Origin: Niallia sp. XMNu-256
GTDB lineage: Bacteria; Bacillota; Bacilli; Bacillales; Cytobacillaceae
Assembly (NCBI RefSeq): GCF_036670015.1
Contig: NZ_CP137636.1
Coordinates: forward strand, 32,501 to 90,000
Direction of reading: 5' to 3'
Length of the DNA stretch: 57,500 nt
This document shows, piece after piece, positions 1 to 57,500 of this stretch. The first letter of the stretch is position 1. Each line of letters begins with the position of its first letter. The translations under genes and the position numbers were made by a program. Under the pieces are notes generated by a model. It did no database searches. It saw only the letters and a program-made list of their open reading frames with translations, and was not told the origin of the DNA.

Positions 1-79
<79 letters not shown>

Positions 80-83
80 AAAC

Positions 84-118
84 AAAGAGTATCCTTTTTA
101 TTTGGATACTCTTTTTCG
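84..118 (+). terminator. Intrinsic terminator of the rRNA operon
   Basis: An 11-bp perfect stem (AAAGAGTATCC at 84-94 with GGATACTCTTT at 104-114) with a 9-base loop is followed by a T-rich run. Confidence 0.9.
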
Positions 119-125
119 TTTTCAC

Positions 126-163
126 AGTAAAAAGAGCATCTAAAATCAGGTGCTCTTTTTACT
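126..163 (-). terminator. csfB terminator (minus strand)
   Basis: A 13-bp perfect stem (126-138 with 151-163) has an A/T-rich outer part, so it gives a U-run on either strand. It overlaps the csfB stop codon and ends csfB transcription; it may also back up the rRNA terminator. Confidence 0.75.
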
Positions 164-362
164 AAGAAAAGATCTCTGGTGCTGTTACCTTTCTTAACTT
201 ACTCAGAAAGTATTTATACTTTGGGTCATTTGTTTCAGTCGCAATCATATCCTTTTCACAATCTGAACAAATAAATGAAGTATACAGATGGATTCCCTTT
301 TCTTTATGAACTTCACAAATCACACATACTTCTCCTCTTTCGTCCCTTGTCGCTGAATTCAC
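162..362 (-). CDS. csfB: CsfB/Gin, anti-sigma-G factor
   Basis: This is a small zinc-finger protein (66 aa from the start chosen here) with two CxxC motifs, CVIC and CSDC, and the conserved GIHLYTSFICSDCE stretch of CsfB (Gin). In B. subtilis it binds and inhibits sigma-G in the forespore until engulfment is complete. The frame can be opened at an ATG at 377, but a strong SD (GGAGGTG, 369-375) lies six bases before a GTG at 362, and the sigma-F-type promoter predicts transcription to begin at about 376. GTG-362 is therefore the likely start. It lies between the rRNA operon and yaaO as in B. subtilis, but xpaC and yaaN are missing from this neighbourhood. Confidence 0.9.
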   Translation of the reverse strand: MNSATRDERGEVCVICEVHKEKGIHLYTSFICSDCEKDMIATETNDPKYKYFLSKLRKVTAPEIFS

Positions 363-382
363 TCGATTCACCTCCATATCAT

Positions 383-412
383 TATGTTGCCCATTGCAAC
401 ATTAATATATAC
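383..412 (-). promoter_or_regulatory. Sigma-F/G-type promoter of csfB
   Basis: On the minus strand the -35 is GTATA (408-412), the spacer is 15 bases and the -10 is GGGCAACATA (383-392). The sigma-F consensus is GYATA then GGnnAnAhTR; one -10 position deviates. B. subtilis csfB is a sigma-F gene. The transcript should begin near 376. Confidence 0.7.
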
Positions 413-583
413 AACATTGCGAAAATTAAATCATATAGTTTACTTGATTAATATTGTATGTTTACCCTTTTCATTGGTTGTATGTCTCTTCATACTTTTA
501 TATAAGATGAATGTTGAACATTATGTTTGGTTTGATAAAATGAATGAGGATTGGATAATGAATTAGAAAAGGTAAGGTGTATA

Positions 584-2011
584 ATGAATCATTCAATAAC
601 CCCTTTATATAATAGATTAATCAATCATATTAAGAAACATCCAATTTCCTTCCATGTTCCAGGGCATAAACAGGGGATAATTTTTACAGAACCGTTTTCA
701 TATTTTCATGACATACTTAATTTAGATGTAACTGAGTTAACGGGTTTAGATGATCTTCATTGCCCTGAAGGAGTTATAAAAGAAGCTCAGGATCTTTTGG
801 CGTCTTTATATAAAGTTAATAAGAGCTATTTCTTAGTAAATGGATCAACGGTAGGCAATCTAGCTATGATATTGGCTGCTATAAAAGAGAATGATGAGGT
901 ACTAGTTCAGCGAAATAGTCATAAGTCTGTCCTTAATGGGATTGAATTGGCAGGGGGCAAACCTGTTTTCCTAGACCCTGAATACAATGAACAATGGGCT
1001 ATTTCTCAAGGAGTTTCTCGAGAAATGGTTCAACATGCACTAGATATGTTTCCAAATGCTAAGGCGCTTGTTCTCACATATCCGAATTATTACGGACAGG
1101 TTAATGATCTTGAAGGCATTATTAAAATCACGCATAGCAAGAATATCCCTGTTTTGGTTGATGAGGCACATGGTGCTCATTTTATTACAGGGGGGGCATA
1201 TCCAAAATCAGCCGTTCAATTAGGAGCTGATATAGTCGTTCAATCTGCACATAAAACTCTCCCTGCCATGACCATGGGTTCGTTTTTACATATAAATAGT
1301 CGATATATTTCAGTTGAATCGATAGAAAAATACCTTCATATTTTGCAGTCAAGCAGTCCGTCCTATCCAATTTTAGCTTCACTTGATCTAGCGAGAAGCT
1401 ATGCAGCGACCTATGAGGATGACGATCATGAATACTTAAAGAAGGAAATAGAAACTTTTAAAAATAAACTCCATCAATTGGATCAAATTAATGTACTTGA
1501 GAGCAGTGAAGGGGATTTGCTTAAACTTACCATTCAAACAGCGAATGAATTAAGTGGATTTCAAATGCAATCTTTGTTTGAAGAAAAAGGTATTTATACA
1601 GAAATGGCTGACCCAGCTAATGTCTTACTCGTTCTTCCACTTTTAAAAAGGGGGATGGACTTTCCCTTCGATAAGGTAGTTGATACCATAGCTAGTTCAT
1701 TAAACCCCTATAAAATACAGAGAAGGACAATCATTAAATCTAAATATCAGCCAAGAGTTTCAACTCTAGTCATTCATTCAAATCAATTTACCCAATGGAA
1801 GGTAAAAGAGGTTAATTTAAGGCAATCAATAGATGGAATTGCTGCAGAGCCAGTTACTCCTTATCCACCAGGAATTCCGATATTAATGCCTGGAGAGAGA
1901 ATCACAGAAACAGTTGTTGAGCAAATAGAAGGTTTAATCGAAACTGGGGCAAGGTTTCAAGGGAATCCGAGAATTTACAAGCGATTAATCTATATTTTTG
2001 AAAAACAGTGA
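584..2011 (+). CDS. yaaO: Orn/Lys/Arg decarboxylase family protein (YaaO-like)
   Basis: This is a PLP-dependent fold-type I decarboxylase of the Orn/Lys/Arg family (475 aa). Visible are [10 protein letters not shown] near the N-terminus, TGLDDLH, NGSTVGN, the aspartate of VDEAHGAH, and the PLP lysine in SAHKTLPAM at about residue 224. The C-terminal [13 protein letters not shown] motif is also typical. The longest frame opens at a TTG at 551, but ATG-584 gives the family N-terminus ([12 protein letters not shown]) and follows an AAGGTG element. The substrate cannot be told from sequence; SpeA/arginine decarboxylase is a paralogue. It is probably co-transcribed with tmk, whose start lies 19 bases after its stop. 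Confidence 0.88.
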
Positions 2012-2030
2012 GTTGGAGGAAACAGGACAA

Positions 2031-2666
2031 ATGGGTTATTTTATTACTCTTGAAGGTGTAGAAGGCTCTGGAAAATCTACGCTTATTCAAAATTTAAAGG
2101 AATTTGTCGGAAGTATCGGTAGAGAGGTTATTGTTACTAGGGAACCGGGTGGAATTGATATCTCTGAACAAATACGCTCAGTTATTTTGGATACAAAAAA
2201 TACAAAAATGGATGGCCGCACGGAAGCATTGCTTTACGCTGCAGCTAGAAGACAGCATTTAGTTGAGCGAATCATCCCTTCGTTACAGGAGGGAAAGGTT
2301 GTCTTATGTGATCGGTTTATTGATAGCAGTTTAGCTTATCAAGGTTATGCTAGAGAGCTTGGCATTGATGAGGTTTTATCGATCAACGAATTTGCAATTG
2401 GAAGTTTTATGCCAGATTTAACAATATACTTAGATTTGGATCCTGAAATTGGTTTGAGTCGGATTCGTAAAAATAAAGGGAGAGAGGTCAACAGGCTGGA
2501 TTTAGAGGAAATTCACTTTCATAAGAAGGTTCGAGAAGGTTATGAGGCTGTTATAAAGAGGTTCCCTGAGAGAATCGTGACAGTAGATGCAAACCAGGAA
2601 TTTAATAAAGTATTTGCAGATGTAAAAGAGGTATTTTTGGATAGAGCAAAGGAAATATTTAACTAG
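2031..2666 (+). CDS. tmk: Thymidylate kinase
   Basis: Phosphorylates dTMP to dTDP. The 211-aa protein has the P-loop GVEGSGKST at the N-terminus, the [12 protein letters not shown] motif, the TREPGG motif for dTMP binding, and the LID region. ATG-2031 follows GGAGGA (2015-2020) and gives the standard N-terminus ([12 protein letters not shown]); an upstream in-frame ATG at 1998 lies inside yaaO. In B. subtilis tmk is followed by darA (yaaQ), yaaR and holB; here a large convergent gene follows instead. Confidence 0.97.
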
Positions 2667-2763
2667 TTAGGCAGGCAAAATGGGGTATTAAGTTCGGGTA
2701 GAAATCCGGTCAAATAAGAGAAAGGGTTTCTAGGTCCGCGTGCTGCTTACAAATCAACCAAGA
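2667..2763 (+). other. Unexplained stretch between tmk and the glucan synthase gene
   Basis: About 97 bases hold no open frame. A possible hairpin pairs AGAAATCC (about 2700-2707) with GGGTTTCT (about 2724-2731), one wobble, without a following U-run, so it is not a good terminator. No known riboswitch core was recognised. This is the left edge of the region where darA and yaaR would be expected. Confidence 0.35.
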
Positions 2764-2790
2764 AAACCCCCATTCAAAGAATGGGGGAAG
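2763..2790 (-). terminator. Terminator of the glucan synthase gene
   Basis: An 8-bp perfect stem (CCCCCATT 2767-2774 with AATGGGGG 2780-2787) is flanked on the left by AAAA, which reads as a U-run on the minus strand. It lies just past the stop of the minus-strand gene. Confidence 0.8.
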
Positions 2791-2796
2791 GTATTC

Positions 2797-5700
2797 TTAT
2801 AATCGAATCACGACAAAATGTTCATTACCGTCGTTTAGGAGTTCGATCGCGAAACCAGTGTCAAGGGAATCATTAATTAAATCAACTCCCTTTCCATCAA
2901 CTTTAATTCCAGTGGATCCTGTATGATTTTCAACTTCAATTGTATAGACCGTATTTCCATAGCGATAAGAAGCTGAAAAACCAGGCCAATCCCGAGGAAT
3001 TTTCGGGTCAATTACAAGCTTATCTCCACGACGTCGGATACCGAGTATCCACTCAATCCCAACTTGGTACATCCAGCTTGCGGCACCGGTATACCATGTC
3101 CAGCCTGCATGACCTTCATTTGGTATAGCGGTGTACACATCGGCTGCCATTGCGTATGGCTCTCCGACATATCGTTTAACCTCTTGATCGGTTCGGGTGT
3201 GATTCATCGGGTTCAGCATATTGAACATTTCCATCGCTTTATCCCCATTTCCAAGCTGACACCAAGCAACAATTCCCCAAATGACCCCATGAGTATATTG
3301 GGCGCCATTTTCCCTAAGACCTGGTGGGTACCCTTGAATATAACCAGGGCTCGGTTCTGTTTGATCAAAAGCCGGAGTTAACAAGCGAACAACTGATAAT
3401 TCTCGTTCAACGAGTTCACGGTCAAATGAATTCATCGCTTGTTGGGCACGTTCTTCCGGGGCACCACCAGATATGACGGACCAGGATTGGGCAATGGCAT
3501 CAATTCGACATTCATCATTTTCAATGGAACCTAACCAGTCCCCAGAATCAGTAAAGGCCCGGCGGTACCATTGACCATCCCATCCATGTTCATTTAAGGC
3601 GGCAACCAACTGTTCTCTTCTCTCAATGTAGCCTTTTGTCTTTTCAGAATCACCACGGTTATGACAAATTTCCTCAAACCGCCTTAACACATCACAAATA
3701 AACCAGCCAAGCCAAACACTTTCTCCACGGCCATTGGCACCAACTAAGTTCATGCCATCATTCCAATCCCCCACACCGATGAGTGGCAATCCATGTTCGC
3801 CAATACGTGACAGGGCTTTATCAATAGCCCGTAAGCAGTGCTCGTAAATATTGGCCAATTGAGAGGATTGAACGGTTGGCTCATAGCGTTCATGCTCACC
3901 TTCTTTAAGTGGTTCACTATGGAGGAACGGTACCACTTCATCTAATAGACTATCATCACCTGTATGCTCCATATACCTGGATACTGTATAGGGGAGCCAC
4001 AATAAGTCATCAGAGAATAGAGTTCGAATTCCCCGTTGGGTTTCTTCATGCCACCAGTGTTGAACGTCACCTTCTTCATATTGGTGGGAGGCATGTAGTA
4101 ATATTTGCTTTCGGGTTAATTCTGGCAAAGTATGCAGCATCGCTAAGGAATCTTGTAATTGATCCCGGAAGCCATAGGCACCTCCTGCCTGATAGAAGGC
4201 TGTTCTAGCCCACATTCGACAGGCAAGGGATTGATACAATAGCCATCCATTTAGCAGAATATTGGTTTTAACAGATGGGGTTGAAACTTGAATTTGATTT
4301 AAATGGTCTTCCCAAAATGTGATGACCTCTTGGAGTGCCTCCTCACAAGCAACGGGTTGACTATACTTGTTAGCCAATTCCACAACAGTCTCATTATCAT
4401 CGTCACAGCCTAAAAGTACATAGACAACTTGCTCTGATTGTGGCTCAATTACGAGCTTTTGTTGAATTGCCCCACAGGATTCATGAAACACACCCGTTCG
4501 ACAAGTTAGTGAAAGATAATCGAAAGCTTCAGGATGTTCCAATGAACCGTTACGGCCAATAAATTCGGTTCGATCTGTTGTCCACGATTGATTTTCCACT
4601 AGTTTGCCGCTGTCATCCTTAGGGAAAATGCCTAAAAAGGCAATTGCCTCACGGAAAATCTCTTGATACGTATTTCTTGCGGTTAAAATATGAGCAGTCT
4701 CGTTCCACTCTGAAACGATATAAGGTGCATTTGCCGGTCTCATGACACCGAGCACCCATTCAGCATAATACGTTAAAGAAATCTGCCTCTGTCGATCACT
4801 ATTGTTTTTCAATACAACCCTCATAATTTTAACCGGATCTTGTCTTGGAACAAAAACAGTCATTTCATGGAAAATTCCGTTACGTTCATGTTCAAAACGT
4901 GAATACCCTCGGCCATGTGTGACTTTATAAGGTTCCTTCGCTTTAATAGCAGAAGGAGTAACAGACCAAACCTTGCCGCTTTCTTCATCTCGTAAAAAGG
5001 CTGTCTCTGTTGGCGAATCTAGGACGGGATCATTTGACCATGGAGTTAGCTTAAACTCGCGACTGTTATTCCACCATGTATAGCCTGTCCCTAGCTCCGA
5101 TATGAACGTACCGAATTTTGGATTAGCCATGACATTAATCCATGGTGCTGGTAAGTGGTGTCCGTCTTTTATTAAAATATTGTACTCGTTTCCATTAGGA
5201 GAGAATCCCCCCCAGCTATTGAAAAACTGCCAATTTTTTGTATCCTCCAGCCGATATTGATCAGAAGATGGAGAATAGGAAACAAGAGGGGTAGCAGGAA
5301 CCAATTTCTCTCTTTTTATAGCATCATCTTTGTCTTTAGGAATGCGCATTTGTGCTTTTAAGCTGACTCCGCCAGCCTGTAAAATTAAGCGGGATACAGC
5401 CAACAATAGACTTTTATCTTCTTCTGGTAATTGGTTTGCGGGAATTGCAAATACCCCGGAAGAACCAGCACCAAAGCGATTGACCCCATGCTCAGCTGCA
5501 CGCTGCAACGATTCCTGTAAGTTTTGCTGATACCCACCTGCTGATTCATTGAGCAGGACAAGGTCAAATAAAATTCCAAGTCGTCGTAAATACTCATGAC
5601 CCGTTAAGATTTTTACAATGAAAGGCATCTGACTTTCATTTTCAATCCGAACGAGTAAGATTGGACGGTCACCGGAAATTCCGTATGACCACAGGCTAGA

Positions 5701-8700
5701 TTGGCCTTTTTGATTGTTCAAAATGCTACTCTCACTCTCTTTACGAAGAGGGGAGCGGTATAAAATTTGGCTTGCTAGGTATTGGTATTCGGTCGCTTCT
5801 TTACTTGATAAGTGTAAATTTCGCAACTCGATCTGAGCTCGATTCCAAGCCATTTGAAAGGCTCTTTCCATTGAATGGTCTGGTGTCAACTGGCGAACAA
5901 TCTCAATGGCCTCTTCACGATTCTCACTCACAGAGGTAATCGCAAACATTTGAATTTGTTGGCCCGGCTTGATGGATACCCTTCGTCTCATAATGAAGGC
6001 TGGGTCGGCAACAGACCCTACTTTTCCACGAAGACGGGAACGAATCGCTTGTGGTTCTGATAAGCGATAGCCACGGCCGATGAAACTAGAGCGACTCGTA
6101 TCATACTCAATCGTTCCCATCTGACCGCCTTCTAAAAGGATCTTATGGGCAGCCCATAAAGTTTGATCGCCTTTTTCCCGAGGTCTTCTACCAGCAACAA
6201 GACAGCCTGCATGTTGGTCAAATTCCGTCCGAATAAATAATTTGCTAAATGCGGGATGGGCTTCATCAGCAATTGGATTCGCTAAGGCTAATTCAGTAAA
6301 GGTTGTTACCTCAACCACCTTAGATTCTTCACTTGTATTGTTTAATGTGATCCGACGAATCTCTGCATTCCATTCGGGAGAAACGCAAATCTCCATGGAT
6401 GTTTTGAGATCGCCATCTATCCTTGTAAAGGTAGCTTTATCCAATCCAAATCCTACGTGTTGATCCAATGATTCAACTTTACACGGCTGGTAAGAGGGAG
6501 ACCAAACTCGATCCGTTGAAATATCACGTATATAAACATAGTTCCCCCAGTGGTCCATAACTGGATCAGGGCGCCATCTTGAAACAAGTAACCCTTTATA
6601 AAGGGTGAACCCGCTTCCACTGTTCGTCACCACCGTTGTAAAAGAACCATTCGACAGAACATTTACCTCAGGAGTTTGCGTCTTTGGTGAACGATACTCT
6701 CTTACAGAGACAGCGTCCTGTTTTTGTTTACTATTTTCCACATGATCTTGGGTTAAGGCTGGATGTTTTATAAATCGTGCTTTTTTCGGAATTCGTTCTT
6801 GTAAAAGCAGCTCAGCGGCCCGTACTTGTTTATTACGATGGAATCGCTCATAAATCGGTGTCGGCAGTAATACATTGGCAAGCGTTAAGAAACTCATTCC
6901 TTGGTGATGGGCCATAAAACTGCGAACCACCATATGTTTTTTATTTTCAGGTAAGCGTCTCTTCGTAAAATCGATCGCTTCGTAATAGCCATACTTTCCT
7001 CTTCCATTTAACTTTTCAATTTCCTTTAATGTTTGTAAGGCCTTATTCTTGGCAAAAGGAAGCGAAAGGATGGTAGCGTAAGGGGCCACAACTAAGTCTT
7101 GTTCTAGTCCACGTTTAAAACCTAGACCAGGAACCCCAAACGCACGATATTGATAATTCATTTGATAATCGAAGGCGTAGAAGCCAGATTCGGAAATACC
7201 ATAAGGGACGCCCCGATTCTTGGCATATTCGATTTGCCGCTCCACAACAGCTTTGTACGTACTTTCCCATAGGGAGTTTCTATAGGTGCGCGTAAAGAGC
7301 CAGGGCATCAAGTATTCGAACATGGTAGCGGACCAAGATAGCAATACAGGTCTTTTTCCCACTCTAGTCATTGTTCTACCGAGTGCTTTCCAATGTGAAA
7401 CAGATACTTGTCCTAAAGCAATCGAAATAAAACTTGCTGTTCTTGCCTCAGAAGCCATTAAATCATAGAGAATATCATCACGTTCATGCCGCTCCACATG
7501 GTATCCCAATGTGAACAGCTTTGCATCATGATCGTATAATGGAACGAAGTTGGTTTCCCTAATCATTCTGTCCATTCGTTTAATTAGCTTTCTTCCTTTT
7601 TCAATCCATTCGTCGCTAAGCGGATTTCGCAAAATTTTTCCAGAGCCAACTGGTGTCAGCTCCTCTGAAAAGGCAATTTGCAATGAGTCAAATTCACTAT
7701 AGTTGGTATCTGCAGTAACATCATTTAAATGAAGTAAATCTGCTAATCCTTCTTTAACCGTAATGAGGCAACCTACAAGGTTTCCAGAATCTACAGTTGA
7801 TACGTAAATAGGGGACAATGGTTTTAGTGTAACGGTGTCATACCAGTTGTAGAGATGTCCTTCCCATTTTTCCATTTTATCAAGCGTATCTAACGTTCTG
7901 TCCAATCTTTGTATCAATCCAGGTGTATCAATAAAGTGGAAATCCCTTGCTGCTAATATACAGGTTAAATATAACCCAATATTAGTTGGTGATGTTCGGT
8001 GGGCAATTCCGTTTGGTGGATCGATTTGAACATTATCAGGCGGTAACCAGTTGTCCTCCTCGGTTACATAATCCTCGTAAAAAGACCAGATCTCCCGTGA
8101 GAGCTTTCGGAGCTCTTCTGTTTCTTCCTTTGAAAAGGAAAGTCTCTCTTGACGCACAGGTTTGTTCAACCACCCCACCATGAATGGTGTACTTGTCCAT
8201 AAAGCAGCAAGAATTAAACCAATCACCCTAACGGCAGTATTTTCATAGAGAAAAGTTGCAAGAATGAAAAGCCCAATTAGAAGATAACCACCATACAAGC
8301 CATAAATGTGATTTCGATTATGGGAATGTTTACGTTCTTCTTCCGCTGCCGTCGTCCATTGGAGTAATTGCCTTTTTGAAATGATCAGACGGTATAACGT
8401 TCGAGCAATTGCATCAAGCAATACGGCCGTTTGAAACGGCAGAGTAATAATTAAAACCATTACTTGGCCAAGGGTATAAAGAAAGCCCTTGAAATTCTGT
8501 ATGACATTCTGTATCGGTACCAATGATCGGAATACAGGAATAAATAAAGTTGCCATCACAATGAACACCCATCTTAATGGGGAACCCGGGAGTACGGTTA
8601 ATGCTAATAGCAATGTAAAAAACAGAGCCGGAGAAAGTAAACTTCGACGTAAATTATCAAAGATCTGCCAGCGTGTTAAAATGGACAAATCAACGGGTGC

Positions 8701-11022
8701 CAGTTCTCCATTTCGATTGCGGGCTTTTGGAAATAGCCATAATAGCAGTTGCCAATCCCCACGTACCCAACGATGCAGCCTTTTTTGATAAGAGCTAAAA
8801 AGGGAAGGATGATCATCAATTAATTCAATGTCTGACAGCAATCCAGCACGGAGAAAACCGCCTTCTAATAAATCATGACTCAAGACACGGTTCTCCGGAA
8901 TTCGATCACAGAGGACTTCGTAAAAGGCATGGAGATCAAAAATTCCCTTACCTGTGAAAATCCCTTGACCAAAAGCATCTTGATAGGCATCAGATACGGC
9001 AAATGCGTAAGGATCAATTCCTGGATCTGAAGACCATAAATTAGCAAGATTTGATTTGGTAGTCGCATTATGACTAATGGCTACCCTCGGTTGTAGAATG
9101 CCGTAACCTTCAATGACTCTTGTACCAGATGGATTTAGTCTTGGTTGATTATATGGGTAATGCAGCGCCCCAATCATGCGATGAGCACTTTCTAAAGGGA
9201 GCTCAGTATCAGCATCAAGAGTAATAATATAGCGGACCTCTTTTAATGCTTGGAGGTTTCCTTCAATAACCGAAAAACTTGTCTCTTTTTTTCCTTTTAA
9301 TAGCTCAACAAACTCAACTAACTTTCCACGCTTTCTTTCCCATCCCATCCATTTCTTTTCAGACAGATTCCATTTTCTTTGTCTCTGTAACAAATAAAAA
9401 GAGCCTTCTGGATAAGATTGATTTAATTGTCTAATCTTTTTCACTGCCGTCTTTAGGAAGATGTCATCCTCTGGACAAAGCTCTGAATCAGCATCAGCAA
9501 AATCACCTAATAAGGCAAAATGGAGATGCTGATGTTTATTGGCTAAGTAGTGCAATTGGAGCCGATCGGCTAATTCCTCTACTTCTTTTACCGATGACCA
9601 TATAACAGGAATGACAACAGCTGTTGCCGCTTCTTTTGGAATCTCCTTGGAAAAATCATATCTTAGCAGATGAACGGGTTCTTTCGTTTTTTCTATAAAA
9701 TAATGTACTCCGGTTATGGCCCATTCCAATGCTGGAAATGACAGGACCAAGAGGACAGCCAACCATTGGAATGGTGAAAGAACTTGATCCCAGCCAATTA
9801 ATAGAGTAAATGCGAATAAAAAACCTGCAAAAACCCCGCCAAGAGTATTGAAATACGTTGCTGCCGGACGTCGCATAATTTGTGTTTCAGGTACCGGTTT
9901 TGGCTTTCCACATTTTTTAAGTGCCTTTCGTAAAGCATCGATGCCATCTGGCTCGAATAAATAAAAGGCAACATAAGCCTTGCGAGGCAATGGTTCGGAG
10001 CGGTTCTTTGAAAGACCCTTTACAAATGCTTCAACAAGCTCAATGGCTTGGGTTGCGACTAGGTTTTCCGGAAGTTTAAAACGACGGCTTAAATATTCAA
10101 CCCGCTTCCGAAGGGTATTCCGACTAGAAAAGTCTAATTTGGCATAGGTTCCGGTTGGCTCTTTTCTAAGTGTTTGCTCAACAACGGAAATCTGTTCAAA
10201 TGTTTCATGCCAATTCCACCGATTTAATTTTCGTAGGCTTGTAATTAGATTGCCCGTGGAAATTCCAAATGAGGACTGGAGCTGGTATTCGTAGGATAAG
10301 ATATGGTCAAGGCTTTCAGGCCCATTTTCCAACTTACAAACTAACCATTCTCCAACGGTAGCGGTATAATCGGCTCTTTCTCGTAAATGGGTCACTAGAT
10401 GGACAATCATTGGCCCCGAAAGAGGGAATTCCTGTCCATAATTCTCCAATACTTCATTTAGCCTTTCAGGGGTAATCTCGCTTGTCTCGAAATGGGAGAG
10501 CACATCCTCAACGAAAGCACAGGTTTCATGACGTTCTTTTAAAGTATTCATCACTTCAGCTAGACGGTGAATCAGAGCTACTCTCATAAACATTGGAATC
10601 GACCATACTTCAGACATAGTTAGTACGGATACTTCCTGGTAGGCACGTACATAGGAAATAAAACTATCCATATTTAAATTTCCATCTGTATACTTTATAT
10701 AATCCTTACAAATTGAAAAAATCCGGGCTTCCTTTGTTTTCTTTAAATGTGGAAGTAAATTGACGACCTTTTTTGTCAGTTCCTCTTTAATGACTAAGGC
10801 TTGTTCTTCCAAAAACTCAGCGTTATCGAGGAGCCATTCTTCAGCAGGCTGGGCACAAGAGGCTCTTTTTTCACGTAAAAGATGAACGAAAGAACGTAAA
10901 TCCTCAATATCTGATTGACCCAATCCCCAAAAAAGTTTAGATGATTTACGCTTCATATGAGGGTCATGGTTCAATGCAGACTTATGTGCTTCCTCTCTAA
11001 GCTGTTCTTGACTTAAAATCAC
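2797..11022 (-). CDS. Cyclic beta-1,2-glucan synthase-like protein (GT84 + GH189-like + GH94)
   Basis: This is an intact 2741-aa, multi-domain membrane protein matching cyclic beta-1,2-glucan synthases (NdvB/Cgs). Residues 1-385 are a soluble helical region; two membrane segments lie near 390-445. A GT2-like GT84 domain follows, with DADTE (about 605), HDLLEG (about 717) and HRWVRGDWQ (about 753), then further membrane segments at about 800-950. A glycoamylase-like middle domain (about 1000-1390; ESGFYAFDYQ, MAHHQG) corresponds to the cyclising domain now numbered GH189. Two beta-sandwich modules lead into a C-terminal GH94 phosphorylase domain with GDWNDGMN (about 2419; catalytic Asp). Known enzymes elongate, shorten and cyclise beta-1,2-glucan from UDP-glucose. 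The GTG start follows AGGGGG eight bases upstream. Sampled 60-base stretches look richer in G+C (32/60 and 25/60) than glmU (16/60), hinting at transfer. No export gene adjoins it. Confidence 0.9.
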   Translation of the reverse strand: MILSQEQLREEAHKSALNHDPHMKRKSSKLFWGLGQSDIEDLRSFVHLLREKRASCAQPAEEWLLDNAEFLEEQALVIKEELTKKVVNLLPHLKKTKEARIFSICKDYIKYTDGNLNMDSFISYVRAYQEVSVLTMSEVWSIPMFMRVALIHRLAEVMNTLKERHETCAFVEDVLSHFETSEITPERLNEVLENYGQEFPLSGPMIVHLVTHLRERADYTATVGEWLVCKLENGPESLDHILSYEYQLQSSFGISTGNLITSLRKLNRWNWHETFEQISVVEQTLRKEPTGTYAKLDFSSRNTLRKRVEYLSRRFKLPENLVATQAIELVEAFVKGLSKNRSEPLPRKAYVAFYLFEPDGIDALRKALKKCGKPKPVPETQIMRRPAATYFNTLGGVFAGFLFAFTLLIGWDQVLSPFQWLAVLLVLSFPALEWAITGVHYFIEKTKEPVHLLRYDFSKEIPKEAATAVVIPVIWSSVKEVEELADRLQLHYLANKHQHLHFALLGDFADADSELCPEDDIFLKTAVKKIRQLNQSYPEGSFYLLQRQRKWNLSEKKWMGWERKRGKLVEFVELLKGKKETSFSVIEGNLQALKEVRYIITLDADTELPLESAHRMIGALHYPYNQPRLNPSGTRVIEGYGILQPRVAISHNATTKSNLANLWSSDPGIDPYAFAVSDAYQDAFGQGIFTGKGIFDLHAFYEVLCDRIPENRVLSHDLLEGGFLRAGLLSDIELIDDHPSLFSSYQKRLHRWVRGDWQLLLWLFPKARNRNGELAPVDLSILTRWQIFDNLRRSLLSPALFFTLLLALTVLPGSPLRWVFIVMATLFIPVFRSLVPIQNVIQNFKGFLYTLGQVMVLIITLPFQTAVLLDAIARTLYRLIISKRQLLQWTTAAEEERKHSHNRNHIYGLYGGYLLIGLFILATFLYENTAVRVIGLILAALWTSTPFMVGWLNKPVRQERLSFSKEETEELRKLSREIWSFYEDYVTEEDNWLPPDNVQIDPPNGIAHRTSPTNIGLYLTCILAARDFHFIDTPGLIQRLDRTLDTLDKMEKWEGHLYNWYDTVTLKPLSPIYVSTVDSGNLVGCLITVKEGLADLLHLNDVTADTNYSEFDSLQIAFSEELTPVGSGKILRNPLSDEWIEKGRKLIKRMDRMIRETNFVPLYDHDAKLFTLGYHVERHERDDILYDLMASEARTASFISIALGQVSVSHWKALGRTMTRVGKRPVLLSWSATMFEYLMPWLFTRTYRNSLWESTYKAVVERQIEYAKNRGVPYGISESGFYAFDYQMNYQYRAFGVPGLGFKRGLEQDLVVAPYATILSLPFAKNKALQTLKEIEKLNGRGKYGYYEAIDFTKRRLPENKKHMVVRSFMAHHQGMSFLTLANVLLPTPIYERFHRNKQVRAAELLLQERIPKKARFIKHPALTQDHVENSKQKQDAVSVREYRSPKTQTPEVNVLSNGSFTTVVTNSGSGFTLYKGLLVSRWRPDPVMDHWGNYVYIRDISTDRVWSPSYQPCKVESLDQHVGFGLDKATFTRIDGDLKTSMEICVSPEWNAEIRRITLNNTSEESKVVEVTTFTELALANPIADEAHPAFSKLFIRTEFDQHAGCLVAGRRPREKGDQTLWAAHKILLEGGQMGTIEYDTSRSSFIGRGYRLSEPQAIRSRLRGKVGSVADPAFIMRRRVSIKPGQQIQMFAITSVSENREEAIEIVRQLTPDHSMERAFQMAWNRAQIELRNLHLSSKEATEYQYLASQILYRSPLRKESESSILNNQKGQSSLWSYGISGDRPILLVRIENESQMPFIVKILTGHEYLRRLGILFDLVLLNESAGGYQQNLQESLQRAAEHGVNRFGAGSSGVFAIPANQLPEEDKSLLLAVSRLILQAGGVSLKAQMRIPKDKDDAIKREKLVPATPLVSYSPSSDQYRLEDTKNWQFFNSWGGFSPNGNEYNILIKDGHHLPAPWINVMANPKFGTFISELGTGYTWWNNSREFKLTPWSNDPVLDSPTETAFLRDEESGKVWSVTPSAIKAKEPYKVTHGRGYSRFEHERNGIFHEMTVFVPRQDPVKIMRVVLKNNSDRQRQISLTYYAEWVLGVMRPANAPYIVSEWNETAHILTARNTYQEIFREAIAFLGIFPKDDSGKLVENQSWTTDRTEFIGRNGSLEHPEAFDYLSLTCRTGVFHESCGAIQQKLVIEPQSEQVVYVLLGCDDDNETVVELANKYSQPVACEEALQEVITFWEDHLNQIQVSTPSVKTNILLNGWLLYQSLACRMWARTAFYQAGGAYGFRDQLQDSLAMLHTLPELTRKQILLHASHQYEEGDVQHWWHEETQRGIRTLFSDDLLWLPYTVSRYMEHTGDDSLLDEVVPFLHSEPLKEGEHERYEPTVQSSQLANIYEHCLRAIDKALSRIGEHGLPLIGVGDWNDGMNLVGANGRGESVWLGWFICDVLRRFEEICHNRGDSEKTKGYIERREQLVAALNEHGWDGQWYRRAFTDSGDWLGSIENDECRIDAIAQSWSVISGGAPEERAQQAMNSFDRELVERELSVVRLLTPAFDQTEPSPGYIQGYPPGLRENGAQYTHGVIWGIVAWCQLGNGDKAMEMFNMLNPMNHTRTDQEVKRYVGEPYAMAADVYTAIPNEGHAGWTWYTGAASWMYQVGIEWILGIRRRGDKLVIDPKIPRDWPGFSASYRYGNTVYTIEVENHTGSTGIKVDGKGVDLINDSLDTGFAIELLNDGNEHFVVIRL

Positions 11023-11181
11023 TTTAATTTCCCCCTAAAAATTACATTGCAAAATCTGCATTATATAAATGTGCCCAAATTAAGGAAAAATTATGCATTT
11101 TAAAGGGAAAGCCTGTTTGGTTCGGATTTTTGCAAGGTAGCAACAATGCTATTACAGGTGTTTGTTTCAACAAATTCTTGC

Positions 11182-11187
11182 TATAAT
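11182..11187 (+). promoter_or_regulatory. Extended -10 promoter before holB
   Basis: TGCTATAAT (TATAAT at 11182-11187, TG at 11179-11180) is an extended sigma-A -10 about 60 bases before holB. No good -35 is seen. In B. subtilis holB lies within the tmk-yaaQ-yaaR-holB cluster; here the opposing glucan synthase gene separates it from tmk, so it needs its own promoter. Confidence 0.55.
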
Positions 11188-11250
11188 AGAACTACATCAT
11201 AAGAAAGAGTTTCTATGATAAAAAGATAAATCATTAATATAAATAAGTTA

Positions 11251-12270
11251 GTGAGTGATAGTGTGGTAAATACGTGGGAGGAAATCCAGAAAATACAGCC
11301 TGTTGTCTTAAAAATGATAAAGAATAGTTTAGAAACGAAGCGAATTGCCCACGCTTATTTATTCGAGGGAATGAGAGGAACAGGAAAAAGAGAAATGGCC
11401 ATGCTTTTGGCGAAAGGCTTGTTTTGTCTATCTCCTCAGGATGAGGTTATTCCTTGTGAGAATTGTATAAATTGTAAAAGAATTAATCATGGCAATCATC
11501 CTGATATTCATATCGTTGAACCGGATGGATTATCGATCAAAAAACAACAGATCGGCGAATTACAAAAGGAATTTTCAAAGACAGGATTGGAAACGAACCA
11601 AAAGTTGTACATGATCTATCATGCAGACCGAATGACCGTCAATGCTGCAAATAGTCTGCTTAAGTTTCTCGAAGAGCCTCATCCCCAAACCTATGCTATT
11701 TTAATCACGGAACAGCAACAGAGGATGCTGCCAACAATCTTGTCGCGTTGCCAAATTCTCTCATTTAAGCCCTTATCCACTCAATACTTTATTGAGAAGC
11801 AAATCGCAATGGGCATTAAGAGTGAAAAGGCACCACTAATTGCAGAGCTTACTAATAATTTAGATGAAGCTTCAGAGCTGAGTAATAATGAATGGTTTGC
11901 ACAAGCCCAAAAGATAGTGGTAAAATTATATGAAGTGCTTATGAAGAGTTCTTTAGAAGCACTCGTTTTTCTTCAAGAAGAATGGTATCCGCACTTTAAA
12001 GAAAAGGAACAAATTGATCGTGGATTAGATCTTTTACTTCTTATTTATAAAGATTTATTATATATACAAATTGGGAAACAAGAGCAGACGGTTTATGTCA
12101 GTGAAGCCCCAAAGATAGGACAGTATGCTTTCAAAATTTCAGGTCGGCGTTTGGCAGCACAAATGACAACGATTTTGGAAGCTAAGAGAAAGCTTCAAGC
12201 GAATATGAATACACAATTGTTAATGGAGGAGCTAGTGCTTAGCTTGCAGGAGGGATCTTCAAATGTATGA
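11251..12270 (+). CDS. holB: DNA polymerase III subunit delta'
   Basis: This is the clamp-loader delta' subunit (up to 339 aa). It has an AAA+ fold with Walker A FEGMRGTGKRE (about 39-49), a four-cysteine zinc site (FCLSP...CENCINCKR), a LLKFLEEPHP Walker B/sensor region and the SRC motif (TILSRCQ). The start is uncertain: GTG-11251 gives the longest frame, while GTG-11263 gives the family length (MNTWEEIQ...), and neither has a good SD. Its stop overlaps the ricT start by eight bases, so the two are translationally linked. Confidence 0.95.
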   Translation: MSDSVVNTWEEIQKIQPVVLKMIKNSLETKRIAHAYLFEGMRGTGKREMAMLLAKGLFCLSPQDEVIPCENCINCKRINHGNHPDIHIVEPDGLSIKKQQIGELQKEFSKTGLETNQKLYMIYHADRMTVNAANSLLKFLEEPHPQTYAILITEQQQRMLPTILSRCQILSFKPLSTQYFIEKQIAMGIKSEKAPLIAELTNNLDEASELSNNEWFAQAQKIVVKLYEVLMKSSLEALVFLQEEWYPHFKEKEQIDRGLDLLLLIYKDLLYIQIGKQEQTVYVSEAPKIGQYAFKISGRRLAAQMTTILEAKRKLQANMNTQLLMEELVLSLQEGSSNV

Positions 12271-13090
12271 CGTTGTAGGTGTACGTTTTAAAAAGGCGGG
12301 GAAAATCTATTACTTTGATCCCGGTGATCTCTCAATTCAAAAAGACAGCTTCGTCATTGTCGAAACGGTAAGGGGTGTCGAATATGGCAAAGTGGTCATA
12401 GGCCCCAAACAGGTTGACGAAGAGGATGTTGTTCTCCCTTTAAAAAAAGTACTAAGAATTGCAGACGAAAAGGATCACTTGATTGTGAAAGAGAATAGAA
12501 GTGCCGCGAAAGAAGCTTATGAAGTTTGTAATGAAAAGGTATCCACCCATCAACTAGATATGAAATTAGTAGATGTTGAGTATACATTTGATCGTAATAA
12601 AATTATTTTTTATTTTACAGCGGATGGAAGGGTCGACTTCCGAGAGTTGGTAAAAGACTTAGCGGCTATTTTCCGCACAAGAATCGAGCTTCGGCAAATC
12701 GGTGTCCGAGACGAGGCGAAAATGCTTGGTGGAATTGGTCCATGCGGAAGGATGCTCTGTTGTTCTACGTTTTTAGGTGACTTTGAACCAGTCTCTATCA
12801 AAATGGCAAAAGATCAAAATCTATCATTAAACCCAACGAAAATTTCAGGATTATGTGGCAGGCTCTTATGCTGTTTAAAATATGAAAATGATGAGTATGA
12901 AGAGGCAAAGCAACAACTGCCAGATCTAGGCCAAATCATCGATACTCCGCTTGGTACTGGAAAGGTCGTAGGACTAAATATTTTAGAAAGAGTCATACAG
13001 GTGAACATTCCAGAACTAGAACGTGTAGTAGAATATACTTTAGACGAAATCCTTAAAGAGGGTGCTGTATCGGTACAATCCACAGATTAA
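12263..13090 (+). CDS. ricT: RicT (YaaT), Y-complex / iron-sulfur stimulator protein
   Basis: This 275-aa PSP1-domain protein is very close to B. subtilis RicT (YaaT), which with RicA and RicF forms the Y-complex that promotes RNase Y-dependent mRNA maturation and Spo0A phosphorylation. The two cysteine clusters [10 protein letters not shown] (about 158-167) and GLCGRLLCC (about 196-204) are the ligands linked to [4Fe-4S] clusters in this family. ATG-12263 follows GCAGGAGGGA at about 12247-12255. Confidence 0.96.
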
Positions 13091-13103
13091 TGAGGTGGAA
13101 CCA

Positions 13104-13469
13104 GTGGATAAAAAGGAAATTTTTGATTCAGTCAGTAATATGGAAAAACAGATTGGACAACTGTACCAGCAGCTTGGTGAGTTAAAACAACATTTGGCAG
13201 AATTCCTCGAAGAGAATAACTCGTTAAAGCTGGAAAATGAAATACTGAGAAGTCGCTTGGAAGAAATTCGTAACATGGAATATGAAAAAAAGAAGTCGAA
13301 TAAGAAGAAGTCCAATTCAAACGAAATTGGATTTGTTGATATAGGAGAGGGCTATGATAATTTAGCTCGCCTCTATCAAGAAGGATTTCATATATGTAAT
13401 CTTCAATTCGGCAGTCCACGAACAGAAGGAGATTGTATGTTTTGTTTATCCTTCTTAAATAAAAAGTAA
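13104..13469 (+). CDS. yabA: YabA, negative regulator of replication initiation
   Basis: This 121-aa protein has an N-terminal leucine-rich coiled coil (about residues 10-60) and a C-terminal zinc domain ending HICNLQFG...[13 protein letters not shown]. In B. subtilis YabA bridges DnaA and the DnaN clamp and restrains initiation at oriC. GTG-13104 was chosen because GAGGTGG lies just before it and it gives [10 protein letters not shown], the family start; the longer frame from 13062 lies within ricT. It ends the holB-ricT-yabA group at a terminator. Confidence 0.95.
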
Positions 13470-13473
13470 TAGC

Positions 13474-13508
13474 TAGCCTTCCTAATTCTTTGGGAAGGCT
13501 ATTTTTTA
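13474..13508 (+). terminator. Terminator after yabA
   Basis: An 8-bp stem (AGCCTTCC 13475-13482 with GGAAGGCT 13493-13500) is followed by a run of six T. Confidence 0.9.
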
Positions 13509-13692
13509 GAAACTAAATGAAGAAGAGCAATGAACAGAAGTATTGGGAGAGTGAATATGGCCAAAATTAAAGGAGAAGCGTAAAACGGGTAGTACCCAGA
13601 CAGATAAACAAATAAAAAAGGTACCATAGTGTAATTGTTTACTCTATAATCTAGAAGTTCACCTTAAATTAGAAAGGAGGGACCCCACATAT

Positions 13693-14436
13693 ATGGTTGA
13701 ATTAATTGAAGATGAGCGGCTTGACTATTTATTAGCCGAGAAGGATATGCGGATTATACAAAGTCCATCCGTTTTTTCATTTTCCTTGGATGCGGTTCTT
13801 TTGGCAAAATTTGTGTATGTACCAATCCAAAAGGGAAATTTACTTGACTTATGCAGCGGAAATGGGGTCATTCCTTTATTCTTGAGCTTACGGACAAAAG
13901 GAAAGATTACCGGTGTTGAGATTCAAGAAAGACTGTATGGGATGGCAACCCGGAGCATTAAATACAATCACCTAAGCGATAGAATTGAAATGATCCATGG
14001 GGATATTAAAGAAATGCCCAGTGTACTCGGCTATGGAAAATATGACGTAGTTACTTGTAATCCTCCGTATTTTATTACACCATCAAATGAGGAAATCAAT
14101 GAAAATGAACATCTTGCTATCGCTCGACATGAAATATTATGTACGTTAGAAGATGCGGTAAAGGCATCGAGCCAGCTTGTTCGGCAAGGGGGCAAGGTAG
14201 CATTTGTTCATCGGTCGGGTCGTCTTATTGATATGATTACATTGATGCGAAAGTATCGGTTGGAACCGAAGCGACTGCAGTTCATTTACCCAAAAGAAGG
14301 CAAAGAGGCAAACACTTTATTAATAGAGGCTACGAAGGATGGTAAACCTGATTTAAAAATAATGCCTCCACTTATTGTTTATCAGGACAATGATGAATAC
14401 ACAGAATCGATGAGGAAGATTCTATATGGAGAATGA
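13693..14436 (+). CDS. yabB: tRNA1(Val) adenine-N6 methyltransferase family (YabB)
   Basis: This 247-aa class I SAM-dependent methyltransferase has the SAM motif [13 protein letters not shown] and the NPPY catalytic motif (VTCNPPYF, about 118-125) of N6-adenine/TrmN6-like enzymes, which methylate A37 of tRNA1(Val) in E. coli. The exact RNA substrate here is inferred from the family. A strong SD (AGAAAGGAGGGA) precedes ATG-13693. The stop overlaps the yazA start, so yabB-yazA-rsmI form an operon. Confidence 0.92.
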
Positions 14437-14707
14437 GGAACATTTTTTTTATGTACTTTCTTGCAAAGATAATAGCCTTTATGCGGGTTATACGAACAAT
14501 TTGCAAAGAAGAATTAAACTTCATAACGAAGGCAAAGGTGCTAAATATACGCGTGGCAGAGGACCAGTGAACCTAGTATTTTCAAAAAGGTATCCCACTA
14601 AGCGTGAGGCAATGCAAGCAGAATACGCATTCAAAAGATGGGGCCGAAAAAGGAAATTACAATACTTAAAAAAGGAGGGGTGTTATGTGGCAACAGAAGA
14701 GCTTTGA
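14426..14707 (+). CDS. yazA: GIY-YIG domain protein (YazA)
   Basis: This 93-aa protein is a stand-alone UPF0213-type GIY-YIG nuclease domain: [16 protein letters not shown] holds the Y...Y-A-G-Y version of the GIY-YIG core, and [15 protein letters not shown] supplies the arginine. The true substrate is unknown. It overlaps yabB by 11 bases and rsmI by 23 bases. Confidence 0.93.
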
Positions 14708-15560
14708 GGGAGAAGAAATGAAAGGGATTCTCTATTTGGTTCCAACCCCAATTGGTAATTTAGAGGATATGAGTTACCGGGCCATTCGAACCTTGAAAGA
14801 GGCGGATTACATTGCGGCAGAGGATACCCGCAACTCTAAAAAACTTTGTCATTATTTTGAAATTGATACCCCATTAATGAGCTACCATGAGCATAATAAA
14901 GAAAGCAGTGGTCGGAAAATCATTGATTTGTTGAAAGATGGTTGTAAAATTGCCTTGATTAGTGATGCAGGCTTGCCAACAATTTCGGATCCTGGATATG
15001 AGATCGTTGTCTCCGCTTTGGAGGAAAGATTAACTGTTGTCCCATTACCAGGGGCAAACGCAGCTTTAACAGCGTTAATTGCATCAGGTATTTCTACTCA
15101 GCCTTTCTATTTCTTTGGATTTTTGGATCGTCAAAAAAAAGAAAAGAAAAAACAGCTAGAAGAATTGTTACATATTCCTTCGACTATTATTCTATATGAA
15201 GCTCCGCACCGTTTAAAGGAAACATTAATCTTAATAAAAGAAGTATTAGGGGATCGCCAAATCGCACTCTGTCGAGAACTGACTAAGAAGTTTGAAGAAT
15301 TTATAAGGGGAACAGCCTCTGAGTTGATTGTATGGGCTTCCGAAGGAGAAGTTCGTGGAGAGTTTTGCCTTATTATTGAAAAAGGTGAAAGCCCTCTTAC
15401 CATTGAAAAAGAGCAGTGGTGGGATGAATTATCGGTCCAAGACCATGTTACCCGCTATATAGAAGAAGGACACACTTCAAAAGAAGCCATTAAACTTACA
15501 GCGAAAGACCGTAATCTTAATAAAAGAGAAGTCTATCATACGTACCATGTTCAAAAATGA
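14685..15560 (+). CDS. rsmI: 16S rRNA 2'-O-ribose C1402 methyltransferase
   Basis: RsmI methylates the ribose of C1402 in 16S rRNA. The 291-aa protein has the tetrapyrrole-methylase-like fold, with LYLVPTPIGNLEDMSYRA near the N-terminus, AAEDTRNSKKL, LISDAGLPTISDPGYE and the LPGANAAL motif. ATG-14685 has a very strong SD (AAAGGAGGGG) and matches the B. subtilis start, although a second ATG at 14718 could also serve. It closes the operon before a shared terminator with abrB. Confidence 0.95.
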   Translation: MWQQKSFEGEEMKGILYLVPTPIGNLEDMSYRAIRTLKEADYIAAEDTRNSKKLCHYFEIDTPLMSYHEHNKESSGRKIIDLLKDGCKIALISDAGLPTISDPGYEIVVSALEERLTVVPLPGANAALTALIASGISTQPFYFFGFLDRQKKEKKKQLEELLHIPSTIILYEAPHRLKETLILIKEVLGDRQIALCRELTKKFEEFIRGTASELIVWASEGEVRGEFCLIIEKGESPLTIEKEQWWDELSVQDHVTRYIEEGHTSKEAIKLTAKDRNLNKREVYHTYHVQK

Positions 15561-15567
15561 CAGGCAA

Positions 15568-15593
15568 AAAGGGGCTCAATAATGAGCCCCTTT
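15568..15593. terminator. Bidirectional terminator between rsmI and abrB
   Basis: An 8-bp G+C-rich stem (GGGGCTCA 15571-15578 with TGAGCCCC 15583-15590) is flanked by A-run and T-run, so it can stop both converging genes. Confidence 0.9.
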
Positions 15594-15601
15594 AAAAATA
15601 T

Positions 15602-15886
15602 TTATTTTGTAAGATCAAATCTCTCTTGGATCTCCTTTAAGAGCTTTTCGGCTCCTTCACGGCTTAAAGTCAATTTGCTGCCAGCTAATTGAATATTATC
15701 ATCTGAAACTTCCCCTGTAACTTGGCAAGCCCTCGTTGGTTTGTATTTTTTTAAAATAATCCGATCATCATCAACATAAATCTCAATTTGATCCTTTTCG
15801 CCAATCTCAAGGTTACGTCTCAATTCAATGGGAATAACAACCCGACCCAGTTCATCAACTTTACGAATAACTCCTGTAGATTTCAT
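15602..15886 (-). CDS. abrB: Transition-state regulator AbrB
   Basis: This 94-aa protein has an N-terminal swapped-hairpin DNA-binding domain (MKSTGVIRKVDELGRVVIP, to about residue 50) and a C-terminal dimerisation region. AbrB represses many stationary-phase genes, among them spoVG, found further on in this window. ATG-15886 follows GGAGGG (15893-15898, six-base spacing). The upstream region carries a promoter and tandem Spo0A boxes, so it should be repressed by phosphorylated Spo0A as in B. subtilis. Confidence 0.96.
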   Translation of the reverse strand: MKSTGVIRKVDELGRVVIPIELRRNLEIGEKDQIEIYVDDDRIILKKYKPTRACQVTGEVSDDNIQLAGSKLTLSREGAEKLLKEIQERFDLTK

Positions 15887-15933
15887 CCTAATCCCTCCAA
15901 TCTAAGATTTTTTTATGCTCATCTATTACATTT

Positions 15934-15950
15934 TTCGTCATTTTTCGACA
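15934..15950 (-). promoter_or_regulatory. Tandem Spo0A boxes in the abrB leader
   Basis: Two 0A boxes (core TGTCGAA) read on the minus strand: TGTCGAA at 15944-15950, exact, and TGACGAA at 15934-15940, one change. They are 10 bp apart, one helical turn, and lie about 10-25 bases after the predicted abrB transcription start, as in B. subtilis abrB. Confidence 0.8.
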
Positions 15951-15965
15951 CAATTTAATAGTTTC

Positions 15966-15994
15966 ATAGTAACAATTTTTCCAATAAACGTCAA
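15966..15994 (-). promoter_or_regulatory. Sigma-A promoter of abrB
   Basis: On the minus strand TTGACG (15989-15994), 17 bases, TACTAT (15966-15971). The transcript should begin near 15959, just upstream of the Spo0A boxes. Confidence 0.75.
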
Positions 15995-16123
15995 ATAGAA
16001 TAGGAACGCATTGGTTAGCAATTTTTCCCATTTATATGTGGCTATAGATCGTCAATTTTGTCAATGATGATAGGAGCAAAGAGTAAACAAAGTGGTTTTT
16101 GATAAAAATTTATGAGAAGTATT

Positions 16124-16151
16124 TTGCCTGTTTTGTATAAAGCGATATAAT
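16124..16151 (+). promoter_or_regulatory. Sigma-A promoter of metS
   Basis: TTGCCT (16124-16129), 16 bases, TATAAT (16146-16151). The -10 is perfect and the -35 matches at four of six positions. Confidence 0.65.
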
Positions 16152-16183
16152 GGAAGGTAGCGTACTTTGCTGAAGATTGATGA

Positions 16184-18166
<1,983 letters not shown>

Positions 18167-18177
18167 CATTATTGGAA

Positions 18178-18214
18178 AATGTTTCACGTGAAACAAAGCG
18201 TGAAGCATTTTTTT
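18178..18214 (+). terminator. metS terminator, overlapping parS
   Basis: An 11-bp stem (18178-18188 with 18199-18209, one U-G wobble) and a 10-base loop are followed by seven T. The left arm contains the first half of the parS palindrome, so the RNA hairpin and the DNA palindrome share bases but use different partners. Confidence 0.8.
18180..18195. other. parS: parS site (ParB/Spo0J binding)
   Basis: TGTTTCACGTGAAACA is a perfect 16-bp palindrome and an exact match to the Bacillus parS consensus. ParB (Spo0J) nucleates here to load SMC and organise the origin region. Its presence fits an origin-proximal position. Confidence 0.95.
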
Positions 18215-18337
18215 AATTAGATCTCTTCTCCTATTAGGAGAGGATAAAGCTCCCTAAAAAGGGTTATAATCAATTTCTTTGTAATCAAGTTGTAATACTT
18301 GTAACATTAAAAATATTTATAAAAAAAGGAGTATGAC

Positions 18338-19108
18338 ATGTTATTTGATACTCATGTGCATTTAAATGCCGATCAATTCGAAGAAGATTTAGCAGAGGTT
18401 ATAGAAAGGGCGCTTCAAGCAGGAGTGGAGCAAATGGTCGTTGTTGGGTTTGACCGTCCAACAATTACAAAGGCAATGGATCTCGTAGAAGCGTACGATT
18501 TTCTCTATGCAAGTGTCGGTTGGCATCCGGTAGATGCGATTGATATGACAGATGAGGATTTAATCTGGATTGAGGAGCTTTCCGCTCATCCAAAGGTAGT
18601 GGCTTTAGGGGAAATGGGACTTGATTATCATTGGGATAAATCACCTAAGGAAATCCAACACGATGTATTTAGAAAACAAATTCGCTTAGCTAAAAAGGTG
18701 AAGCTGCCGATCATCATTCATAATCGGGAAGCCACCGCAGATATCGTCCGTATTTTACGGGAAGAAGGGGCGGATGAGGTTGGCGGAATCATGCATTGCT
18801 TCAGTGGCAGCGTAGAAGTGGCCAGGGAATGTATAGAAATGAACTTCTATATTTCACTAGGTGGACCGGTCACCTTTAAAAATGCAAAAAAACCAAAAGA
18901 GGTAGCAAAAGAAATTCCATTAGATAAACTTTTGATCGAAACCGATTGCCCATATTTGGCCCCGCATCCATATAGAGGAAAGAGAAATGAACCTTCATAT
19001 GTAAAATTAGTAGCGGAGCAAATTGCAGAGTTAAAAGGTATTTCCCTAGAGGAAGTAGCCAATGCGACAACCAAAAATGCGCAGAAATTATTCGACATTA
19101 ACAGATAA
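18338..19108 (+). CDS. yabD: TatD family metal-dependent hydrolase (YabD)
   Basis: This 256-aa TIM-barrel hydrolase of the TatD DNase family shows the metal ligands in order: DTHVHL at the start, GEMGLDYHW (Glu), IIHNRE, MHCFSGS and ETDCPYLAPHP near the C-terminus. TatD proteins are 3'-5' exonucleases in the cases studied; the role here is inferred. AAAAAAGGAG precedes ATG-18338 by seven bases. It follows metS and the parS terminator and is probably expressed on its own. Confidence 0.94.
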   Translation: MLFDTHVHLNADQFEEDLAEVIERALQAGVEQMVVVGFDRPTITKAMDLVEAYDFLYASVGWHPVDAIDMTDEDLIWIEELSAHPKVVALGEMGLDYHWDKSPKEIQHDVFRKQIRLAKKVKLPIIIHNREATADIVRILREEGADEVGGIMHCFSGSVEVARECIEMNFYISLGGPVTFKNAKKPKEVAKEIPLDKLLIETDCPYLAPHPYRGKRNEPSYVKLVAEQIAELKGISLEEVANATTKNAQKLFDINR

Positions 19109-19271
19109 AGATTGCTGTCGAATATATGGTAAGTTTGTCCAAAGTCTATCCAAATGAACTTGTTCTATACGTCTCCTTTTCTTCATAGGATAACCTTGTC
19201 GATAACTTTCTCTTTACTTTTTTCTCAAACCTTTTGCATAATAGGTATTAAATTTGAGGAAAGAGAGGGGG

Positions 19272-19300
19272 TTGACAGATGACAGGTAAGTCTATATAAT
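19272..19300 (+). promoter_or_regulatory. Consensus sigma-A promoter of yabE
   Basis: TTGACA (19272-19277), 17 bases, TATAAT (19295-19300): a perfect match to the sigma-A consensus in both boxes and spacing. The transcript should begin near 19307. Confidence 0.9.
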
Positions 19301-19344
19301 TCACACGAAGAGAAAAGGAGGCGTTTTTCATTTGGATTGAGACC

Positions 19345-20523
19345 ATGAAAAACCTGTTTTCCAAGTCTTTCACACACAAAAAATGGTCGATTGTTATTGC
19401 AAGTCTAATAGTTTTACTCACATCAGCAGGATTTATTACATACGAAACGAGTAAAAAGAATGTAACACTCAACCTAGATGGCCGAGAGAAGGTCGCAAAA
19501 ACACATGCAGCAACAGTTGAAGAATTGTTTGAAGAATTGGACATTTCAATAAAGTCACAAGACCATGTGACACCCACAAAAGACTCGAAGGTTACCAACA
19601 ACATGGAAATTGTTTGGAAACCGGCAAAACAGGTACAATTAACGCAAGAAAATGGGAAAACATCAGTATGGACGACAGCCCAGACAGTTGATGGTTTTTT
19701 GAAAGAGCAAAACATTGTACTAAATGAACATGACGAAATACAGCCAGATAAGAATACAACTTTACAAAAGGGTATGAATGTAGTAATTGATAGAGCTTTC
19801 CCGCTCACGATTATCGACGGAGGGAAAGAGGAAGTTGTGTGGTCAACTTCGACTACGGTCGCTGACTTTTTAAAACAACAGGAGATTTCTTTAACGGATT
19901 TAGACCGTGTTGAACCAAGCTTAGATGAAACTGTCGTAGAAAATGACATGGTTCATGTTATTCGAGTAGAAAAGGTCACCGATGTAGTGGAAGAACCAAT
20001 TCCATTTGCTGTTGTCACGAGAAAGGACGAGAATCTGGCAAGTGGAACAGAGAAAATCATTACCCATGGAAAAGAAGGACTTATCAAAAAGACCTATGAA
20101 ATTGTAAAAGAAAACGGGAAAGAAGTATCGCGTACTGTATTAAATGAATCAGTAACAAGAGAAAAGCAAGATCAGGTTGTTGCAGTAGGGAACAAGGAAG
20201 TGGTTCAAATCGCTTCTCGTGGCAGCGAGAGCGGAAAAGAAATCCATGTAACCTCTACTGCATATACAGCGAATTGCAACGGCTGTTCTGGCACAACAGC
20301 TACTGGAATTAATCTGCATGCCAACCCGAATCTTAAAGTGATTGCAGTAGACCCAAATGTCATTCCACTTGGTTCTAAGGTCCATGTGGAAGGATATGGA
20401 TATGCAGTTGCTGCAGATACCGGCGGTGCGATCAATGGCAATAAAATTGATGTGTATTTTGCTTCTAAACAAGATGCAGTTAATTGGGGAAGAAAAACAG
20501 TTAAAATAAAAGTACTAAACTAA
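19345..20523 (+). CDS. yabE: YabE, 3D/G5/DUF348 cell-wall protein
   Basis: This 392-aa surface protein has one N-terminal membrane anchor (about residues 14-31), three DUF348 repeats (about 35-215; each has the T-V-x-x-x-L pattern), a G5 domain (about 215-290) and a C-terminal 3D domain (STAYTANCNGCSGTTATG ... AADTGGAINGNKIDVYF), named for its three aspartates and related to lytic transglycosylase MltA. It resembles resuscitation-promoting factor-like cell-wall hydrolases, acting outside the membrane. ATG-19345 lies 23 bases after the SD GGAGG (19317-19321), too far; an in-frame ATT at 19330, eight bases from that SD, is an alternative start. Confidence 0.92.
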   Translation: MKNLFSKSFTHKKWSIVIASLIVLLTSAGFITYETSKKNVTLNLDGREKVAKTHAATVEELFEELDISIKSQDHVTPTKDSKVTNNMEIVWKPAKQVQLTQENGKTSVWTTAQTVDGFLKEQNIVLNEHDEIQPDKNTTLQKGMNVVIDRAFPLTIIDGGKEEVVWSTSTTVADFLKQQEISLTDLDRVEPSLDETVVENDMVHVIRVEKVTDVVEEPIPFAVVTRKDENLASGTEKIITHGKEGLIKKTYEIVKENGKEVSRTVLNESVTREKQDQVVAVGNKEVVQIASRGSESGKEIHVTSTAYTANCNGCSGTTATGINLHANPNLKVIAVDPNVIPLGSKVHVEGYGYAVAADTGGAINGNKIDVYFASKQDAVNWGRKTVKIKVLN

Positions 20524-20530
20524 CATAAGG

Positions 20531-20562
20531 TGCAGTGGAGATTCTCCGCTGCATTTTTCTTT
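20531..20562 (+). terminator. Terminator after yabE
   Basis: The stem pairs TGCAGTGGAGA with TCTCCGCTGCA (one G-U wobble), followed by a T-rich run. Confidence 0.88.
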
Positions 20563-20604
20563 TTCCCCTTATAAGCTATAATAAGTAAGGTAAAAGAATG
20601 TCCA

Positions 20605-20634
20605 TTGACTAGCGGCGGTTCTTTAGCATATAAA
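20605..20634 (+). promoter_or_regulatory. Sigma-A promoter of rnmV-rsmA
   Basis: TTGACT (20605-20610), 18 bases, TATAAA (20629-20634). It leaves a leader of about 107 bases before rnmV, in which only a weak 6-bp hairpin (GGATAG/CTATCC) is seen. Confidence 0.6.
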
Positions 20635-20747
20635 CACTAAGGATAGAGAAAAAGATTTCCTATCCTAATCTTATTTATATAGACGTTTAATATTACAAAA
20701 AGGTTTCATTTTTCTATCAATTTTATTATAAATATTTCGGAGGACCT

Positions 20748-22191
<1,444 letters not shown>

Positions 22192-22194
22192 GAG

Positions 22195-22278
22195 ATTCCA
22201 CTTTACATTCACAGGTAAACAGCCCCGTGCATATTTTAAGGAGAAGGATCGTATTCCGGATGATATGTAAAGTGGAGT
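22195..22278 (+). promoter_or_regulatory. Long inverted repeat that can hide the yabG ribosome-binding site
   Basis: TCCACTTTACAT (22197-22208) and ATGTAAAGTGGA (22265-22276) are perfect 12-base complements; with one A-T pair and one wobble the stem grows to 14 bp. The right arm contains the yabG SD (GTGGAG). In mRNA running on from rsmA the SD would be paired; a transcript starting between the arms would lack the left arm. Confidence 0.65.
22211..22238 (+). promoter_or_regulatory. Sigma-K promoter of yabG
   Basis: The -10 CATATTTTA (22230-22238) matches the sigma-K consensus CATAnnnTA exactly, with AC at 22211-22212 as the -35 core 17 bases upstream. B. subtilis yabG is a sigma-K gene. Confidence 0.7.
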
Positions 22279-22289
22279 GTTGCCAATGA
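22260..22289 (+). CDS. Possible 9-codon leader peptide before yabG
   Basis: ATG-22260 opens a frame of nine codons (MICKVECCQ) whose stop TGA overlaps the yabG ATG as ATGA. An AAGGAGAAGGA stretch at 22238-22248 could serve as its SD, at a long spacing. It runs through the right arm of the inverted repeat, so its translation would open that stem. Only sequence evidence; it may be chance. Confidence 0.3.
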   Translation: MICKVECCQ

Positions 22290-23155
22290 GTATAAAGAAG
22301 ATGGATATAGTTGGCAGAAAATCTTATCGTTGCGATATTTTATTTAGAGTGATTGACATTAGGGAACAAGGGAATACAAAGATAGCCGTTTTATACGGAG
22401 AAGACTTTCGGTTAATTGCTGATGCACCTTTTGATGATTTAGTGCCGATAAATCCTTCAGAGCGGGCTAAGAAGTCACAGCAATTTCGATCGATGGAAGA
22501 ACAGTCCCTTCAACTATTTCGGCAGGATCTTCATCTTTTAAAGGAAAAACGGGAATTTGAAACGACAGAGGGTTATAAGAAACCAAATAATTATTTCCAT
22601 ATGCCCGGAAGAGTCCTTCATTTAGATGGAGATCCTCTCTATTTAAAAAAATGTCTTACTTTATATGAAACGATTGGGATCCCTGTTACTGGTATCCACT
22701 GTAATGAGAAAGAGATGGCTCATAAGATCGGTGGGTTAATTGAAAGTTACCGGCCTGATATTTTAGTTGTCACCGGTCATGATGCTTATTCAAAATCAAA
22801 AGGTGAGAAAACCGATATTAATGCGTACAGACATTCAAAGGATTTTGTCCTAACAGTGAAAGAGGCTAGAAAAAGGGTTCCAAGTTTGGATCAACTTGTG
22901 ATTTTTGCAGGGGCATGTCAGTCCCATTTTGAATCTCTGATTCATGCTGGAGCCAACTTTGCTAGTTCACCTTCTCGTGTGAACATCCATGCACTAGATC
23001 CTGTCTACATTGTTGCTAAAATCAGTTTCACCCCATTCATGGAAACCATTAATGTCTGGGATGTCTTGCGGAATACATTAACAGGTGAAAAAGGCCTCGG
23101 TGGTATAGAAACAAGAGGGATTTTACGAACTGGAATGCCATTAAATAAAGAGTAA
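22286..23155 (+). CDS. yabG: YabG, sporulation-specific coat protease
   Basis: This 289-aa protein is highly similar to B. subtilis YabG, the mother-cell cysteine protease that trims spore-coat proteins such as SpoIVA and prepares them for cross-linking. Conserved blocks include YFHMPGRVLHLDGDPLYLKKC, VVTGHDAYSK and the C-terminal FAGACQSHFESLIHAGANFASSP, which holds the likely catalytic Cys and His. ATG-22286 sits eight bases after GGAG; the frame can open nine bases earlier at a GTG. A terminator follows. Confidence 0.96.
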   Translation: MSIKKMDIVGRKSYRCDILFRVIDIREQGNTKIAVLYGEDFRLIADAPFDDLVPINPSERAKKSQQFRSMEEQSLQLFRQDLHLLKEKREFETTEGYKKPNNYFHMPGRVLHLDGDPLYLKKCLTLYETIGIPVTGIHCNEKEMAHKIGGLIESYRPDILVVTGHDAYSKSKGEKTDINAYRHSKDFVLTVKEARKRVPSLDQLVIFAGACQSHFESLIHAGANFASSPSRVNIHALDPVYIVAKISFTPFMETINVWDVLRNTLTGEKGLGGIETRGILRTGMPLNKE

Positions 23156-23158
23156 CGT

Positions 23159-23191
23159 ATAGCCGTTGTTTTTAATTACGGCTATTTTTTT
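23159..23191 (+). terminator. Terminator after yabG
   Basis: An 8-bp stem (ATAGCCGT 23159-23166 with ACGGCTAT 23178-23185) is followed by seven T. Confidence 0.9.
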
Positions 23192-23344
23192 ATGGTTGAT
23201 AGACTGGTAAACAAGGTGTTTTTATCTTTCTTGTTATATTTGAAAATCAATATATTAAATATGTTTGAAAAGGCTACATAATTCCTTTCATTGGGGAAAA
23301 GATAATAATGTTGAAATAAGGGAGAAAATGTAGAAGAAAAAATG

Positions 23345-23373
23345 TTGACTTTTATATTATAGAAATATATAAT
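23345..23373 (+). promoter_or_regulatory. Upstream sigma-A promoter of veg
   Basis: TTGACT (23345-23350), 17 bases, TATAAT (23368-23373), in very A/T-rich DNA. Confidence 0.75.
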
Positions 23374-23386
23374 TTATTATTTTGGG

Positions 23387-23415
23387 TTGACTTTTTTTCA
23401 TCTTTGTTGTAAACT
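23387..23415 (+). promoter_or_regulatory. Downstream sigma-A promoter of veg
   Basis: TTGACT (23387-23392), 17 bases, TAAACT (23410-23415). Its place, with the start site almost at the SD, corresponds to the strong veg promoter of B. subtilis. Confidence 0.75.
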
Positions 23416-23438
23416 AACAATTAGTGAGGTGGTTCGAA

Positions 23439-23702
23439 GTGGCAAAAACACTAACGGATATTAAAAAAGCACTCGATTCAAATTTGGGTAAGAAGCTTTT
23501 ACTTAAAGCTAATGGCGGAAGAAGGAAGACAATTGAGCGGTCAGGTATTTTAGCGGAAACATATCCATCAGTATTTGTTATTGAACTTGATCAAGACGAA
23601 AATGCTTTTGAACGTGTTTCATATAGCTACGCTGACGTTTTAACTGAGACGGTACAAATTACTTTTTATGAAGATACATCAGGACAAGTTGCTTTAAGTT
23701 GA
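23439..23702 (+). CDS. veg: Veg protein (biofilm-related, DUF1021)
   Basis: This 87-aa Sm-like small protein is nearly identical in its core ([14 protein letters not shown] and [10 protein letters not shown]) to B. subtilis Veg, which stimulates biofilm formation by counteracting SinR. GTG-23439 follows GTGAGGTGG and gives [10 protein letters not shown], the family start. Two promoters and a strong terminator isolate it as a highly expressed single gene. Confidence 0.96.
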
Positions 23703-23726
23703 TACATGTTGGCAGCATCTCATAAG

Positions 23727-23775
23727 ATGAGCCGATGAGAAGAGGATCTGCACCTTCTCATCGGCTCATTTTGTT
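23727..23775 (+). terminator. Terminator after veg
   Basis: A perfect 16-bp stem (23727-23742 with 23754-23769) is followed by a T-rich tract; an unusually strong terminator. Confidence 0.95.
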
Positions 23776-23824
23776 TTATATGTATTTATGTTTACTAATG
23801 CACTCCAACTTCAATTAAAAGGCA

Positions 23825-23855
23825 ATTATAATTAGCCTCATATCTTTCCATAATA
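23825..23855 (+). promoter_or_regulatory. Possible sigma-G promoter of sspF
   Basis: CATAATA (23849-23855) is close to the sigma-G -10 CATACTA; the best -35 is ATTATA (23825-23830), a weak match with an 18-base spacer. B. subtilis sspF is a sigma-G gene. Confidence 0.4.
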
Positions 23856-23888
23856 GGAGTACCGGGATGATGAAAGGAGTTGTTACGA

Positions 23889-24068
23889 TTGGGCAGAAGA
23901 AGAGGAATTATGTCTGAAGGGTTTAAAGAGGAACTTGCAAAAGAACTTGGGTTTTATGATGTCGTTCAAAAAGAGGGATGGGGCGGGATCAAAGCCCGAG
24001 ATGCAGGTAACATGGTGAAGAGAGCGATTGAAATCGCTGAGCAAAACCTTTTAAACGAAAGACGTTAA
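23889..24068 (+). CDS. sspF: Small acid-soluble spore protein, alpha/beta type (SspF)
   Basis: This 59-aa DNA-binding protein coats forespore DNA. It carries the alpha/beta SASP C-terminal signature ([23 protein letters not shown]) and the [23 protein letters not shown]-terminal half; the GPR protease site ([11 protein letters not shown]) is recognisable. TTG-23889 follows AAAGGAG (23873-23879) by nine bases and gives the family start. Confidence 0.95.
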
Positions 24069-24380
24069 GACTCTTTATAAGCCATATAAGTTTTGTAACA
24101 GAACTGATTTCAAACAAAAATGGATTCATCACGGTTGTCGGGAGATTGATCTCCCGACTATTTTTATGGGTTATTCCTATACTAACATCATAATTTCACA
24201 CCTTTTATAAGTTTGTTAGGATTGTCATGTCTTACATTAGTGTTTTTGTGGTAAAATAGGACAAAAAATGTAGTCGTATTTTGTCTCCCGTTTTTATTAA
24301 ATCGGTTGAAAGGAGAGTTATATTACAAAATAGAGATTTGACGGAGACATCCTGACCTGAGATTAAAGTAGGTGGAATTT
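24069..24380 (+). other. Intergenic region sspF-ispE
   Basis: This 312-base gap holds the sspF terminator at 24137-24166, then an A/T-rich stretch with a possible -10 (TAAAAT, 24252-24257) lacking a clear -35, and the ispE leader. An SD-like GAAAGGAGAG at about 24309-24318 has no start codon of use after it. No gene was found. Confidence 0.55.
24137..24166 (+). terminator. Terminator after sspF
   Basis: A 9-bp perfect stem (GTCGGGAGA 24137-24145 with TCTCCCGAC 24150-24158) and four-base loop are followed by TATTTTTA. Confidence 0.9.
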
Positions 24381-25250
24381 TTGAAGCTTTTAGTAAAGGC
24401 ACCGGCAAAAATTAATTTGTCTTTAGATGTGTTACATAAACGTCCTGATGGTTATCATGAGGTCGAAATGATTATGACAACCATTGATCTTGCAGACCGA
24501 TTGGAATTAACTTTATTAGACCGTGATGAAATATATATCGTTTCTCACAACCGTTTTGTACCGGACGATCAACGTAATTTAGCTTATCAAGCGGCCCTTT
24601 TACTTAAAAAGCGATACGCTGTTAAAAAGGGTGTTGTGATAAGAATCGAGAAAACAATCCCAGTCGCGGCTGGTTTGGCTGGTGGGAGTAGTGATGCTGC
24701 CGCAACATTAAGAGGGTTAAACAAACTGTGGAACTTACATTTATCAATGGATGAATTAGCACGAATTGGAGCTGAGATTGGCTCAGACGTATCCTTTTGT
24801 GTCTATGGAGGGACAGCATTAGCAAAAGGCAGAGGGGAAAAGATTAAACATCTTCCAGCGCCCCCAACATGCTGGGTCATATTAGCGAAGCCCTATATTG
24901 GTGTATCAACAGCAGATGTATATCGACGCTTAGATTTATCCAAGATCGAACATCCACAAACAAATCAAATGATTCAAGCGCTTGAAAAGGCGGATTTCAA
25001 CGGGGTATGTAAGAACCTTGGAAATGTTCTGGAGGATGTGACTTTGAAGGTTCATCCAGAGGTTGCCTTGATTAAAGAACAAATGAAACGCTTTGGAGCG
25101 GATGCTGTACTAATGAGTGGCAGTGGACCGACAGTATTTGGACTTGTTCAGCATGATTCAAGAATGCAACGGGTTTATAACGGTTTAAGGGGATTTTGCG
25201 ATCAGGTTTTCGCGGTCCGGATGCTAGGAGAGCAACATACTCTTGATTAA
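24381..25250 (+). CDS. ispE: 4-diphosphocytidyl-2-C-methyl-D-erythritol kinase
   Basis: IspE phosphorylates CDP-methylerythritol in the MEP isoprenoid pathway. The 289-aa GHMP kinase has [13 protein letters not shown] at the N-terminus, the ATP-binding [20 protein letters not shown], and the C-terminal [11 protein letters not shown] motif. TTG-24381 lies six bases after AGGTGG and gives the family start; the frame can open nine bases earlier at GTG. The first PurBox of purR overlaps its last codon. Confidence 0.97.
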
Positions 25251-25293
25251 ATCCGGATATTAGTGTTATATTTACAGTAAATTATTCGGATTT
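25249..25293 (+). promoter_or_regulatory. PurR operator: two inverted PurBoxes before purR
   Basis: The PurBox consensus is AWWWCCGAACWWT. AAATCCGGATATT (25249-25261) matches at 11 of 13, and the reverse complement of 25281-25293 (AAATCCGAATAAT) at 12 of 13. Taken as 14-base boxes they face each other across 17 bp, the spacing used by PurR in B. subtilis. This predicts autoregulation of purR. Confidence 0.8.
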
Positions 25294-25311
25294 GATGGGA
25301 GGTTAGGAAAA

Positions 25312-26148
25312 GTGAAATTTCGTCGAAGTGAACGTTTGATCGATATGACGAACTTTTTATTACATCACCCCCGACAATTAATTCCGCTTACCGTTTTTGC
25401 TGAAAGATATCGTTCTGCGAAATCATCTATTAGTGAGGATTTGGCCATTATTAAAGAGGTTTTCGAGGAAAGAGGAATTGGCACGTTGCAAACGGTTGCA
25501 GGAGCGGCAGGCGGGGTGAAATACCAGGCCTTTGTTAGTAAAGATGAAGCGCGTTCATTTATTAGTGAACTATGTGAAACAATAACAGACCCGGCCCGAT
25601 TACTGCCGGGAGGCTATTTATATTTAACTGATATTCTTGGAGACCCAATGATTGTTCAAAAGGTTGGAAAAATGATTGCTGCGGCCTTTATTGATAAGGA
25701 TATTGATGTCGTCATGACCATTGCAACAAAAGGAATCCCACTTGCTTACGGAGTTGCAAATTACTTAAATGTCCCAGTCGTTATTGTAAGAAATGATAAT
25801 ATTGTGACAGAAGGTTCTACCGTCAGCATCAATTATGTATCAGGTTCAACAAAGCGGATCCAAACAATGGTTTTATCGAAAAGAAGTCTTTCCGAAGGTT
25901 CTAAAGTGCTAATTATTGATGACTTTATGAAAGCAGGCGGAACCATTAATGGGATGATTAATTTATTAGAAGAATTCCAAGCCCAATTGGCTGGAATTGC
26001 CGTTTTAGTTGAGGCAGAAAAAGCAGAAGAACGATTAGTAGAGGATTATTTGTCTCTTATTAAACTTTCCAATGTGGATTTAAAACAAAAGCAAATTAGT
26101 GTTAGTGAAGGAAATTACTTTTCAAAAGGTAATACAAGCTATAGTTGA
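25312..26148 (+). CDS. purR: Purine operon repressor PurR
   Basis: This 278-aa repressor has an N-terminal winged helix-turn-helix (about residues 1-74; KFRRSERLIDMTNFLL) and a C-terminal PRTase-fold domain with the PRPP-binding loop LIIDDFMKAGGTINGM (about 199-215). PRPP prevents DNA binding when purines are scarce. GTG-25312 follows GGGAGGTTAGG. The two PurBoxes in front suggest it represses itself. Confidence 0.97.
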   Translation: MKFRRSERLIDMTNFLLHHPRQLIPLTVFAERYRSAKSSISEDLAIIKEVFEERGIGTLQTVAGAAGGVKYQAFVSKDEARSFISELCETITDPARLLPGGYLYLTDILGDPMIVQKVGKMIAAAFIDKDIDVVMTIATKGIPLAYGVANYLNVPVVIVRNDNIVTEGSTVSINYVSGSTKRIQTMVLSKRSLSEGSKVLIIDDFMKAGGTINGMINLLEEFQAQLAGIAVLVEAEKAEERLVEDYLSLIKLSNVDLKQKQISVSEGNYFSKGNTSYS

Positions 26149-26152
26149 TTAA

Positions 26153-26205
26153 ATGCCTGCTAAGGTCCATTACAGGGTCAATAAATAGCAGGCATATTAT
26201 TTTAT
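26153..26205 (+). terminator. Probable terminator after purR
   Basis: A 9-bp stem (ATGCCTGCT 26153-26161 with AGCAGGCAT 26187-26195) encloses a 25-base loop and is followed by an interrupted T tract, so termination may be partial before ridA. Confidence 0.6.
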
Positions 26206-26231
26206 ATATATAGAAAATAGGAGGAGATACC

Positions 26232-26606
26232 ATGAAAGTAGTAAGCACAAAAGAAGCACCAGCAGCAATCGGGCCATATTCCCAAGGGATGGTGGTCAAC
26301 AATGTTTTTTATAGCTCAGGGCAAATTCCTTTAACTGCAGAAGGTGAACTTGTTGAGGGCGATGTTGTCGTTCAAACTCATCAAGTATTTAAAAACCTAC
26401 AAGCTGTTTTAAAAGAGGCTGGAGCATCATTAGATTCTGTCGTTAAAACGACTGTTTTTATAAAAGACATGAATGACTTTGGAAAGGTAAATGAAGTGTA
26501 CGGTGAATACTTCCATACACATAAACCAGCGCGCTCCTGTGTGGAAGTAGCTCGGTTACCAAAAGATGTATTAATTGAAATTGAAGTAATTGCACTCGTT
26601 AAGTAA
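26232..26606 (+). CDS. ridA: RidA family 2-iminobutanoate/2-iminopropanoate deaminase (YabJ)
   Basis: RidA hydrolyses reactive enamines/imines made by PLP enzymes. The 124-aa protein has the family signature (IGPYSQG near the start, the [21 protein letters not shown] stretch in parts, and [18 protein letters not shown] with the substrate-binding arginine). GGAGGAG precedes ATG-26232. It lies between purR and spoVG, as yabJ does in B. subtilis. Confidence 0.96.
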
Positions 26607-26621
26607 TAGTTTAGTTAATGG

Positions 26622-26658
26622 CGAAAAGACCCTGAAAAAGGGACTTTTCGTTTTTTTA
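26622..26658 (+). terminator. Terminator after ridA
   Basis: CGAAAAGACCCT pairs with AGGGACTTTTCG with one mismatch, followed by eight T. Confidence 0.85.
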
Positions 26659-26758
26659 TACTTTTATCTTTGAATATGTATAAATTCAAAGATTTTTGTT
26701 TATGATTCTTAAAGGATTTAAAATTATCACTATATTTTTAAAAAATTTTAATAATTAA

Positions 26759-26787
26759 GAAGGATTTAAGAAAATTCTGTTGAATTA
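26759..26787 (+). promoter_or_regulatory. Sigma-H promoter of spoVG
   Basis: GAAGGATTT (26759-26767) matches the sigma-H -35 RnAGGAwWW and GTTGAATTA (26779-26787) the -10 RnnGAATww, with 11 bases between. The very A/T-rich DNA upstream (about 26690-26758) is like the AbrB-bound region of B. subtilis spoVG. Confidence 0.85.
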
Positions 26788-26828
26788 TTACCAATAGATT
26801 TGAATCTATGGAAAAGGTGGTGAACAAA

Positions 26829-27125
26829 ATGGAAGTAACTGACGTAAGATTACGCCGTGTCAATACGGATGGCCGCATGAGGGCGATTGCATCTATTACG
26901 TTGGATAATGAGTTTGTTGTTCATGATATCCGCGTCATTGATGGAAACAATGGCTTGTTTGTTGCAATGCCAAGTAAACGTACACCAGATGGAGAGTTTC
27001 GCGATATCGCCCACCCAATTAATTCTGGAACTCGCGGCAAAATTCAAGAAGCCGTTTTAACAGAGTATCATCGTTTAGGGGAAGCAGAAGCGGAAGTAGA
27101 ATTTGAAGAAGCTGGTGCTTCATAA
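26829..27125 (+). CDS. spoVG: SpoVG, septation/gene-expression regulator
   Basis: This 98-aa protein is almost identical to SpoVG of B. subtilis through [25 protein letters not shown] and [25 protein letters not shown], with an acidic tail ([12 protein letters not shown]). It binds nucleic acid and affects asymmetric septation and cortex formation. ATG-26829 follows AAAGGTGGTGA and gives the family start. Confidence 0.97.
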
Positions 27126-27148
27126 AAAGATAAATAGTAATTACAATT

Positions 27149-27179
27149 AGAGCCTTCTTCAAAAGTTGGCTCTTTTTTC
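27149..27179 (+). terminator. Terminator after spoVG
   Basis: A 6-bp stem (AGAGCC 27149-27154 with GGCTCT 27168-27173) is followed by six T. Confidence 0.75.
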
Positions 27180-27349
27180 CTGCTTAAATCTCCCCTCATC
27201 CCCCCTAAAGTCAGTATTTTATCTTAGTTAGTTATAATTTCACAGTTAGATTTTTGTCCCTTTTTCATGTCTTCTATTATCTATCCTTGAAAAGAATGGG
27301 TTTTTAAGATATATTTTTAATGGATAAAAAGGTAAATTGGAGGCCTGTT

Positions 27350-28723
27350 ATGCTCACACGTTATGCAATCATATTGGCCGCAGGTAAAGGGACGAGAATG
27401 AAGTCTAAGCTATATAAGGTCCTTCATCCCGTTTGCGGCAAACCAATGGTTCAACATGTTGTTGATCAAATTTCACAGCTTAAAATAGAAAAAATTGTAA
27501 CGATTACTGGCCATGGTGCGGAAGAGGTAAAATCCACGCTCGGTCAACAAACCGAATATGTCCTTCAGGCAGAGCAATTAGGTACAGGACATGCGGTTAT
27601 GCAAGCGAAAGAATTATTAAGCAATAAATCTGGTACAACACTTGTCGTATGTGGAGACACTCCGCTCATCAAGGCAGAAACGATGGAGGCCCTTTTTACT
27701 CATCATGAGGAAAAGGGAGCAAGTGTAACCGTTTTAACAGCAGAGGCAGATGATCCTACTGGATATGGCCGAATTGTCAGAAGTGAATCAGGCTTAGTTG
27801 AAAAAATTGTGGAACATAAAGATTCTACAGATGAAGAAAAATTGATTAATGAAATCAATACAGGTACGTATTGCTTTGATAATCAGGCTTTATTCGATGC
27901 TTTGAATCATGTGACAAATGAAAATGCTCAAGGGGAGTATTATTTACCTGATGTCATTGAAATTTTGAAAAATCAAGGTAAAATGGTATCGGCCTATAAA
28001 ACGCCTGATTTTAGTGAGACACTTGGTGTAAATGATCGAGTGGCTCTTGCAGAGGCTGAAAAAATTATGAAAATCCGAATTAACGAGCAACAAATGAGAA
28101 ACGGTGTCACACTTATTGACCCGGAGAATACGTACATTGGTGCCGACGTTGAGATTGGATCGGACACGGTTATATATCCTGGATCAGTCCTTACAGGCAA
28201 AACAACCATCGGCTCTGATTGTGAGATTGGTCCGAACAGTGAAATAAAGAATTGCCAAATTGGTGATGCTACTGTTATAAGGCATTCGGTTGCCCATGAT
28301 AGTCAAATTGGTTCGCATGTTAATATTGGTCCTTTTGCTCATATTCGTCCGCTTTCAACAATCCATGATAAGGTGAAGATCGGTAACTTTGTTGAGATTA
28401 AGAAGGCTGAGTTTGGTGAAGGCAGTAAGGCTTCTCATCTAAGTTATATTGGTGATGCGGAAGTTGGAAAAGATGTTAACATTGGCTGTGGTTCAATTAC
28501 AGTGAACTATGATGGGAAAAATAAATATTTAACTAAAATTGAAGATGGTGTCTTTATTGGATGTAATTCTAACTTAGTTGCTCCTGTTAAAGTTGGAAAA
28601 GGAGCCTATGTAGCAGCGGGTTCAACCATTACTGAGGATGTACCAGGGGAAGCTTTAGCCCTTGCACGTGCTCGTCAAATTAACAAAGAGAATTATGTAG
28701 ATAAATTGGACTTTAATAAATAA
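27350..28723 (+). CDS. glmU: Bifunctional GlmU: GlcNAc-1-P uridyltransferase / GlcN-1-P acetyltransferase
   Basis: GlmU makes UDP-GlcNAc for peptidoglycan. The 457-aa protein has the nucleotidyltransferase domain with [19 protein letters not shown] and a left-handed beta-helix of hexapeptide repeats (about 250-440; [27 protein letters not shown]). ATG-27350 follows TTGGAGG; upstream in-frame codons back to 27320 have no SD. It is followed 16 bases later by prs. Confidence 0.97.
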
Positions 28724-28739
28724 AAAATCGGAGGCTATC

Positions 28740-29696
28740 ATGTCTAATCAATATCTCGATCCTAACTTAAAGGTATTTTCCTTAAATTCCAACCGTGACT
28801 TAGCAGAACAGATCGCAAAAGTCATTGGTGTTGAACTTGGTAAATGTTCTGTTTCTCGTTTTAGTGACGGGGAAATCCAAATCAATATTGAAGAAAGTAT
28901 CCGTGGTTGTGATGTATATGTCATCCAATCGACAAATACTCCGATTAATGAGCATTTGATGGAGCTATTGATCATGATTGATGCACTGAAAAGAGCTTCA
29001 GCTAAATCAATTTGTGTTGTAATGCCTTATTACGGTTATGCACGTCAAGATCGTAAAGCACGTGCTCGTGAACCAATCACGGCTAAACTAGTAGCAAACT
29101 TGTTAGAAACAGCTGGAGCAACACGTATGATTACATTAGATTTACATGCTCCGCAAATCCAAGGATTCTTTGATATTCCAATTGACCACTTAATGGGTGT
29201 GCCAATTCTATCGGACTATTTTTCAAACAAAGAGCTAAACGGTGAAATCGTGGTTGTATCTCCTGACCATGGTGGTGTTACCCGTGCCCGTAAAATGGCC
29301 GAGCGCTTAAAAGCACCGATTGCAATTATTGATAAACGCCGTCCACGTCCAAATGTGGCAGAAGTGATGAATATCGTCGGTAATGTTGAGGGCAAGGTCT
29401 GTATTTTAATTGATGATATTATTGATACAGCGGGAACGATTACTATTGGTGCAAATGCTCTTGTTGAAAGTGGGGCAAAAGAAGTGTACGCTTGTTGTAC
29501 ACATCCTGTATTATCAGGACCTGCTATTGAAAGAATTCAGAATTCGAAAATTAAAGAGTTGGTTATTACGAACTCCATCGCCTTGCCAGAAGAAAAGAAA
29601 ATTGATAAAATCAAAAACCTATCAGTGGCATCGTTAATGGGTGAAGCGATCATTCGCGTTCATGAAGAACAATCTGTAAGTATTTTATTCGACTAA
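28740..29696 (+). CDS. prs: Ribose-phosphate pyrophosphokinase
   Basis: Makes PRPP from ribose-5-phosphate and ATP, the substrate of purine, pyrimidine, histidine and tryptophan synthesis and the effector of PurR. The 318-aa protein has [16 protein letters not shown], the catalytic loop [12 protein letters not shown], the PRPP-binding loop [14 protein letters not shown] (about 221-234) and the DHGGVTRAR region. It probably shares a transcript with glmU. Confidence 0.98.
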
Positions 29697-29712
29697 TTTG
29701 ACCAATAAAGGT

Positions 29713-29746
29713 TTTCAAGGCTTGCTCTTGTCGGCAAGCCTTGAAA
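29713..29746 (+). terminator. Strong hairpin after prs
   Basis: A 13-bp perfect stem (TTTCAAGGCTTGC 29713-29725 with GCAAGCCTTGAAA 29734-29746) follows prs. There is no run of T after it, so it may protect the mRNA end or stop transcription inefficiently. Confidence 0.6.
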
Positions 29747-29840
29747 TTATGATAATAAAATTTATTTGTTTGGAAAATTTTTATTTTTTAATATAATTAA
29801 GAGTAGGTGCCATTCCTTTACGTTAATTTAGAACTTAAAT

Positions 29841-29866
29841 GTTTAGACCTTCTGTTTTTGGGGCAT
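29841..29866 (+). promoter_or_regulatory. Possible sigma-B promoter of ctc
   Basis: GTTTAG (29841-29846), 14 bases, GGGCAT (29861-29866), against the sigma-B consensus GTTTAA then GGGTAT; one change in each box. B. subtilis ctc is a classic sigma-B gene. Confidence 0.55.
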
Positions 29867-29911
29867 TTTTTATATAGATGCTATTTATAAAAAATGGAAG
29901 GTGATTAAGTG

Positions 29912-30550
29912 ATGAGTACTGTATTGCAAGCAAAGGAAAGATCAGATAAGCGTCGTGGTACACTTACAAAACTTCGTAAAGAGGGGAATGTCCCTGCAGT
30001 TGTTTATGGACCAAAAAAGACAAACCGTTCGATCTACTTAAGTGAAGCAGATTTAATGAAGACGATTAAAGATGTCGGCCGTAACGGGGTCATTTCTTTA
30101 GATGTAAATGGGACAACAGAAAATGTGGTATTAACAGATTACCAAGTGAACCCATTAAAAACTGGTTTTGTTCATGTAGACTTTTTGGCGGTGGATATGT
30201 CAAAGGAAATTACGGCGAATGTAGGCTTAAATTTGGTCGGTGATGCAGCAGGGGTTAAAGATGGCGGTGTGATGCAACAGTCATTATTTGAAATCTCCAT
30301 CAGCGCAAAACCAGCTGATATTCCAGCATCGATTGATGTCGATGTTACTCATTTACAAGTTAATGAAACGATTACTGTAGCTGATATTAAAGTTCCATTT
30401 ACGATTAATCATGATGAAGACGAAGTCGTTGCTTCAATTCTACCTCCACGTCAGGAAGAGGAAATCAGCAGCGGTGAAAAGCAAGAAGCCGGTACTCCTG
30501 AGAATGAGGAAGGCAGAGAAACTAAAGCAAGTGCAGAAAGTAAAGCATAA
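29912..30550 (+). CDS. ctc: Ribosomal protein bL25 / general stress protein Ctc
   Basis: This 212-aa protein has the N-terminal L25 5S rRNA-binding domain (about 1-90) and the C-terminal TL5 beta domain (about 95-185) with a Glu/Ser-rich tail. In B. subtilis Ctc joins the ribosome under stress. ATG-29912 follows GGAAGGTGAT; a GTG directly before it would add one residue. Confidence 0.95.
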   Translation: MSTVLQAKERSDKRRGTLTKLRKEGNVPAVVYGPKKTNRSIYLSEADLMKTIKDVGRNGVISLDVNGTTENVVLTDYQVNPLKTGFVHVDFLAVDMSKEITANVGLNLVGDAAGVKDGGVMQQSLFEISISAKPADIPASIDVDVTHLQVNETITVADIKVPFTINHDEDEVVASILPPRQEEEISSGEKQEAGTPENEEGRETKASAESKA

Positions 30551-30557
30551 TGATTTT

Positions 30558-30586
30558 AGCAGCCCTTTTCTAGAGAAAGGGCTGCT
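30558..30586 (+). terminator. Hairpin after ctc
   Basis: An 11-bp stem (AGCAGCCCTTT 30558-30568 with AAAGGGCTGCT 30576-30586) is followed by ATAATGATTT, not a clear T-run, so read-through into pth is likely. Confidence 0.55.
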
Positions 30587-30641
30587 ATAATGATTTGAAC
30601 AAGAGATAACCCTTTATGGGTGTGAAAAAAAGGTGGGGAAT

Positions 30642-31199
30642 ATGAAACTTATCGTTGGTTTAGGAAACCCGGGGAAACAGTATGAACATACGAGACATAA
30701 TATAGGTTTTGAAGTGATTGATGCCCTCTCCGAGAGAATGCAAATCCCACTCGATCAAGCCAAATTCAAAGGAATCTATGGTTTTCGGGTCATTGATGGT
30801 GAAAAAGTATTCTTATTGAAACCATTAACCTATATGAATTTATCAGGTGAATCTATTGTTGCTCTTATGAATTATTATCAAATTAATGAAGAGGACCTTG
30901 TCGTAATCTATGATGATTTAGATTTACCCGTAGGGAAAATACGTCTTAGACAAAAGGGAAGTGCAGGCGGGCATAATGGAATCAAATCGATCATTTCTCA
31001 TTTAGGAATAAATGAGTTTAATCGAATCCGCGTCGGCATTAATCGTCCATCCAATGGAATGTCTATTGTCGACTATGTACTCGGGCGTTTTTCAAAAGAA
31101 GAAACCGAAGAAGTCAAAATCGCTGTTGATAAAAGTGCGGAAGCCTGTGAGGATTGGATCAAGAAACCTTTTTTACAAGTGATGAATACTTATAATTAA
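30642..31199 (+). CDS. pth: Peptidyl-tRNA hydrolase (SpoVC)
   Basis: Releases tRNA from peptidyl-tRNA dropped by the ribosome. The 185-aa protein has the catalytic-histidine motif [18 protein letters not shown] at its start, [10 protein letters not shown], and [16 protein letters not shown] followed by [11 protein letters not shown]-30642 follows AGGTGGGG. In B. subtilis a missense allele (spoVC) blocks sporulation. Confidence 0.97.
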
Positions 31200-31364
31200 C
31201 TCTCTATTCGAGGGAAGTATATGATTAAGTACAAATATGAAATTTAATAATATTCACACAAAGGAAAATAGGTCCGCAAGTCAATCGATTTTCCAAAAAA
31301 TGATTCGATCAAGCTCAAATAATCTGGGTGGAATCACGTACGCCAAGGTGAATTTGATTAGGTT

Positions 31365-31394
31365 GAATGGAATGTCCCATTTTAGGAAATAATA
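31365..31394 (+). promoter_or_regulatory. Sigma-F/G promoter of fin
   Basis: GAATG (31365-31369), 15 bases, GGAAATAATA (31385-31394). The -10 fits GGnnAnAhTR at every defined position. B. subtilis fin (yabK) is made under sigma-F, with sigma-G also able to use it. Confidence 0.75.
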
Positions 31395-31453
31395 ACATTA
31401 ACAAAGTAGGCACTATATTGAAATACTATTATGTTATTAGGGAGGAAATGGGA

Positions 31454-31684
31454 ATGGCCATTCATTACCATTGTCGTCATTGCGGTATCCAAATGGGGAC
31501 CCTTGATCAAAACATCGTTGAAGCCGAGCGTTTAGGTCTTCATACCTTAAATGAAGAGGAGCGGCAAGAGATGGTTTCGTATGAATCAAATGGCGATATA
31601 AACATTAAGTCCATTTGTGAAGATTGTCAGGAATCATATTTAAGAAATCCCGATAATTATCAAAATGACTTTATCATTCATTAA
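31454..31684 (+). CDS. fin: Fin (YabK), anti-sigma-F factor
   Basis: This 76-aa zinc-binding protein has CRHC near the N-terminus and CEDCQE in the C-terminal half, as in Fin of B. subtilis, which binds RNA polymerase/sigma-F in the forespore and hands control to sigma-G. ATG-31454 lies eight bases after GGAGG (31441-31445); the longer frame from 31367 runs through the promoter. It stands before mfd, as in B. subtilis. Confidence 0.93.
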   Translation: MAIHYHCRHCGIQMGTLDQNIVEAERLGLHTLNEEERQEMVSYESNGDINIKSICEDCQESYLRNPDNYQNDFIIH

Positions 31685-31685
31685 A

Positions 31686-31712
31686 GCTTTGGAAATATCC
31701 AAAGCATTTTTC
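31686..31712 (+). terminator. Terminator after fin
   Basis: An 8-bp stem (GCTTTGGA 31686-31693 with TCCAAAGC 31698-31705) with a four-base loop is followed by five T. Confidence 0.9.
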
Positions 31713-31786
31713 TATTGTAAAAATAATAATCAAGAATATGAACTGTTTATTAAGAATAGAGAAAAACATCGGAGGGAGGGGCTGTC

Positions 31787-34700
31787 ATGTTAGGCTTAAA
31801 ACGCCTTTTTATACAACAAGAGGATATAAGCAATTTGACTGCGGGAATAGAAGAAGGCTTACGAGAGCAGCTAGTCGCAGGACTGTCCGGTTCAGCGAGA
31901 ACCATGTATATTGCGTCTATTTATGAAAAAATCAAAAGACCGATTGTTATTATTACGTATAACCTTTTACAAGCACAGAAATTGTATGATGATCTTACAA
32001 ATGTCATTGATGACGAGAGTGTGGCCCTTTATCCAGCTAACGAATTAATCGGAGCTGAGCTCAGTGTAGCAAGCCCTGAGCTTAAGGCACAAAGAATTGA
32101 AGTTTTAAATCTATTAAGTAAAAGGCAGAAAAGTATTGTCATTGTCCCAATTGCTGGAATGCGGAAAATGGTTCCCCCAGCAGATATATGGAAACGATAT
32201 CAGCTTTCATTGAAATTAGGGGATGAAATAAATATTGAGGAAATGCTGGTACAACTTGTTCAAATGGGCTATGTCCGTTCAGATATGGTCAGTGCTCCAG
32301 GAGAGTTTAGTGTCAGAGGTGGAATTATTGACGTTTATCCATTAACTGAACAAGATCCAATTCGAATTGAATTATTTGATACTGAGGTCGATTCCATTCG
32401 TACCTTTTCCCTAGATGATCAACGTTCGATTGAAAAACGGAAGGACGTCATGGTTGGCCCAGCAACAGAGATGCCCCTGCAGAAGGAAGATTACGCTCGC
32501 TTAGTTGATAAGTTGGAAGCGGGACGAAAAGAGAGCCTTAAACAAATAAAAAATGAAAAGGTTAAAACAGAACTCGTTCAAAATATAGGTTTTGAAATTG
32601 AAAAATTAAAAAATGAGCAAAGACCTGAACAGATTTTTAAATATCTATCAATTGCTTACGGTGAGGCCCATAGTTTAATAGACTATTTTTCAAAGGATAC
32701 CATTCTTTTGGTTGATGAAATCAGCCGCGTTCTTGAAATGAATGAGACATTGGAGAAGGAAGAGGCAGAGTGGTATACAAATCTAATTAGTGAAGGAAAT
32801 ATCATTCATGGTTTAAGGATGTCCCATAACTTAACCGAATTAATTTCAAATAGCTCTTTATCGATTGTGTATTTATCGCTATTTTTACGGCATGTGCCTA
32901 ATACGAACCCGCAAAATATTATTAATTTAACATGCAAACAAATGCAGAATTTCCATGGTCAAATGAATGTCCTAAAAGGAGAAGTCGACCGATGGAAGAA
33001 AGGGCGGTTTGCAACAGTCTTTCTAGGTGCTGATGATGATCGGGTGAAGAGACTTGAACGGATTCTAGCAGATTATGAAATTGAAGCTGATATCATTAAT
33101 GAACAATCTGACTTAATGCCCGGGAAGGTTCAAATTATGAAGGGGGATCTGCTGACAGGATTTGAACTTCCACTTCAAAAAGTAGCGGTTGTTACGGAAG
33201 AAGAACTTTTCACAAAAAGAGCTAAACGCACGAAAAGTAAGCAGAAACTATCAAATGCTGAAAGAATTAAAAATTATTCTGAATTAAAGGTTGGCGATTA
33301 TGTCGTTCACGTCAATCATGGGATTGGTAAATATTTAGGAATAGAAACGCTCGTCATTAATGGTGTGCATAAAGATTACCTTCATATTCGTTATCAGGGC
33401 AGTGATAAGCTCTATGTTCCTGTTGAACAAATCGATCTCGTCTTAAAATATGTCGCGGCTGAAGGCAAAGAGCCAAAAATATATAAACTAGGCGGCAGTG
33501 AGTGGAAAAAGGTTAAGAAGAAGGTTCAATCTTCTGTGGAGGATATTGCAGAAGATTTAATTAAACTTTACGCTGAGCGAGAAGCATCTAAAGGGTATGC
33601 TTTTAGTCCTGATGGGGATCTTCAGCGTGAATTTGAAGGATCCTTCCAATACCAGGAAACAGAGGATCAATTACGATCAATTCATGAAATTAAAAAGGAT
33701 ATGGAAAAAGAGCGGCCAATGGACCGGCTTCTTTGTGGGGACGTTGGATACGGTAAGACAGAGGTAGCGATTCGAGCGGCCTTTAAAGCAGTTGCTGATG
33801 GAAAACAAGTGGCAATCCTTGTGCCAACGACCATTCTAGCTCAGCAGCATTATCAAACGTTAACAGAGAGATTTCAAGACTATCCGATTCAAATTGGGAT
33901 TCTTAATCGCTTCCGTACGAGAAAACAACAAACTGAAACGATTAAAGGTTTGAAAAATGGAACCATTGATGTGGTCGTTGGAACTCATCGCTTATTATCC
34001 AAAGATATTGTGTACCGTGATTTAGGACTTTTAGTCATCGATGAAGAGCAGCGTTTTGGGGTCACACATAAGGAAAAAATTAAAAAGTTGAAAACAAATG
34101 TTGATGTTTTAACCTTAACAGCCACTCCGATTCCACGAACATTGCATATGTCGATGCTTGGCGTCCGTGACTTGTCTGTCATTGAAACGCCACCAGAAAA
34201 CCGATTCCCTGTTCAAACGTATGTGATGGAATATAATGGAACACTGGTTCGCGAAGCGATTGAGCGTGAACTTGCGAGAGGCGGGCAAGTGTATTTCCTT
34301 TATAACCGTGTAGAAGATATTGAACGGAAGGCAGAGGAAATATCTATGCTTGTTCCAGATGCCAGAGTCACTGTCGCCCACGGCCAAATGACTGAAAACG
34401 AATTAGAATCTGTCATGTTAAGTTTTATCGAGGGTGAATTTGATGTGCTTGTCAGCACAACGATTATTGAGACAGGGGTAGATATTCCTAATGTGAATAC
34501 ATTAATTGTGAATGATGCTGACAAGATGGGACTTTCACAACTTTATCAATTAAGAGGTCGGGTAGGGCGATCAAATCGGGTTGCGTATGCTTATTTTACG
34601 TATCAAAAGGACAAAGTCTTAACAGAGGTTGCCGAAAAGCGTCTTCAAGCAATGAAGGAATTTACTGAACTTGGGTCTGGTTTTAAAATCGCGATGCGAG

Positions 34701-35323
34701 ATTTGTCCATTCGTGGAGCAGGAAACCTATTAGGCTCACAGCAACATGGATTTATTGATTCCGTTGGATTTGATTTATATTCGCAAATGTTAAAAGAAGC
34801 CATTGAGGAAAGAAAAGGAATTGTTGAAGAGGTCAAACAGAAGACAGTTGAAATTGATCTTGATATTGATGCTTATATTCCGGATACCTACATCAGGGAT
34901 GGTCAGCAGAAGATTGAAATGTATAAACGATTCCGTGGTATTACCGATATAGAAGAAATAGAAGAGTTACAAGAAGAGATGATTGACCGGTTTGGAGAAT
35001 ATCCGAATGAACTGATGTATTTATTTAAGATTGCAGAAATTAAGGTATTTGCTCTTCAATTAGGAATTGAAAGCATTAGGCAAGTAAAAGAAGAGGTAAC
35101 CATTTTATTATCAGAGGAATCTAGCACGAATGTCGATGGTCAAAGGGTTTTCCAATTAACAAGTCAATATGGTCGTATGATTGGTCTTGGCATGGAAGGA
35201 CAGAAGTTCAAAATGGTTGTCTATATTAAGAAGATAGCCTTAGAAACATGGTTAAATGCAATCCATGAAATCTTAAAGGGATTAGCAGAGGGAAAGAAGG
35301 ATAAGGCGGAGTCTATTCGATAG
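31787..35323 (+). CDS. mfd: Transcription-repair coupling factor
   Basis: Mfd removes RNA polymerase stalled at DNA damage and recruits UvrA. The 1178-aa protein has the UvrB-like N-terminal module (about 20-300), the CarD-like RNAP-interaction domain (about 498-560; KVGDYVVHVNHGIGKYLG), a RecG-like translocase with Walker A GDVGYGKTE (about 652), DEEQ (about 751) and QLRGRVGRS (about 922), and the C-terminal TRCF domain. A GGAGGGAGGG SD precedes ATG-31787. No terminator follows; spoVT has its own promoter. Confidence 0.98.
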   Translation: MLGLKRLFIQQEDISNLTAGIEEGLREQLVAGLSGSARTMYIASIYEKIKRPIVIITYNLLQAQKLYDDLTNVIDDESVALYPANELIGAELSVASPELKAQRIEVLNLLSKRQKSIVIVPIAGMRKMVPPADIWKRYQLSLKLGDEINIEEMLVQLVQMGYVRSDMVSAPGEFSVRGGIIDVYPLTEQDPIRIELFDTEVDSIRTFSLDDQRSIEKRKDVMVGPATEMPLQKEDYARLVDKLEAGRKESLKQIKNEKVKTELVQNIGFEIEKLKNEQRPEQIFKYLSIAYGEAHSLIDYFSKDTILLVDEISRVLEMNETLEKEEAEWYTNLISEGNIIHGLRMSHNLTELISNSSLSIVYLSLFLRHVPNTNPQNIINLTCKQMQNFHGQMNVLKGEVDRWKKGRFATVFLGADDDRVKRLERILADYEIEADIINEQSDLMPGKVQIMKGDLLTGFELPLQKVAVVTEEELFTKRAKRTKSKQKLSNAERIKNYSELKVGDYVVHVNHGIGKYLGIETLVINGVHKDYLHIRYQGSDKLYVPVEQIDLVLKYVAAEGKEPKIYKLGGSEWKKVKKKVQSSVEDIAEDLIKLYAEREASKGYAFSPDGDLQREFEGSFQYQETEDQLRSIHEIKKDMEKERPMDRLLCGDVGYGKTEVAIRAAFKAVADGKQVAILVPTTILAQQHYQTLTERFQDYPIQIGILNRFRTRKQQTETIKGLKNGTIDVVVGTHRLLSKDIVYRDLGLLVIDEEQRFGVTHKEKIKKLKTNVDVLTLTATPIPRTLHMSMLGVRDLSVIETPPENRFPVQTYVMEYNGTLVREAIERELARGGQVYFLYNRVEDIERKAEEISMLVPDARVTVAHGQMTENELESVMLSFIEGEFDVLVSTTIIETGVDIPNVNTLIVNDADKMGLSQLYQLRGRVGRSNRVAYAYFTYQKDKVLTEVAEKRLQAMKEFTELGSGFKIAMRDLSIRGAGNLLGSQQHGFIDSVGFDLYSQMLKEAIEERKGIVEEVKQKTVEIDLDIDAYIPDTYIRDGQQKIEMYKRFRGITDIEEIEELQEEMIDRFGEYPNELMYLFKIAEIKVFALQLGIESIRQVKEEVTILLSEESSTNVDGQRVFQLTSQYGRMIGLGMEGQKFKMVVYIKKIALETWLNAIHEILKGLAEGKKDKAESIR

Positions 35324-35382
35324 GATGATTGGTTCAATCGGTATTGGGAATAATTCCCTTAGGTAGAAAAAGTAATTCGATA

Positions 35383-35412
35383 TGCATAGATCTTTCCAGA
35401 TGTAAGATACTA
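35383..35412 (+). promoter_or_regulatory. Sigma-G promoter of spoVT
   Basis: TGCATA (35383-35388), 17 bases, GATACTA (35406-35412), against sigma-G TGmATA then CATACTA: six of six and six of seven matches. B. subtilis spoVT is a sigma-G gene. Confidence 0.75.
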
Positions 35413-35498
35413 AGTTCAAATATGGTGAAGGTTAACAAAAAAGGAATTCAAACCATCGCCACTAGTAAAATCATCTGATGAAAGTGAGGCAACGTTGA

Positions 35499-36035
35499 AT
35501 GAAAGCAACTGGTATTGTTCGTCGAATCGATGATTTAGGTCGTGTCGTAATTCCTAAGGAAATCCGTAGAACTTTACGGATCCGAGAAGGAGATCCTTTG
35601 GAGATTTTTGTAGACCGTGAAGGAGAAGTAATTTTAAAGAAGTATTCTCCAATTAGTGAATTAGGTGACTTTGCAAAAGAATACGCCGAGGCTTTATTTG
35701 ACAGTCTTGGGAATCCTGTTCTGATATGTGACCGAGACAACTATATTGCTACCGCTGGTGGCTCGAAGAAAGACTATTTAAATAAAAACATTAGTAACTT
35801 GATTGAAAAGACGATGGAAGAACGTACTTCAATTTTAATGAATCAAAAAGGTGAAACTGCATTAGTAGATGGGAATAATGAGGAAGTTTCCGCTTATACC
35901 ATTGGTCCAATCATTGCAAACGGGGATCCTATCGGTGCTGTGATTATTTATTCAAAAGAAGGATCACTAGGTGAAGTTGAACAGAAGGCTGTTGAGACAG
36001 CTGCAGGCTTCCTAGCAAGACAAATGGAATCATAA
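35499..36035 (+). CDS. spoVT: SpoVT, forespore regulator
   Basis: This 178-aa AbrB-family regulator has the N-terminal SpoVT-AbrB domain (MKATGIVRRIDDLGRVVIPKEIRR, to about 50) and a C-terminal GAF domain (about 56-178). It tunes sigma-G genes in the forespore, raising or lowering SASP genes. ATG-35499 follows GTGAGG. Its N-terminal domain is paralogous to AbrB at 15602-15886. Confidence 0.97.
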   Translation: MKATGIVRRIDDLGRVVIPKEIRRTLRIREGDPLEIFVDREGEVILKKYSPISELGDFAKEYAEALFDSLGNPVLICDRDNYIATAGGSKKDYLNKNISNLIEKTMEERTSILMNQKGETALVDGNNEEVSAYTIGPIIANGDPIGAVIIYSKEGSLGEVEQKAVETAAGFLARQMES

Positions 36036-36048
36036 TAAGTAGATATTC

Positions 36049-36078
36049 GAGACAGCACATTGCTGTCTCTTTATTTTG
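36049..36078 (+). terminator. Terminator after spoVT
   Basis: A 9-bp perfect stem (GAGACAGCA 36049-36057 with TGCTGTCTC 36061-36069) with a three-base loop is followed by TTTATTTT. Confidence 0.9.
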
Positions 36079-36120
36079 TAAAACAATGCAATAATTGTTT
36101 ATGTAAGCCCTATTTTGTTT

Positions 36121-36217
36121 GGATATGCGTCATTTTTGCTGTATATGGTGAATTTGTCGGATATGAGTCATTCTAGCCAGATATGCGTCATTTTAGACCT
36201 TATATCCATTATTTACC
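36121..36217. repeat. Degenerate tandem repeat, period about 20 bp
   Basis: Units start GGATATGCGTCATTTTTGCT (36121-36140), GTATATGGTGAATTTGTC (36141-36158), GGATATGAGTCATTCTAGCC (36159-36178), AGATATGCGTCATTTTAGAC (36179-36198, then C) and TTATATCCATTATTTACC (36200-36217). The core is RGATATGMGTCATTYT. The second and fifth units are strongly decayed. It has no spacers, so it is not a CRISPR array. Confidence 0.75.
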
Positions 36218-36265
36218 ATTATCTGTAAAAGTGTACAGTCATCCGATGATAGAAACGTCCAAACG

Positions 36266-36274
36266 TGCTATAAT
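36266..36274 (+). promoter_or_regulatory. Extended -10 promoter of yabM
   Basis: TGCTATAAT (36266-36274) is a good extended -10, 34 bases before yabM; no clear -35 is present. Confidence 0.55.
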
Positions 36275-36307
36275 ACTTTGGAATTGACCATTGGAAGGGG
36301 ATAAAAA

Positions 36308-37909
36308 ATGGAGCTCAAGGATCAGACAAAACATCTATTTAAAGGAACATTGATCTTAACCATTGCAGCCCTTCTTACCAAAGTTTTAAGTGCATTTTAC
36401 CGAATTCCCTTCCAAAACATTGTCGGGGATGTAGGTTTTTATATTTATCAACAGGTATACCCATTTTATGGGATTGCTATTGCATTATCGACCTATGGAT
36501 TTCCTGTCGTCATCTCTAAATTATATGCAGAGGAAATGGGGAAGGGGGAAAATGGAAATCCTAAACAATTACTAGGGACGATGATGATTATTTTATGTGG
36601 CTTTGGTTTCTTAACATCGGCCCTCTTATTTGTGCTATCGGATTCCATTGCTCATTACATGCATGATCCTGGGTTGGCTCCATTGCTAAGACTTGTATCG
36701 CTTGTTTTTTTAATGATGCCTGTCATTTCTCTTCTGAGAGGAGTTTTCCAAGGATATGGGGAGATGCTGCCGACAGCAGTGTCCCAAGTGAGTGAGCAGC
36801 TCATAAGAGTCATTACGATTCTTGTGACAGCTTTATTCCTTGTGTCTCATGGGTCTTCCCTATATACCGTTGGCGCTGGCGCCGTGTTTGGTTCTATTAC
36901 AGGGATGATCGCATCCTTTAGCATTCTGTTATTTTATTGGCTTAGATTACAGAAAAGGAAGCCGATTATTGGAAAAATACAATTTAAACAGACCCGAAAC
37001 ATCTTTAAGCTTTTTCTCACTCAAGCATTGCCCATTTGCATAAGCAGTATGTTGCTTGTCTTGATTCAATTAGCTGATTCCTTAAATCTGTATTCATTAT
37101 TAGTGAGTTCAGGGATATCTGTCGATAGCGCCAAGGCTACAAAAGGTGTGTACGATCGGGGGCAGCCTCTTATACAATTAGGGACTGTCGTGGCGACATC
37201 GATGTCATTGTCCTTGGTTCCCTTGATTACAAAGGATAAAATGCAAAACCATTCAGCTGAACTAAAGGAAAAAGTGGTTTTAGCATTAAAAACAAGTATA
37301 CTTGTTGGCGTTGGGGCGACACTGGGATTATTAAGTATTATAGAGCCTACAAATATCATGCTCTTTGAAAATAATGCCGGTTCCTATGTTTTGGCGGTGC
37401 TCACTATTTTAATCTTGCTTGCTTCCGTAACGATGACTTTGGCAGCTATTTTTCAAGGGTTGGGTTTTACTATTTATCCAGCCGTGTTAGTAGTGCTAGC
37501 ATTTCTGTTAAAGAATGGGTTAAATACAGTCTTAGTCCCCGTGTGGGGGATATTAGGAGCAGCGATTTCATCTGTTCTAGCATTATTCGGGATTCTCGTC
37601 TTATTTATTATTAAATTACATAGAATGGTGGAAGAGTCCTTGCTGACCCTGCGTTTTTACATAATGACCCTCTTATCAGCACTTGTAATGGTGATCGTAC
37701 TGAAAGGTTTTTTGTTATCTACTCACTTTATCTATGATCTAGATTCTTCAGAACGCTTGTTGGCCAGCTTTCAAGCGTTAGCAGCAGTTGTGATCGGCGG
37801 TTTCGCTTACATATTTATGATGATTAAGACCCATTTACTTACAGAGTCAGACCTCTTTTTGTTGCCATTCGGAAGTAAGTTAATGGTTTTTTTACCAAAG
37901 GAAAAATAG
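36308..37909 (+). CDS. yabM: SpoVB/MurJ-like MOP-family flippase (YabM)
   Basis: This 533-aa polytopic membrane protein (12 to 14 hydrophobic segments along its length) belongs to the MOP/polysaccharide transporter superfamily with SpoVB, YkvU and MurJ (Amj-independent lipid II flippases). Typical are KGTLILTIAALLTKVLSAFYRIP at the N-terminus in part and FQGYGEMLPTAVSQVSEQ. The cargo is not known; a lipid-linked sugar is inferred. GGAAGGGG precedes ATG-36308. yabN starts 13 bases after its stop. Confidence 0.92.
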   Translation: MELKDQTKHLFKGTLILTIAALLTKVLSAFYRIPFQNIVGDVGFYIYQQVYPFYGIAIALSTYGFPVVISKLYAEEMGKGENGNPKQLLGTMMIILCGFGFLTSALLFVLSDSIAHYMHDPGLAPLLRLVSLVFLMMPVISLLRGVFQGYGEMLPTAVSQVSEQLIRVITILVTALFLVSHGSSLYTVGAGAVFGSITGMIASFSILLFYWLRLQKRKPIIGKIQFKQTRNIFKLFLTQALPICISSMLLVLIQLADSLNLYSLLVSSGISVDSAKATKGVYDRGQPLIQLGTVVATSMSLSLVPLITKDKMQNHSAELKEKVVLALKTSILVGVGATLGLLSIIEPTNIMLFENNAGSYVLAVLTILILLASVTMTLAAIFQGLGFTIYPAVLVVLAFLLKNGLNTVLVPVWGILGAAISSVLALFGILVLFIIKLHRMVEESLLTLRFYIMTLLSALVMVIVLKGFLLSTHFIYDLDSSERLLASFQALAAVVIGGFAYIFMMIKTHLLTESDLFLLPFGSKLMVFLPKEK

Positions 37910-37922
37910 AAAGGAAGAGTTA

Positions 37923-39377
37923 ATGAAAAAAATTAATATTGTTGGACTTGGTGCAGGGGATCTGGATCAACTTCCATTAGGAGTATACAAAACATTAAAA
38001 AGTGGACTTCCTGTATATTTACGAACAAAGGAACATCCAGTTGTGGCTCAATTAGAAGAGGAAGGCTTTACCTATCAATCCTTTGACCACATTTATGAAA
38101 ATCAGTCCCAATTTGGAGCGGTTTACGAGGAGATATGTGAAACTCTTCTTTCCGTCGAGGAGGATGAGCTCATCTATGCCGTTCCAGGACATCCGCTTGT
38201 CGCCGAGAGAACGGTTCAATTATTGTTGCGATCCGGCGACAAACGCGACGCCACGATTGAAATAACCGGTGGACAAAGTTTCTTAGACGATATGTTTCGT
38301 GTGTTACGAATTGATCCAATTGAAGGGTTTCAATTACTTGATGCTACTGATTTAAAGCCAGAAGAGATACAATTAAGACAACATATATTAATAGGCCAAG
38401 TATACGATTCCTTTATTGCCTCCAACGTTAAACTTACTTTTATGGATAAGTTGCCATATAACTATGATGTTTATTTAGTTACGGCCGCAGGTAGTAAAGA
38501 AGAAAAGATTCGTAAAATCCCACTTGTTGACCTTGACCGTGAAACTGAAGTAAATAATTTGACGACGGTGTACATACCACCGGTTCAACAAGGGACGCTT
38601 CTCTATAAGGACTTTTATAAATTGAAAGACATTATTGCGGAATTAAGAGGTCCAAATGGTTGTCCATGGGATTTAAAGCAAACCCATGAATCATTGAAAA
38701 GGTATCTAATAGAAGAAGCCTATGAAGTTATTGAGGCGATCCAAGAGCAAGATGTCGATCATTTAGTCGAGGAACTTGGAGATGTGTTATTACAAGTTCT
38801 GTTACATGCACAAATTGGAGAGGACGATGGTTACTTCACCATTGATGATGTTATTGAAGGATTATCGGCAAAAATGGTTAGGCGCCATCCCCATGTGTTC
38901 GGTGATTCTATAGCAGAAACGGCAGAAGATGTCGTGAAAACTTGGCGGGAAATCAAACAAGAAGAAAAAGGCAAAGAACAAGAATCGCTTTTGGATGAAG
39001 TGGGTAAGTCGTTGCCAAATATCTTGCGGGCCTTTGAACTTCAGAAAAAGGCAGCGAAGGTTGGTTTTGACTGGCCTGATATCAGTGGTGCCTGGGATAA
39101 GTTAATGGAAGAGATTCAAGAGTTTAAACAAGAAATTACGCAGGAACAACACGAAAAAGCGCTGAAAGAGTTTGGAGATATTTTATTTGCCTTTATAAAT
39201 ATCGCTCGTTTCTATGGAATTAATCCAGATGAAGCATTATTTACGACAAATCAGAAATTCAGCAACCGTTTCCGTTATGTAGAGCAAAAGGTAATGGAGA
39301 GCAGTAAGCCTTTTTCCCATTATACGTTAGAGGAACTAGATGGTTTTTGGGATGAGGCAAAGAAGTTAGGGTTATAG
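37923..39377 (+). CDS. yabN: YabN, tetrapyrrole-methylase-like / MazG fusion
   Basis: This 484-aa fusion has an N-terminal tetrapyrrole methylase-like domain (about 1-220; IVGLGAGDLDQLPLG, VPGHPLVAERT) and a C-terminal MazG nucleoside triphosphate pyrophosphohydrolase (about 240-475). The first MazG helix pair has RGPNGCPWD, EEAYE (about 264) and EELGD (about 283) as magnesium ligands; a second, weaker copy has EFGDIL (about 416). MazG domains hydrolyse non-canonical NTPs. The methylase domain's substrate is unknown. Confidence 0.94.
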   Translation: MKKINIVGLGAGDLDQLPLGVYKTLKSGLPVYLRTKEHPVVAQLEEEGFTYQSFDHIYENQSQFGAVYEEICETLLSVEEDELIYAVPGHPLVAERTVQLLLRSGDKRDATIEITGGQSFLDDMFRVLRIDPIEGFQLLDATDLKPEEIQLRQHILIGQVYDSFIASNVKLTFMDKLPYNYDVYLVTAAGSKEEKIRKIPLVDLDRETEVNNLTTVYIPPVQQGTLLYKDFYKLKDIIAELRGPNGCPWDLKQTHESLKRYLIEEAYEVIEAIQEQDVDHLVEELGDVLLQVLLHAQIGEDDGYFTIDDVIEGLSAKMVRRHPHVFGDSIAETAEDVVKTWREIKQEEKGKEQESLLDEVGKSLPNILRAFELQKKAAKVGFDWPDISGAWDKLMEEIQEFKQEITQEQHEKALKEFGDILFAFINIARFYGINPDEALFTTNQKFSNRFRYVEQKVMESSKPFSHYTLEELDGFWDEAKKLGL

Positions 39378-39393
39378 GAAGGATGTGTAAGCG

Positions 39394-39660
39394 TTGAGAC
39401 TAGATAAATTTTTGAAAGTATCTCGATTAATTAAACGGAGAACATTGGCAAAAGAGGTTTCTGATCAAGGCAGAATTCTCGTCAATGGGATACAGGCAAA
39501 AGCGAGTACAAATGTGAAGGTTGGAGATGAATTAACCATTCGTTTTGGACAAAAGGTGGTAACGGTTAAAATTGAACGAATACTAGAAACAACAAAAAAA
39601 GAAGAAGCAGCTGAAATGTATTCTGTTGTTAAAGAAGAACGCGTACCAACAGAATCTTAA
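39394..39660 (+). CDS. rqcP: RqcP (YabO), ribosome quality-control S4 protein
   Basis: This 88-aa protein is essentially one S4 RNA-binding domain ([34 protein letters not shown]) with a short charged tail. In B. subtilis RqcP works with RqcH on obstructed 50S subunits, holding the P-site tRNA during alanine tailing. The start is TTG-39394, after GGAAGGATG. It lies 16 bases after yabN. Confidence 0.95.
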
Positions 39661-39695
39661 GCCGTTTAACTCTCTTTTGCTCTTTCAATTTCTGT

Positions 39696-39722
39696 TCTAA
39701 TTGCCATCGTTTTTCATACACT
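39696..39722 (+). promoter_or_regulatory. Possible sigma-E promoter of yabP-yabQ
   Basis: CATACACT (39715-39722) is an exact sigma-E -10 (CATACAhT). The best -35, TCTAATT (39696-39702), is weak and the spacer of 12 is short. B. subtilis yabP and yabQ are sigma-E genes. Confidence 0.5.
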
Positions 39723-39764
39723 TGTACAAAAGGGTTGTACAATGTGATTGAGAGGGATGAATGC

Positions 39765-40067
39765 ATGAGCCAATTTTATGATAGTAATTCTACAAAGGGT
39801 ACGATGCAAGAACATGATGTTGTCATGAAAGGGAGAAGGCTTTTAGATATTACGGGTGTTAAGCAGGTAGAAAGCTTTGATAACGAAGAATTTTTATTAG
39901 AAACTGTGATGGGTTTTCTCGCCATTAAAGGGGAAAATCTTACGATGAAAAATCTTGATGTGGACAAGGGGATTGTCTCGATCAAAGGAAAAATCTTTGA
40001 CCTGGTTTATATTGACGACCATAGCGGAGAAAAGGCTAAAGGCTTCTTTAGCAAGTTATTTCGATGA
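39765..40067 (+). CDS. yabP: Sporulation protein YabP
   Basis: This 100-aa YabP/YqfC-family protein has the family core RRLLDITGVKQVESFDNEEFLLET and MKNLDVDKGIVSIKGKIFDLVY. It is needed for normal sporulation in B. subtilis and acts in the mother cell; the molecular role is unknown. ATG-39765 lies eight bases after GAGAGGG; earlier in-frame codons lack an SD. Its stop overlaps the yabQ ATG (ATGA). Confidence 0.93.
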   Translation: MSQFYDSNSTKGTMQEHDVVMKGRRLLDITGVKQVESFDNEEFLLETVMGFLAIKGENLTMKNLDVDKGIVSIKGKIFDLVYIDDHSGEKAKGFFSKLFR

Positions 40068-40693
40068 CACTAAGTACACAATTTATGACCATGTTGGCAA
40101 TGGTCGGCATGGGAACTTTTTTTGGAGCTGCCCTTGATACGTATAATCGCTTCTTACAGAGAAGTAAAAGAAAAAGCTGGTTAACGTTTATTAACGATGT
40201 ATTATTTTGGGTTTTTCAAGGGCTGCTCATCTTTTACGTATTATTTCAGGTAAACCAGGGTGAATGGAGATTTTATATCTTTCTCGCATTAATATGTGGC
40301 TTTGCCGCTTATCAAAGTTTATGTAAAAGCTTGTACTTAAATCTATTAGAAAGACTCATCATTTTTACAGTTTCAACATACAAACTAATCGTAAGGTTAT
40401 TTCGTCTATTAATCTATAAACCCATCCGAACGCTTGTTACTCTCATCATTTCCTTCGTCATTATGCTTGGGAATGGTTTATATACGATATTGAAATGGAT
40501 TTTAATGGTTATTTGGTCTGTTGTTCGACAAGCAATTAAGTTTATTATGTGGTTTTTATCCCTTTTTTGGAAACTTGCCCCAAAACCGCTTAAAAAATAC
40601 GTCGAGAAGATATATAATAAATTGGAAGGAAATTTACGTAAGATCAAGAATTCTATTAATAAATGGGTTTCTCGTTGGAAGAAGGAAAAGTAA
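40064..40693 (+). CDS. yabQ: Spore cortex biosynthesis protein YabQ
   Basis: This 209-aa membrane protein has hydrophobic segments at about 8-25, 45-62, 68-85 and 123-165, then a basic, lysine-rich tail. It matches YabQ, which localises to the forespore outer membrane and is required for cortex formation in B. subtilis. It starts in an ATGA overlap with yabP. Confidence 0.92.
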   Translation: MTLSTQFMTMLAMVGMGTFFGAALDTYNRFLQRSKRKSWLTFINDVLFWVFQGLLIFYVLFQVNQGEWRFYIFLALICGFAAYQSLCKSLYLNLLERLIIFTVSTYKLIVRLFRLLIYKPIRTLVTLIISFVIMLGNGLYTILKWILMVIWSVVRQAIKFIMWFLSLFWKLAPKPLKKYVEKIYNKLEGNLRKIKNSINKWVSRWKKEK

Positions 40694-40707
40694 GGAGGGT
40701 TGCTGAA

Positions 40708-41139
40708 GTGGGTGACAACAAGAAAGACAACATTACAAAAATCCAAACAAATTATGCACTACAACATGAAGAAGGTCAAATCAGTGTTGCAAGGAGAAAA
40801 AAGCTATTATATCGAAGGTTAACAGCTTTCTTTGTTCTTGTTGCGATTGTAACCTATATTATGGTTTCAACACTCATTTCACAAACCTCAACGATCGCAG
40901 AGAAGAAAGAAGAACAAGAAAAGGTTAAACAAGAACTTGCTTCCTTAAAACAAGAAGAAATTCTTTTAAAAGAGGAAATTGTAAAATTAAATGATGATGA
41001 TTACATTGCAAAGTTAGCTAGGAAGGAATACTTTTTATCGGATGAGAACGAAATCATCTTTACTCTTCCTAGGGAAAAGGAAAAGGAAAAGGGTAAAGAA
41101 GAGGAAGAAAAAGAGGAAGAGGAAAAATCTTCAAGGTAA
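40708..41139 (+). CDS. divIC: Cell division protein DivIC (FtsB-like)
   Basis: This 143-aa bitopic membrane protein has a cytoplasmic N-terminus, one membrane span (about 38-57), an extracellular leucine-zipper coiled coil (about 60-100) and the DivIC/FtsB motif (DDDYIAKLARKEYFLSDENEIIF). It forms a complex with FtsL and DivIB at the septum. GTG-40708 follows TAAGGAGGGT; the longer frame lies in yabQ. The C-terminus has an extra Lys/Glu-only tail of about 20 residues beyond the B. subtilis length. Confidence 0.95.
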   Translation: MGDNKKDNITKIQTNYALQHEEGQISVARRKKLLYRRLTAFFVLVAIVTYIMVSTLISQTSTIAEKKEEQEKVKQELASLKQEEILLKEEIVKLNDDDYIAKLARKEYFLSDENEIIFTLPREKEKEKGKEEEEKEEEEKSSR

Positions 41140-41147
41140 GCACTGTA

Positions 41148-41176
41148 TTGCACTCTTTGGTATCATTCGGTATAAT
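41148..41176 (+). promoter_or_regulatory. Sigma-A promoter of yabR
   Basis: TTGCAC (41148-41153), 17 bases, TATAAT (41171-41176). Confidence 0.8.
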
Positions 41177-41224
41177 ATAGTATAGGTATTATTCTGCATA
41201 TTTTTAAGGAGGAAATTTTTTTTT

Positions 41225-41710
41225 ATGTCAATCGAAGTAGGCAGCAAGTTACAGGGAAAGGTAACCGGTATTACTAATTTTGGAGCGTTTGTGGAGCTGC
41301 CAGAAGGCTCAACTGGACTTGTTCACATCAGTGAAGTTGCGGACAACTATGTAAAGGACATTAATGACCATTTAAAAGTGGGCGATGTTATTGAGGTCAA
41401 AGTCATTAATGTAGAAAAGGACGGGAAAATCGGCCTTTCAATTAAAAAGGCAAAAGACCGACCAGAAAGACCAGATCGACCAGATCGACCAGAAAGACCG
41501 GCAAGAAATGATAGGGGAGATCGTGGTGATTCTAGAGGGGGTCATTCAGGTCGTCCACGTCAAGGGAGATCAAATGATAACCACCGTGCTCCAAAGGAAA
41601 ACTTTGAAGCAAAAATGGCACGCTTTTTAAAAGATAGCGAAGACCGATTATCTTCTCTTAAGCGTAACACCGAATCAAAGCGTGGTGGAAGAGGCGCAAG
41701 AAGAGGGTAA
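41225..41710 (+). CDS. yabR: S1-domain RNA-binding protein YabR
   Basis: This 161-aa protein has one S1 domain (about 1-75; GSKLQGKVTGITNFGAFVELP, GLVHISEVADNYV) and a conserved C-terminal end (FLKDSEDRLSSLKRNTES, RGGRGARRG). Between them is a low-complexity linker of RPxRPD repeats and Arg/Asp/Gly-rich sequence, making it some 30 residues longer than the B. subtilis protein. It probably binds RNA or ribosomes. AAGGAGG lies 12 bases before ATG-41225. Confidence 0.93.
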   Translation: MSIEVGSKLQGKVTGITNFGAFVELPEGSTGLVHISEVADNYVKDINDHLKVGDVIEVKVINVEKDGKIGLSIKKAKDRPERPDRPDRPERPARNDRGDRGDSRGGHSGRPRQGRSNDNHRAPKENFEAKMARFLKDSEDRLSSLKRNTESKRGGRGARRG

Positions 41711-41757
41711 CTTGTTGCTGATTTAAATAAAGAATAGGGTTTATCATGATATTCCCT

Positions 41758-41794
41758 TAAGGCAAATTCATAATGAATTTGCCTTATTTTTTTT
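41758..41794 (+). terminator. Terminator after yabR
   Basis: A perfect 13-bp stem (41758-41770 with 41774-41786) with a three-base loop is followed by eight T. Confidence 0.95.
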
Positions 41795-41839
41795 AGTGTT
41801 AGGCACCCCATTCAATGGAGGATGTCTGACACTTTTTTT
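41795..41839 (+). repeat. Terminator-like hairpin of the GTGTCAGRCACC type
   Basis: An imperfect stem pairs GTGTTAGGCACCCC (41796-41809) with GGAGGATGTCTGACAC (41817-41832), using wobble pairs and one mismatch, followed by seven T. Elements of this sequence type are scattered through intergenic DNA of several Bacillaceae; only one copy is seen in this window. Confidence 0.6.
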
Positions 41840-41937
41840 ATTTGTCCCATTTAGTTGACTGCTTTCGATATCAAGCCTTTGGTTTCCTGTTTATATTTCT
41901 GGGAAAAACAGTTATTTTTCCGCTTTTACTAGAAATG

Positions 41938-42003
41938 AGTCGAACGAAAATGTAGGGCTTGTCTGCCATTTTGACAAACTTCTAATCTAGTGGACTATAT
42001 AAT
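41938..42003 (+). promoter_or_regulatory. spoIIE promoter, 21-bp spacer, with Spo0A-box-like sites
   Basis: TTGACA (41971-41976) and TATAAT (41998-42003) are both perfect but 21 bp apart, the spacing of the Spo0A-activated spoIIE promoter of B. subtilis. TTTGACA (41970-41976; reverse TGTCAAA) overlaps the -35 and AGTCGAA lies at 41938-41944; each is one base from the 0A core TGTCGAA. Confidence 0.85.
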
Positions 42004-42037
42004 GTTTAAAAATACTTGTATAGGGAGTGTAGCTATA

Positions 42038-44512
42038 GTGGAAAAGGTGGAACAAAACTTCATTGAACCAATCAGGGAAGTTGACTTTGTCAAGCCATTT
42101 AAAATAGAGAATCCCTTTAAAAACTTCCAGGCGAAAATGGAAAACTTTTTTCTTAAAAAGGGCTATATCCTGCTTTTTTTATCGTTTTTACTTGGACGAT
42201 CTCTCATCCTAGCTCAATTGACGCCATTTAGTGTACCGTTTTTTGCAGCTGTATACTTAATTAGAAGAGATAAAGCTCCTCTTGTGCTAGTGGGATTAAT
42301 CGCTGGGGCTGCTACACTGTCCATTGGTACAGCCATATCTACTTTTGCCATTACCGTCTTATTTTTACTAATATACCGGGGAACGAAAAAGTGGTTAATG
42401 AATGAAGTGAAACTTATACCTTATTATGTATTTTCTGTTTTGTTACTTGGAAGTCTTGCTGAAGGGTATTTATTCTCAGATTCATTTACGATGTATGAAC
42501 TAATGATGGCTGGTGTCGAGTCAAGTCTAGGCTTTATATTAACCCTCATTTTTATTCAAAGTCTTCCACTCCTAACCATTTCAAAGCGAAGGCAATCCTT
42601 TAAAACCGAAGAGATTGTTTGTTTAATTATATTACTGGCTTCTGTTATGACGGGAACCATCGGATGGACGGTATATGATTTGTCGATTGATCATATTTTT
42701 TCTCGTTATCTTGTCATACTATTTGCTTTTGTAGCTGGTGCAACGGTAGGTTCAACGGTTGGGGTCGTAACAGGTCTTATTTTTAGTTTATCTAGCGTAG
42801 CTAGTTTTGCCCATATGAGTTTACTAGCTTTTGCTGGGTTACTAGGGGGTCTATTAAAAGAGGGAAAAAAACTGGGGGTATCTATTGGGTTATATATTGC
42901 TACATTACTCATGGCGATGTATGGAGATGGCACAGCAGTATTAGTCAATACATTGTTAGAAACAACTGTAGCAGTTGTTTTATTGCTCCTTACACCAAAA
43001 AGTATTACCTCAAAGCTCGCCAAATATATTCCTGGAACGATTGAATATTCTCAAGAGCAGCAACAATATATGCGAAAAATGCGAGATGTTACTGCCCAAA
43101 GGGTTGAACAATTTTCTAATGTGTTTCAGGCGTTATCCCGTAGTTTTTCCAATCAAAATGAACCCAATGAGTGGGGGGATGATGAAAGGGAGTTAGATTA
43201 CTTTTTAAGTAATGTAACAGAAAGAACTTGTCAGCTATGTCACCGTAAAGAGCAATGTTGGACGAGGAACTTTAATACAACCTATGATTATATGAAAGAG
43301 ATTATGCTTGAAATGGAACAAAAGGATGGAGCGGTTACCCAAAAGTTATATAGAGAGTGGGACACCCATTGTGTGAAACCGAAAAAGGTCATTGAGATTA
43401 TGTCACAGGAATTAACCTTCTATCAGGCGAATCATAAGCTAAAGAAACAGGTAAGGGAATCAAGACGACTTGTGGCCGAGCAATTGCTAGGCGTTTCAGA
43501 GGTCATGGGGAATTTTGCTAGTGAAATCCAAAAAGAACGGGAGAACCATCACCGTCAAGAGGAACAAATCCATGAGGCTCTCCAGGATTTTGGAATTGAG
43601 ATTGAAAATGTAGAAATTTATAGTCTTGAGCAAGGAAATATTGACATTGATATGACTATTCCTAATTATGAAGGGCATGGAGAATGCGAAAAATTAATTG
43701 CCCCGATGTTATCCGATATTCTAGGAGAAACAATATTAGTAAATTCAGAGGAGTATTCAGAGTATCCAAATGGCTATTACCATGTTACGTTCCGATCTGC
43801 TAAAGCGTATACAGTTGAAACAGGAGTTGCCCATGCAGCAAAGGATGGTGGTCTTATTTCAGGTGACAGTTACTCCACCATTGAGATTGGCTGTGGAAAA
43901 TATGCGGTTGCCATTAGTGATGGGATGGGGAATGGTGAACGCGCCCATATAGAAAGCCAGGAAACTCTAGGGCTCTTGCAGCAAATTCTCCAATCAGGAA
44001 TTGAGGAAAGGGTAGCCATTAAATCGGTCAACTCTGTATTATCCTTAAGAACAACGGATGAAATTTTCTCAACCTTAGATTTGGCAATGATTGATTTACA
44101 AAATGCATCAACTAGATTTCTGAAAATTTGCTCAACACCTAGTTTTGTAAAAAGAGGGGACAAGGTCACCAAAATTCATGCTAGCAATTTACCAATGGGA
44201 ATTGTTGATGAATTTGAAGTAGACGTTGTTAGTGAGCAATTAAAAGCAGGAGATCTGCTTATTATGATGAGTGATGGTGTCTTTGAAGGTCCAAAGCATG
44301 TAGAAAATTATGATTTATGGATGAAACGTAAAATAAAAGAATTAAAAACCAATGACCCTCAGGAGATTGCGGATTTAATTATGGAGGAAGTAATCCGTTC
44401 GGGCTCAGGATTTATTGAGGATGATATGACCGTTGTTGTTGCGAAAATCAAGCACAACACACCAAAGTGGACTTCCATTCCAGTTCCTCAGTTTAAACAA
44501 AAGGCAAACTAA
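42038..44512 (+). CDS. spoIIE: Stage II sporulation protein E (PP2C phosphatase)
   Basis: This 824-aa protein dephosphorylates SpoIIAA-P to free sigma-F and also takes part in polar septation. The N-terminal half has about ten membrane spans (about 40-330), then an FtsZ-interacting central region, then a PP2C/SpoIIE phosphatase domain (about 590-810) with metal aspartates in ISDGMGNG (about 627), MMSDGVFEG (about 740) and EDDMTVVV (about 795). GTG-42038 is chosen: it gives MEKVEQ as in B. subtilis, follows GGGAG by ten bases, and earlier in-frame starts at 41990 and 42002 lie upstream of the predicted transcript. Confidence 0.97.
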   Translation: MEKVEQNFIEPIREVDFVKPFKIENPFKNFQAKMENFFLKKGYILLFLSFLLGRSLILAQLTPFSVPFFAAVYLIRRDKAPLVLVGLIAGAATLSIGTAISTFAITVLFLLIYRGTKKWLMNEVKLIPYYVFSVLLLGSLAEGYLFSDSFTMYELMMAGVESSLGFILTLIFIQSLPLLTISKRRQSFKTEEIVCLIILLASVMTGTIGWTVYDLSIDHIFSRYLVILFAFVAGATVGSTVGVVTGLIFSLSSVASFAHMSLLAFAGLLGGLLKEGKKLGVSIGLYIATLLMAMYGDGTAVLVNTLLETTVAVVLLLLTPKSITSKLAKYIPGTIEYSQEQQQYMRKMRDVTAQRVEQFSNVFQALSRSFSNQNEPNEWGDDERELDYFLSNVTERTCQLCHRKEQCWTRNFNTTYDYMKEIMLEMEQKDGAVTQKLYREWDTHCVKPKKVIEIMSQELTFYQANHKLKKQVRESRRLVAEQLLGVSEVMGNFASEIQKERENHHRQEEQIHEALQDFGIEIENVEIYSLEQGNIDIDMTIPNYEGHGECEKLIAPMLSDILGETILVNSEEYSEYPNGYYHVTFRSAKAYTVETGVAHAAKDGGLISGDSYSTIEIGCGKYAVAISDGMGNGERAHIESQETLGLLQQILQSGIEERVAIKSVNSVLSLRTTDEIFSTLDLAMIDLQNASTRFLKICSTPSFVKRGDKVTKIHASNLPMGIVDEFEVDVVSEQLKAGDLLIMMSDGVFEGPKHVENYDLWMKRKIKELKTNDPQEIADLIMEEVIRSGSGFIEDDMTVVVAKIKHNTPKWTSIPVPQFKQKAN

Positions 44513-44573
44513 TGTATAAATCACCCTCCAATGGTGAAAAATGGTAACATTTCATATTTTGGAGGGGAACTTG

Positions 44574-45308
44574 ATGAAGACTGGAACGCTGAAGCAAATT
44601 TTACTAATCACGGATGGCTGTTCAAATCAAGGAGAAGATCCCATTGCAATCGCTGCGCTTGCAAAAGAGATGGGCATTACAGTAAATGTTATTGGGGTTA
44701 TGGAACATGATGTAATTGATGAACAAAGCGCTAAAGAAATTGAGGGAATTGCACTGGCTGGTGGTGGCGTAAGCCAAATCGTTTATGCTCAGAAATTGTC
44801 ACAAACCGTTCAAATGGTGACAAGAAAGGCAATGACTCAAACCCTTCAAGGTGTTGTTAATCGAGAGTTACAGCAAATCCTTGGCAAGTCCCAAACCATA
44901 GAAGATCTTCCACCTGAAAAAAGAGGGGAAGTGATGGAAGTTGTCGATGAGCTCGGAGAAACCGTAGAGGTTGAGGTTCTGATTCTTGTTGATACATCAG
45001 CAAGCATGAAGGAGAAACTTCCAACAGTGAAGGAAGCGCTCCTTGATTTATCATTAAGTTTAAACGCCCGAAGTGGGGAAAATCGTTTTTCCGTCTTTGT
45101 ATTTCCCGGGAAAAAGGGTGAAGTGGATAAATTATTAGACTGGACCCCAAAACTGGAATCGTTAACAGGTATTTTTTCTAAGTTAACAACCGGTGGAATT
45201 ACCCCGACAGGGCCAGCTGTTAATGAAGCGATTCGTTACTTTAAGAAAAAACGGTCATTGAGGAGCTTGTTATCCCGTGATGATGAATTCTTCGAAGAGT
45301 CGATTTAA
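44574..45308 (+). CDS. yabS: VWA-type protein YabS, apparently circularly permuted
   Basis: This 244-aa protein corresponds to B. subtilis YabS (a sporulation-period gene of unknown function between spoIIE and yabT). The metal site motifs are in unusual order: TDG (QILLITDGCSNQG) and the IGVM/GIALAGGG strands come first, while DTSASM and the threonine of GGITPTGP come in the C-terminal half. A usual VWA domain has DxSxS first and TDG last. ATG-44574 follows GGAGGGG by six bases. It overlaps yabT by 29 bases. Confidence 0.88.
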   Translation: MKTGTLKQILLITDGCSNQGEDPIAIAALAKEMGITVNVIGVMEHDVIDEQSAKEIEGIALAGGGVSQIVYAQKLSQTVQMVTRKAMTQTLQGVVNRELQQILGKSQTIEDLPPEKRGEVMEVVDELGETVEVEVLILVDTSASMKEKLPTVKEALLDLSLSLNARSGENRFSVFVFPGKKGEVDKLLDWTPKLESLTGIFSKLTTGGITPTGPAVNEAIRYFKKKRSLRSLLSRDDEFFEESI

Positions 45309-46284
45309 TGTCCAGCCGGGAACGGTCATAGAGGGTAAGTGGCATAAAAATCGATACACCATTATAAACGAATTAGGATTTGGGGCAAATGGGATTGTCT
45401 ATCTTGCAAGGAACAAAAATGTTCAAGTTGCATTAAAAATGAGCGATAATGGGATGTCGATAACATCTGAAGTGAATGTGCTCAAATCCTTTGCAAAGGT
45501 CCAAGGATCAGCCCTTGGGCCTTCTTTGTTGGATGTAGATGATTGGCAAGTAAACGGCGGCCAAATTTCCTTTTATGTAATGGAGTATATCGAAGGGCCT
45601 GACTTTTTAACATTTATTGAAAAAAAGGGAAGCTCATGGCTACCGGTCCTGATTCTACAATTACTAGCAGATTTAGAAAAACTCCATCATAATGGTTGGG
45701 TTTTTGGGGATCTAAAACCGGAAAATTTAATTGTGACGGGGCCGCCGTCGCGTATCCGTTGTATTGATGTCGGTGGCACTACCCTCCAAGGAAGAGCCAT
45801 TAAAGAGTTTACTGAGTTTTATGACAGAGGGTATTGGGGTCTAGGATCGAGAAAGGCAGATCCGAGTTATGATCTATTTGCCGTAGCTATGATCATGATT
45901 AATTCTGCTTATCCGAAGCGTTTTAATAAAAAACAAGGTGGAATCACTCAATTACGCCAAGCTATTAATAATAGTAAGTTATTACAAAAATTTGAGCCTG
46001 TCATTTTAAGTGCCCTACAAGGACAGTACTTGAGTGCTGGCGATATGAGAGATGATTTATTGCATCTCGTTAAAGCAAAAACTAGCAAGGCGACAGCAGG
46101 AACTAGACAAACAAGACAAACTAGGCAAACCAGGCAAACCCATTCGGTCAACACAAATCCTCAAAGAAATCGGGTGAGACAAAACCAGAAAGGAAGGAAG
46201 AAAAAGGGATCGCTAGAAACGGTTTTAATCCTTGTTATTGTGATGCTATTCTATGCCTTCTATATATTCGGAGAACTCATCTGA
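45280..46284 (+). CDS. yabT: Hanks-type Ser/Thr protein kinase YabT
   Basis: This 334-aa kinase has the glycine loop GFGANGIVYLA (about 33-43), the ATP lysine K53 (VALKMS), the catalytic loop FGDLKPENL (D144; the usual HR before D is FG), and DVGG in place of DFG. A basic, glutamine/threonine-rich linker with four RQT repeats leads to one C-terminal membrane span (about 310-330). B. subtilis YabT is a DNA-stimulated kinase active in sporulation that phosphorylates RecA; DNA binding maps to the basic linker. The start could be ATG-45280 or ATG-45283. Confidence 0.93.
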   Translation: MMNSSKSRFNVQPGTVIEGKWHKNRYTIINELGFGANGIVYLARNKNVQVALKMSDNGMSITSEVNVLKSFAKVQGSALGPSLLDVDDWQVNGGQISFYVMEYIEGPDFLTFIEKKGSSWLPVLILQLLADLEKLHHNGWVFGDLKPENLIVTGPPSRIRCIDVGGTTLQGRAIKEFTEFYDRGYWGLGSRKADPSYDLFAVAMIMINSAYPKRFNKKQGGITQLRQAINNSKLLQKFEPVILSALQGQYLSAGDMRDDLLHLVKAKTSKATAGTRQTRQTRQTRQTHSVNTNPQRNRVRQNQKGRKKKGSLETVLILVIVMLFYAFYIFGELI

Positions 46285-46467
46285 AATAGTTTTGAAAAAA
46301 TATTAATATAAATGAAAAAAGTTCTGGTTAATCTTTTGTTTTTTTGATAGAAACTGATATCCTTATAAACAAGGAACTGGATTTATTAGGGTTAACGGAC
46401 AGTGAAGCCCACTGATGGAAGTTTCAATTTGATTAAAGACGATTACTTTTTTAAGGAAGAAATGCAA

Positions 46468-47856
46468 ATGGAAGAAAAGGTTGACCAGTTTTTAAAACAG
46501 AAAGGATTTACATTTGCCGGGAAACGGGTTCTAGTCGGGGTATCTGGCGGACCGGATTCCTTAGCTTTGTTAAACTACCTCTTAAATAAACATCAGGATA
46601 TCACACTTGTCGTCGGTCATTTAGATCATATGTTTAGAGGAGAGGAGTCTCTGCAAGACGCAAAATATGTAGAACAGTTTTGCCAAGTAAGAGGAATTCC
46701 CTTTAAGATGAAAAGGGTAGACGTACCTGAGTATATGGAGAAAACAGGAAAGAGTCCAGAAGTTGCAGCCCGAGAATGTAGGTATCAGTTTTTTGCAGAA
46801 GTGATGAAAGAATACCATCTTTCACATTTGGCACTGGCCCATCATGGGGATGATCAAATTGAAACCATTCTAATGAGGCTTACTAGAGGCAGCTCTGGCA
46901 GTGCTCGAGCTGGAATTCCATTTATGAGGCCATTTGAAAAAGGGACGATTGTCAGGCCATTCTTAGCCTTAAGTCGTCAAGAAATTGAACAGTATTGCAT
47001 GGAGCATCACTTACATCCTCGTCATGACCCAAGTAATGATAGTGATAGCTATCTACGCAATCGGTTTCGAAAATATGTTTTACCCTTTTTAAAAAAGGAA
47101 AATAACAATGTACATGAACATTTTAGACGGTTTAGTGAGGATCTGCTGCTTGATGAAGAATGCCTTCAGGAATTAACGAAGCAAAAGATGAATACAGTAT
47201 GGAGAGAGAAGCATACCGATAAAGTAACCATTGATTTAGATGCATTTCAGAAGTTGCCGCTGCCTTTACAAAGAAGAGGGATTCAACTAATATTAGATTA
47301 TCTTTATGAACATAGACCACAAGCATTATCTGCTATACATATTGATTCCTTCTTTTCATTAATAGCTAGTGAAAATCCTTCTGGAAGACTAGATTTCCCT
47401 TCAGGATTGAAGGTTATTCGTTCCTACCGATTATGTCACTTTCTATTTTTGGTTGACAATCATCCAAACTTCCATTATGTTTTGACGGAGCCTGGTGAAT
47501 GTATACTTCCAAATGGTGACCAGATTACTATTCAATGTATTAAAACTCCTGTAGAAACAAACTCTAACAACATTCTGCTAAATAAAAGTGATGTTGCATT
47601 CCCGGTCATTATTCGAACAAAGGAACAAGGGGATCGCATGAGTTTAAAAGGAATGGGAGGAACGAAAAAACTTAAAAGTATCTTTATCGATCACAAAGTT
47701 CCAATTGCTGAGAGAGAAGAATGGCCAGTTGTTACAGATGGTAAAAATCGTATACTGTGGCTGCCAAGATTAAAAAAATGCCACAATGCAGACACTTTAA
47801 ATAATGATAAGGAACCATATATCCTTATCACCTATAAGGAGAAGCGGCAATCATAA
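46468..47856 (+). CDS. tilS: tRNA(Ile)-lysidine synthase
   Basis: TilS converts C34 of tRNA-Ile(CAU) to lysidine, so that AUA is read correctly; it is essential. The 462-aa PP-loop ATPase has SGGPDS (26-31), HLDHMFRGEES, and a C-terminal TilS domain (RTKEQGDRMSLKGMGGTKKLK, FIDHKVPIAERE). ATG-46468 follows AAGGAAG; an ATG six bases earlier is also possible, and the frame extends to 46402 without SD support. Confidence 0.96.
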   Translation: MEEKVDQFLKQKGFTFAGKRVLVGVSGGPDSLALLNYLLNKHQDITLVVGHLDHMFRGEESLQDAKYVEQFCQVRGIPFKMKRVDVPEYMEKTGKSPEVAARECRYQFFAEVMKEYHLSHLALAHHGDDQIETILMRLTRGSSGSARAGIPFMRPFEKGTIVRPFLALSRQEIEQYCMEHHLHPRHDPSNDSDSYLRNRFRKYVLPFLKKENNNVHEHFRRFSEDLLLDEECLQELTKQKMNTVWREKHTDKVTIDLDAFQKLPLPLQRRGIQLILDYLYEHRPQALSAIHIDSFFSLIASENPSGRLDFPSGLKVIRSYRLCHFLFLVDNHPNFHYVLTEPGECILPNGDQITIQCIKTPVETNSNNILLNKSDVAFPVIIRTKEQGDRMSLKGMGGTKKLKSIFIDHKVPIAEREEWPVVTDGKNRILWLPRLKKCHNADTLNNDKEPYILITYKEKRQS

Positions 47857-47949
47857 TGTTTCAATTTCTATATTCAGGCAACACATCTCTAAAGGTTATT
47901 ATTTAACAAATACATATAAGCATTGATCATCTAGGGGGTTTAACGAAGT

Positions 47950-48498
47950 ATGAAAAACGATATTGAAAGAATATTAATATCGGAAGAGGAAATCCAAAAA
48001 AAGGTTACAGAATTAGCAGAGCAGCTGACAAATGATTATCAAGACCGTTTTCCACTTGCAATTGGGATTTTGAAAGGTGCAACCCTATTTATGGGAGACC
48101 TTCTGAAAAGAATGGATACTTATCTTGAAATGGACTTTATGGATGTTTCAAGTTATGGTAAATCAACTGTTTCATCAGGTGAAGTTAAGATCATTAAAGA
48201 CTTAGATGCATCTGTTGAAGGTCGTGATATTCTAATCATTGAGGATATCATTGATAGTGGTTTAACACTGAGCTATTTAGTTGAACTATTTCATTATCGA
48301 AAAGCAAAATCGGTTAAAATCGTTACTTTATTAGATAAACCAACAGGTCGAAAAGCTGATATTCAAGCGGATTATGTAGGGTTTAGTGTGCCTAACGCAT
48401 TTGTCGTTGGATATGGTTTGGACTATGCTGAACGCTATCGTAATCTACCTTATATTGGTGTATTAAAACCAAAAATATATAGTGATACAGAGGAATAA
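47950..48498 (+). CDS. hprT: Hypoxanthine phosphoribosyltransferase
   Basis: Salvages hypoxanthine and guanine with PRPP. The 182-aa protein has the PRPP loop [14 protein letters not shown] and the [27 protein letters not shown] and [17 protein letters not shown] motifs. ATG-47950 follows AGGGGG. It lies between tilS and ftsH; in B. subtilis HprT and TilS together regulate ftsH, and the gene order here is the same. Confidence 0.97.
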
Positions 48499-48560
48499 TT
48501 ATTTTATTAGTATTCATATATTATAAACTTGATTTTACTTGGTTTTACAAGTGTAAATCC

Positions 48561-48590
48561 TTGTAATAGTAGGATTTTCTATGGTACTAT
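48561..48590 (+). promoter_or_regulatory. Possible sigma-A promoter of ftsH
   Basis: TTGTAA (48561-48566), 18 bases, TACTAT (48585-48590), 36 bases before ftsH. Each box has mismatches. Confidence 0.45.
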
Positions 48591-48626
48591 ACACTATAGT
48601 TTCTTGACCGTGGGAGGAGGTAAGGG

Positions 48627-50588
48627 ATGAATCGGATTTTCCGTAATACGATCTTTTATTTATTAATCTTTTTAGTCATCATTGGCGTTGTTAGTTTCTT
48701 TAATGGCGGAAATCAGCCGACTGAGAACTTAACTTACAATCAATTTATTGAAAAGCTTGAAAATGGTGAGGTAACAAAACTGACCACACAGCCTGAACGC
48801 GGAGTATTAGAAGTTCGCGGTGTGCTAAAGGGTTATGAAGAAGGGAAACAATTTATTACCTATGTCTCTAATACAGACAGTGAAAATGAACGCATAAATT
48901 CCTATGCGGCAAATATTACTGTTGATAAATTACCTGCTAAAGAGACAAGTGGTTGGGTAACCTTCTTTACATCGATTATTCCCTTTGTGATTATCCTGCT
49001 TTTATTCTTCTTCTTAATGAACCAGGCTCAAGGCGGCGGTAGCCGAGTGATGAACTTTGGTAAAAGTAAAGCAAAACTTTACAGCGAGGATAAGAAGAAA
49101 GTTCGCTTTAAAGATGTTGCTGGTGCAGATGAAGAGAAACAAGAACTTGTCGAAGTCGTTGACTTTTTGAAAGATCCACGAAAATTCGTTGAACTTGGAG
49201 CAAGGATTCCAAAAGGGGTACTATTAGTTGGACCACCAGGTACTGGTAAAACATTATTAGCTAGAGCAACTGCAGGGGAAGCAGGAGTTCCTTTCTTCTC
49301 AATCAGTGGTTCTGACTTTGTTGAAATGTTTGTCGGTGTCGGTGCATCTCGTGTTCGTGACTTATTTGAAACTGCAAAGAAAAATGCTCCATGTATTATT
49401 TTCATTGATGAAATTGACGCTGTTGGTCGTCAACGTGGTGCTGGTCTTGGTGGTGGACATGACGAACGTGAACAAACGTTAAACCAATTACTTGTTGAAA
49501 TGGACGGATTTGGAGGCAATGAAGGAATCATAATTATTGCTGCAACGAACCGTGCTGATATTCTAGACCCTGCCTTGTTACGTCCAGGTCGTTTTGACCG
49601 TCAAATTACGGTAGATCGCCCTGATGTGAGAGGTCGTGAAGCTGTATTAAAAGTACATGCTCGCAATAAGCCACTTGCAGAAGAAGTGAATTTGAAGGCA
49701 ATTGCTCAACGTACACCAGGTTTCTCTGGTGCAGATCTTGAGAACTTATTAAATGAGGCAGCTCTTGTGGCAGCGCGCTCAGATAAGAAGAAAATTGATA
49801 TGACCGATATTGATGAAGCAACAGACCGTGTCATTGCCGGACCTGCTAAGAAGAGCCGTGTTATTTCCAAAAAGGAACGAAATATTGTGGCATTCCACGA
49901 AGCAGGACATGTTGTAATCGGACTCATGTTAGATGATGCTGAAATTGTCCAGAAAGTTACGATTGTTCCTCGTGGTCAAGCTGGTGGATATGCCGTTATG
50001 CTTCCAAAAGAAGACCGTTACTTTATGACAAAACCTGAACTACTTGATAAAATCACAGGTCTACTTGGAGGCCGTGTTTCTGAGGACATCGTCTTTGGTG
50101 AAGTGAGTACAGGGGCTCATAATGACTTCCAACGTGCAACAGGAATTGCTCGTCGGATGGTAACCGAATTTGGTATGAGTGATAAATTAGGACCACTTCA
50201 ATTCGGTCAATCACAGGGCCAAGTATTCTTGGGTCGTGATTTTCATAATGAGCAGAACTATTCAGATGCAACTGCTTATGAAATTGACTTGGAAATTCAA
50301 CGAATCATTAAAGAATGTTACGAAAAGGCGCGTAAAATCCTTACAGAACATCGTGACAAACTAGATGTGATTGCGAAAACATTGCTTGAAGTAGAAACAT
50401 TAGATGCGGAGCAAATTAGACACCTGGCAGACCATGGAACCCTTCCGGAACGCCGTAATGGGAATACGATTGATGCTTCCAATGAAAATGTTAAAGTAAA
50501 TATTTCCAAAAAGGATGAGGAAAAAGGTGAAGACGACTCGACTTCATCTGAATCAACGAATGGACCTCGTTCTGACGACCGTTCATAA
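48627..50588 (+). CDS. ftsH: ATP-dependent membrane metalloprotease FtsH
   Basis: This 653-aa AAA+ protease has two membrane spans (about 6-24 and 113-133) around an extracytoplasmic domain, Walker A GPPGTGKT (about 202-209), Walker B IIFIDEID (about 256-264), the second region of homology ([20 protein letters not shown]) and the zinc motif HEAGH (about 424-428). It degrades membrane and regulatory proteins, including the Spo0E-type sporulation brake in B. subtilis. The tail is acidic and Ser-rich. Confidence 0.98.
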
Positions 50589-50625
50589 TAAAAAGGCGCT
50601 CTTTAACGGGCGTCTTTTTTCTTTT
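50588..50625 (+). terminator. Terminator after ftsH
   Basis: AAAAGGCGC (50590-50598) pairs with GCGTCTTTT (50609-50617), one wobble, followed by a long T-rich run. Confidence 0.85.
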
Positions 50626-50704
50626 TTCAGATTATACAACACCATCTTCTTTATGATATGATGTTTTCAGTATTTGAATCTTTCTGGAAAATGTGGTGAA
50701 TAAA

Positions 50705-51490
50705 ATGATTTTTGTATTTGATGTAGGAAACACCAATACCGTTCTAGGCGTTTATGAACAGGACAAATTAAAATTTCATTGGAGAATTGAAACAAATCGC
50801 AGTAAAACTGCAGATGAATATGCGATGACCATTAAAAGCCTTTTTGAACACGAAAATCTATCTTTTTCAGCCATTAATGGCATCATTATTTCTTCCGTTG
50901 TTCCTCCGATCATGACGGCATTGGAAAATATGTGCGAAAAATACTTCCATATCCCCCCTTTAATTGTTGGTCCAGGTATCAAAACTGGTCTAAATATAAA
51001 ATATGATAACCCGCGTGAAGTAGGAGCTGACCGCATTGTAAATGCAGTGGCGGCTATCCATGAATATGGCAGTCCACTAATCATTGTCGATTTTGGTACA
51101 GCAACAACATACTGTTATATTAACGAGAAAAGGCAGTACATGGGAGGAGCAATTGCACCGGGAGTTGGGATTTCAACGGAAGCCTTGTATACACGTGCTT
51201 CTAAACTTCCTAGAATTGAAATCGCGCGTCCTGATGGAGGAAGTGTCATTGGCAAAAATACGGTCTCAGCCATGCAATCTGGAATTCTCTATGGCTATGT
51301 AGGACAAGTAGAGGGAATTGTAAAAAGAATGCAAGCAGAGTGTCAGCAGAGATTGACCGTAATTGCAACTGGTGGTTTGGCTGGTCTAATTGCTCAAGAA
51401 TCCAATGTGATTGATATTGTTGATCCCTTTTTGACTTTAAAGGGTTTGCAGCTTATTTATAATAGGAATCTGGAAACCCTAAAGAGATAA
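50705..51490 (+). CDS. coaX: Type III pantothenate kinase
   Basis: Catalyses the first step of coenzyme A synthesis. The 261-aa ASKHA-fold kinase has the phosphate motif [12 protein letters not shown] at its start, [24 protein letters not shown] and DFGTATTY (catalytic Asp in the first motif). ATG-50705 follows GTGGTGA; two GTG codons just before are in frame. Confidence 0.96.
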
Positions 51491-51541
51491 GGTATAGTAA
51501 TAGTTAAAATAATATTTATTGGTTTTGGAAGGAGATATTAG

Positions 51542-52420
51542 ATGGGAGACTATTTAGTTAAAGCACTTGCTTACAACGGACAAGTACGCGCTTATGCGGT
51601 TCGTAGTACAGAAACAGTCGGGGAGGCACAACGTCGACATTATACATGGCCGACAGCCTCTGCTGCGCTGGGAAGAGCGATGACTGCCACGGTTATGATG
51701 GGGGCAATGCTAACCGGTGAAGATAAACTTACAGTCAAAATCGAAGGTGGCGGACCTATTGGCCATATTTTAGTTGACAGTAATGCAAAAGGGGAAGTTA
51801 GAGGTTATGTTTCCAATCCACAAACACATTTTGATTTAAATCAACATGGTAAATTGGATGTTAGAAGAGCTGTAGGAACAGATGGAAATTTAACGGTTGT
51901 AAAGGATATCGGATTACGGGATTATTTTACCGGACAAGTTCCGATCGTATCAGGTGAATTAGGTGAGGATTTTACGTACTATTTCTCAACTTCTGAGCAA
52001 ACCCCCTCTGCAGTAGGTGTTGGAGTCCTCGTAAATCCGGATAATTCCATATTGGCTGCAGGTGGTTTTATCATTCAATTAATGCCTGGTACGGAAGATG
52101 AGACGATTACAAAAATTGAAAAACGATTAAGCGAAATCCCGCCGATTTCAAAGCAAATTGAAAAAGGGTTATCACCTGAGGAACTATTGATTGAAGTTTT
52201 AGGAAAAGACGAAGTCAAATTCCTTGAAAAGATGCCAGTTTCCTTTGCATGTAACTGTTCCAGGGAGAGATTCGGGAGTGCCATTATTGGTCTTGGAAAG
52301 GCAGAAATCCAAGATATGATCGATGAAGATGGTCAAGCAGAAGCCCATTGTCACTTCTGTAATGAAAAATATATATACCCTCAGGAAGAATTAGAAGTCT
52401 TTAAGAATGAATCAAAATAG
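51542..52420 (+). CDS. hslO: Redox-regulated chaperone Hsp33
   Basis: A holdase turned on by oxidation. The 292-aa protein has the Hsp33 core and the C-terminal zinc switch with CNC (about 237-239) and CHFC (about 270-273). GGAAGGAG precedes ATG-51542. In B. subtilis yacD follows; here cysK comes directly. Confidence 0.97.
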
Positions 52421-52452
52421 CCATAAAGTATGAGTTTTTTCCCAATAAGTAA

Positions 52453-52481
52453 TTGACAATTTTAACAATTGCTGATAAATT
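52453..52481 (+). promoter_or_regulatory. Sigma-A promoter of cysK
   Basis: TTGACA (52453-52458), 17 bases, TAAATT (52476-52481). B. subtilis cysK is repressed by CymR; an operator was not confirmed here. Confidence 0.65.
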
Positions 52482-52528
52482 TAAATAAAACCAATATAAA
52501 TACTCGGAAATGGGAAAGGGTGCTATTT

Positions 52529-53455
52529 ATGGCTAAAACTTATAATTCAATAACAGAATTAATCGGTGGAACTCCAGTCGTTAAGCTAAATCATATTGTT
52601 GATACAGATAGTGCAGATGTATACTTAAAGTTAGAATATATGAACCCAGGTAGTAGTGTTAAAGATCGTATCGCTCTTGCAATGATCGAAGCTGCGGAAC
52701 AAAGTGGGAAGTTAAAAGCTGGCGATACAATTGTTGAACCTACTAGTGGGAATACTGGTATTGGTTTGGCATGGGTAGCCGCTGCAAAAGGTTATAAAGC
52801 AGTATTAGTTATGCCAGATACAATGAGCTTAGAACGTCGTAATCTGCTTCGTGCTTATGGTGCCCAACTTATCTTAACTCCAGGAGCAGAAGGAATGAAA
52901 GGTGCAATTGCAAAAGCAAATGAACTTGCGGAGCAACATGGCTATTTCATCCCTCAACAATTTGAAAATCCTGCAAACCCAGAAATTCACCGTCATACAA
53001 CAGGAAAAGAACTAGTAGAACAATTTAGCGATGGTCTTGACGCGTTTGTGGCAGGAATTGGTACGGGTGGAACTATTACTGGAGCCGGAGAAGTTCTAAA
53101 AGAAAAATTCCCTGAAATTAAAGTGTATGCGGTTGAACCATCTGACTCACCTGTCATTTCTGGTGGAAAACCAGGTCCACATAAAATTCAAGGGATTGGA
53201 GCAGGTTTTGTTCCAGAAGTATTGAATACAGGGATTTATGATGAAGTTATTACCGTGACAAATGACGAGGCTTTTGAAGCTTCTCGCCGTGTAGGTCAAG
53301 AAGAAGGAATTCTAGGTGGTATTTCTGCAGGTGCTGCTGTCCATGCAGCGTTAAAGGTAGCAAAACAACTTGGAAAAGGGAAAAAGGTAGTAGCAATTAT
53401 TCCTGATAACGGTGAACGTTACTTAAGTACTGCTCTATTCCAATTTGAAGATTAA
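52529..53455 (+). CDS. cysK: Cysteine synthase A (O-acetylserine thiol-lyase)
   Basis: Makes cysteine from O-acetylserine and sulfide. The 308-aa PLP enzyme has the PLP lysine K45 in [18 protein letters not shown], the phosphate loop GTGGTITG, and [11 protein letters not shown]-52529 gives [16 protein letters not shown], the family start; the frame opens further up at 52469, but that lies in the promoter. A terminator follows. Confidence 0.97.
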
Positions 53456-53470
53456 TTTATACGATGATAC

Positions 53471-53505
53471 AGAGGCTCTCCTATCATAAGGAGAGTCTCT
53501 TTTTA
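53471..53505 (+). terminator. Terminator after cysK
   Basis: AGAGGCTCTCCT (53471-53482) pairs with AGGAGAGTCTCT (53489-53500), one wobble, followed by T. Confidence 0.9.
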
Positions 53506-53591
53506 CGTTTACTGGTTTTTCTTTTTTAGTTTTTTATATTATCATAATAGGATTAAAGGAAATGCCAATTTTTTATTAATAGAGGTGTAAT

Positions 53592-54425
53592 ATGTCTAAT
53601 CAAATTATTCAATGTGGTTCTTATACACTTGACTACGGAAAGAAATCACTCATTATGGGAATTTTAAATGTAACTCCAGATTCCTTTTCAGACGGTGGAA
53701 AGTATAATTCCATTGACCATGCTGTGCAACATGCGCTAGAAATGGTTGAAAATGGAGCAGATTTAATTGATATTGGAGGGGAATCAACCCGTCCTGGTTA
53801 TACACCGATTTCAGTTGATGAGGAACTAAGCCGTGTAGTTCCAGTTATAGAGGCGGTAAAAGAGGCGGTACCTGTCCCTTTATCCATTGATACTTTTAAA
53901 GCTGAAACAGCAAGAGGTGCTATTAAAGCGGGAGCTCATATTATCAATGATATTTGGGGAGCAAAAGCTGATCCAAATATGGGAAATGTGGCTGCAGAGT
54001 TACAAGTACCAATTATTCTTCAACATAATCGTGATAATCAAGACTATCAATCCTTTTTCAGAGATACGCTAAATGATATTTTTGAAAGTATAGCTATTGT
54101 GAAAAAAGCCGGTGTCAAGGATTCTCAAATCATATTAGATCCAGGGATTGGATTTGCAAAAGATGCCTATGATATTGAAATGATGAGAAATCTAGATAAG
54201 TTTACCGGACTAGGCTATCCTGTTTTATTAGGGCCTTCACGCAAAAGAATGATTGGAAATGTATTAAACCTTCCAGTAGATCAGCGTATGGAAGGGACGG
54301 GAGCGACAGTCTGTTATGGTATCCAAAAAGGCTGTCAGATTTTCCGTGTTCATGATGTGAAGGAAATAAGCAGAATGGCAAAAATGATGGATGCTTTAAT
54401 GGGAAAGGGAGATCAAGTTGGATAA
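53592..54425 (+). CDS. folP: Dihydropteroate synthase
   Basis: Joins p-aminobenzoate to dihydropterin pyrophosphate; target of sulfonamides. The 277-aa TIM barrel has ILNVTPDSFSDGGK, GGESTRPG, LDPGIGFAK and GPSRKRMIG. It heads a folate group (folP-folB-folK-yazB-dusB). In B. subtilis pabB, pabA and pabC precede it; here a terminator and a 136-base gap separate it from cysK. Confidence 0.97.
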   Translation: MSNQIIQCGSYTLDYGKKSLIMGILNVTPDSFSDGGKYNSIDHAVQHALEMVENGADLIDIGGESTRPGYTPISVDEELSRVVPVIEAVKEAVPVPLSIDTFKAETARGAIKAGAHIINDIWGAKADPNMGNVAAELQVPIILQHNRDNQDYQSFFRDTLNDIFESIAIVKKAGVKDSQIILDPGIGFAKDAYDIEMMRNLDKFTGLGYPVLLGPSRKRMIGNVLNLPVDQRMEGTGATVCYGIQKGCQIFRVHDVKEISRMAKMMDALMGKGDQVG

Positions 54426-54780
54426 AATCTATGTGAATGGGATGGAGTTCTATGGGTATCATGGAGTTCTTCCTGAAGAAACCGTCCTAGGTCAGCGATT
54501 TGTAGTTGATCTAGTCGTAGAAACCGATTTTAAAAAGGCAGGAGTATCTGATGATTTACACGAGTCTATTAGCTATGTCGACCTTTTTCAAATTTGTCAG
54601 GAAATCGCTGAAGGAAGACCTTATAAATTGATTGAAGCAGTTGCAGAAAAAATAGCCCAACAGATTTTAAACCAATTTGAAAAGGTTAATCAAGTAACGG
54701 TAAAAGTAATTAAACCGAATCCGCCTATTAAGGGGCATTATCAATCGGTCGCAGTAGAAATTGTTAGGGGTCGTGTTTAA
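54418..54780 (+). CDS. folB: Dihydroneopterin aldolase
   Basis: Cleaves dihydroneopterin to hydroxymethyl-dihydropterin. The 120-aa protein has FYGYHGVLPEE at the start and KPNPPIKGHYQSVAVEI at the end, both typical. It starts at TTG-54418, after GGGAG, eight bases inside folP. Confidence 0.96.
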   Translation: MDKIYVNGMEFYGYHGVLPEETVLGQRFVVDLVVETDFKKAGVSDDLHESISYVDLFQICQEIAEGRPYKLIEAVAEKIAQQILNQFEKVNQVTVKVIKPNPPIKGHYQSVAVEIVRGRV

Positions 54781-54781
54781 G

Positions 54782-55306
54782 ATGAATCAAGCGTATATTT
54801 CGTTAGGTTCAAATATTGGTAATCGATCCAATTATTTAAAGGAAGCCTTAGAAGCTTTAGCTACTACATACCCAATAGAGTTGGTAAATGTATCCTCCAT
54901 TTATGAAACGGTCCCAGTAGGGTATACGGAACAGGATTTGTTTTTAAACATGGTAGCCCAGTTAAAGACAGAGTTATCAGCGTTTGAACTTTTAGATGCC
55001 TGTTTAGATACCGAGAAAAAGCTAGGTAGAAAAAGGGAAATCCATTGGGGGCCCCGAACAATAGACCTTGACATTTTATTGTTTAATGAAGAAAATATTA
55101 AAACTGAGAAACTTGTTATTCCTCATCCCCGTATGTTTGAACGATCATTTGTTGTTATTCCATTACTGGAGATCAGTCCGGATACGATCATTCCATCGCA
55201 GAATAAGCCATTAAGTAAGATCGTCGATGAGTTAACTGATAAAGAAGGGGTTCAAATATGGAAAGAGAAAAATGGGGAAGACGTATTCGCGCTTTTCGAA
55301 AACTAA
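54782..55306 (+). CDS. folK: Hydroxymethyl-dihydropterin pyrophosphokinase
   Basis: Activates 6-hydroxymethyl-dihydropterin with ATP for FolP. The 174-aa protein has YISLGSNIGNR at the start and the catalytic RKREIHWGPRTIDLDILLF motif, then IPHPRMFERSFVV. ATG-54782 lies one base after the folB stop; the frame could open at 54761 inside folB. Confidence 0.96.
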   Translation: MNQAYISLGSNIGNRSNYLKEALEALATTYPIELVNVSSIYETVPVGYTEQDLFLNMVAQLKTELSAFELLDACLDTEKKLGRKREIHWGPRTIDLDILLFNEENIKTEKLVIPHPRMFERSFVVIPLLEISPDTIIPSQNKPLSKIVDELTDKEGVQIWKEKNGEDVFALFEN

Positions 55307-55461
55307 AGGGATTTACTCAGGAAAGTTTTGCAAGAGAGCTGGGTGTCTCGGTTTCGATGTTAGGTGAAATAGAAAGAGGAAATCGACTGCCTACGTTTGC
55401 GTTGATCGAAAAAATGTCCAGCTTACTTGGGATCAGTATAGATGAATTAAGGCCAATCTAG
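55258..55461 (+). CDS. yazB: XRE-family helix-turn-helix protein (YazB)
   Basis: This 67-aa protein is a single lambda-repressor-type HTH domain (LKGFTQESFARELGVSVSMLGEIERG). Target and function are unknown; it may control its own operon. It overlaps the end of folK by 49 bases, in another frame, with AAGAAGGGG as SD. The same gene sits here in B. subtilis. Confidence 0.9.
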   Translation: MEREKWGRRIRAFRKLKGFTQESFARELGVSVSMLGEIERGNRLPTFALIEKMSSLLGISIDELRPI

Positions 55462-55492
55462 AAATACGAGCGGTTAAATGGAGGATGGATAT

Positions 55493-56491
55493 ATGCTAAA
55501 AATAGGCAATATTGAAATGAAAAATCCTGTCGTATTAGCTCCAATGGCAGGAGTTTGTAATGCTGCTTTCCGTTTAACGGTTAAAGAGTTTGGGGCCGGT
55601 CTTGTTTGTGCGGAAATGGTAAGTGATAAAGGAATTTTATATAAGAACGAAAAGACATTGAATATGTTGTTTATAGATGAGCGAGAAAAGCCGTTAAGCC
55701 TGCAAATCTTCGGCGGAGAAAAAGAAACATTAGTTGAAGCGGCTAAATTTGTAGATAAAAATACAAATGCAGATATTATTGATATCAATATGGGGTGTCC
55801 TGTACCGAAAATTACAAAGGTTGATGCAGGGGCTAAGTGGCTTTTAGATCCTAATAAAATTTACGAAATGGTTTCTGCTGTTGTAGATGCAGTCGAGAAA
55901 CCTGTAACAGTCAAAATGAGAATGGGTTGGGATGAAAACCATATCTATGCTATTCAAAATGCACTAGCAGTTGAGCGGGCAGGTGGAAAAGCGGTTGCTC
56001 TTCATGGACGTACACGGGTACAAATGTATGAAGGGACATCAAACTGGGATATCATCCGTGAAGTAAAACAATCTGTGAACATCCCGATTATTGGCAATGG
56101 GGATGTTGCTACACCTCAAGATGCTAAAAGGATGCTTGAGGAAACTGGTTGTGATGGGGTTATGATCGGTCGGGCTGCATTAGGAAATCCATGGATGATT
56201 TATCGTACTGTTAAATATTTAGAAACAGGTGAATTAATGGGTGAGCCATCCTCCCAGGAAAAAATTGATGTCTGCATGCTTCACCTTGATCGTCTTATTG
56301 ATTTAAAAAATGAAAAAGTCGCCGTAAGGGAAATGCGAAAACATGCAGCATGGTATTTAAAAGGAATTAAAGGAAGTGGCCGTATTCGAAATGCAATTAA
56401 TGAGTGCGATACAAGAGACGGGCTCGCTTCCCTGTTATATGGATTAGTTGAGAATGTTGAGGAAGTAGAAACCCAAACTCAGGTTGGTTAA
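55493..56491 (+). CDS. dusB: tRNA-dihydrouridine synthase B
   Basis: Reduces uridines in tRNA to dihydrouridine using FMN and NAD(P)H. The 332-aa TIM-barrel protein has APMAGVCNAAFR, the catalytic cysteine in NMGCPVPKI, and the FMN phosphate motifs GNGDV and GRAALGNPW. ATG-55493 lies eight bases after GGAGG. A terminator follows. Confidence 0.96.
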   Translation: MLKIGNIEMKNPVVLAPMAGVCNAAFRLTVKEFGAGLVCAEMVSDKGILYKNEKTLNMLFIDEREKPLSLQIFGGEKETLVEAAKFVDKNTNADIIDINMGCPVPKITKVDAGAKWLLDPNKIYEMVSAVVDAVEKPVTVKMRMGWDENHIYAIQNALAVERAGGKAVALHGRTRVQMYEGTSNWDIIREVKQSVNIPIIGNGDVATPQDAKRMLEETGCDGVMIGRAALGNPWMIYRTVKYLETGELMGEPSSQEKIDVCMLHLDRLIDLKNEKVAVREMRKHAAWYLKGIKGSGRIRNAINECDTRDGLASLLYGLVENVEEVETQTQVG

Positions 56492-56499
56492 TAAGGGAA

Positions 56500-56530
56500 A
56501 ACTGTCAGATGGTGATCTGGCAGTTTTTGT
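56500..56530 (+). terminator. Terminator after dusB
   Basis: AACTGTCAGAT (56500-56510) pairs with ATCTGGCAGTT (56515-56525), one wobble, with a four-base loop and T-run. Confidence 0.9.
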
Positions 56531-56689
56531 TTATATCTCGGAATTGAGTTAAAATACTAGTTAAAGTGGCCTTTCATCGTTAAATTTAAGATTAAAACTT
56601 TTATGATTGCTATACTTTGTGTAAAATGATAAAGTATGCAATTTGAACTGATTGATTTATTAGCTTACATATAAAAGAATTGATTATAG

Positions 56690-57500
<811 letters not shown>

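Follow-up and report, generated by a model that had tools for sequence, protein, structure and literature searches.

The presence of a gene for a cyclic beta-1,2-glucan synthase (cgs) in Niallia sp. XMNu-256 raises the question of what such an enzyme is doing in a Bacillus-like spore-former, and whether it is a regular member of its family. The ring-building enzyme is known from Agrobacterium and Brucella, and most accounts of cyclic beta-1,2-glucans present them as Proteobacterial factors with an osmotic role or a role in host interaction. The gene was found in a stretch of 57,500 nucleotides of contig NZ_CP137636.1, the whole of which is referred to here as the window. We conclude that cgs is very probably a normal member of a known family: it is intact, possesses all three modules and the key residues, and belongs to a Bacilli-type clade, while its product and role are those that we infer from better-known enzymes.

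Gene structure, modules and active-site residues

The gene is a single intact frame of 2741 codons with a GTG start and no internal stop, and the opposite (plus) strand of the same interval is full of stops. The limits, the length and the motifs DADTE, HRWVRGDWQ and GDWNDG given in the preliminary description are all exact; the strand, which it did not give, is minus. The gene and its immediate surroundings are as follows.

1998..2666, plus strand: tmk (thymidylate kinase), left flank, converging with cgs
2767..2787, minus strand: hairpin resembling an intrinsic terminator directly 3' of the cgs stop, 9 pairs followed by TTTTCTTGGT
2797..11022, minus strand: cgs, 2741 residues
11031..11036, minus strand: AGGGGG, resembling a ribosome-binding site and ending 8 bases 5' of the GTG (found by eye)
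11179..11187, plus strand: extended -10-like TGCTATAAT, which could serve holB (found by eye; absent from the promoter-scan list)
11215..11243, minus strand: promoter-like site 5' of cgs, 9 of 12 matches
11251..12270, plus strand: holB (DNA polymerase III delta prime), right flank, diverging from cgs

All the parts of a synthase are encoded in one unbroken gene, which has start and stop signals of its own. Promoter-like sites are not in excess in its upstream region (15, as against 20.3 in shuffled sequences). The neighbours of cgs are YaaO, Tmk, HolB, YaaT and YabA, so that no exporter adjoins it, as had been stated earlier. Pfam recognizes Tmk, HolB, YaaT (PSP1), YabA, SpoIIE, FtsH and TilS in the window, which confirms that this is the conserved origin-proximal block, and the SpoIIE encoded there marks the host as a spore-former. 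A recent foreign insertion was considered and rejected: the GC3 of cgs (0.352) falls within the range of the 23 other window genes (0.269–0.397) and its codon usage, with a correlation of 0.90 to those genes, is ordinary for the window. Its whole-gene GC of 0.422 is at the high end and is exceeded by one of the 23.

The protein can be divided into the following parts, all encoded on the minus strand.

9853..11022: N-terminal scaffold region, residues 1–390, aligning with Agrobacterium Cgs from residue 54 (domain name after PMC10901819)
8170..9852: stretch whose two ends hold membrane segments, from hydropathy
8647..9705: GT84 domain, approximately residues 440–792, with D507, D603 and D605 (DADTE), D717 (SHDLLEG) and R751 (HRWVRGDWQ)
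9007..9009: Tyr672 (GIDPY), equivalent by alignment to Y694 of Agrobacterium Cgs
6748..8160: GH189 cyclisation domain, residues 955–1425, with E1192, E1236, E1278, H1372 and H1373
2812..6735: C-terminal GH94 glycoside-phosphorylase part, approximately residues 1430–2737, with the catalytic acid D2422 (GDWNDG)

Three Pfam matches exceed their cut-offs, namely the GH94 supersandwich (512 bits), the GH94 catalytic domain (419 bits) and, in the middle of the protein, Glycoamylase PF10091 (69 bits); a fourth, Glyco_hydro_65C, remains below its cut-off (20.3 versus 22). Both PF06165 and PF17167 are above cut-off and D2422 is in place, as expected for a phosphorylase domain. The GT84 part contains no best-scoring Pfam stretch, and the NCBIfam search of the protein returned no family. 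The GT84 assignment rests on phmmer, which aligns residues 54–1095 with Agrobacterium Cgs (595 bits). The domain searches bear out the GH94 module of the preliminary description, and its GT84 module is recovered by phmmer. Together, the two segments aligned with Agrobacterium Cgs (8rf0/8rf9), residues 54–1095 and 1153–2708, score 1815 bits, and the middle (cyclase) part also aligns with the Thermoanaerobacter cyclase 8wy1.

Hydrophobic runs flank the GT84 domain at residues 391–439 and 793–951 (hydropathy windows, merged by hand). They could be read as six transmembrane helices and one interface segment; the Agrobacterium enzyme has six transmembrane helices (PMC10901819).

The key residues, for which PMC10901819 and PMC10834661 demonstrate or propose a role, were located in the window protein through alignments. 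D507, D603, D605, Y672, D717, R751 and D2422 correspond to Agrobacterium D527, D624, D626, Y694, D739, R773 and D2528, of which Y694 carries the glucan primer (PMC10901819); E1192, E1236, E1278, H1372 and H1373 correspond to Thermoanaerobacter E1356, E1400, E1442, H1536 and H1537. Eleven of these 12 catalytic or primer positions are invariant in all 76 full-length relatives, and D507 is found in 75. The alignment comprises 76 of 88 extracted proteins, after removal of 10 shorter than 2650 residues and two second copies from genomes already included.

An AlphaFold2 model of residues 955–1425, built from 41 cyclase domains, has a mean pLDDT of 85.6. Its best match in the PDB is 8wy1 (E 5e-40), with a TM-score of 0.85 by query and 0.70 by target and a large rmsd (12.2) in the overlay. 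It is followed by Agrobacterium Cgs and then by beta-1,2-glucanases such as 8xuj, 5gzh and 6imw. Sequence identity of the domain to its nearest solved relatives is 38% (8wy1) and 35% (8rf9). Model confidence is low just after the nucleophile (model residues 326–335, protein residues 1280–1289) and in an insert discussed below. Taken together, the sequence, the residues and the predicted fold support the proposed GT84–GH189–GH94 synthase.

Relatives and the shortened insert

The view that these enzymes are mainly Proteobacterial was not borne out, and cgs cannot be regarded as a rarity in its phylum. In a sample of 398 genomes from the phylum, 58 encode relatives with synthase or cyclase parts, and among 193 genomes from the family 24 have a long synthase match, the host being included in both counts. 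In the phylum sample 78 genomes had a match at E 1e-100; apart from the 58, 19 had only a stand-alone GH94 protein and one a GH94 end on a short frame. In the family sample 46 genomes had a match at E 1e-3, and the 22 without a long synthase had short GH94 or GH144-like matches. The best 80 of at least 597 relatives come from Bacillota, Pseudomonadota, Bacteroidota, Verrucomicrobiota and other phyla. No second GH94 or PF10091 protein was found in the host genome, where PF17167 and PF10091 match cgs alone.

Seven genomes (G008, G009, G016, G023, G055, G086 and G164) lack a long synthase match and possess a cyclase-like frame of 453–505 residues. Judged by sequence, these are perhaps GH144-type beta-1,2-glucanases, consumers rather than makers of the glucan.

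In a phylogenetic tree (FastTree with local supports; uneven composition was flagged in most rows), the window protein groups with those of Bacillus sp. V3B and other Bacillaceae inside the Bacilli-type clade, and a Thermoanaerobacter metagenome-assembled genome is found in the sister clade. The placement that had been suggested as a check was thereby obtained. The Bacilli-type clade also holds Paenibacillus and, nested within it, Sporomusa and Pelosinus. Sporomusa and Pelosinus have an outer membrane. Because their synthases (L008, L009) are nested among sequences from Bacillota with a single membrane, the gene may have been transferred between lineages with different envelopes.

The insert of the cyclase domain lies between residues 1098 and 1149 and comprises 50 residues. 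In Agrobacterium it has approximately 120 residues and forms a four-helix dimer contact, which is described as a protrusion from the structure rather than a piece of the active site (PMC10901819). In the window protein the four-helix insert is reduced to what the model predicts to be a mostly disordered loop, with 31 residues (model residues 147–177) at pLDDT below 50. Its length is 14–81 residues in 38 of the 39 Bacilli-type rows (111 in the most basal row) and 133–196 in all nine sister-clade rows. The remaining 28 rows fall into 23 with 102–211 residues and five with 17–30. The short insert is therefore a mark of the Bacilli-type clade that is also seen elsewhere.

A cyclase without the usual insert might have diverged in function, with the Bacilli-type enzyme making a linear, differently sized or protein-bound beta-1,2-glucan. 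The low-confidence loop and the difference in length between most of the clade and its sister clade speak for such a change. However, the cyclase residues are invariant in all 76 rows, five of the 28 rows outside both clades have short inserts as well, and the insert is described as a protruding dimer contact rather than a piece of the active site. We consider divergence very unlikely and retain the reading of cgs as a normal family member.

The site between tmk and holB

The order tmk–cgs (antisense)–holB is found in three of the five genomes of the genus (G000, G002 and G003). In the other two, G001 and G004 (L137 and L139), cgs is missing and tmk and holB are neighbours, separated by a few dozen bases. 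By eye, this gap includes a stretch resembling the bases that precede holB in the window (from approximately 11232 onward). Among the 11 cgs-bearing genomes of the family in which the tmk–holB interval was read, cgs occupies it only in these three. In relatives the interval contains darA, yaaR or both: the order is tmk–darA–yaaR–holB in G005, tmk–yaaR–holB in G007, and tmk–darA–holB in G012, G068, G137 and G157. Neither darA nor yaaR is present in the interval (2667–11250) in the window.

A tree built from up to six flanking proteins places G001 and G004 with G002 (support 93/97, short of the tool's star); the branching of G000, G003 and this group of three is left open by the same tree, in which G003 is only 42% filled. 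The simplest story, which these data do not settle, is that cgs was inserted before the genus split and was lost in G001 and G004. In G002 (L138, approximately 11310–11372) the bases preceding holB match, in frame, the last 21 codons of yaaR with 52–57% identity (E 0.01–0.04 in a tiny database), a weak sign in the sequence that cgs may have displaced darA and most of yaaR.

The scattered occurrence of cgs would also be seen if it were a decaying or silent gene that this strain has retained by chance. Three of five congeneric genomes and 24 of 193 in the family encode it (the host included), G001 and G004 may have lost it, and the synthase matches of G124 and G014 extend over more than one frame, although sequencing error is possible there. 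Against decay in the window stand 2741 codons without a stop, the conservation of all residues checked, the signals resembling a ribosome-binding site and a terminator, and ordinary codon usage. Decay is thus most improbable for this copy, which we continue to regard as an intact gene. In some lineages, to judge from the split matches in G124 and G014, breakdown of the gene may be under way.

DarA binds c-di-AMP, described as a messenger of potassium and osmotic control. Whole-genome searches with PF06153 recovered darA from 182 of the 193 family genomes and from none of the five members of the genus. Of the 10 family genomes without darA seven encode a synthase, versus 17 of the 182 that possess darA (Fisher p 1.9e-5; the value is 4.6e-5 if an eleventh genome, set aside for N in the region read, is included). 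This association was rejected as evidence of a link: nine of the 10 genomes without darA fall in two genera, so it amounts to approximately two events. In genus g6, too, four of five genomes are without darA in the interval, and there cgs is sited elsewhere. Since the synthase co-occurs with the absence of DarA in two related genera, one could propose that Bacilli-type synthases form their own functional branch, tied to c-di-AMP physiology. Enzymes of this branch would lack the four-helix dimer contact, and their cyclic glucan, not a substrate of an NdvA-type pump, would act in osmotic balance inside the cell or wall. We regard this proposal as very unlikely.

Export, proposed mechanism and known systems

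The best match to the exporter model TIGR01192 (chvA) in the host genome scores 338.6 bits, versus a cut-off of 585.4, among the 39 best of 106 candidates. The congeners that lack cgs reach scores no lower than this (G001, 340.1; G004, 351.2). When the 39 best candidates of each of 20 genomes were scored, only Stella sp. passed the cut-off; none of the 14 controls did, and five of the six Proteobacterial genomes with a synthase had no candidate above it. The preliminary description was correct that no NdvA-type gene lies beside cgs, but this lack is not peculiar to the host, and we rejected it as a special feature.

The neighbours of cgs were surveyed in 42 loci (41 from Bacillota and one from Calditrichota; flanks of up to 10 kb, shorter at contig ends; frames of at least 80 residues), with names given from reading of the sequences rather than from family searches. 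A GalU-like protein directly adjoins cgs in four loci (L017, L018, L026 and L035) and a nucleotidyltransferase-like protein is encoded directly upstream in four others (L037, L054, L055 and L059); both would suit the substrate. No other family adjoins cgs directly in three or more loci, and a conserved partner operon was rejected. An ABC ATPase family is represented in six loci and lies directly downstream of cgs in two, L056 and L058, which are close relatives. No other recurrent family supplies an ABC gene as a direct neighbour; this one possibly belongs to a transporter, so the synthase family as a whole does not draw a blank.

By analogy with the enzymes of Agrobacterium, Brucella and Thermoanaerobacter, the membrane-bound GT84 domain would most likely glucosylate Tyr672 as primer and, at the cytoplasmic face, use UDP-glucose to extend a beta-1,2-glucan. 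Trimming of this chain by phosphorolysis would fall to the GH94 domain, and the GH189 domain, with E1278 as nucleophile and E1192 as acid/base, would transglycosylate the chain into a ring of approximately 17 or more glucoses. As a guess, a general ABC exporter might carry this ring out of the cell, or the ring might stay in the cytoplasm and serve there as a neutral osmolyte or store.

The literature searched contains neither a measured product for an enzyme of the Bacilli-type clade nor work on a cyclic glucan made by Bacilli. To that extent the earlier remarks stand on the small number of characterised Gram-positive examples and on the unclear location and purpose of the glucan. The main text of a 2025 review of these synthases (PMC11842490) contains neither 'Bacill' nor 'Firmicutes' and calls T. 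italicus Gram-negative. A genome survey of Aneurinibacillus (PMC7996765) lists one GT84 gene in one strain; presence in Bacilli is therefore already on record, with a function not found in the literature searched. An intact synthase in a Bacillus-like spore-former, together with congeners that lack it (G001 and G004), provides a system in which the role and export of the ring can be asked about.

Among known systems, Agrobacterium Cgs (PDB 8rf0, 8rf9) shares the arrangement NTD–TM–GT84–TM–GH189–GH94, the primer tyrosine of GIDPY and the synthase, cyclase and phosphorylase residues. It differs in that the present enzyme has a Gram-positive-type host, an insert of approximately 50 rather than 120 residues and no scored exporter above the chvA cut-off. 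The cyclisation domain of T. italicus CGS (GH189, 8wy1) shares the fold and the five active-site residues and has a longer insert; T. italicus itself is outside our tree, in which the Thermoanaerobacter sp. row (L058) belongs to the sister clade. Listeria innocua Lin1839 shares the GH94 domain and is described as a stand-alone protein, without GT84 and cyclase (PMC3960220). The synthases of Bacillus sp. V3B, Paenibacillus, Alicyclobacillus, Sporomusa and others are full-length members of the same clade, with 43–70% identity in the best segment (among the best 80 of at least 597 relatives). In all, cgs departs from the known kind only in its shortened insert and its unusual address between tmk and holB, and it is an expected member of the family.
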